32,799 nt of DNA from Acidilobaceae archaeon (GTDB lineage: Archaea > Thermoproteota > Thermoprotei_A > Sulfolobales > Acidilobaceae), in NCBI GenBank assembly GCA_027080775.1, contig JALWPV010000001.1, forward strand, positions 1 through 32,799, written 5' to 3'. Shown in pieces: positions 1-32,799 of this stretch. The notes below the pieces were generated by a model. That model saw only the letters and a program-made list of their open reading frames with translations. It did no database searches and was not told the DNA's origin. Both the position numbers and the translations under genes were made by a program. Within the stretch, counting starts at the first letter, position 1; each line of letters starts with the position of its first letter.

Positions 1-1813
1 AAGCCGCCCCCGCCACCCGCGGGGCCTCCGCCCCTGGCGGCAAGCATCCGCCAGTACCACGAGGATATGCCCTTGATGGACTCCACCACGACGGCGAGGC
101 GGTGGATGCCCCACTCCTTAACCGCCTCGGACCCCCCCACGGCGGTGGCGTACGCAGCCAGCCTGCCGAGCAGGGCCGGCTCGAGGGGCGGCTGGCGCAG
201 GCCGCGGATACGGCGGGCGAACTCCCTCCAGGCTAGGAAGCGCTCCAGGTAGCCTGGGCGCCAGTGGCCGAAGACATACGAGGGCACCGCTGCCAGGGCT
301 ATGAATGCCGCCACACCCAAGAGGCCCGATACGGCCGACGCAACCCCGACTGGCCCCACGCCGACGCTGGCGTACGCGTGCAGCCCGAGGATGAGGATTG
401 CGATGGATGCAATCACGCCCCCGAGGACTAGGGGTCTAACCCATCCTGGCCTCGACACCGCCTGACGCTCTAGCTCGTCTGCTATACTTGATAGCCTCTC
501 CATTAGGGCCTCCACCCTCTTCGCCAGCTTCACCCTGGAGGCCTTGTCGAGAGCCTTGAGTTCAGGGTCGTCGCTAGCGTATAGGATGCGGTCCTCGCCG
601 GCCAGCTCCGCGGCCATCTCGTATACGGTGCGCTCGAACTCGTCGAGCCCCGCCTCGCGCGGGGGCTCCCTGGAGGGTAGCCGTATGTAGCGCCTCCCAC
701 CCGGCTCCTCGCCGGCCTCCACGACGCCCCTGTAGACGAGGTCCACGAGGGTCGCCGCTATAGCGTTATCGTCAACGATACCTGGCTCGCCGGAGTAGAG
801 GACGGCGACCTGCCAGGGCTTCTCCCCCGTGTCGGGCGGCATGCCCTGGGGCACCGGGCCTCCGGGCCGGGGCTCGCGGCCCCTAGCATAGCCCACGATG
901 CTGGCCGCTACCGCCAGGACTATGAGGCCAGCGCCAACGTATGGGAGGCTCAGGTAGAGGTAGGCCTTCACCTTCCCGGCATGGAGTGAGTGGCGTAGCT
1001 GGTCATCCACGCTACCGACATTACGGACGCTCCCGGCGCCCTCGGGCATGGAGGGGCTTACCAGGAGGAGGCGGAGGAGCCCCCACTTGGGCAGGCCCCC
1101 CTCTAGGGTCACTAGCTTGCGGGAGCCGTTGCCCTCGACATGGACGCCGAGAAGCGATGTTATTGGGTGGGGCTCCACGCGGGAGTAGCCCTCGACCTCA
1201 ATGGTGGTGCTCGAGTATGGGAGGTGCCCGCGCGGGCTTGCGAGGTTGAGGTCTAGCAGGCACCCATCACTGGCGCATACCAATGGAGGCGCCAGGCGGT
1301 ACTCTAGCTTCACCGTGTAGCGGCCCGGCTTGATCCCCGAGGGGAAGTAGCACCCGGCCTCGTTCCTGGCACCAGCCTTCCTGAGCTTGTACTGGAGATT
1401 CTTGAGGGCATCCCCTGTTAGAGGCGTGTGGAGCTGGTTGTCCCAGTCCAGTACGTACGGGTAGGATCCTCTGGGGCACTGGATGCCCTCCACCACGACG
1501 TAGCCTGGCGCCCCCTTGGGCCCCCTCCCGGCGCTGCCGTAGACTAGGGGCGTGTGGGCCCAGGTCCTGTACAGCATGTGGTAGGAGCCCGTCTTGCCGG
1601 GTTTCACGAGGTAGTGGTACTCCTCTACGAGCCTGAGGCTTACTGGCTCGCCTTGTAGTCCTCGACTATGACCCTACCCTTCACGGCCCCTCCATGGCCC
1701 CTGAGGAGCTGGTGGGAGTAGAGGGTCAAACCAAGGCTGACGACCAGAAGGACAACCATGACTGCTAGGGGCTTGCGTAGCGCCCTAAGCTCAGCGCTAC
1801 CCAAGCGAGCCAC
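1..1813 (-). CDS. DUF2207-family membrane protein, 3' end outside window, apparent frameshift
   Basis: Translating the minus strand gives a DUF2207-like layout: an N-terminal membrane segment (LAVMVVLLVVSLGLTL), a long extracytoplasmic domain, a second membrane segment (coding about 900-970), a cytoplasmic part with a winged-helix-like stretch (DDNAIAATLVDLVYRG, about 735-780), a membrane hairpin (about 265-450) and a glycine-rich tail that leaves the window at base 1. The first frame (start to 1640) stops at ...VEDYKASQ, while the rest lies in another frame open from 1673 downwards (GEPVSLRLVEEY...) with no good start of its own; joined they read as one protein, so one base appears lost or gained near 1640-1660. 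I chose GTG at 1813 because GGAGG lies 7 bases upstream; a longer ATG form would start at 1849. A TATA-like element lies at 1854-1866. Function of DUF2207 is unknown. The family call is by recognition, not by search. Confidence 0.72.
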
Positions 1814-1853
1814 CCATAGGCCTCCGATCAAGGCTAGGCTGGGAGGCAACGAG

Positions 1854-1866
1854 TTAATATGTTAAA
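1854..1866 (-). promoter_or_regulatory. TATA-like element for the DUF2207 gene
   Basis: On the minus strand this reads TTTAACATATTAA, an A+T island in G+C-rich sequence, about 45 bases before the chosen GTG start at 1813. That leaves room for a leader of some 20 bases with its GGAGG site. Confidence 0.45.
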
Positions 1867-1970
1867 GAGTCCACTATCCACCCATCACCCGGCAGTCAAG
1901 GAGTAGCCTGGCGAGTGCGGCGTCGCGTGTAATAGAGGCCCTCACCCTCGAGGCTCTCTGGGGGGTAGGT

Positions 1971-2900
1971 TTGGCGGCCCGCGGGATCCTGAGGCTCTCC
2001 TACAAGGTTGTAGAGGGCCTCGGTGCCAGGTCGTACCCGGTCTCGCCGCTGGCGGCTGGCGAGGAGTACGAGATAGAGGAGTACGTGGTCAGGCTGGACT
2101 CGCTCATACTCCAGCCCCCCGGCTACCCAGACGTCGGCAGGTACAGGGGCCCCCTGAGGCTCGCCCCGAGGCCTTGGGCTCCGTACTGCAAGTGGCACAA
2201 CGGCCCCCTGGATAGGCGGGACGAGCCGTGGAGGAGGATCTACTGCACCGCCAGGGTCGAGGAGGGGAGGGACTACTGCAGGCAGCACAGGAGGAGCGAG
2301 AGGTTCCTCTACGACCTATGCATGGGCCTCAAGGGCGATAGGGCCCTCGAGGCCTGCAGGAGGCTCGACCAGGCCGTGAGGGCGGAGTACGCCGTCTACA
2401 TGCTAGTCCAGCAGGGGGGCCATCTCAAGGTTGGCTCGACGAGGGCCTGGAGGGTCCTCGAGAGGATAGCCGAGCAGCCCCATGCAGCCGCCACTGTCCT
2501 CGGGGTGTTCGACTCCGCCTACAGGGCCAGGAGGGCCGAGATGGCAGTATCCTCCAGTGGGATTGCGAGCGAGCACAGGCCCCGCTCGAGGAGGCTCAGG
2601 CTCCCACAGCCCGGCCCGGCAGCCGCCACCCTGAGCAGGGCCGCCGAGGAGGCCTCGAGGCTCCTAGGCCTCTCCTGGGACGGCAGGATCCTGAGGGTCA
2701 AGCCGCCCGAGGGGGCCCACCCAACAGCGATCCCACCGGAGAGGCTGGTCGAGCGCCCCCTGGAGGCGAGGGGCTACTGGGGCGGGCTCCTCTACCTGGA
2801 GGAGCACGGGGGCGCTAGGGGCTACTGGGTCGACGAGAGGAGGATCCTGCATAGGGAGAGCGTGCTCTACGATGAGGGCCTCCTGAGGCTCGGCGAGTAG
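1971..2900 (+). CDS. DUF2797-family protein with zinc-type CxxH pairs and GIY-YIG-like segment
   Basis: 309 residues, TTG start behind GGGGGTAGG. The N-terminal third carries a likely metal site: C73-x2-H76, C92 and C103-x2-H106. It is followed at roughly residues 140-190 by YAVYMLVQQGGHLKVGST, the 'tyrosine strand then KVG-T-R' pattern that DUF2797 proteins share with GIY-YIG nucleases, and then arginine-rich helices and an acidic C-terminus. DUF2797 has no assigned biochemical role; a nuclease activity would be inference only. The gene is monocistronic: it is divergent from the DUF2207 gene and convergent with the acyl-CoA dehydrogenase, whose stop lies 19 bases away. Confidence 0.7.
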   Translation: MAARGILRLSYKVVEGLGARSYPVSPLAAGEEYEIEEYVVRLDSLILQPPGYPDVGRYRGPLRLAPRPWAPYCKWHNGPLDRRDEPWRRIYCTARVEEGRDYCRQHRRSERFLYDLCMGLKGDRALEACRRLDQAVRAEYAVYMLVQQGGHLKVGSTRAWRVLERIAEQPHAAATVLGVFDSAYRARRAEMAVSSSGIASEHRPRSRRLRLPQPGPAAATLSRAAEEASRLLGLSWDGRILRVKPPEGAHPTAIPPERLVERPLEARGYWGGLLYLEEHGGARGYWVDERRILHRESVLYDEGLLRLGE

Positions 2901-2918
2901 CCCGGGGCGGGGGCGGCG

Positions 2919-4169
2919 CTAGTCTAGTAGCACCCCGCCGTACTGGGTGTACCTCTCTATGGCTGTCAGCCTGTTTATCTCGTTGGTCCCCTCGTATATC
3001 TGTATGAGCTTGGCGTCCCTGAGGAGCTTCTCCACGCCCATCTCCCTCATGTAGCCGTAGCCGCCGTGTATCTGTATGGCCTCGAGCGCGTTCTCGACCG
3101 CCACATCCGCGCCCACCGCCTTGGCGAGGCTTGACTCTAGGGCCTTCAGGGGGGTGGGGGCCTCGTCTATCTTCCTGGTCGTAGTGTATATCAGGTTCTC
3201 CGCGTAGGCTATCCTCTCGAGCATGCGGGCGAGCTTCATCTTCACCACCTGGTGCTCCACCAGGGGCCTGCCCCCTTGGATCCTCTGTCTGGCGTAGTCG
3301 AATGCCGCCTGGAAGGCCCTCTTAGCTATCCCGAGCCCTATGGCGCCGACGGGCGCCCTCGAGAGTGTGAGAGTCATCTCCACGTACTCCCACCCGGAGC
3401 CCGGCTTGCAGAGGACGTTCTCCTCCGGCACCCTGACCTCCTCGAAGACCAGCTCGCCCGTCGGGCTGCTCCTGTGGCCCATCTTGTCGAAGACCTGCGC
3501 CACCTTGAAGCCCATCTCCCGGGTGACGACAGCGCACATCATGGTCTCGATGGGCCTCTGGGGGTCGGTAACGGCGAAGACTGTGACGTGGCTGGCTATG
3601 GGGCCGTTCGGTATGAAGATCTTCCTCCCACTGATCTCGTAGCCCCCGCTTGGGAGGGGCCGGGCCACCGTGGTCATCGCGGGCCTGGAGCCAGGCTCGA
3701 CCCTCTCGTAGTCGCTCCCAGCCTCAGGCTCGGTTATCGCGAAGGCCCAGATCTGCGGGTCCCCCGACTCCTCGGCCTCGAGGAAGGGCTTGAGCCACCT
3801 CCTCCAGCTCTCCCCTCCATCGCCGAGCCCCGCTATGAATGGGGGCAGGAGGCCGAGCCATATCGCCCCTATAGTCGTGGCGATCCCCGCGTCATAGTAC
3901 GCCAGCACCTCGAGCACGTTGGCCCCCTCGTAGGTGAGGCCTCCAGGGCCTCCGACCTCCTCGGGGACTATGATAGAGAGGAGCCTGTTAGCCGCGGCCT
4001 CCCTAACTATGGCCACGGCCTCGCCCAGCACCTCCTCGGGCGGCATCGAGTCGAGCCTCAGAGCCCTTGGGGCCACCGCGGACTCAGCGAACTCCATGGC
4101 GGATGAGCGGAGGAGGCGGGCCTCGGTTGTGTGGGGGTAAAACGTGTGCTCAAGGATCTCGGCTGGCAC
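2919..4169 (-). CDS. Acyl-CoA dehydrogenase family flavoprotein
   Basis: A full-length acyl-CoA dehydrogenase (416 residues from GTG 4169; the open frame runs to a GTG at 4202, inside the upstream gene). Seen: the FAD/substrate motif ITEPEAGSD in the middle, GRKIFIPNG, and near the C-terminus IQIHGGYGYMREM and IYEGTNEINRL. The glutamate of the last motif (about residue 393) is in the place of the catalytic base of medium-chain acyl-CoA dehydrogenases. It should remove hydrogens from C2-C3 of an acyl-CoA, passing electrons to an electron-transfer protein; the chain length cannot be read. I chose 4169 because a GGGGGTGGCGGGGG stretch sits just ahead of it, after the previous stop. Second gene of an operon with the decarboxylase-family gene. 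Confidence 0.92.
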   Translation of the reverse strand: MPAEILEHTFYPHTTEARLLRSSAMEFAESAVAPRALRLDSMPPEEVLGEAVAIVREAAANRLLSIIVPEEVGGPGGLTYEGANVLEVLAYYDAGIATTIGAIWLGLLPPFIAGLGDGGESWRRWLKPFLEAEESGDPQIWAFAITEPEAGSDYERVEPGSRPAMTTVARPLPSGGYEISGRKIFIPNGPIASHVTVFAVTDPQRPIETMMCAVVTREMGFKVAQVFDKMGHRSSPTGELVFEEVRVPEENVLCKPGSGWEYVEMTLTLSRAPVGAIGLGIAKRAFQAAFDYARQRIQGGRPLVEHQVVKMKLARMLERIAYAENLIYTTTRKIDEAPTPLKALESSLAKAVGADVAVENALEAIQIHGGYGYMREMGVEKLLRDAKLIQIYEGTNEINRLTAIERYTQYGGVLLD

Positions 4170-4183
4170 GCCCCCGCCACCCC

Positions 4184-4957
4184 CTAGGGCTCTATGCGCC
4201 ACTCGCCCACGACCCTGACGGGCTTGAGCTGCATGTCGAAGACCGCGTAGAAGCCCTGCTCCGCCGCCTTGAGTCCCAGGGAGTCTAAGGGGTCCTCCAG
4301 CGAGCCCCTCAGGTGCACCCGGGCCGGGCCGGCCATGGCGCTTATCCTGCCGCTCGGCCTCCTCGCGAAGTGCACGAACGCCTTCCAGTGGACCAGCTGT
4401 GCTATGCCGGGCGACTCGCCCGCGGGGGGTAGGCTCCTGATCGAGTATAGGTCCACCCCCTCCTCGGGGAGGAGGCTCCTGATCACGGGCTCCTCGACGT
4501 AGCCCTCGGGCCTGACCTCGACCACAGCCTCCATGTAGCCCCTCCTCGCCGCCCCGAGGACTGTGGAGTAGACTCCCCTCTCGAGCGTGATCTCGGCGAG
4601 CTTCTTCGGTGCCCCCAGGACCTCCCTGCCAGCTGCGAGGGCGGCGTCGTTTGTGACGTAGATGTAGGGCACGTAGTAGCCCAGCTCCCCGCCTCTGAGG
4701 ACCTGGATCGCAACTAGGAACTCGTTGTAGGAGCCCACCGTGCTGAAGGGGTACCGGCCAACCCAGAGCGCGCCCAGCACCGGGTCCCCGGCGGGCCCCA
4801 GGCCCTCGGGCAGTATGGACTCCACACTCGCCCTATCGAAGAGGCCGAGGGCTATGACGGCCTCCACGTCCCAGTACTCTATGACGGGCCCCGTGTAGAG
4901 GGGGGCGTGGAAGGGCGTCGAGAAACCCGTGCCGCCGAGGCCTCCAGGCAAGACCAC
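4184..4957 (-). CDS. Acetoacetate decarboxylase family protein
   Basis: 257 residues from GTG 4957. The hallmark is at residues 96-120: VPYIYVTNDAALAAGRE followed by LGAPKKL. The lysine pair at 118-119 corresponds to the adjacent lysines of acetoacetate decarboxylase, one forming the Schiff base and the neighbour lowering its pKa. Substrate is unknown; family members also include hydratases and aldolases, so decarboxylation is not certain. An open frame reaches ATG 5056, but a TATA-like element (4986-4995) lies within that extension, and GGTGGG sits 8 bases before the GTG at 4957. Followed after 14 bases by the acyl-CoA dehydrogenase, suggesting a joint role in keto-acid or fatty-acid breakdown. 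Confidence 0.82.
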   Translation of the reverse strand: MVLPGGLGGTGFSTPFHAPLYTGPVIEYWDVEAVIALGLFDRASVESILPEGLGPAGDPVLGALWVGRYPFSTVGSYNEFLVAIQVLRGGELGYYVPYIYVTNDAALAAGREVLGAPKKLAEITLERGVYSTVLGAARRGYMEAVVEVRPEGYVEEPVIRSLLPEEGVDLYSIRSLPPAGESPGIAQLVHWKAFVHFARRPSGRISAMAGPARVHLRGSLEDPLDSLGLKAAEQGFYAVFDMQLKPVRVVGEWRIEP

Positions 4958-4985
4958 CAGCCCGACCCACCGTGTGGCTGGGGGT

Positions 4986-4995
4986 GAATTATAGG
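4986..4995 (-). promoter_or_regulatory. TATA-like element of the decarboxylase/acyl-CoA dehydrogenase operon
   Basis: Minus-strand CCTATAATTC, about 30-35 bases before the GTG at 4957; it predicts a transcript with almost no leader and argues against the longer reading of the gene. Confidence 0.5.
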
Positions 4996-5077
4996 CTACC
5001 ATACGTTCACAGCAATACGAGCACGCTACACGCCATGTAGGATATAGGCTCCCCACCCCCCACGAGGGGGTTGAGGG

Positions 5078-5719
5078 GTGGATTGGGGGCTGGCTAGGAG
5101 GAGCATCGCCTGGCTACGCGCCGATGGGGAGGCCATAGCTGTCTTCAGGGAGGCCCGGGGCCTCCTGGCGCTCCAGGGGGTCAGCCTCTACCAGCCCTCG
5201 GGCCTGGGGAGTGTGGTGGCCGACGTCTCCGTGGAGCCCCTACCGGGTAGCCCCGAGTGGCTGGCCTACAGGGGCCTGGAGAGGAGGGTTGCGTGGAGGG
5301 TTGTAGAGCGGGATCCCTGGAGGGCCCTCTCCCTAGCCCTAGCGGCGCCCCGGAGAGCCTTCGAGACCCTCTCGGTAGGCGTTGACCCGGGGAAGCTCTG
5401 CGCCGTCAGCGTCGTGGCTGACGGGTTCCTCCTCAGGGCCTGGAAGACCCCCTGCAGGATCCTAGGCAGCTCCCTGGCCGCCTTCCTGGGGAGGATTCCT
5501 CATAGGAGGGCTGTTGTCACGGTGGGCTCGGGCCCCGGGGTTGTGGAGGCGGTCTCATCACTCAGCGAGGCCAGCCTCGAGTATGGGGTTGCGGATGAGT
5601 CCTGGACAACCTCGAGGCCAGCCCTGTGGCGGCCCCTGAGGCACCTCAAGGACCGGGACCTAGCGGCGTCGGCCACGATAGCACTGACCTCCTCCTCGAG
5701 GAGGCGGGCCATGATTTAA
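5078..5719 (+). CDS. Putative RuvC/RNase H-fold protein
   Basis: 213 residues, GTG start. The N-terminal half is unrecognised. The C-terminal half has the order of a RuvC-like nuclease fold: a first strand LSVGVDPGKLCAVSVV with D103, a middle acidic position in VADESW (D173, E174), and a last helix HLKDRDLAASATIAL with D192 and D194. This is the D...E...D-D pattern of Holliday junction resolvases and relatives, but the assignment is by motif only. It is divergent from the decarboxylase-family gene (TATA-like GGATATAGG near 5042) and its stop is 36 bases before the isoprenoid operon start, so it may be co-transcribed with it. It could also be an inactive RNase H-fold protein. Confidence 0.5.
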   Translation: MDWGLARRSIAWLRADGEAIAVFREARGLLALQGVSLYQPSGLGSVVADVSVEPLPGSPEWLAYRGLERRVAWRVVERDPWRALSLALAAPRRAFETLSVGVDPGKLCAVSVVADGFLLRAWKTPCRILGSSLAAFLGRIPHRRAVVTVGSGPGVVEAVSSLSEASLEYGVADESWTTSRPALWRPLRHLKDRDLAASATIALTSSSRRRAMI

Positions 5720-5754
5720 CGGGGCCCGGGAGGCCCCCGGGGTGGGGGCGTGGT

Positions 5755-7029
5755 TTGGGCGCAGCCAGCCTGTCGGGGTTCCTAGAGGAGGTCGGCTACG
5801 ATTATGTGGAGGAGCCGCTCGAGCCGAGGTATGGTGTGGCCAGGCTCCTCTACGAGACCCAGGGCAGGGGGCGGCCCGTAGTCTTCAGGGTGCGGGGCTA
5901 CGAGGGCCTGGGGGCTACCGGTAACGTGGTCGCCTCGAGGAGCCTCCTACTGAGGGCCCTGGGGGCCCGAAGCGATGTGGAGGCGTATGAGAGGCTCCTG
6001 GGGGCCCAGAGGGATCCCGGGGAGCTAAGGGTTGAGGGCACGCCCGGGGGCCTGAGGAGGCTTGGGGATGGCCTCAGTGGCCTCCCGGCCGTTAACTTCT
6101 ACGAGGGCGAGGGGGGCCCCTACATAACCAGCTCGCTCTTCATAGCATGCCTCGAGGGTACCTGTAACGCTAGCATACATAGGCTCATGGTCCTCGGGGC
6201 CCGCGAGGCCGTTGCGAGGCTCGTGCCTAGGCACCTCTACCACCTCTACAGGATGGCGAGGGCCCGAGGCGAGGAGCTGCCTGTCTCAATAGTGGTGGGC
6301 GTCCACCCCGCGGTCATGGTGGCCGCGGCCTCGAGCCCCAGGCTAGGGGTCTTCGAGCTGGCGGTTGCCTCGAGGCTGCTCCCCGGGCTCAGGGTCGTGG
6401 AGAGCCCGGTCCACGGGCTCCCGGTCCCCTACCCCTTCTCGGCCCTGATAGAGGCCAGGCTCACGGCCGAGGAGGCCGTTGAGGGGCCCTTCGTTGACGC
6501 CACTGGCACGCTGGATGTGAGGAGGAGGCAGCCGCTCATCAGGGTAGACGCCGTCTACCTCGGCGGGGAGCCCTTCCACATCATACTCCCAGCCGGCCTG
6601 GAGCACGCGAACCTGATGGGCTTCCCCAGGGAGGCCCAGATATGGGAGGCCGTCTCCAGGGCGGTCCCGAGGGTCCACGCTGTCAGACTCACGCCAGCAA
6701 GCGGGGGGTGGCTCCACGCCGTCATCTCGATAGAGAAGGTCCACGACGGCGACGCCAAGACAGCCATCATGGCGGCGTTCGCCGCCCACCCGAGCCTCAA
6801 GCACGTGGTAGTAGTCGACCCCGACATAGACGTTGACGACCCACGCGAGGTGGAGTGGGCCATAGCCACTAGGTTCCAGGCCGACAGGGACCTGGTAGTG
6901 ATAAGGAACGCCCGGGGCTCGAGCCTAGACCCAAGCGCCCCCAGCGGGCTCACCTCGAAGATGGGCCTCGACGCCACGATGCCGCTCGGGGGGGAGGATA
7001 AGTTCCGGAGGGCCCGCATACCAGGCTAG
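5755..7029 (+). CDS. UbiD-family decarboxylase, probable anhydromevalonate phosphate decarboxylase
   Basis: 424 residues from TTG 5755, which has GGTGGGGG 6-9 bases upstream; the frame is open to 5626 but that part overlaps the previous gene and does not look like protein. UbiD features seen: VNFYEGEGGPYITSSLF, the Arg/Glu-rich middle, KVHDGDAKTAIMAAFAAHP, and the acidic VVVVDPDIDVDDPREVEWAI strand that holds metal and prenylated FMN in this family. Two genes immediately downstream are the subunits of phosphomevalonate dehydratase, so this is most likely the enzyme that decarboxylates trans-anhydromevalonate 5-phosphate to isopentenyl phosphate in the archaeal mevalonate pathway. It would need prenylated FMN from a UbiX-type enzyme not in this window. 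The alternative is an aromatic-acid decarboxylase, but context is against it. Confidence 0.88.
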   Translation: MGAASLSGFLEEVGYDYVEEPLEPRYGVARLLYETQGRGRPVVFRVRGYEGLGATGNVVASRSLLLRALGARSDVEAYERLLGAQRDPGELRVEGTPGGLRRLGDGLSGLPAVNFYEGEGGPYITSSLFIACLEGTCNASIHRLMVLGAREAVARLVPRHLYHLYRMARARGEELPVSIVVGVHPAVMVAAASSPRLGVFELAVASRLLPGLRVVESPVHGLPVPYPFSALIEARLTAEEAVEGPFVDATGTLDVRRRQPLIRVDAVYLGGEPFHIILPAGLEHANLMGFPREAQIWEAVSRAVPRVHAVRLTPASGGWLHAVISIEKVHDGDAKTAIMAAFAAHPSLKHVVVVDPDIDVDDPREVEWAIATRFQADRDLVVIRNARGSSLDPSAPSGLTSKMGLDATMPLGGEDKFRRARIPG

Positions 7030-7043
7030 GGGAGGCGGCGCCC

Positions 7044-8261
7044 TTGGAGCTGACCAGGGAGGAGGAAGAGATACTCAAGGGCCGCCGGGGCGAGGCGGCT
7101 GCGAGGGCCCTCGAGGCGATAGTCAAGGTGGGGGAGGCCCTCGGGGCCGAGAGGCTCGTGCCCATAAGGCATGCCCACGTGAGCGGGGTGTCCTACGGCA
7201 ACATAGGCGAGGCTGGCGCCAGGTTCCTCGAGGAGCTGGCCGAGCAGGGGGCCCGCTTCGCCGTTCCAACCACTGTCAACCCCCTGGGCTATGACCCCTG
7301 GGACCCCGGCTTCTACGGCGCCACCAGGGAGTACGTTGAGGGCCAGGAGAGGATCATAAGGGCCCTCACCCGCATGGGGGCCCTGCCCTCATTCACGTGT
7401 ACCCCCTACAAGACCTCCCTCTTCGAGGCCGAGGCCCCCCCGCCCGGGAGCCACGTGGCCTGGGGCGAGTCCAGCGCCGTGGTCTACGCCAACAGCTTCC
7501 TGGGCCTCAGAACCAACAGGGAGGGGGGCCCCCTAGCCCTCCTCGCCGCCATAGCCGGGAGGACCTACTACTACGGGCTCCACACGCCGGAGGGCAGGAT
7601 CCCCAGGGTCGAGTACAGGGTCGAGGCCCCGGGGCCCCTAGGCGACGCTGAGGCCGGCGTCTTGGGGGCTATCATAGGGGAGGCCCACGAGGACCCCGAG
7701 CCCCCTGCGCTGCGGGCCAGCTTCGAGGGCGACCTAGCCCTCAGGGAGCTCTCCGCGGCCCTCGGGGCGGCTGGCTCCGTGGGTATGGTGTACGTGCACG
7801 GCCTCACACCCGAGCCCCTCCCCAGGGGCTGGAGGCCTGAGGAGAGGGTCACCATCGAGGCCGGGGAGGTCAGGGCGAGGCTAGAGGAGCACGCCCCCGC
7901 CTCGCCGGGGGAGGTCGACCTCTACTTCGTCGGGTGCCCCCACCTAGACTACGAGGACCTGGCCAGGCTGGCCTCCTACATGAGGAGGTACGGCCCCTCT
8001 AGGAAGCCCTTCATAGCGGCCACCAGCAACGAGGCCTACATAAGGGCCCTCGGCGACGGCACCGCCTCAACGCTTAGGAGCCTGGGGGTCAGGATAGCTA
8101 GGGGCACCTGCCTGATAGTGAGCCCCATGAACCTCCGCGGCGTGACGGTCGCAACCAACTCCTATAAGGCACTCTTCTACCTCTCACGCAGGGGCGCCCG
8201 GGTGAGGCTCGCGGGCCTGGAACAGCTAGCCAGGCTAGCGGCGGGGGCTGGCGAGACTTGA
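7044..8261 (+). CDS. Aconitase X catalytic (large) subunit, probable phosphomevalonate dehydratase
   Basis: 405 residues, TTG start with GGAGG 8 bases ahead and only 14 bases after the decarboxylase. Opens with the aconitase-X signature (LTREEEEILKGRRG, then VPIRHAHVSGVSYGNIG). There are exactly three cysteines, C119 (SFTCTPYK), C298 (VGCPHLDYED) and C356 (RGTCLIVSP), fitting three ligands of an iron-sulfur cluster. With the small subunit encoded next it should dehydrate mevalonate 5-phosphate to trans-anhydromevalonate 5-phosphate. The ordering decarboxylase-large-small, with an overlap to the next gene, supports one translated unit for isoprenoid lipid synthesis. Confidence 0.9.
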   Translation: MELTREEEEILKGRRGEAAARALEAIVKVGEALGAERLVPIRHAHVSGVSYGNIGEAGARFLEELAEQGARFAVPTTVNPLGYDPWDPGFYGATREYVEGQERIIRALTRMGALPSFTCTPYKTSLFEAEAPPPGSHVAWGESSAVVYANSFLGLRTNREGGPLALLAAIAGRTYYYGLHTPEGRIPRVEYRVEAPGPLGDAEAGVLGAIIGEAHEDPEPPALRASFEGDLALRELSAALGAAGSVGMVYVHGLTPEPLPRGWRPEERVTIEAGEVRARLEEHAPASPGEVDLYFVGCPHLDYEDLARLASYMRRYGPSRKPFIAATSNEAYIRALGDGTASTLRSLGVRIARGTCLIVSPMNLRGVTVATNSYKALFYLSRRGARVRLAGLEQLARLAAGAGET

Positions 8262-8665
8262 GCCCCGAGGCCGCATACAAGGGGAGGCCCCTAGTGCCCG
8301 GCTCCGCCAGGGGCAGGGCCGTCGTGGTAGACGCCATAAGCTTCTACGGCGACGTCGACCCCGAGACGGGGCTTCTGCGCGACGGCAGGAGCATCGCCGG
8401 GAGGATCCTCGCTGCCAGGAGGAGCAGGGGGAGCACGGTGGGCTCCTACGTGATAATGGCTCTCAAGTATAACTCGAAGGCGCCAGCCGCCATCATCATG
8501 GAGAGGGCTGAGCCCATAGTAGTCGTGGGGGCCTACCTAGCCGGCGTGCCCCTCGTGGACTCGCTCCCGAGGGGGCTCTTCGAGTCCCTAAGGGACGGCG
8601 ATGAGGTCGTGGTTGAAGCAGACGGCACCGTGAGGATCCTCCGCAGGCCAGGTGCTGGGGGTTGA
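8258..8665 (+). CDS. Aconitase X swivel (small) subunit (DUF126), probable phosphomevalonate dehydratase
   Basis: 135 residues; its TTG start overlaps the stop of the large subunit (TTGA at 8258-8261), pointing to translational coupling and 1:1 assembly. Visible family motifs: LVPGSARGRAVV near the N-terminus, the serine-rich GSTVGSYVIMAL loop in the middle, and APAAIIMERAEPIVVVGAYLAGVPLV. The swivel domain closes the active site on the large subunit; the serine loop is expected to contact the substrate. Length matches the archaeal small subunits, which are separate rather than fused as in some bacterial aconitase-X proteins. Confidence 0.9.
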   Translation: MSPEAAYKGRPLVPGSARGRAVVVDAISFYGDVDPETGLLRDGRSIAGRILAARRSRGSTVGSYVIMALKYNSKAPAAIIMERAEPIVVVGAYLAGVPLVDSLPRGLFESLRDGDEVVVEADGTVRILRRPGAGG

Positions 8666-8829
8666 GGGGCTCAGCAGAGTCCGCGCTCAAGGCGGTCAAG
8701 GCGGCCCTCATAGTGGTGGCGGCGGTGGCGGCGGGGCTGAGCGCGGCCGCCGCCATCGAGGTCAGGCCAGCCTACGCCCTAGGCGTCGTGGTCTGGGCGC
8801 TCATAGCCCTCGCGGCCGCTAGAGCCTAA
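8662..8829 (+). CDS. Small two-helix membrane protein, translationally coupled to the dehydratase
   Basis: 55 residues, too short for usual ORF lists. The TTG start overlaps the preceding stop as TTGA (8662-8665), exactly the junction used between the two dehydratase subunits. The product has a short basic start (MRGSAESALKAVKAA), a hydrophobic helix (ALIVVAAVAAGLSAAAA), a short turn with E and R (IEVRPA) and a second helix (YALGVVVWALIALAAA). No family recognised. The repeated coupling suggests a real gene of the same operon. Its stop overlaps the stop of the convergent wHTH gene by four bases. Confidence 0.6.
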   Translation: MRGSAESALKAVKAALIVVAAVAAGLSAAAAIEVRPAYALGVVVWALIALAAARA

Positions 8830-9050
8830 GGCCCGCGGGGGCCCTGCCTTATCCTGTAGGCCCTCTTGGAGTGCCTCTCGAGGAGGCCGAGCTGCTCGAG
8901 GCGCGCTGCGACCCTCCCAGCGCTCCTCGTCGACGTCCCCAGGTGCCTGGCGAGCTGCTCTACTGTGACGTAGCCTCTGTAGAGCCTGGCCAGGGTCTCG
9001 GCGAGCCTGTCCAGCTCTATCGTTACCAGGATCCTCCTGGGCGCGCCCAC
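8826..9050 (-). CDS. Small winged-helix DNA-binding protein
   Basis: 74 residues from GTG 9050 (the frame is open to a GTG at 9065). A TATA-like ATTTAAGC lies on the minus strand at about 9071-9078, so 9050 would be a near-leaderless start and 9065 would lie too close. The sequence is one winged helix-turn-helix: helix 1 LDRLAETLARLYRG, helix 2 VTVEQLARHLG, recognition helix STRSAGRVAARLEQLG, and wing LLERHSKRAYRIRQG. It is likely a local transcription regulator; the target is unknown. Convergent with the isoprenoid operon. Confidence 0.72.
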   Translation of the reverse strand: MGAPRRILVTIELDRLAETLARLYRGYVTVEQLARHLGTSTRSAGRVAARLEQLGLLERHSKRAYRIRQGPRGP

Positions 9051-9134
9051 GACTCCGCACCCCACCCGGGATGTTAGCTTAAATGGCTGGGGTGGGGGAG
9101 GGTAGCGGAAGCGGCTGGCGGAGGGTGTAGAGGC

Positions 9135-9470
9135 TTGGCTAGGGGTGGAGCCCTGCAGAGGTACAAGAGGCTCGTCGAGTCCCTGGGGCTTAGGGTGCTC
9201 GACGTCTACAGGGTCTCCGAGGGAGGCCGCCAGAAGGACGTAGTTAGGATCCTCGACTACGCGAGCGGCAAGGTGGTCCTGGTGGACCTGGGGGCCCCCA
9301 GGGAGGCCCTCGCCTACCGGGAGTTCCTCGATGCCGTGCTGAAGGGCCTCAAGGCTGCGGGGGTGGAGGTCAGCGAGAGGATAGCCGCTAGGGCCCTTGA
9401 GGCGGCCTCGAAGCTCGACTCACAGCGGGCCCCAGCCGCCAGCGAGGAGGCCCCTCCTAGCGCCGCCTAG
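9135..9470 (+). CDS. Conserved-looking hypothetical protein
   Basis: 111 residues, TTG start behind GAGGGTG. Begins with a basic helix (RYKRLVESLGL), then a beta hairpin (VLDVYRVSEGG, DVVRILDYASGKVVLVDLG), then two amphipathic helices (YREFLDAVLKGLKAAGV, ERIAARALEAASKL) and a low-complexity Ala/Pro/Glu tail. No signal peptide or membrane segment. Not recognised. Its end overlaps the PfkB gene by 14 bases tail to tail. Confidence 0.6.
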   Translation: MARGGALQRYKRLVESLGLRVLDVYRVSEGGRQKDVVRILDYASGKVVLVDLGAPREALAYREFLDAVLKGLKAAGVEVSERIAARALEAASKLDSQRAPAASEEAPPSAA

Positions 9471-10371
9471 CCACCTCGACCCTGGGGATCAGCGCCTCGA
9501 CCTCGCTGGGTTGCGGCATGTTACTGCTACCCCTCCTAGCAGTCTTAGCGGCGCCGGCGGCGACAGCGGCCCTCAGGGCCTCCAGCTGATCAGCCTTCCA
9601 GAGCATCCACATGTTAAACGCCGCGTTGAAGGCGTCCCCGGCCCCTGTGACGTCCACCACCGGGACTCTAGGCGGCCTGGCCGAGGCCACGACGCCGCTG
9701 GAGTCCACTATAACGGCGCCCCCGCCGCCGCACTTCACGATGACGGCCCTCAACCTGCCCCCGGTGAGGGAGGTGGCGGCCTCCGCCCTCGACTCGCCGG
9801 TGAGCGCCTCCAGCTCCCTCGAGTTCAGGAATAGGTAGTCCACGCTGCGGGCGGCCCCCGCGACCCCCTCGGGGTCCCTGAATGCCTCCCCTCCGGGGTC
9901 GTAGGTGCAGAGCCTCCTAGCCCTGCAGGCCTCCCGGACGAGGCCCGGCCGCACGCTGGCCAGGTGGACCACGTCGCCCCCCGGAGGTAGCATGGAGGCG
10001 CTCAGGCCCTCATTGGCGCCCCTCACAGTCACCATCGACCTGTAGCCCTCGTCCGCGACCAATAGGACGACCACGACGCCAGAGGGCTCGTCCACGACCT
10101 CCACGTTCCCCGTGTCAACGCCCTCGCTCGCCAGCCTATCGAGGAGGCCGAGGGCTACGGCCTCCCTGCCAGCCCTGGCTACGAGCACCGCCCTCTGGCC
10201 GAGGCGGGCGACGGCTATGGAGTAGTTGGATGCCGCCCCCCCGAGGCCTACCCAGTAGTCGTCGGCCCTCACGTTCTCATCGGGCCCCGGTATCCTGGGC
10301 ACCCTCAGGGATATGTCTATGTTTATGTTCCCGACCGCCACGTGCTCCTGAGTACCCCTGGGTGGAAGCAT
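9457..10371 (-). CDS. PfkB-family sugar/nucleoside kinase
   Basis: 304 residues from ATG 10371 (open to 10404; a GTG at 10341 is another option). N-terminal VAVGNINIDI and GGAASNYSIAVARLG are the ribokinase-family substrate-binding pattern, and VVDVTGAGDAFNAAF near the C-terminus is the second PfkB signature, with D246 as the catalytic base in the anion hole. Phosphate donor and acceptor cannot be read. It overlaps the 3' end of a nucleoside phosphorylase gene by 49 bases, so the pair probably acts in nucleoside breakdown: phosphorolysis to ribose 1-phosphate, then phosphorylation to ribose 1,5-bisphosphate, as in the archaeal pentose bisphosphate pathway. A nucleoside kinase (for example for cytidine) is the alternative. 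Confidence 0.88.
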   Translation of the reverse strand: MLPPRGTQEHVAVGNINIDISLRVPRIPGPDENVRADDYWVGLGGAASNYSIAVARLGQRAVLVARAGREAVALGLLDRLASEGVDTGNVEVVDEPSGVVVVLLVADEGYRSMVTVRGANEGLSASMLPPGGDVVHLASVRPGLVREACRARRLCTYDPGGEAFRDPEGVAGAARSVDYLFLNSRELEALTGESRAEAATSLTGGRLRAVIVKCGGGGAVIVDSSGVVASARPPRVPVVDVTGAGDAFNAAFNMWMLWKADQLEALRAAVAAGAAKTARRGSSNMPQPSEVEALIPRVEVARRR

Positions 10372-11183
10372 CTCGCTCCAGCCCTCCCCGTGGCCTCGTC
10401 CCACTCACTAAGCACGGCGACGGCCTCGCTCGCCACCCGGGAGGCCTCCCGTACACCAGCCTCGGGGGCGAACTCGTCTGTAGCCCTATTCGCCACCACC
10501 GCGCAGACGCAGCCAGCCCTGGCGCCGTAGATGGCTGAGAGCGTGAATATAGCGCTTGCCTCCATCTCGAACCCCACGACCCCAGCCTCCCTAAGGGCTG
10601 GGATCACGCTCGCGGCCCAGGGGGTCATGTAGCCCCCGTAGCCCGGCCTGCCCTGGCCTAGGTAGAAGCTGTCAGTGCTAGCCACGACCCCCACCTCGTA
10701 GTTCACCCCCAGAGACTCGGCCGCCTCGACTAGGGCCATGAAGACCGTGGGCGACGCGTAGGCCGGGTAGCCGGGCGGGGCGTACTGGCCGCTGGCACCC
10801 TCCATCCTGACGGCGGCCGGTGCTATCACCAGCGTGCCGGGCCTGAGGCTGGCCCTCAGGGCCCCCATGGTGCCTACCCTTATGAACGTGTCCGCCCCAA
10901 CTCTGAGGAGCTCCTCCACGGCTATGGCCGCGCTCGGGGCGCCTATGCCTGTGCTGGTCACGCTTATCGGTACCCCCCTATAGCGGCCCGTGTATGTCGT
11001 GAACTCCCTCTTAGACGCCTTCAACTCGGCCTCGTCCCACAGGGACGCTATCAGGGACGCCCTACCGGGATCCCCGGGGAGGAGGACGTACCTAGCGACA
11101 TCACCAGGCGCCAGGCCGAGGTGGTAGACCCTGCCGCCCACACTGGGCTCCGCCGCCCCGCCGCCCCTAGGCTCGCCCAACAC
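10323..11183 (-). CDS. Uridine/purine nucleoside phosphorylase family (PNP_UDP_1)
   Basis: 286 residues from GTG 11183. Family pattern throughout: VLLPGDPGRASLIA (phosphate-binding loop) near residue 35, SVTSTGIGAPSAAIAVEELL, FIRVGTMGAL, and the signature VVGFEMEASAIFTLSAIYGARAG with the ribose-binding Glu-Met-Glu. The last motif and VVANRATDEF look more like uridine phosphorylase than purine enzyme. It cleaves a nucleoside with phosphate to base and ribose 1-phosphate. A later GTG at 11141 has GGAG 6 bases ahead and would remove a poorly conserved-looking N-terminus. First gene of an operon with the PfkB kinase. Confidence 0.88.
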   Translation of the reverse strand: MLGEPRGGGAAEPSVGGRVYHLGLAPGDVARYVLLPGDPGRASLIASLWDEAELKASKREFTTYTGRYRGVPISVTSTGIGAPSAAIAVEELLRVGADTFIRVGTMGALRASLRPGTLVIAPAAVRMEGASGQYAPPGYPAYASPTVFMALVEAAESLGVNYEVGVVASTDSFYLGQGRPGYGGYMTPWAASVIPALREAGVVGFEMEASAIFTLSAIYGARAGCVCAVVANRATDEFAPEAGVREASRVASEAVAVLSEWDEATGRAGARCFHPGVLRSTWRSGT

Positions 11184-11211
11184 TTGGCCCCAGAGCCCTG
11201 GGGGAGGGCCC

Positions 11212-11222
11212 CCTAATAATGG
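11212..11222. promoter_or_regulatory. Shared TATA-like element between divergent genes
   Basis: CCTAATAATGG is the only A+T-rich site in the 76-base gap between the phosphorylase (start 11183, -) and the small membrane protein (start 11260, +), and lies roughly 33 and 43 bases from the two starts, a plausible TATA distance for either direction. Confidence 0.4.
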
Positions 11223-11259
11223 CCCCCGGCCCCCGCCTCCAGGGTGGTGCCTGGAGCCC

Positions 11260-11508
11260 TTGGAGTCTAGGAGGCTCGCGGCGGCTCTAGCCCTCGTGGC
11301 GGTCGGCGCCGCGGTGGCTATCCTCTACCCCTACAGCCTCTTCTACGCCAGCCCCTCGACGCAGTGGCTCGTGGTTAAGGCCACGCTAGCCCTAATAGGC
11401 CTCCTCGCCGGCGCCTTCGTAAGCTCGGTGGGGATAGCGGTCCTGGCTGCCCTGAAGGTGCGGGAGGTTGAGGCTGAGGCTCCTGGTGAGGGCGAGGAAG
11501 GACGCTAA
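11260..11508 (+). CDS. Small membrane protein, two transmembrane helices
   Basis: 82 residues, TTG start. Helix 1 LAAALALVAVGAAVAILYPYSLF, a short exposed loop (YASPSTQWLVVK), helix 2 ATLALIGLLAGAFVSSVGIAVLAALKV, and an acidic cytoplasmic tail (EVEAEAPGEGEEG). No family recognised. The PP-loop gene begins 41 bases before its end, so the two are probably translated from one message. Confidence 0.6.
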   Translation: MESRRLAAALALVAVGAAVAILYPYSLFYASPSTQWLVVKATLALIGLLAGAFVSSVGIAVLAALKVREVEAEAPGEGEEGR

Positions 11509-12802
11509 GGCCGTGGAGGCTGCCCTCAGGCTCTTCTACAGGGACTTCGACTATACAGTCGAGCACCTAGGCGGCCTGAGGGGGGAGGCCCTAGCCTCGG
11601 AGGCCGCAGCTAGGGCGAGGCCCTTCACTGTTATACTCCTACCCGAGAGGGAGGCCTCCCTCCTGGACCCCGGGGTTCTCCCCCCATACTCCACCCTCGT
11701 CCCCGTCGGGGCCCGGGACGTGAGGAACCTCAGGCTGGAGCAGATAGCCTCGCTCATAGCCCGTGGGAGGGCGGCCCTGAGGCTCTCGGCCTCCTGGCTC
11801 TGGAGCCTGGGGGCCTACAGGCTCGACGGCTGCACGCCACCCACGGGCCTCGAGGCCGATCCCTCCATGGACGTTACCATACTCTACTCCAAGGGGCTAG
11901 AGGCCCTCTCGGGACTCCTTGGCCTCGAGCTAAGGGGCCACGCCCTCGCCTACCTAGGCGGGGGCACGGCTAGGATCCACTACGCTGGGAGCCTCATAGG
12001 GGAGGTCGGCCTCTCAGAGTGCCCCCCGCGGGCCGCGGCCCTACAGGCACCCCCGGGCGCCGTGCCCGGGGGCCTCGAGGCCCTGCTCGAGGCCAATAGG
12101 GGCGCCCTGGAGGCCGCCCTCAGGGCCATGGCTGACTGGCTGGCCGTGGAGGCCGGCGGGGCCCGCCTGGTGGCTGTGCCCTGGAGCGGTGGAAAGGACT
12201 CGACGGCCGCCCTCGTGCTGGCCGTGGAGGCCCTCGGCCCCGAGAGGGTTGTTGCCGTCCACGTTGACACGGGCCTCGAGTTCCCCGAGACAGAGGAGTA
12301 CGTCGAGGAGGTGGCCTCCAGGCTGGGCGTGGAGCTCGTGAGGGTCCACGCCGGCCTCGACGCCGAGGCCAGGAGGAGGGGGCTACCCGTGAGGGGTGAC
12401 CGGTGGTGCACGGGCCTGAAGCTGGCGGCGCTCTCGAGGGCTCTCCGGGGTATAGCGGCCTCCAGGGGGCCGCCCGTCGTGGTGGTCGGCGACCGCGACG
12501 CCGAGTCGGCCTCTAGGAGCAGGAGGCCCCCGGTGAGGCTCGACCCCTACCACGGCCTGAGGACCCTCGCCCCCCTCAAGCTCCTATCGGCCGCGCACAC
12601 CCTGCTGATCCCGCTCCTCAGGGGCGTCGAGCCGAACCCCCTCTACGCCGAGGGCTTCTATAGGATAGGCTGCTTCACCTGCCCCTACATGAGCTGCTGG
12701 GAGCGCCTCCTAATGGAGAGGGGCCTGGCCTCCAGGGTGGCGGGGGCCAGGCCAGACGCCCTAGGCCTGCTGGAGCGGTTCCTCTCCCGGGGACCCCTGT
12801 AA
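11468..12802 (+). CDS. PP-loop ATPase, PAPS reductase/sulfotransferase-like
   Basis: 444 residues. The C-terminal half is an N-type ATP pyrophosphatase domain: the PP-loop VPWSGGKDSTAAL (SGGKDS from residue 240), VVAVHVDTGLEFPETEEYV as in PAPS reductases, and GDRWCTGLKLAALSRAL. Near the C-terminus GCFTCPYMSCWE gives three clustered cysteines, probably with the earlier Cys as a metal or Fe-S site. The N-terminal 230 residues are not recognised. It adenylates something before sulfur or other group transfer; in archaea such proteins are candidates for RNA thiolation or sulfur metabolism, but no target can be named. A GTG at 11486 with better spacing to GAGG is an alternative start. Confidence 0.8.
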   Translation: MRLRLLVRARKDAKAVEAALRLFYRDFDYTVEHLGGLRGEALASEAAARARPFTVILLPEREASLLDPGVLPPYSTLVPVGARDVRNLRLEQIASLIARGRAALRLSASWLWSLGAYRLDGCTPPTGLEADPSMDVTILYSKGLEALSGLLGLELRGHALAYLGGGTARIHYAGSLIGEVGLSECPPRAAALQAPPGAVPGGLEALLEANRGALEAALRAMADWLAVEAGGARLVAVPWSGGKDSTAALVLAVEALGPERVVAVHVDTGLEFPETEEYVEEVASRLGVELVRVHAGLDAEARRRGLPVRGDRWCTGLKLAALSRALRGIAASRGPPVVVVGDRDAESASRSRRPPVRLDPYHGLRTLAPLKLLSAAHTLLIPLLRGVEPNPLYAEGFYRIGCFTCPYMSCWERLLMERGLASRVAGARPDALGLLERFLSRGPL

Positions 12803-12840
12803 TTACCTCCCGAGCCTGGAGGGTTAACGGGGGGCGAGGG

Positions 12841-15252
12841 TTGCCTGAGAGGATAAGGTTCCAGCTCTTAGACGCTACATACGAGGTCGTAGGCGGGAGG
12901 CCCCGCATAGTCCTCTGGGGGAGGGGGGAGGACGGTGGCAGGCTTGTCCTCTTCTACGACGAGTTCAGGCCCTACTTCTACGCGCTCCTAGAGGACAACG
13001 CGGACCCCGCGCGCGTGGCGGCCTCGATAAAGAGGCTCTCCGAGCCCCGGAGCCCCATAGTCTCCGTGGAGCCCGTTGAGCGCCGCTACTTCGGGAGGCC
13101 CGCCAAGGCGCTGAGGATAACGACCATGATACCAGAGTATGTGAGGCACTACAGGGAGGCCGTCGCCCGGGTAGAGGGTGTGAGGGAGGTCCTGGAGGCC
13201 GACATAAGGTTCGCCATGAGGTTCCTGATCGACACCAACATGTACCCCCTCCGCTGGTACGAGGCTAGCGTCGAGGAGGAGCCCAGGGGCCCCTTCCTCG
13301 TCGACGCCGCCTATAGGCTACTCGAGGTCCCCAGGGAGGCTGCTGGGGGCGAGGAGAGGGATCCCCTCGAGGGCCTGAGCCTTCTGGCGTTCGACATCGA
13401 GGCCTACAACCCCCAGAGGAGCCCCGACCCCAAGAGGGACCCCGTGATCATAATAGGCCTCATGTCTGACGGCGACGAGGAGCCGCTCCTACTCGAGGCC
13501 GAGGACCACGACGACTCGAGGCTCCTTAGGGGGTTCGTCGAGGAGGTCAAGAGGAGGGACCCCGACATAATAGTCGGCTACAACTCCAACGGCTTCGACT
13601 GGCCCTACCTACTCGAGAGGGCCAGGATCCATGGTATGAAGCTCGACGTGGGCAGGAGGAGGGGTGTACAGCCGCAGCCGAGCGTGTATGGGCACATAAG
13701 CGTGCCCGGCAGGCTGAACGTGGACCTCTACGACTTCGCCGAGGAGATGAGCGAGCTCAAGATGAAGACCCTCGAGGAGGTCGCCGACTACCTTGGAGTC
13801 ATGCCTAAGAGCGAGAGGGTCATACTCGAGTGGTGGCAGATAAGCGAGTACTGGGACGACCCCGAGAAGAGGCCCGTGCTCGAGGAGTACACTAAGCACG
13901 ACGTGATATCGACCTACGGCCTCGCCGGCAAGCTCCTGCCCTTCGGGGCCCAGCTCAGCCAGATCAGCGGGCTCCCCCTCGACCAGGTCGTCGCGGCCAG
14001 CGTGGGCTTCAGGCTTGAGTGGAGGCTTATGAGGGAGGCCTATAAGCTCGGCGAGCTCGTGCCCAACAGGGTCGAGAGGAGGGAGGAGAGGTACACGGGG
14101 GCCATAGTGCTCCAGCCCCTGCGCGGGGTGCACGAGAACATAGCGGTCCTAGACTTCGCCAGCATGTACCCGAACATAATGGTCAAGTTCAACGTTGGAC
14201 CAGACACCCTCATAAGGCCCGGGGAGGAGTATGACCCTGACAACGTCTACGTGGCGCCGGAGGTCGGCCACAAGTTCAGGAAGAGCCCCGACGGCTTCTT
14301 CAGGAAGGTACTAGGCAGGTTCCTGGAGTGGAGGAGGAGGGTCAAGGAGGAGATGAAGAAGTACCCGCCCGACAGCCCCATGTACAGGCTACTCAACGAG
14401 AGGCAGAAGGCCATCAAGGTCCTGGCTAACGCCAGCTACGGCTACATGGGCTGGACAGCGGCTAGGTGGTACTGCAGGCCCTGCGCCGAGGCGGTGACCG
14501 CCTGGGGCAGGAGCCTGATCAGGAGGGCCATAAGCATGGCGCGCGAGCTGGGCCTCAGGGTGATATACGGCGACACGGACTCCCTCTTCGTGGACTACAA
14601 GCCCGAGGCCGTGGAGAGGCTCATAGAGAGGATAGAGAGGGAGCTGGGCTTCGAGGTCAAGATAGACAAGATCTACAAGAGGGTCTTCTTCACCGAGGCG
14701 AAGAAGAGGTACGTCGGCCTCACCCAGGATGGCAGGATAGATGTTGTAGGCTTCGAGGCCGTGAGGGGCGACTGGAGCGAGCTTGCCAAGGAGACGCAGC
14801 TGGCCGTGGCCGAGATAATCCTGCGGACGGGGGACGTGAACAAGGCTGTCAAGTACGTCAGGGACGTGATAGCGAAGCTGAAGAGGAGGGAGATACCGCT
14901 ACAGAAGCTCGTGATCTGGAAGACCCTCACCAAGAGGCTGGACGAGTACGAGGCCGAGGCACCACACGTCGTGGCCGCCAGGATAATGGAGTCCATGGGC
15001 TACAAGGTCTCCCCGGGGATGAAGATAGGCTTCATAATAACAAGGGGCTCGGGTAAGGTTTCGAAGAGGGCCAAGCCCTACTTCATTGTGAAGAAAGACG
15101 AGGTCGACGTTGACTACTACATCGACAAGCAGGTAATACCGGCGGCGATGAGGATCCTAGGCTACTTTGGTATAAGCGAGAAGAGGCTGAAGAGCGGGGG
15201 AGGCGTGAGCCTCCTGGACTTCATGGGAGGCGGTAAGAGGCAGCGGGGCTAG
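12841..15252 (+). CDS. polB: Family B DNA polymerase (PolB3-type), proofreading
   Basis: 803 residues, TTG start behind GGGGGGCGAGGG. All motifs are intact. Exonuclease: Exo I AFDIEAYN (D185, E187), Exo II GYNSNGFDWPYL (N248, D253), Exo III YTKHDVISTYGL (Y350, D354). Polymerase: motif A LDFASMYPN (D438), motif B RQKAIKVLANASYGYMG (K526), motif C YGDTDSLF (D578, D580), then FTEAKKRYVGL. Overall it resembles the Pyrobaculum/Pyrodictium/Aeropyrum replicative polymerase. No intein or insertion is seen at motif C. C-terminus ends in a short glycine/lysine tail (SLLDFMGGGKRQRG). Meets dnaG tail to tail, sharing CTAG for the two stops. Confidence 0.97.
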   Translation: MPERIRFQLLDATYEVVGGRPRIVLWGRGEDGGRLVLFYDEFRPYFYALLEDNADPARVAASIKRLSEPRSPIVSVEPVERRYFGRPAKALRITTMIPEYVRHYREAVARVEGVREVLEADIRFAMRFLIDTNMYPLRWYEASVEEEPRGPFLVDAAYRLLEVPREAAGGEERDPLEGLSLLAFDIEAYNPQRSPDPKRDPVIIIGLMSDGDEEPLLLEAEDHDDSRLLRGFVEEVKRRDPDIIVGYNSNGFDWPYLLERARIHGMKLDVGRRRGVQPQPSVYGHISVPGRLNVDLYDFAEEMSELKMKTLEEVADYLGVMPKSERVILEWWQISEYWDDPEKRPVLEEYTKHDVISTYGLAGKLLPFGAQLSQISGLPLDQVVAASVGFRLEWRLMREAYKLGELVPNRVERREERYTGAIVLQPLRGVHENIAVLDFASMYPNIMVKFNVGPDTLIRPGEEYDPDNVYVAPEVGHKFRKSPDGFFRKVLGRFLEWRRRVKEEMKKYPPDSPMYRLLNERQKAIKVLANASYGYMGWTAARWYCRPCAEAVTAWGRSLIRRAISMARELGLRVIYGDTDSLFVDYKPEAVERLIERIERELGFEVKIDKIYKRVFFTEAKKRYVGLTQDGRIDVVGFEAVRGDWSELAKETQLAVAEIILRTGDVNKAVKYVRDVIAKLKRREIPLQKLVIWKTLTKRLDEYEAEAPHVVAARIMESMGYKVSPGMKIGFIITRGSGKVSKRAKPYFIVKKDEVDVDYYIDKQVIPAAMRILGYFGISEKRLKSGGGVSLLDFMGGGKRQRG

Positions 15253-16526
15253 AGTATATCGTTAAACGTCGCGAACCTGACGTTCGGCGGCCTGCTCGTG
15301 AACTTACCCAGGAGGGCGCCTATGAGGAGGCTCACATTCTTCTCCGCCGCGACGTCCAGGAGCCTCTGCGTTATTATCCCATCGAAGACCACGGCGTAGA
15401 TGCTCCCCGGCTCCGCTGCCTTGAGCCTGTCGAAGAGGTCGCGGACCCTGATCCTCTCGATAGGCCTCCAGTCCTTACCGTAGAGGATAGCCTCCAGGGT
15501 GCCCTTGAGCTGCTTCGCCTGCTCCACCACCTCCTTGGGTATCGTTATCTCCACGGCCTCCGAGGGTGGCTTGGCCCCGGGCTTCGGCGGCTGTGGCGCA
15601 GGGGCCGCGGGTGGCTTAGCCTCGGCCTCCGGCTTCACCTCCTTGGGCGGTGCCGGCGGCTGTGGTGGGGCCGTGGGCTTGGCCTCGGGCTTGGGTGGCT
15701 GGGCGAGCTTCTTCTTTATCTCCTCGACCGGGACGGCCTCGCTTAGGGCTTTGGCTATCTCCTTGCCCGTTAGCTCCTCCACCTCCATGCCCTTGGGAGC
15801 CCTGGCCACGTAGTCTATGTCTGCCTGCTCGAGGAGGGTCTTCAGTATGAGGTCTCCGCCCCTGTCGCCGTCGAGGAAGGCTATCGCCTTCTTCTTCTTC
15901 GCTAGCTCCACTATGGTCTTGGGTATCTTCTCGCGAGCCCCGCCTAGGGCTATTACGTTGGTGTAGCCGTACCTGAGGAGGTTTATGACGTCGGCGCGGC
16001 CCTCAACTATTATTATCGTGTCCGCCTTGTCGACGTCCGGGCCCGCCGGGAGCTTCTCGGGGCCGTAGAGGACGATCTTCGCGGGCTTCGCCTCGACCGG
16101 CTTCGCCTCCTTCGAGACCTCCCTGAGTATCTCCTTAATGTCGGGCTCCTGCTCTACTAGGCCCCTGAGCAGCTCCTTGGCCCTCGCTATTATCTTCTGG
16201 AGCTTCTCGACTCTGAGGTCCTTGATCTCCTCGACCACTATCCTCGCGGGGTATGGGCCTATCCTGTCGACGGTCTCGAGCATCGCCGCCAGTATGCTGG
16301 TCTCGACCCTGTCGAGGTTGCTTGGGACCTGTATGGTGCCCACGGTCTTGCTGCCCTGGTACCTCAGGTCGACGTGGACCCTCCCTATCTTATCCTTGGC
16401 CTGGAGGTTCTCGAGCGTGAACTCGGATCCCAGGAGGCCCTCGGTCTGGCCGAAGATGGCCCCTATGACGTCGTGCACCTCGACCCTGCCGTCGACCTCG
16501 AATCTAGCCTTGATCAGGTACTTCAA
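15249..16526 (-). CDS. dnaG: Archaeal DnaG primase-like protein
   Basis: 425 residues, TTG start with GGGGGTG 7 bases upstream. N-terminal archaeal DnaG domain (KYLIKARFEVDGRVEVHDVIG). The TOPRIM core has its catalytic residues: IIIVEGRADV with E175, and FLDGDRGGD with D219, D221 and D225. A Pro/Ala/Lys-rich linker follows at about 277-322, then a conserved-looking C-terminal domain (EVVEQAKQLKGTLEAILYG onward). Archaeal DnaG can make RNA primers and is also a subunit of the RNA exosome; the sequence does not decide between the roles. Convergent with polB. Confidence 0.97.
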   Translation of the reverse strand: MKYLIKARFEVDGRVEVHDVIGAIFGQTEGLLGSEFTLENLQAKDKIGRVHVDLRYQGSKTVGTIQVPSNLDRVETSILAAMLETVDRIGPYPARIVVEEIKDLRVEKLQKIIARAKELLRGLVEQEPDIKEILREVSKEAKPVEAKPAKIVLYGPEKLPAGPDVDKADTIIIVEGRADVINLLRYGYTNVIALGGAREKIPKTIVELAKKKKAIAFLDGDRGGDLILKTLLEQADIDYVARAPKGMEVEELTGKEIAKALSEAVPVEEIKKKLAQPPKPEAKPTAPPQPPAPPKEVKPEAEAKPPAAPAPQPPKPGAKPPSEAVEITIPKEVVEQAKQLKGTLEAILYGKDWRPIERIRVRDLFDRLKAAEPGSIYAVVFDGIITQRLLDVAAEKNVSLLIGALLGKFTSRPPNVRFATFNDIL

Positions 16527-16597
16527 GCATGTACACCCCCATGCTGGCTGGGTCAGCCTCCAGGTGCCCCCTCGCTGGGGCTCCGGGTAGGCGTAGC

Positions 16598-16606
16598 GGT
16601 AAAAAG
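16598..16606 (-). terminator. T-run after tyrS
   Basis: Eight bases past the tyrS stop the minus strand reads CCCTTTTTACC. Archaeal termination usually needs only a T-run, so this may end the M42-tyrS message. It could also act as a weak promoter element for dnaG, 75 bases further on, but the distance is long. Confidence 0.35.
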
Positions 16607-16613
16607 GGAGGGA

Positions 16614-17690
16614 TTAACGGGTAACCCCCGCCGCCTCTATCCTCTCGATCGCCTCTCGGACCCGAGGGTCCGAGAGGAGCCTCTCCCTTATCGGCTCCAG
16701 GAGCTCGATGAGGGCCTCGGCCGTTGCGTTCTTGAGGTCGAGGGGGTGGAGCCTGCCCTCAACGTAGTCCCTCTCCAGCTCCTCGTAGGAGTGGTAGTCG
16801 ATGGGGCCCCCGTACTTGGGCTTCCTCTCCACGTGGAGCACGAAGCCCGGCTGGGCGAATAGTATATACTTATTTATCTCGATTATCGGGTTGAACTCGG
16901 CCTGCCTGGCGGGACAGTAGGCCCTCCTGATCTTCCTCCTAACCTCCTCTGGGGGGTCGTGGACGAATATCGCCGTCTCCGGCTTACTCTTCGACATCTT
17001 CACCTCGGCGAGGACCTCGTCCCTCTCGGCGGCCTCCATGCGGCCGGGGCCCTGGAGGCTCGATATTATGGGGGTGTGGACAGCCACTGGCTTCCTGAGG
17101 CCGAGCTTCTCGGCCGTGTCCCTGGCCAGCATGTGGGCCTTCCTCTGATCCATGCCGCCGAGGGCTACCTCGATGCCCATGTAGTATATGTCTGAGACCT
17201 GCATGGCCGGGTAGACGAGCTTTGAGGCGTCTAGCTCGGCCTCGCTGGCCCTCCTACCCATTATCGTTAGGGCCCTCCTGATCCTGGCCAGGCTGTTGGC
17301 CTTCAGAACCCTGAGGACCAGGGCCCAGTAGTCCTTGTCGGAGGCCAGCTCCTCGGCGTCGACGTAGCGTATCCTCCCGCCGAGGCCGAGGGCGTCTAGT
17401 ACGGCCCTCACTACCCCGGCGGCCTCCCTTATCAGCCCCAGGTCGCCGTGGAGCTTGTCGTTTATGTAGGCGTGCCATGTCGCCTCGAGTATTGTGAAGT
17501 CTACGCCTGCCTCCACCATGTCTCTTACCTTGAACATCCAGACCAGCCAGCCTATGTGGACTAGGCCGCTTGGCTCGTAGCCCAGGTAGCCCCTCGGCCT
17601 CCCGGTCTCGAGGAGGCTCCTCAGCTCCTCCTCGGTCACGACCTCCAGCGTGTTCCTCTTGATGAGCTCCAGCCTCTCCTCCACATCCAC
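16614..17690 (-). CDS. tyrS: Tyrosyl-tRNA synthetase, archaeal type
   Basis: 358 residues from GTG 17690, which has GGGGTGG 5 bases ahead; GTG 17699 would add three residues. Class I motifs: GLVHIGWL (HIGH-like) near residue 43, GMDQRKAHMLARD in the tyrosine site, and VKMSKSKPETAIFVHD (KMSKS). Short archaeal/eukaryotic form without the bacterial S4 C-terminal domain, as expected for an enzyme that reads the C1-G72 pair of archaeal tRNA-Tyr. Such a tRNA is encoded 2 kb away (19678-19786). Lies 19 bases after the M42 peptidase gene, so likely co-transcribed; a T-run follows the stop at about 16600. Confidence 0.96.
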   Translation of the reverse strand: MDVEERLELIKRNTLEVVTEEELRSLLETGRPRGYLGYEPSGLVHIGWLVWMFKVRDMVEAGVDFTILEATWHAYINDKLHGDLGLIREAAGVVRAVLDALGLGGRIRYVDAEELASDKDYWALVLRVLKANSLARIRRALTIMGRRASEAELDASKLVYPAMQVSDIYYMGIEVALGGMDQRKAHMLARDTAEKLGLRKPVAVHTPIISSLQGPGRMEAAERDEVLAEVKMSKSKPETAIFVHDPPEEVRRKIRRAYCPARQAEFNPIIEINKYILFAQPGFVLHVERKPKYGGPIDYHSYEELERDYVEGRLHPLDLKNATAEALIELLEPIRERLLSDPRVREAIERIEAAGVTR

Positions 17691-17709
17691 TAGGGCCACC
17701 CCGGCGCGG

Positions 17710-18747
17710 CTAGGAGGGCCCCCACTCTCCCGCGAGCGCCTCGAGGAGCGCTGCCAGCGCTTCGAGGTCGGCCTTCGCGAGTGTCTCGACGGTGCTGTGG
17801 GTGTACTTCACCGGCACACCGAGGGCCACGCTCCTCACCCCCGCCCTCTGGAATGCGGCTGCATCCGTGCCCCCACCGGCGACAGTCTTCTGCACGGGGA
17901 TCCCCCTCTCCCGCGCGAGGGACTCGAGGCGTGCCACGAGCCTCCTATCGGCTATGTAGGCTAGGTCGACGGCTCTGATCACGGCTCCGCCCCCAAGCTT
18001 GAGGCGGCCCGTCACCGCCGGCTCGCAGCAGCTGACGGTGTCCACCGCGACCATGACGTCGGGTCTGAGGTTCCTCGCGAGGGCTAGGGCGCCGCGGAGG
18101 CCGACCTCCTCCTGGACGGTCCACGCTAGCACGAGCCTGGAGCGGGGCCTCACCTCGCCCCGGGCTATGGCCTCCGCTAGCCTGAGGAGGGCGGCGCAGC
18201 CCGCCCTGTCATCTATGGCCCTCGAGGCGACCAGCCTCCCCCGGCCCAGCTCCACCCAGGGCTTCTCGAGGACGCCCGGCGTTAGTACGTCGACGCCCAT
18301 CTCGAAGGCCTCGTCCCTGGTGGAGGCGCCTATGTCGATGGCTAGCTTGTGCCAGGGCACGACCTCGGGCTGCCTGCCCCGCTCCAGCTGGAGGTGCGGG
18401 GGCTTCAGGCCTATGACCCCCGGGATCCTCCCCCTAGAGCCTAGTAGCTCTACCCTCGTACTAGGGAGGATCCTGTCGTCTATGCCGCCGAGCTTCGTGA
18501 AGCGTAGGAGCCCGTCATCCTCCACGTGGGTCACGACTAGGCCCAGCTCGTCCATGTGTGCGGCGAGGAGCAGGCCCCCACCCTCGCCCGGCACCTCCAC
18601 GTAGAGGTTTCCCACGGCGTCTACGATGGGCTCGAAGCCCAGGGACTCGAGCCTCGATGCGATGCTGCTCCGGACCTCCTCCTCGAACCCGGAGGGCCCC
18701 GGTATAGCCACAAGCTCCCTGAGCAGGTCGACAACACCCTTCAACAC
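17710..18747 (-). CDS. M42-family glutamyl/tetrahedral aminopeptidase
   Basis: 345 residues from GTG 18747, preceded by GGGGG at 5 bases; the frame stays open to 18795, but that extension covers the TATA-like element at 18780-18788. Two-zinc ligands of the M42/M20 fold are all present: His in LLAAHMDELG, Asp in ASRAIDDRAG (bridging), the Glu pair in WTVQEEVGLRG (catalytic base and ligand), Asp in VAVDTV, and His in KYTHSTVETL. LVAIPGPSGFEEEVR is the N-terminal signature. Such enzymes form large hollow tetrahedral dodecamers that trim peptides after the proteasome. First gene of an operon with tyrS. Confidence 0.93.
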   Translation of the reverse strand: MLKGVVDLLRELVAIPGPSGFEEEVRSSIASRLESLGFEPIVDAVGNLYVEVPGEGGGLLLAAHMDELGLVVTHVEDDGLLRFTKLGGIDDRILPSTRVELLGSRGRIPGVIGLKPPHLQLERGRQPEVVPWHKLAIDIGASTRDEAFEMGVDVLTPGVLEKPWVELGRGRLVASRAIDDRAGCAALLRLAEAIARGEVRPRSRLVLAWTVQEEVGLRGALALARNLRPDVMVAVDTVSCCEPAVTGRLKLGGGAVIRAVDLAYIADRRLVARLESLARERGIPVQKTVAGGGTDAAAFQRAGVRSVALGVPVKYTHSTVETLAKADLEALAALLEALAGEWGPS

Positions 18748-18779
18748 GACGGCCCCCGCTGGGGCGGCTGGGGCGGCCT

Positions 18780-18788
18780 CATAAAAGC
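18780..18788. promoter_or_regulatory. Shared TATA-like element between M42 peptidase and ThiR-like genes
   Basis: CATAAAAGC sits in the centre of the 71-base gap between the starts at 18747 (-) and 18819 (+), about 35 bases from each, and is the only A+T-rich motif there. Confidence 0.45.
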
Positions 18789-18818
18789 GCTCCACACGCG
18801 GGCGCGTGGGGCGCCAGC

Positions 18819-19667
18819 TTGGCGCAGAGGCCTACCCCCCACGAGTACGCCGCCAGAGTCATACTGCCAGCCCTAAGGGGCCTCGTGGCCCACGTCATGG
18901 CTGGGAGGGGCTATGGGCAGTACAGTATAGCCAGGCTCCTCGGCGTGAGCCAGCCCATGGTGCACAGGTACCTCGAGAGGGGGGTGGAGTACTACCTCTC
19001 ACAGCTAGAGGCCGAGGGCGTGGATAGGAGCGTAGCCCTCGAGGCGGCCGAGGCCGCCGCCAGGGCCCTAGCGGCGGGGGACCACGGCCTCTTCTGGCTA
19101 GTCGTGAATGAACTCACGCTCCAGGGCAGGCTATGCCGGGGCGAGCCCGGCTGCGAGGGGATCCTCTGCCCCGGCCCCGGGATCCTATCAACGGCCCGCT
19201 ACGAGGAGGCCCTCCGGAGGCTCCTCTCGATAGAGTGCCTCGAGAGGCTCATACCCGAGGTGGGAGGCAACCTAGCGTACTCGCCCAGGCCCCCGGAGCC
19301 CCCCGGGTCGATCATAGCCCTAGACGGCCGCATAGTCAAGACGGCCAGCGGCGTCCGCCCCGCGGGCCAGCCCCGCCGCGGGGGCAGCAGGCACACGGCG
19401 AGGGTGCTCTCTGAGTACTCCGCCTCGAACGCAAGGCTCCGCTGGGCCCTAGCCCTAAGCCCCACGAGTGGCCTGCTCGAGGCCCTCAGAGCCCGGGGCG
19501 TCCCCGTGGTGAGGATGGGTGAGAAGGCGCCCCCAGCGGGGGTCCTCGGGGTCCTGGAGGAGGCCGCCCCGGGCCGGGAGGCAGTCCTCTACCTACTAGC
19601 CGCAAATGAGGGGGACCTCGAGTCAATCGTGAGGGAGGCCGCCTGGAGGGAGTGCGGGAGGAGCTAG
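18819..19667 (+). CDS. ThiR-like transcription regulator (HTH plus ThiN-like domain)
   Basis: 282 residues, TTG start. Residues about 12-55 form an HTH of the COG1992 type: YAARVILPALRGLVAHVM, then YGQYSIARLLGVSQPMVHRYLERG. After a linker with a cysteine group (LCRGEPGCEGILCPGPG) comes a ThiN-like thiamine-phosphate synthase domain (LIPEVGGNLAYSPRPPEPPGS to the end). In archaea this architecture belongs to regulators of thiamine biosynthesis and uptake genes, with ThiN as the ligand sensor. No thiamine gene lies in this window, so the target set is unknown here. Divergent from the M42 gene, sharing a central TATA-like element. Confidence 0.78.
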   Translation: MAQRPTPHEYAARVILPALRGLVAHVMAGRGYGQYSIARLLGVSQPMVHRYLERGVEYYLSQLEAEGVDRSVALEAAEAAARALAAGDHGLFWLVVNELTLQGRLCRGEPGCEGILCPGPGILSTARYEEALRRLLSIECLERLIPEVGGNLAYSPRPPEPPGSIIALDGRIVKTASGVRPAGQPRRGGSRHTARVLSEYSASNARLRWALALSPTSGLLEALRARGVPVVRMGEKAPPAGVLGVLEEAAPGREAVLYLLAANEGDLESIVREAAWRECGRS

Positions 19668-19677
19668 GGCCCCGCGC

Positions 19678-19786
19678 TGGTCCCGCCGCGGGGAATCGAA
19701 CCCCGGACCACCCGGTGCCCGCGGGGAGCGGGCACGCCGGGCCCGTCCCACTACAGCCGGGCGCTCTGCCGCTGAGCTACGGCGGG
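19678..19786 (-). tRNA. tRNA-Tyr (GTA) with a 34-nt intron
   Basis: On the minus strand: acceptor CCCGCCG/CGGCGGG with discriminator A and encoded CCA (19678-19680), D arm GCTC...GAGC, anticodon stem CCCGG/CCGGG, variable loop TGGTC, T arm CGGGG-TTCGATT-CCCCG. The anticodon loop is C-T-G-T-A-G | intron | A, so the anticodon is GTA. The intron is 34 nt (19717-19750), at the canonical site after position 37. Mature length is 75 including CCA. The C1-G72 pair is the archaeal tyrosine identity element, agreeing with the anticodon. A TATA-like CTTAAG lies upstream at about 19829-19836. The intron itself holds a strong GTGCCCGC/GCGGGCAC hairpin. Confidence 0.95.
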
Positions 19787-19951
19787 GCCCCGGCTCGCTA
19801 GTCATGCGCGCCGGGAGTCTTAAGCGTTCCGCGCCCCGGCCTCGCGGCCCCGAGGGCCCCTCGGATACGGCTGCACTCCGCACGCTCCTAGGCACGGTAA
19901 AGCCCGCCTCTCCCCAGCGGGGCCTCGGGGGCTCTCGCGGCGGGGGGCGGG
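19787..19951. other. Gap between tRNA-Tyr and the helical-protein gene
   Basis: Contains the tRNA promoter region (TATA-like near 19829-19836) and otherwise G+C-rich sequence. GGTAAAGCC at 19898-19906 is a possible second promoter element with no gene to serve. No ORF supported. Confidence 0.4.
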
Positions 19952-20470
19952 CTAGCCTGTGGCGGGGGCTAGGTCCTCCATCTCGTCTATGAGTCCCTCG
20001 GCGCTTATCCTGTCTAGTGCTATCGAGACCATCTCCAGGGCCTCGTCTACCAGGCGGCGGGCGTCGCCCTTGCCTCGGGCCGCGAGGCGTAGGGCGTAGG
20101 ACGCCCTGTAGAGGGGGGCCAAGATCCCGGCTTTGACCCTGGGATCGAGGCTTGACCAGCTTGGGGTGCACTGGACTAGGAAGAGGGCGTTGACTATCGC
20201 CGCTACAACGGCGGCCCTAACGCCTAGGTCGCCGGGGAGGCTGCGGAGGGCCCTGCGGTCTATTGCGAGGGTGTGTAGGGCCAGGCCGGTCCTGGCTACT
20301 AGCTCCCTGTTGCTGCAGACCTCCCTCCTCCTGGCTAGCAGGGCCTCCCTCAGGTCCTCGTCCATGTTCCTCATGAAGTCCTCCAGCTTCTCCTCGGCCT
20401 CCTCCAGGGTCTCGGTCCAGTAGAGTTCTCCTATGAACCTCTCGAAGGCCTCGCTTATCGGGTCGCTCAT
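19952..20470 (-). CDS. Unrecognised all-helical protein, coupled to translin
   Basis: 172 residues, ATG start overlapping the translin stop as ATGA (20467-20470). Predicted almost entirely helical: an acidic N-terminus (AFERFIGELYWTETLEEAEEKLEDFM), then LREALLARRREVCSNRELVARTGLALHTLAID, a hydrophobic helix LGVRAAVVAAIVNALFLVQC that could be buried or membrane-near, and a C-terminal helical pair. No family recognised. Tight coupling to translin suggests a partner, but it shows no translin/TRAX motif by eye. Confidence 0.65.
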   Translation of the reverse strand: MSDPISEAFERFIGELYWTETLEEAEEKLEDFMRNMDEDLREALLARRREVCSNRELVARTGLALHTLAIDRRALRSLPGDLGVRAAVVAAIVNALFLVQCTPSWSSLDPRVKAGILAPLYRASYALRLAARGKGDARRLVDEALEMVSIALDRISAEGLIDEMEDLAPATG

Positions 20471-21117
20471 GCCTGCCTCGCCCTCCTAAGCTCCTCCATG
20501 AGCCTATATCTGTTCTCCATGTCGACTAGTAGCGCCTTGGTGTCGTCCACCAGCCTCCTCGCCACGTCCGCCTTCCTCCTGACCCCGGGGGCGAGGGCGT
20601 CCGGGTAGTCTAGCCCCCTCAACTCGAGGTATATGGCCTCCATCATATCCAGTAGGGTCCAGGCTATGTCGAACCTCTCGCGCCTCACGCACTCGAGGGC
20701 GAGCCTCCTAAGCTCGCCCACCACGTCCCCGAGGCCCTGGAGGTACGGGATAGGCTGGACCCCCAGCTCCTCGGGGCCGGGGAGGCCGCGGCCCAGTATG
20801 AGGTCCATGAAGACCCTCGCCTCGACGTACTCGCTCACAGCGTTGTAGACCATGCCCGAGTAGTACAGCTCTGGGTAGCCCCGGGTTATCTCGAGGAGCC
20901 TCCTAGCCGCCGCCTCCGCCTCTCTGAGGTGCCTCGAGGCCTCCTCGAGGTCCCCCTTGTGGACCGCCGTCACAGCCCAGCCGCTGTAGCGTATAACGTC
21001 CCTCGAGAGCCTGATGGCCTCCTCCCTGACCCTATCCCTCTCCGCGAGGTATGAGTCTATTCCCTCCACTATCGACCTCAACGCGGCGCGGTCGAGGGAG
21101 GGCTTCAGGGAATCCAT
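20467..21117 (-). CDS. Archaeal translin family protein
   Basis: 216 residues from ATG 21117, with GGGAGG 4 bases ahead (a TTG at 21120 is adjacent). The translin pattern runs the full length: LAERDRVREEAIRLSRDVIRYSGWAVTAVHKGD, then YYSGMVYNAVSEYVEARVFM, YLQGLGDVVGELRRLALECVRR, and LDMMEAIYLELRGLDYPDAL followed by RRKADVARRLVDDT. The acidic residues in EYVEA and GELRR are where TRAX-type ribonucleases keep metal ligands, so nuclease activity is possible. Archaeal translins assemble into octamers that bind RNA. In an operon after gcvT (gap 21 bases) and before a helical protein of unknown role. Confidence 0.88.
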   Translation of the reverse strand: MDSLKPSLDRAALRSIVEGIDSYLAERDRVREEAIRLSRDVIRYSGWAVTAVHKGDLEEASRHLREAEAAARRLLEITRGYPELYYSGMVYNAVSEYVEARVFMDLILGRGLPGPEELGVQPIPYLQGLGDVVGELRRLALECVRRERFDIAWTLLDMMEAIYLELRGLDYPDALAPGVRRKADVARRLVDDTKALLVDMENRYRLMEELRRARQA

Positions 21118-21138
21118 CAAGCCTCCCTGCCCCCCGTG

Positions 21139-22272
21139 CTAGTGGGGCCTCGGTATGAGTGGGAACTCGCGAGTCTTCGCCTCGGCCACGCGGCCCCTGG
21201 CCTCGATCTCTATGGGCTCGCCCAGCACGGCGTACCTCACGTCCATGTAGCCCATGCCCACGGCCCTGCCGAGGACCGGGCTGTAGGCCCCGCTCGTAAC
21301 CCAGCCGGCGGGCTCCCCCTCGACTAGTATCCTATAGCCGTGCCTCGGTATGACTCTGGCGTACTTCTTCCTCATAACGAAGCCCACCCTGACCCAGCGG
21401 ACCCCCTCCCTCCTGCAGGCGTGGAGGGCCTCGTAGCCCTCGTATCCCTTCTTGGACCAGTCTATGGCCCCCATGCCGTACCTCAGGCTGAGGGCGCAGG
21501 GCCACTCCCTCGGGTCCTCGCCGTACTCGTTGCCGCCTAGGACGAAGCCCATCTCTATCCTCAGCGTGTCCCTCGATATTATGCCAACGGGCCTCGCCCC
21601 CGCCCCCAGGAGGGCCCTGTAGATCCTCACCATCTCCCCCGGCTCGGCCCAGATCTCGAAGCCGTCCTCGCCCGTCCACCCGCTCCTCGAGACTAGGAAG
21701 GCCCTCGCACCCGCGATCCCGGCGTCTAGCCTGAACTCGAGGGGCTTCAGGTCGGCCGCCCAGGAGGCCCCCACGGCCCTCATGACCTCCACGGCCTTTG
21801 GGCCCTGCAGGGCCGCCATGGCCAGCTTGCCTGTCAGGTCCTCTATGATGACGTCGCTGAGGCCGAGCCTGCGGGCGGTCGCCTCCAGGTGGGCCTTCAT
21901 CTTCTCCGTGTAGGCGGCGTTCGGCACTAGGAGCCACTCGTCGTCTGAGACCCTGTAGGCCATCTCGTCGTCCCTGACTCTGGCCCACACGTTTAGCGCT
22001 AGCATGGGGCCCGACATGAAGCCCTCCCGCGTCTTCGATACCCTCCTGGTGAATACGGCCTCGAGGAGGTCGAGGGCGTGGGAGCCCCTGACCCTAAGCC
22101 TCCCCATGTGGCTTATGTCGAAGAGGCCCGCGGACTCCCTGACTATCATGTGCTCCCTGACGGCGCTCTCGTAGAGCATGGGGACCTCCCAGCCCGCGAA
22201 CTCCCCCATCTGCGCCCCGAGCTCGCCAACGTGGAAGTCCCTGAGCGGTATCCTCTTCAACCCACCCGACAA
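21139..22272 (-). CDS. gcvT: Glycine cleavage system T protein (aminomethyltransferase)
   Basis: 377 residues from TTG 22272. N-terminus GGLKRIPLRDFHVGELGAQMGEFAGWEVPMLY is the GcvT start pattern, followed by ESAGLFDISHMGRLRVRG, ALQGPKA, the folate-domain SRSGWTGEDGFEIW, and the C-terminal barrel GYEALHACRREG to PRHGYRILVEGEPAGWVTSGAYSPVLG. It passes the aminomethyl carbon of glycine from H protein to tetrahydrofolate (or an archaeal pterin). The frame is open to 22341, but that would overlap the TATA-like element at 22311. No H or P protein gene is nearby; a different aminomethyl or demethylase role in the same fold is less likely. Confidence 0.9.
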   Translation of the reverse strand: MSGGLKRIPLRDFHVGELGAQMGEFAGWEVPMLYESAVREHMIVRESAGLFDISHMGRLRVRGSHALDLLEAVFTRRVSKTREGFMSGPMLALNVWARVRDDEMAYRVSDDEWLLVPNAAYTEKMKAHLEATARRLGLSDVIIEDLTGKLAMAALQGPKAVEVMRAVGASWAADLKPLEFRLDAGIAGARAFLVSRSGWTGEDGFEIWAEPGEMVRIYRALLGAGARPVGIISRDTLRIEMGFVLGGNEYGEDPREWPCALSLRYGMGAIDWSKKGYEGYEALHACRREGVRWVRVGFVMRKKYARVIPRHGYRILVEGEPAGWVTSGAYSPVLGRAVGMGYMDVRYAVLGEPIEIEARGRVAEAKTREFPLIPRPH

Positions 22273-22307
22273 GACCCTACTCGCCCGCAGGGATAGCGGT
22301 GGAGCAT

Positions 22308-22318
22308 GGGTATAAACC
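22308..22318. promoter_or_regulatory. Shared TATA-like element between gcvT and CDF transporter
   Basis: GGGTATAAACC lies at the midpoint of the gap; its centre is about 41 bases from both the gcvT start (22272, -) and the transporter start (22354, +). It is the only TATA-like motif in the interval. Confidence 0.5.
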
Positions 22319-22353
22319 TCCCCAAACGCAACACCCCTCATAGGAGGCCGGGC

Positions 22354-23187
22354 GTGGGTAGAGGCTCGTGGCTCGCCCTAGCAATCGCTGCAGCCGTCGC
22401 CGGGGCGACGGTGAAGGTCGCGGGGGCCCTACTCTACGGGTCCAAGAGCCTCCTGGCCGACGCCCTCACCTGTATCGCCAGCCTAGCCGCTCTTGGGGCC
22501 AGCACCCGCTTCTACCTAGCCTCCCTCGAGCCCCCCGACGAGGACCACCCCTACGGCCATGAGAGGCTGGCCCTCGCGGGGCCCCTGGTGACGGCCCTCA
22601 TCTACTCAGCGGTGGCTGGTTACATGCTCGGGGAGCTCCTCCACCCCAGGCCGTACGAGGTCTCGATCAGGGCCCCCGTGGCCGCCGCTGTAGGGGCGGG
22701 CTTCTATGCGGTGAGCCTCCTCGCGGCTAGGAGGCTGGGGGAGGGCTTCAGGGGCTACTACTCGCTCGGGTGGAGCGAGGTCCTAGAGTCGATCGTGGTA
22801 ATAGTGTCCTCTTACCTTGGGGCCAGCGTCTCCTACCTGGCCGACTACGCCGGGGCGCTAGTCATACTGGGCTTCATAGCCGCCGAGGTGGCCTCCACGG
22901 TGAGGGGCGTCGTGGAGGCGTACGCCGACGTGGCTGCCCCCAGGAGCGTCTACCTCGAGGCCAGGAGGATCCTCGAGGGGGAGGGCCTCAGGGTGAGGAG
23001 CCTCAGGATACGCGTCAAGGCCCCCGGCTCATACCACGGGGACGCAACAGTCGCCTGCCCCCCAAGCGCCAGCGTCTCCGAGGTGCACGAGAAACTGGAC
23101 AGCGCCCGGGAGAAGCTGAGGAGCCTCTCCATAGACCTAGCCATAACCGTTGAGCCCTGCAGGCGCCGGGAGGAGGCGCGTTTTTAA
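22354..23187 (+). CDS. Cation diffusion facilitator (CDF) family transporter with unusual metal-site residues
   Basis: 277 residues from GTG 22354, preceded by GGAGG at 6 bases; the in-frame ATG at 22306 falls on the TATA-like element and is rejected. Six membrane segments can be followed, with the CDF marks YGSKSLLADALT in TM2 and DEDHPYGHERLALAG before TM3, then a C-terminal cytoplasmic domain ending VHEKLDSAREKLRSLSIDLAITVEPC. Compared by eye with YiiP-type transporters, the transport site is odd: TM2 has D36 but C40 in place of the second Asp, and TM5 has L138 and E142 where His and Asp are usual. It probably exports a divalent or softer cation; Zn is not assured. Confidence 0.85.
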   Translation: MGRGSWLALAIAAAVAGATVKVAGALLYGSKSLLADALTCIASLAALGASTRFYLASLEPPDEDHPYGHERLALAGPLVTALIYSAVAGYMLGELLHPRPYEVSIRAPVAAAVGAGFYAVSLLAARRLGEGFRGYYSLGWSEVLESIVVIVSSYLGASVSYLADYAGALVILGFIAAEVASTVRGVVEAYADVAAPRSVYLEARRILEGEGLRVRSLRIRVKAPGSYHGDATVACPPSASVSEVHEKLDSAREKLRSLSIDLAITVEPCRRREEARF

Positions 23188-23189
23188 CG
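23181..23189 (+). promoter_or_regulatory. TATA-like element for the small charged protein
   Basis: TTTTTAACG about 45 bases before the ATG at 23232; it overlaps the last codons of the CDF gene, so the small gene likely has its own transcript. Confidence 0.35.
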
Positions 23190-23231
23190 TGGCCGGGATC
23201 TAATCTCTTGTGGGCCTCCCGGTGATGCAAA

Positions 23232-23471
23232 ATGGCGGGGGACGATAAGAGCCTCGAGGAGACCCTCGAGGAGGCTAGGAGGAAGGCTGATGAGCTGATA
23301 GAGCAGGCCCTCAAGAGGGGCAGCGAGCTGGCCGCCAAGATAGACGAGATGAGGTCCCGGGGGACCCCGGAGGAGAGGATGAAGGCCGAGCTATTCCTCA
23401 AGGGCAAGATCGGCGTCGAGGAGCTCGAGGGGGAGGCAGGCGAGCGCGGCGGGGAGCAAGGGGAATCCTAG
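23232..23471 (+). CDS. Small highly charged coiled-coil protein
   Basis: 79 residues, ATG with GGTGA 6 bases ahead. Almost wholly charged and helical: SLEETLEEARRKADELIEQALKRG, then AAKIDEMRSRGTPEERMKAELFLKGKIGVEELEG, and a Gly/Glu tail. No membrane segment or cysteine. No family recognised. The codon pattern and ribosome site look genuine. Separated from the convergent DUF2286-like gene by 20 bases. Confidence 0.65.
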   Translation: MAGDDKSLEETLEEARRKADELIEQALKRGSELAAKIDEMRSRGTPEERMKAELFLKGKIGVEELEGEAGERGGEQGES

Positions 23472-23491
23472 GAGCCCCCCGGGGAGGCGGG

Positions 23492-23941
23492 TTACTCCTC
23501 TAGCTCCTCGATACCCTCGGGCGGCTTCTTGGGCGTGACTATGTCGGCCGCCTGGGCCTCGAACTCGGCTCTGAGGTCGTCGTCTATGTAGGGTACTATG
23601 AGGTATATCTTCCTCTCCTCGTAGGATCCCTCCTCCTCGCTCACGAGCCTGTTGTCGAAGCTTATGGTGTAGACTGGCAGGTAGAAGGAGGCCTCGTTAG
23701 GGCCCTTCCTGGTCAGGCCGAAGGGCCTGAGAGCGTCTACGAGGTGGCCCGGTATCGGTAGGCCCAGCGTGACCTCCCGCACCTCCCTCAGGACTATGAA
23801 GTCGCTCCTGGAGGGATCCCACTCCTCGAGGGCCTTGCGGACGGTCTCCTTCACTACCTCCTCCAGCTCGCCCTCCACAACCTCGCTCTCGGTTACCCTC
23901 CCCTCCTCGGCCCTGATCACGAGCACCTTCAACAGCCGCAC
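23492..23941 (-). CDS. DUF2286-like crenarchaeal protein
   Basis: 149 residues. Begins KVLVIRAEEGRV, continues EVVKETVRKALEEWDPSRSDFIVLREVREV, then LPVYTISFDNRLVSEE and KIYLIVPYIDDDL, and ends in an acidic tail (PPEGIEELEE). This matches my recollection of DUF2286, a family of unknown role restricted to crenarchaea; no search was made. A soluble alpha/beta protein. The promoter is clear: palindromic GCTATATAGC at 23971-23980, about 35 bases before the start, giving almost no leader. Confidence 0.65.
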   Translation of the reverse strand: MRLLKVLVIRAEEGRVTESEVVEGELEEVVKETVRKALEEWDPSRSDFIVLREVREVTLGLPIPGHLVDALRPFGLTRKGPNEASFYLPVYTISFDNRLVSEEEGSYEERKIYLIVPYIDDDLRAEFEAQAADIVTPKKPPEGIEELEE

Positions 23942-23970
23942 CCTCCCGGGGGGCGGGGGCGGTCGTCGAG

Positions 23971-23980
23971 GCTATATAGC
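23971..23980 (-). promoter_or_regulatory. TATA element of the DUF2286-like gene
   Basis: GCTATATAGC, a perfect palindrome in very G+C-rich surroundings, 30-40 bases before the start at 23941. Confidence 0.55.
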
Positions 23981-24010
23981 GTGGCATGCCCGGGGCTTGG
24001 GGGCGGTCAA

Positions 24011-24020
24011 TTATTTTAGC
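24011..24020 (+). promoter_or_regulatory. TATA-like element of the KaiC-like gene
   Basis: TTATTTTAGC about 40 bases before the ATG at 24055, which carries its own GGTGTAGG site. This separates the gene's promoter from the divergent one at 23971-23980. Confidence 0.45.
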
Positions 24021-24054
24021 CCCCACGCACTCATTATTTCCTGGTGTAGGAGTC

Positions 24055-24807
24055 ATGGCTGGCAGGGTTAAGACTGGGATACCCGGTATGGACGAGATAC
24101 TGAACGGGGGCATACCCGAGAGGAACGTGGTGCTACTCAGCGGCGGCCCCGGCACGGGCAAGTCGATATTCTCCTACCAGTACCTCTGGAACGGCCTAAA
24201 GCTCGGGGAGCCCGGGGTCTTCGTTGCCCTGGAGGAGCACCCCGTCCAGGTTAGGATTAACATGTCGCAGTTCGGCTGGGACGTCAGGCCCTACGAGAGG
24301 GAGGGCACCTTCGCAATAGTCGACGCCTTCACCGGCGGCGTGGGGGAGGCGGCCAAGAGGGAGCGCTACGTAGTCAGGGACCCCGAGGACGTGGGGCTAC
24401 TAGTGGACGTGCTGAAGGAGGCGATAAGGGACGTAGGCGCTAAGAGGGTCGCAATAGACTCCGTCTCAACACTCTACCTAGCAAAGCCCGTGCTGGCCCG
24501 CAGGACAGTCATGGTACTCAAGAGGGTGCTGAGCGGCATGGGGACAACGAGCATACTCGTCAGCCAGGTGAGCGTGACTGAGAGGGGCTTCGGCGGCCCC
24601 GGCGTCGAGCACGCTGCAGACGGCATCATAAGGCTAGACCTAGACGAGGTCAACGGCGAACTCGTCAGGAGCCTGATAGTGTGGAAGATGAGGGGCACGA
24701 AACACAGCATGAGGAGGCACCCATTCGAGATAACAGAAAAGGGAATCATAGTCTACCCCAACAAAGTCGTCAGGATAGGCAGGACCTTCTCCATAAGCGA
24801 GGCCTAG
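24055..24807 (+). CDS. KaiC-like RecA-superfamily ATPase
   Basis: 250 residues from ATG 24055; the frame is open to 23986, but that stretch includes the promoter. One KaiC domain: [25 protein letters not shown], Walker A GGPGTGKS (residues 30-37), [16 protein letters not shown] with the catalytic glutamates of KaiC-type proteins, a Walker B strand [13 protein letters not shown], and SILVSQVS. C-terminal [23 protein letters not shown] is also typical of the family. Single-domain archaeal KaiC homologues are widespread and mostly unassigned; circadian function is not implied. Monocistronic. Downstream lies the structured gap at 24808-25349. Confidence 0.9.
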
Positions 24808-24825
24808 AGAAAAGCAACCGTAACA

Positions 24826-25235
24826 CCGCCCCGCGGCGCCCAGGGCACCCCCAAGCCCGGGCAAGCGAGAGCCCACGGGCCCCAGCGGAGCCCGCAGCAG
24901 AGACCCACGGGGCGGCGGGGCCCGCCTCCGGCGCCCGGGGAGCCTCCACGGCCTCCCCCGGGCCCGGTGGGGGGAGACTCGCCTGGGGCCACCGCCCACC
25001 CTGGGGAGAGCCCATGCAGGCCTCTCCCCCGGGGGGCCTAGCCCTGGTGAAGCTTGATCCCCCCGAGAGGCCGCTTCGGCCTACCCCGGGCCCTTCGGCG
25101 GTGCCCCCGCCGCTGTGGGTCTCCGGCGGGTCCGCCCGCGCGGTGCTGGGCTCCCCCGCGGGCTTTGGGGGTGCCCGGCGCCCCTTGTGGGGCTTGCCGC
25201 GGGGCGGTTGGGGGACTGCTTGCGCAGTCCCCGGG
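24826..25235 (-). ncRNA. Candidate long structured RNA, unassigned
   Basis: No gene is supported here, but the ends pair. CCGCCCCGCGGC (24826-24837) is the exact reverse complement of 25196-25207. Inside it 24843-24859 pairs with 25159-25176 (17 pairs, one bulged T). AGCCCA (24870-24875) pairs with 25147-25152. AGACCCAC plus GCGGCGGGG (24901-24908, 24912-24920) pair with 25115-25122 and 25105-25113. Side hairpins occur, for example GCCCC-TTGT-GGGGC at 25180-25193 and CGGG-TCCG-CCCG at 25126-25137. Outside the rod is a 9-bp hairpin at 25211-25232. Minus orientation is preferred because CCTTTAAACC (25257-25266) is placed as a TATA box and TTTT follows the rod. I could not find the conserved sequences of SRP RNA or RNase P RNA in it. 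Confidence 0.45.
25211..25232. repeat. 9-bp perfect hairpin beside the rod
   Basis: GGGGACTGC and GCAGTCCCC around the loop TTGC. It would be the 5' hairpin of a minus-strand RNA, or a terminator-like hairpin on the plus strand. Confidence 0.6.
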
Positions 25236-25349
25236 GTGGCTGTGTTGTCGCGTGTGGTTTAAAGGGGGGAGAAGTGTGGGGTGCCGTTTTCGTGGGTGTT
25301 TATGGTGGGATTAGATGGGTCTTGGCTAGAAAGGTGGGAGGGTGGGGGT
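25236..25349. other. Gap between candidate RNA and fumarase
   Basis: Strongly G-rich on the plus strand with GTGG, GGGTGG and GGGGGG runs and a drop in C. It holds the TATA-like element at 25257-25266 and the untranslated 3' flank of the fumarase operon, whose minus-strand copy contains a short T-run (CCTTTCTAG). No ORF is supported. Confidence 0.35.
25257..25266 (-). promoter_or_regulatory. TATA-like element for the candidate RNA
   Basis: Minus-strand CCTTTAAACC, 25-30 bases before the 5' hairpin of the proposed transcript. The nearest other gene on this strand (fumarase beta) ends upstream at 25350, so the element has no protein gene to serve. Confidence 0.35.
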
Positions 25350-25970
25350 TTAGGGTATGGGCTTCTTGAGGAGCTCCTCTACTATGGCCTGGGCGTTGTT
25401 CATTACCTCGTTCATGCGTTCTGCGTAGTAGTTGCGGCCGGTCGTGTCTATGGTTATTGTTAGGGGGCCGAAGTCCTCGACCTCGAAGACCCAGAGGGCC
25501 TCGGGTATGCCTAGCTCGTCTAGCCAGTAGACGTCCACGACTCTCTTGATGGCGTTAGCCGCCAGCGCCCCTGCGCCCCCGGTGAATACCGCGTAGACCG
25601 CCTTGTACTTCTTCATCGCCTCGGCGGTCTTCTCGCCCATCCCGCCCTTGCCTACTACCATCTTTATGCCGGTCTTCTCTATGAACTCGGCCTCGACGCT
25701 CTCCATCCTCATGCTCGTCGTGGGCCCGGCCGCCCTTATCTCCCAGGTGCCGTCGGGCCTCTTCCTGGCTACGGGGCCGCAGTGGTAGAGGACTAGGCCC
25801 CTCAGGTCTATGGGTAGCCTCTCGCCCTTCTCGATCGTCTCCAACACCTTCTTGTGGGCCTCGTCCCTCGCGGTCACCACTATCCCGGAGACGTAGACTA
25901 TATCGCCAACCCTGAGCCTCTCAACGTCCTCGTCGCTCAGGGGGGTCCTGAGCCTGTACTCGGCCACCAC
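25350..25970 (-). CDS. Class I fumarase, beta (C-terminal) subunit
   Basis: 206 residues, ATG/GTG-type start three bases after the alpha-subunit stop. Family motifs: LRTPLSDEDVERLRVGDIVYVSG, YHCGPVARK, AAGPTTSMRME, the catalytic-region KGGMGEKTAEAM, and VFEVEDFGPLTITIDTTGRNYY. With the alpha subunit it forms an oxygen-sensitive Fe-S hydro-lyase converting fumarate and malate in the citric acid cycle. The split alpha/beta form is usual in archaea and anaerobes. A tartrate dehydratase is the close alternative and cannot be fully excluded. Confidence 0.93.
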   Translation of the reverse strand: MVAEYRLRTPLSDEDVERLRVGDIVYVSGIVVTARDEAHKKVLETIEKGERLPIDLRGLVLYHCGPVARKRPDGTWEIRAAGPTTSMRMESVEAEFIEKTGIKMVVGKGGMGEKTAEAMKKYKAVYAVFTGGAGALAANAIKRVVDVYWLDELGIPEALWVFEVEDFGPLTITIDTTGRNYYAERMNEVMNNAQAIVEELLKKPIP

Positions 25971-25973
25971 CCA

Positions 25974-26906
25974 TCACCCCTCAAGCTCGGGTACCCCTAT
26001 GGTGCAGCCCCCGGCCCCGTCTGGTATGACGTGGCGTGATAGTATTCTAATCTCGCCCCCACTCGTGACCTCGGCCTCGACCCTCCTCGTGGCCCAGCAG
26101 CTCGTCACGACGCCTATGGCGAAGGTGGCCGGGTGCCTGTGGGCGTACTCGAACTTGACGTCGAGCACGCTTGTCTTGCCGCCGAAGCCGTGTGGGCCAA
26201 CGCCGAGCTTGTTGAGCGCCTCGAGGAGCTCCTCCTCCAGCCTGGCGAGCTTGGGGTCCTCGTTCCTCACGCCTATCGGCCTCAGGAGGGCCCTCTTAGC
26301 GAGGCTAACCGCCATGTCGCCCCCAGCGGCTACCGCTACCCCCACTATGAGTGGGGGGCAGGGCAGGGGGCCGTACTTGGCGACGGTCTCTATCACGGTC
26401 TTCTTTAGGTTCTCCCACCCCTTGAGGGGAGTCGACATTACAAGCGTCGTGGGGGCCTCACTGCCCCCGCCCTTCATCATTAGGTAGACGTGCAGCTTAT
26501 CGCCTGGCACGAGGTCCACGTGGACCCAGGGGACGTAGCGGCCCGTGTTGTCCCCGCTATTCTTGAAGTAGACTGGGTCGACTGCGTTGGGCCTCAGGTA
26601 GCCCTCCCTGGTGGCCCTCCTTATGCCCTCGGCCGCCGCCTCCAGGATCTGGGACCTCAGGGGGAACTCGTCGCCCAGCTCTATGAAGAGGTAGGGGGTC
26701 CCGGTGTCCTGGCATATGGGCCTCTCGGTCCGGCAGGCTATCTCGATATCCCTCAGTATGGCGTCGAACTGGGCCCTCGCCAGCGGGTTCTCCTCCGCCT
26801 CCCTAGCCCTCTTGAGGGCCTCGTAGACATCGGCCGGTATCTTGGTGACAGCCGTCTTAGCCATGGTGTAGAACAGGCCCTCTAGGGCCTCCCTTGACAC
26901 GGCCAA
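25974..26906 (-). CDS. Class I fumarase, alpha (Fe-S) subunit
   Basis: 310 residues from TTG 26906, with GGGTG 7 bases upstream (open to GTG 26921). The three cluster cysteines are seen in RPICQDTGTP (C65), LPCPPLIVG and VTSCWATRR (C270), leaving one iron free for substrate as in dehydratases of this class. KNSGDNTGRYVPWVH and GPHGFGGKTSVLDVK are typical. First gene of the alpha-beta operon; it overlaps no other real gene once the divergent aldolase start is moved to 27020. A TATA-like CATTAATG lies at about 26949-26956. Confidence 0.93.
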   Translation of the reverse strand: MAVSREALEGLFYTMAKTAVTKIPADVYEALKRAREAEENPLARAQFDAILRDIEIACRTERPICQDTGTPYLFIELGDEFPLRSQILEAAAEGIRRATREGYLRPNAVDPVYFKNSGDNTGRYVPWVHVDLVPGDKLHVYLMMKGGGSEAPTTLVMSTPLKGWENLKKTVIETVAKYGPLPCPPLIVGVAVAAGGDMAVSLAKRALLRPIGVRNEDPKLARLEEELLEALNKLGVGPHGFGGKTSVLDVKFEYAHRHPATFAIGVVTSCWATRRVEAEVTSGGEIRILSRHVIPDGAGGCTIGVPELEG

Positions 26907-27019
26907 TACGCTACACCCCACTCAAGCCCTACGTGTGGCGCGTCGAGGCATTAATGCTAGAGGCGATAAACGGGAACATACGGTCTCCAGGGGCGCCCGC
27001 ATATAGGGGGTGCCACGCC

Positions 27020-27622
27020 GTGCCCGAGGGCCGGGCTCCAGAGGAGCTTGTGGCGGACGCCATGAGGCTCCTCTACCAGAGGGGCCTTGTGAGCCTCCGG
27101 GGCGGGAACGCCAGCATCTACGACCCCGACACGGGGCTAGTCTACATCTCCCCGAGCGGCCAGGCGAGGCACACCATAACCCCCAGGGACGTCGCCGTGA
27201 TAAGGCTCGACGGCACCGTAGTGAGGGGGAGGCCAAGCAGCGAGTGGAGGATGCACGTGGAGATCTACAGGAGGATCCCCGGGGCCAGGGCTGTGGCCCA
27301 CGCCCACCCCCCGGCGGCGGTGGCAGCGGCCCTGGCCGGCGTTGGCCTCGAGGTCTCGAGCCTGGTGGAGGCCTCCTACTCCCTGGGGGACTGCGGGGTG
27401 GTCCCCGTGGCCCCCTGGAGGCCCCCGGGCACCTGGGAGCTAGCCAGGGCAGTCGCTGGGGCGCTGGAGTCGAGTGGGTGCCGGGGGGCGGTGATGGAGA
27501 GGCACGGGGCCGTGGCCTACGGCGAGTCGATGTACCACGCAGTCGACGCACTCGAGGCCATAGAGGACCTGGCCAGGCTCGAGGTCTACAGGAGGATCCT
27601 CACCTATCCGAGACCCCTATGA
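27020..27622 (+). CDS. Class II aldolase (FucA/AraD/adducin family)
   Basis: 200 residues from GTG 27020, with GGGGTG 7 bases ahead; the frame is open back to 26894 but that part overlaps the fumarase gene and reads as non-family sequence. Motifs: LVADAMRLLYQRGLVSLRGGNASIYD (phosphate-binding GGN), VYISPSGQARHTITP, the zinc ligands in AVAHAHPPAAVAAAL (H-x-H), and ERHGAVAYGESMYHAVDALEAIE with the third His. Length agrees with L-fuculose-phosphate aldolase-type enzymes; substrate unknown (a sugar phosphate, possibly 5-deoxyribulose phosphate or similar in archaea). Convergent overlap of 23 bases with the methyltransferase. Confidence 0.88.
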   Translation: MPEGRAPEELVADAMRLLYQRGLVSLRGGNASIYDPDTGLVYISPSGQARHTITPRDVAVIRLDGTVVRGRPSSEWRMHVEIYRRIPGARAVAHAHPPAAVAAALAGVGLEVSSLVEASYSLGDCGVVPVAPWRPPGTWELARAVAGALESSGCRGAVMERHGAVAYGESMYHAVDALEAIEDLARLEVYRRILTYPRPL

Positions 27623-28118
27623 CGTAGAGGTAGACCCTCCTCTGCCACCCCGAGTCCCCGAGGACCCTCACGGGCCTCCACCCGGGTATGGTGAAGTCGA
27701 GGGTAGCCACCCTAGCCCCCCGGGGGAGCTCGCTGGAGAGCTTGGGCTTCAGGGCCTCGTTTATGCTTGTGAGGAGGTACATGTAGACAGCCGTCACCCC
27801 CCTCAGGGGCGACTTGAAGAAGTCCCCCCGGACCACGAGGACCCTATCCTCGAGGCCCGCCTCCCTCACGTTACCCATGGCCCTCTCGACGAGGTCGCTC
27901 CTCGCCTCGAGGCATATCGAGGCCCTCACGGGGTACCTCCTGGCGGCCTCTATGGCGACCCTGCCGTCGCCGCAGCCCAGGTCGGCGAATACGTCACCCT
28001 CCCCCAGGCCCAGGGCCTCGAAGACTAGGTCGAGGGACTCGTAGCGGGTTGGGACGAAGGGCACGGGGAGGTTCTCGATGAAGGGCATGGGCCACGGCGG
28101 CTCATCCCCGCTACCCAA
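27600..28118 (-). CDS. aKMT-like protein lysine methyltransferase
   Basis: 172 residues from TTG 28118, behind GGTGAG. A compact class I SAM methyltransferase without extra domains: VPFVPTRYESLDLVF, motif I VFADLGCGDGRVAIEAA (D46 to R53), GDFF, and TAVYMYLLTSINEALKPKLSSEL followed by GARVATLDFTIPGW and a final VYLYVIG. The N-terminal VPTP-like start and the MYLLTSINEALKPKL segment closely resemble the crenarchaeal broad-specificity lysine methyltransferase aKMT, which modifies many proteins including Cren7. Other small methyltransferases remain possible. TATA-like GCGTATAAGC lies at about 28179-28188. Confidence 0.75.
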   Translation of the reverse strand: MGSGDEPPWPMPFIENLPVPFVPTRYESLDLVFEALGLGEGDVFADLGCGDGRVAIEAARRYPVRASICLEARSDLVERAMGNVREAGLEDRVLVVRGDFFKSPLRGVTAVYMYLLTSINEALKPKLSSELPRGARVATLDFTIPGWRPVRVLGDSGWQRRVYLYVIGVSDR

Positions 28119-28191
28119 GGCCGCTCACCGCCACCCAGCGTGGGGCCCGCGGGCCCTGCGGCCACTATGGGGACTGCGAGGGCTTATACGC

Positions 28192-29310
28192 TCACCCGGC
28201 AATCCTAACGGGGAGCCTGGCCGCGGCCTCCAGGAGGATCCTGGCCCTCCTCGCGTCGCCGCCCCTCGCCCTGACCACTATGCCCTCCCCGCCAACCCTG
28301 AGCACGCGGGCCCTAACCCCCGCGGCGTCCAGTAGCTCCTGCACGTCACCCGGCTCCACGGGCCTCGCCGCCCCGGGGTCGCCGCAGGGGCCTAGCCTGC
28401 AGGCCCTACAGTACTCCCCATGGGCTATCACGTTATGGCTACAGGCCGCCGGGAGGACCTCCAAGCCGTACTCCCCGGCTATCCTCCTAAGCCTGGCCTT
28501 GAGGTCCCCGCCCCTAAGCGGCACCTGATCACGGGGCCCACGGGGCCTCCGGGGGAGCCTAGCCTCGATCGCCCCCAGGGGCACCCCGGCGGCCCTCAGC
28601 CTCGAGAGGATCCCCGGCGTAACCCTGAGCATGCCCGGGACTATGTAGCGGAGCCCAGCCTCGCCCGCGAGGCGCACTATGGCCTCGAACTGCCTATCCG
28701 TCACGCCGGGTATAATGGGCCTCAGGAACAAGGCAACCCTCAACCCCATCCTAGCGGCCTCGCCCGCCGCCAGGATCCTCTCCTCAGCCGGGGGCGCCCC
28801 CGGCTCGAGGCGCCTAGCCCACTCCCCCAGGGAGGAGACGCTCACGAGCACGCTCAGCCTCGGCTCCGCCCCCAGCAGCTCCCTGGCCAGCTGCTTATCC
28901 AGGAGGGCCTTAGTTGAGACCTGGCTCGGGAGGCCGAGCCACCTATAGACCTCCCTGATATAGGCCACAGCCCTATCCCTGGTCTCGGGCTGGAAGGGCT
29001 CAGTCACACTCCCATAGGCGGCCAGCGTAGCCCTAGGCAGCACGTAGGGGTTCACGGCGAGCGCGTAAGCCATCTCAAGCGGGGAGAGGGGGTAGGGCCG
29101 GGGCCTCATCGGGAACCCCATGTCCGGCACGTAGCAGTAGACACAACCCATGCTGCACCCAGTGCCCGTGTGGATAGTGATGCCGCAAGGCCTCGGAGGC
29201 CTCCTAGCATGGTGGTCCCCAGCCGCCCTCCCCGCCGCGTCTCCAAGCAGCCCCTCCAGCCTACGCCTAACCCTAACCTTATAGTCCCAGAGCCCGGCAA
29301 GCCACCCCAA
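28192..29310 (-). CDS. Radical SAM protein, spore-photoproduct-lyase-like (COG1533)
   Basis: 372 residues, TTG start. The radical SAM cluster motif is TGCSMGCVYCYV (C52, C56, C59). The rest follows the COG1533 'DNA repair photolyase' pattern: AYGSVTEPFQPETRDRAV, QVSTKALLDKQLA, VSVSSLGEWARRLEPGAPPAEERI, LFLRPIIPGVTD. Near the C-terminus four cysteines, C290, C301, C304 and C309, form a group that looks like a second metal or Fe-S site, followed by a small alpha/beta tail. No photolyase role is proven for archaeal members; the substrate is unknown. The last protein gene before the CRISPR array, 49 bases away. Confidence 0.85.
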   Translation of the reverse strand: MGWLAGLWDYKVRVRRRLEGLLGDAAGRAAGDHHARRPPRPCGITIHTGTGCSMGCVYCYVPDMGFPMRPRPYPLSPLEMAYALAVNPYVLPRATLAAYGSVTEPFQPETRDRAVAYIREVYRWLGLPSQVSTKALLDKQLARELLGAEPRLSVLVSVSSLGEWARRLEPGAPPAEERILAAGEAARMGLRVALFLRPIIPGVTDRQFEAIVRLAGEAGLRYIVPGMLRVTPGILSRLRAAGVPLGAIEARLPRRPRGPRDQVPLRGGDLKARLRRIAGEYGLEVLPAACSHNVIAHGEYCRACRLGPCGDPGAARPVEPGDVQELLDAAGVRARVLRVGGEGIVVRARGGDARRARILLEAAARLPVRIAG

Positions 29311-29358
29311 ACCCTACCCCGAACCAGGCAACCACACGAAACACGTCATATCTGCTCC

Positions 29359-31959
29359 CCCACAATTCCCCTTGTAGGGTATGCCACCGCCAGCGAGGGT
29401 CTACATATTCCAGCACTGCCTAGTTGCAATTCCCTTTGTAGGGTATGCCCCGCCCGTAGGGCTATCCTAACCCGAGCCCCCGCCCACGTTGCAATTCCCT
29501 TTGTAGGGTATGTATACCCTTATGCAGTAGCTGTGTCGCTCGTAGTCGCTCCTGGTTGCAATTCCCTTTGTAGGGTATGAAGTGCGTATAGGGAACTGGA
29601 CCGTGGTTCTCAAGAAGGTTGCAATTCCCTTTGTAGGGTATGGGTATAGTGCATGGCGGTCCTTTGGAGGTGAGGCCTGGGGAGTTGCAATTCCCTTTGT
29701 AGGGTATGTGGTCCACTGGGCCTGCTCCTCGGGGGCGGCCACGGGCCTGGCGTTGCAATTCCCTTTGTAGGGTATGATGTAGTAGAGCCCGTACTTGTCG
29801 CCGGCCTCGAAGCGGGTTGCAATTCCCTTTGTAGGGTATGTAGCAGGGCCTCCGGTAGCAGTGACGTCACGCCAGACGAGTTGCAATTCCCTTTGTAGGG
29901 TATGTAGTGGTGGGTGGGCCCGGGGGAGCCGTCCCGAAGGCCGGGTTGCAATTCCCTTTGTAGGGTATGCTCGAGGGCCGAGGCGGTCAGAGACATATAC
30001 GAGGCGATAGGTTGCAATTCCCTTTGTAGGGTATGGGGAGAGAGATGAGAACCGAGGAGGAGAGGGAGGAGAGAGTTGCAATTCCCTTTGTAGGGTATGA
30101 CCTAGCCATAGCGGCCCTGGGCCTCTGGGGCCTGGGGGTTGCAATTCCCTTTGTAGGGTATGTTTATCCACTTGACTATGATTTTGTTATCAGGCACTAT
30201 TGTGTTGCAATTCCCTTTGTAGGGTATGTGGACCGTTCAGGCTGATACACACGAGGAAGTATATCGTTGCAATTCCCTTTGTAGGGTATGTTTCACTAAC
30301 TCCGTATTCCCACATTATTTTATCTACATCGTTGCAATTCCCTTTGTAGGGTATGCTTATTGAGGCGCAATTGCAGGGTACATTGCCGCTGTGTATGTTG
30401 CAATTCCCTTTGTAGGGTATGCTAGTATGATTATTCTGGCCCCCACTACTATGGCGTTGTTGCAATTCCCTTTGTAGGGTATGCCTACTACGACTACATC
30501 GCCTTCATGGCTGAGGACCATCGTTGCAATTCCCTTTGTAGGGTATGAGAGAGATGGGAGCGGAGGAGAGAGTGGAGGAGTGGAAGGTTGCAATTCCCTT
30601 TGTAGGGTATGGTATTGCAACCGCCCCACACCAGGGCGGCTATCTTCAGCATGTTGCAATTCCCTTTGTAGGGTATGCCTTAGAAGGCTCCTAGAGGAGC
30701 AAGGCTTCCTATTATTTGTTGCAATTCCCTTTGTAGGGTATGTGGGATGTCTCAGGTGGAGACCGTGCCCGCGCTTGAGGTGGTTGCAATTCCCTTTGTA
30801 GGGTATGTAAAGGCCCTAGCGGGGTGCGAGTGCGAGTGGTGGGAGAGTTGCAATTCCCTTTGTAGGGTATGCCGCCCTGCGCCCAAGCCTGCCACCCAGG
30901 CCCTGGGGCCCGTTGCAATTCCCTTTGTAGGGTATGCATTATTACCTTGCCGCTTCCCGCGCTTAGCTCTACGTTGCAATTCCCTTTGTAGGGTATGATA
31001 AGGCATCCCTATCCATCTACAACCACCCTCCCTAATCGTTGCAATTCCCTTTGTAGGGTATGTCACTTCTCTTCTTTTTATGAACCGCTAGTCAGCCCTT
31101 CGGTTGCAATTCCCTTTGTAGGGTATGGAGCAACGCAAGGAGGAGGTCTTCGAGCTCCTAGGGTTGCAATTCCCTTTGTAGGGTATGTATACGTGACACC
31201 CATGCTCCCAGCCCCGAGGGAAAGTTGCAATTCCCTTTGTAGGGTATGGAGGCCTTGAGTGTCAACCCTGAGACGCTCAGGGCCGAGTGGTTGCAATTCC
31301 CTTTGTAGGGTATGCCTCTTTTTCGGGGCGGTAGGTATGGGTGAGGCCGTTATAGTGGTTGCAATTCCCTTTGTAGGGTATGTCTCCGCGGAGTATGCCT
31401 GCGGCCACATCGCACTACCGTTGCAATTCCCTTTGTAGGGTATGAGCTTGAGAGGGGCCCCGCGCCCGAGGGCCTAGACCTCGCGTTGCAATTCCCTTTG
31501 TAGGGTATGGAGGAGTGGCTCGGCATAGACATGAACCTATTGAAGGTTGCAATTCCCTTTGTAGGGTATGTCCAGGCCGGGTTCATAGTATCACCTCCCA
31601 TAGAGCTTGGTTGCAATTCCCTTTGTAGGGTATGATCGAGTTGTTAAAACAAAGTTATCAACAGAAGAGGGAGAGTTGCAATTCCCTTTGTAGGGTATGC
31701 CCTTGAGATTGTTAGAAGGGTGCTATCCGAGACTGGCAAGGTTGCAATTCCCTTTGTAGGGTATGCAGGCCACGCCGCAGCCCAGGCAGCCAGAGCAGCC
31801 TCCCGTTGCAATTCCCTTTGTAGGGTATGCTACACTTGTACTATACGACGCTCTACTACGAGAGAAAGTTGCAATTCCCTTTGTAGGGTATGCTAATACT
31901 CAGTACGGGTAATACGTGGGAGGCCGACCTAAAGGTTGCAATTCCCTTTGTAGGGTATG
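29359..31959 (-). CRISPR. CRISPR array, 41 repeats and 40 spacers, transcribed leftwards
   Basis: Forty identical 25-nt repeats on the plus strand start GTTGCAATTCCC and end TAGGGTATG; the first is at 29423-29447 and the last at 31935-31959. A 41st copy at 29359-29383 has five mismatches (positions 1-4 and 13), typical of the old, leader-distal end. Spacers are 35-43 nt. The inner part CCCT-TTGT-AGGG can form a small hairpin. On the minus strand the repeat ends ATTGCAAC, like the Cas6-made 5' handle of crenarchaeal crRNAs, and the A+T-rich leader is on the right, so crRNAs come from the minus strand. The first cas gene seen, csa1, indicates type I-A. Many spacers read as protein-coding in host-like codons, pointing to G+C-rich viruses or plasmids. 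Confidence 0.98.
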
Positions 31960-32012
31960 TGCTCGGTTTCCCTCTAGGGGTATGAGTCCGCTCCTAGGCT
32001 TGGGTGGGGCTC

Positions 32013-32020
32013 GTATTTAT
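32013..32020 (-). promoter_or_regulatory. TATA box of the pre-crRNA transcript
   Basis: ATAAATAC on the minus strand, located so that transcription would begin some 30 bases before the newest repeat. Confidence 0.5.
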
Positions 32021-32135
32021 GCCTTAGCCCCCTGCCGGGCGTGTAGAATACGCGGGACCAGGTGGGATTCCGGTGGGCACCATCGGCAGTTTCCATCCCC
32101 CATGGTTTGCATAAAACGGCCCACCACCCAGGTAT

Positions 32136-32226
32136 AGCCAATCGCCTGGAGAACCTCAAGCATTACGTAAAGCTTCCAATTTAGAGAAACTAGTATAAAA
32201 GCATTACGTCCCCACAGCCAATCGCC
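32136..32226. repeat. Two 11-bp motifs, each present twice in the leader
   Basis: AGCCAATCGCC occurs at 32136-32146 and 32216-32226; AAGCATTACGT at 32158-32168 and 32199-32209. The copies are direct repeats placed in mirror order (first motif outside, second inside). They lie about 180-270 bases from the newest repeat and could be binding sites for adaptation or array-regulating proteins. Confidence 0.6.
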
Positions 32227-32511
32227 CAGAAGTAGGCGAACACAATGTTCACAGTAAACCCACTAAAAGAAAGATTAGATTAAAAGGATACGGTGGGAGG
32301 AGGCCACAACATGCAAACACGGAACCCACAAGTGGGACACATTAGGCAGACACTACATGCAAAAAGCCTTCCATTCCCTAGTGGTGATGGTTTGTATGGG
32401 TTGGGTTTTTGTTTTGTGTTTTTGTGGGTTTTGGTGGTGTGTTGTTGGTTGAGTGCTTTTTACTCCTCGGTTAATGGTATTACTTTATTTGGTGGTGCGC
32501 CTGTAGTGGGC

Positions 32512-32799
32512 TTGACTCCCCGGTTGAGCCTTGTCGACTGGATCCTGGGGGCCCGTGGGGGCGGCTGTGACGAGCCGCGGATCATGGCGTGGGAGCTACC
32601 CGGCCCGGGGCCCGTGTGGCCTAGCGATGCCGCGAGCCTGTGCCCCACTGGTAGGGACGTGTGGCTTAGGAGGAGGGCCCTGCTGGGGAAGAGGAGCGCT
32701 GCGATGAGCCTGGGGTCTAGGAGGCACTCCGAGGCCCTCGGCGTGTGGAGGGCCGCCATTGAGGGGGGCCGGGAGGCCCTTGTGGGGGTTGCGCGTGGG
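32512..32799 (+). CDS. csa1: Csa1 (type I-A Cas4-like adaptation protein), 5' part only
   Basis: 96 residues before the window ends. From TTG 32512 it reads MTPRLSLVDWILGARGG, then CDEPRIMAWELPGPGPV, and the telling ASLCPTGRDVWLRRRALLGKRS followed by GSRRHSEALGVW. The Cys-Pro-Thr-x-Arg-Asp-x-Trp-Leu-Arg-Arg block, holding the first Fe-S cysteine of the Cas4/Csa1 nuclease family, is characteristic of Csa1 in crenarchaeal type I-A systems; the rest (nuclease core and other cysteines) lies outside. GTG 32506 or TTG 32524 are other starts; TACTTTATTT at 32480-32489 would give a near-leaderless message from 32512. Divergent from the array, which shares the leader region. Confidence 0.78.
   Translation, partial: MTPRLSLVDWILGARGGGCDEPRIMAWELPGPGPVWPSDAASLCPTGRDVWLRRRALLGKRSAAMSLGSRRHSEALGVWRAAIEGGREALVGVARG

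Follow-up and report, generated by a model that had tools for sequence, protein, structure and literature searches.

A candidate rod-shaped structured RNA downstream of the fumarase beta gene in two genera of Acidilobaceae

RESULTS

Gene content of the locus

The stretch of DNA analyzed here, called the window throughout (32,799 nucleotides), belongs to a genome that we label G000. G001 and G003 are genomes of the same genus, and G004 and G017 belong to a second genus; the window, G003, G004, and G017 all fall within the GTDB family Acidilobaceae, and the species concerned are uncultured hyperthermophilic archaea. The gap under study is bounded by the end of a KaiC-like ATPase gene on the plus strand (24807) and by the end of the fumarase beta gene on the minus strand (25350), and no recognized gene was found between them. 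The features assigned to the locus are listed below by window position.

23986..24807, plus strand: KaiC-like ATPase gene, convergent neighbor (PF06745, E 8e-89), in this place in the window's genus only
24810..24813, minus strand: short T-run, a possible but weak transcript end
24825..25208, minus strand: core of the predicted rod-shaped RNA, 384 nt, closed by a perfect terminal helix of 13 bp (inverted arms, folds, and syntenic rods in G003, G004, and G017)
24958..24968, minus strand: side hairpin of the 3' arm, ACCGGGCCCGG, kept in 4/4 complete rods
25180..25193, minus strand: side hairpin of the 5' arm, GCCCCACAAGGGGC, with the counterpart GCCCCCCATAAGGGGGC in G003
25211..25232, minus strand: 5' hairpin GGGGACUGC-GCAA-GCAGUCCCC with a GNRA loop (fold; sequences of G003 and G001)
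25258..25264, minus strand: TATA box CTTTAAA (score 10.1 with a tRNA matrix from the same genome)
25350..25970, minus strand: fumarase beta subunit gene, upstream neighbor on the strand of the rod, conserved (PF05683, E 7e-48; orthologues)

A coding reading of the gap was rejected, as no Pfam family was matched in it, nor by either of the two overlapping open reading frames tested. Elsewhere in the window, a tRNA-Tyr gene of 106 nt (19681-19786, minus strand) exceeds the length of a plain tRNA, and therefore it likely carries an intron.

Fold and stability of the rod

Two pairs of inverted arms frame the structure, an outer one that is perfect over 13 nt (24825-24837 / 25196-25208) and an inner one of 20 nt matching at 85% (24835-24854 / 25165-25184). 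Read on the minus strand, 25208-24825 pairs with itself nearly end to end, and the long rod that results contains minor loops. For 24800-25280, the minus-strand fold reaches -334.8 kcal/mol, whereas dinucleotide shuffles of it give -280.0 +/- 5.8 (z -9.4; 0/100 shuffles), and the plus strand of this region gives a z of -4.3; for the trimmed rod the values are -8.8 in sense and -6.7 in antisense. By stability per base, the rod ranks first among 3,847 windows covering 634 kb of G000 (35% of the genome), and no second rod was detected in this folded fraction. Its G+C content of about 0.8 contributes to this stability, and after regression on G+C the z among the same 3,847 windows is only -2.7. 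The sequence-only reading that drew attention to this gap had claimed complementary ends enclosing nested helices. This claim held, with perfect end arms of 13 nt, and the helices that it listed (17, 6, and 17 pairs) were approximate and right in kind.

The scan of G000 also returned two unrelated stretches. On contig C11, at approximately 8520-9020 (locus L261, ~8641), nested long inverted repeats that include a perfect 23-nt pair (CATATCTGATGGTGTTTGATATC / GATATCAAACACCATCAGATATG) surround an apparent tRNA 3'-end fragment; after correction for G+C, no other fold in the scanned part of the genome is stronger. On contig C28, at approximately 109640-110140 (locus L290, ~9761), a strong fold with the stem TCTCCAGTGGAA / TTCCACTGGAG differs between strands (-210.7 vs -168.1 kcal/mol); this stretch may be coding or may be another RNA.

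Promoter and transcript ends

Sequences upstream of 25 G000 tRNA genes served to build a TATA matrix. With this matrix, the box between fumarase beta and the rod scores within the top range of the genome's own tRNA promoters, a level reached by only 12 sites in the 65,584 positions of the window. A box lies between the two at the same place in G001 (10.1) and G003 (10.3). From the usual TATA spacing of 25 to 27 nt, transcription would be expected to start near 25235. Thus, the TATA-like box proposed in the earlier reading held, with a tRNA-promoter-like score. Its T-run held only in part, being present at the expected end but short and weak.

Rods in related genomes

Syntenic rods of 334 to 384 nt were found in four species of two Acidilobaceae genera, always on the fumarase beta strand, 3' of that gene and within about 150 nt of its stop codon in both genera. 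G003 has the same gene order, with the KaiC-like gene adjoining the rod, and a 334-nt rod (z -11.5) occupies the gap between the same two genes, accompanied by its own TATA box and by a GNRA hairpin with a different stem and the same GCAA loop. In G001, a fifth species, the promoter, a hairpin, and the start of a GC-rich stretch are present before the contig end cuts the rod. In the second genus, the rods of G004 (348 nt, z -20.5) and G017 (346 nt, z -11.6) directly follow fumarase beta, and the KaiC-like gene lies on a different contig. We take the contigs carrying these two rods to be JALWOJ010000162.1 and JALWTO010000050.1, respectively, both from Acidilobaceae. The fumarase beta gene of G004 is either frameshifted or misassembled, since it was matched in two pieces (C162:51797-52397; loci L017 and L033).

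Other Acidilobaceae genera possess fumarase beta without a rod 3' of the gene, and a blastn search of 48 family genomes with the G004 rod as the query gave no further match. Furthermore, no comparable rod turned up when essentially the whole G016 genome was scanned by folding; the candidates inspected there were 5S-rRNA-like, tRNA-bearing, or mostly open reading frame, and G+C-rich ones at contig ends remained unidentified. At this locus at any rate, the rod is therefore lineage-restricted, and this distribution argues against a broadly essential role. The fumarase tree resolved too poorly to tell whether the two genera with rods form a sister pair.

Conservation of structure over sequence

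Between G000 and G003, the DNA of the flanking genes is about 80% identical, whereas blastn aligns the rod over only 28 nt, centered on the side hairpin of the 3' arm. This hairpin, with the consensus ACCGGGCCYGG, is the sole sequence element common to all four complete rods; in G017 its version is ACCGGGCCTGG, in which the pair is retained as G-U. With 20% of its sites substituted at random, the G000 rod would lose stability, from -308 kcal/mol to approximately -202, while the G003 rod, despite its divergence and its shorter length, folds at -260 kcal/mol.

In the consensus of G004 and G017, 20 of the 101 shared pairs have changed on both sides in a compensatory manner. Slid controls gave 0-4, and none of 500 shuffles reached the observed count. 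It is important to consider that this test rests on one species pair only, from which the structure itself was derived. Additionally, in a fold-back alignment that scored both strands alike, G-U outnumbered A-C on the proposed strand (40:16, p 0.0018), which speaks for an RNA on that strand. The bias comes mainly from the second genus (25:5); in the window's genus, the count of 15:11 (8:5 and 7:6) is not significant alone.

Comparison with known RNAs and mobile elements

At curated cutoffs, Rfam identified nothing in the rod, and matches below them were at chance level. SRP models gave no match up to E 10 with the rod of G000 or that of G004, and the RNase P RNA model (RF00373) left the rod unmatched. 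RNase P RNA was located elsewhere in G000 (C28:182477-182800), and separate SRP sequences exist away from the rod in G000, G003, G004, and G017. In G000, a query with the G003 SRP locus placed it on contig C72, at the contig end (locus L154, 1501-1650). RF01857 finds no SRP RNA in this 99.9%-complete genome because the contig end cuts the gene. Both identities, SRP RNA and RNase P RNA, were thus rejected. No ribozyme family was matched in the rod, and no such RNA was described in the open-access literature searched.

A dispersed inverted repeat, such as a MITE or foldback element, was also rejected, since blastn against the whole genome found a single copy of the rod in G000. Cross-hits of 24-34 nt were short G+C-rich matches elsewhere, with the exception of the G003 hit, which is the orthologous rod. 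Phage records and IMG/VR (a single query each, with a second-genus rod) and plasmid records (a single query, with the window's rod) gave no match.

The earlier reading had seen no SRP or RNase P core in the gap, which held, as both RNAs lie elsewhere and no Rfam family was matched. It had named an inverted repeat present at many loci as grounds for refutation, and this is not what the single-copy rod represents. Furthermore, it had pointed to the same gap in related genomes and to covariation: position and promoter are conserved in the sister species, and compensatory changes were found between G004 and G017. Its overall claim, an undescribed structured minus-strand RNA with its own promoter, is therefore supported, although the transcript itself remains inferred.

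A possible bulge-helix-bulge in the second genus

The base of the rods in G004 and G017 reads ACG-CGGG-AAA-CC over GG-CCCG-GGA-CGT, that is, a 4-bp helix in which each strand carries one 3-nt bulge, placed 3' of the paired bases. These letters are invariant between the two species, and the helix outside the motif covaries. The archaeal splicing endonuclease has as its substrate a 4-bp helix of this kind, with two 3-nt bulges (PMC4090602), and Thermoproteus tenax circularizes its SRP RNA through a bulge-helix-bulge (PMC4731332). In the second genus, the tRNA splicing endonuclease would thus probably cut at this motif and excise the enclosed rod, which could then be closed into a circle by RtcB. 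This circular RNA is no more than a lead inferred from sequence alone, without RNA-seq data. An extra G beside the motif also permits a drawing with a 3x1 internal loop, and motifs this short can arise by chance. At the base of the G000 and G003 rods there is no bulge-helix-bulge, only chance-like matches; we therefore infer that a linear RNA is more likely than a circle in the window's genus.

DISCUSSION

The rod, its conserved place, its compensatory evolution, the strand bias of its wobble pairs, a tRNA-like promoter, and one conserved hairpin are all shown by sequence. On these grounds, we consider it very likely that the locus encodes a conserved structured RNA. In the window's genus, the locus is likely an RNA gene of its own, with the transcript inferred from sequence. 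The explanation that we favor, with moderate confidence, is a stable, single-copy noncoding RNA with its own promoter and a stiff rod shape; its transcript and function are inferences. In this explanation, a minus-strand gene would be transcribed from its own promoter into a noncoding RNA of about 385-430 nt, which would fold into a stiff rod, paired over almost its whole length and bearing a few side hairpins. One or more proteins would use this RNA as their scaffold, reading the ACCGGGCCCGG hairpin and the rod shape and not the sequence. The retention of the shape together with one short hairpin suggests such a scaffold, or a dimer formed through the palindrome, but this is an inference with no direct evidence, and we hold the scaffold role to be rather more doubtful than probable.

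The rival that deserves most attention is that no separate RNA exists and that the rod belongs to the fumarase mRNA as a 3' structure, acting as a stabilizer against the 3'-5' exosome, a processing signal, or a terminator. The constant position of the rod on the fumarase strand, close to the stop codon in both genera, favors this reading. However, in the window's genus a TATA box of tRNA-gene strength intervenes in each of the three species, a rod of 380 nt that preserves a side hairpin far exceeds what termination or end protection needs, and the same fumarase occurs without a rod in other genera, so that we regard it as unlikely. Less probable still, and in our view very unlikely, is a long DNA palindrome, a foldback or cruciform left behind by a mobile element, with its arms kept matched by DNA repair or gene conversion and not by RNA function. 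Both strands do fold well, the sequence turns over very fast with its symmetry retained, and the wobble bias falls short of significance in the window's genus. On the contrary, G-U prevails over A-C by 25:5 in the second genus, side hairpins and bulges confined to one arm are conserved, and the element is a single copy at a fixed locus, without phage or plasmid matches and with a promoter upstream. An SRP RNA in derived or permuted form, or some other housekeeping RNA already known, would explain the length and rod shape, which resemble those of archaeal SRP RNA, and the silence of RF01857 in G000. This possibility is all but excluded, given that SRP RNA lies elsewhere in G000, G003, G004, and G017, that RNase P RNA lies on C28, and that neither gave a match even at E 10.

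Starting from the preferred reading of an independent noncoding RNA, a bolder one is possible, although we hold it to be rather unlikely. The locus may encode a viroid-shaped chromosomal RNA that is circularized by the tRNA splicing machinery in one genus and linear in a related genus. It would represent a new class of ribonucleoprotein RNA in archaea, one selected for its rod form and not for its sequence, and perhaps dimerizing through the palindromic CCGGGCCCGG hairpin. This joint claim also depends on an inferred transcript.

Apart from rRNA, SRP RNA, and RNase P RNA, archaea have few known RNAs that are both large and structured. No known family fits the rod, which makes it a candidate for a new RNA family and, more broadly, one more large structured noncoding RNA. 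If this is true, the family would be invisible to sequence searches and to Rfam, and scans that start from structure, in gaps anchored by conserved neighbors, might reveal more such RNAs; the rod gives a concrete locus for testing.

Several known systems resemble the rod in part. Archaeal SRP RNA (RF01857) is likewise rod-like and 300-400 nt long and has a TATA box of its own, and the SRP RNA of T. tenax, permuted and circular (PMC4731332), recalls the bulge-helix-bulge at the base of the second-genus rods; however, the rod matches no SRP model, and SRP RNA is separate in the same genomes. The archaeal circles produced through bulge-helix-bulge motifs, from pre-rRNA and tRNA introns (PMC4090602, PMC12558985), share with G004 and G017 the 4-bp helix and two 3-nt bulges, but the enclosed rod is neither rRNA nor the intron of a known gene, and the window's rod lacks the motif. 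Viroids and viroid-like RNAs are rod-like, almost fully paired, and of similar length, and the rod is possibly circular in one genus; in contrast to them, it is a chromosomal gene at a fixed locus, with a promoter, no ribozyme matched, and vertical inheritance. Finally, unlike the large orphan bacterial RNAs of the OLE type (PMC9723947), the rod is archaeal, forms a single rod and not an ornate fold, and conserves very little primary sequence, while it shares with them a large, conserved structure whose function is still unassigned.
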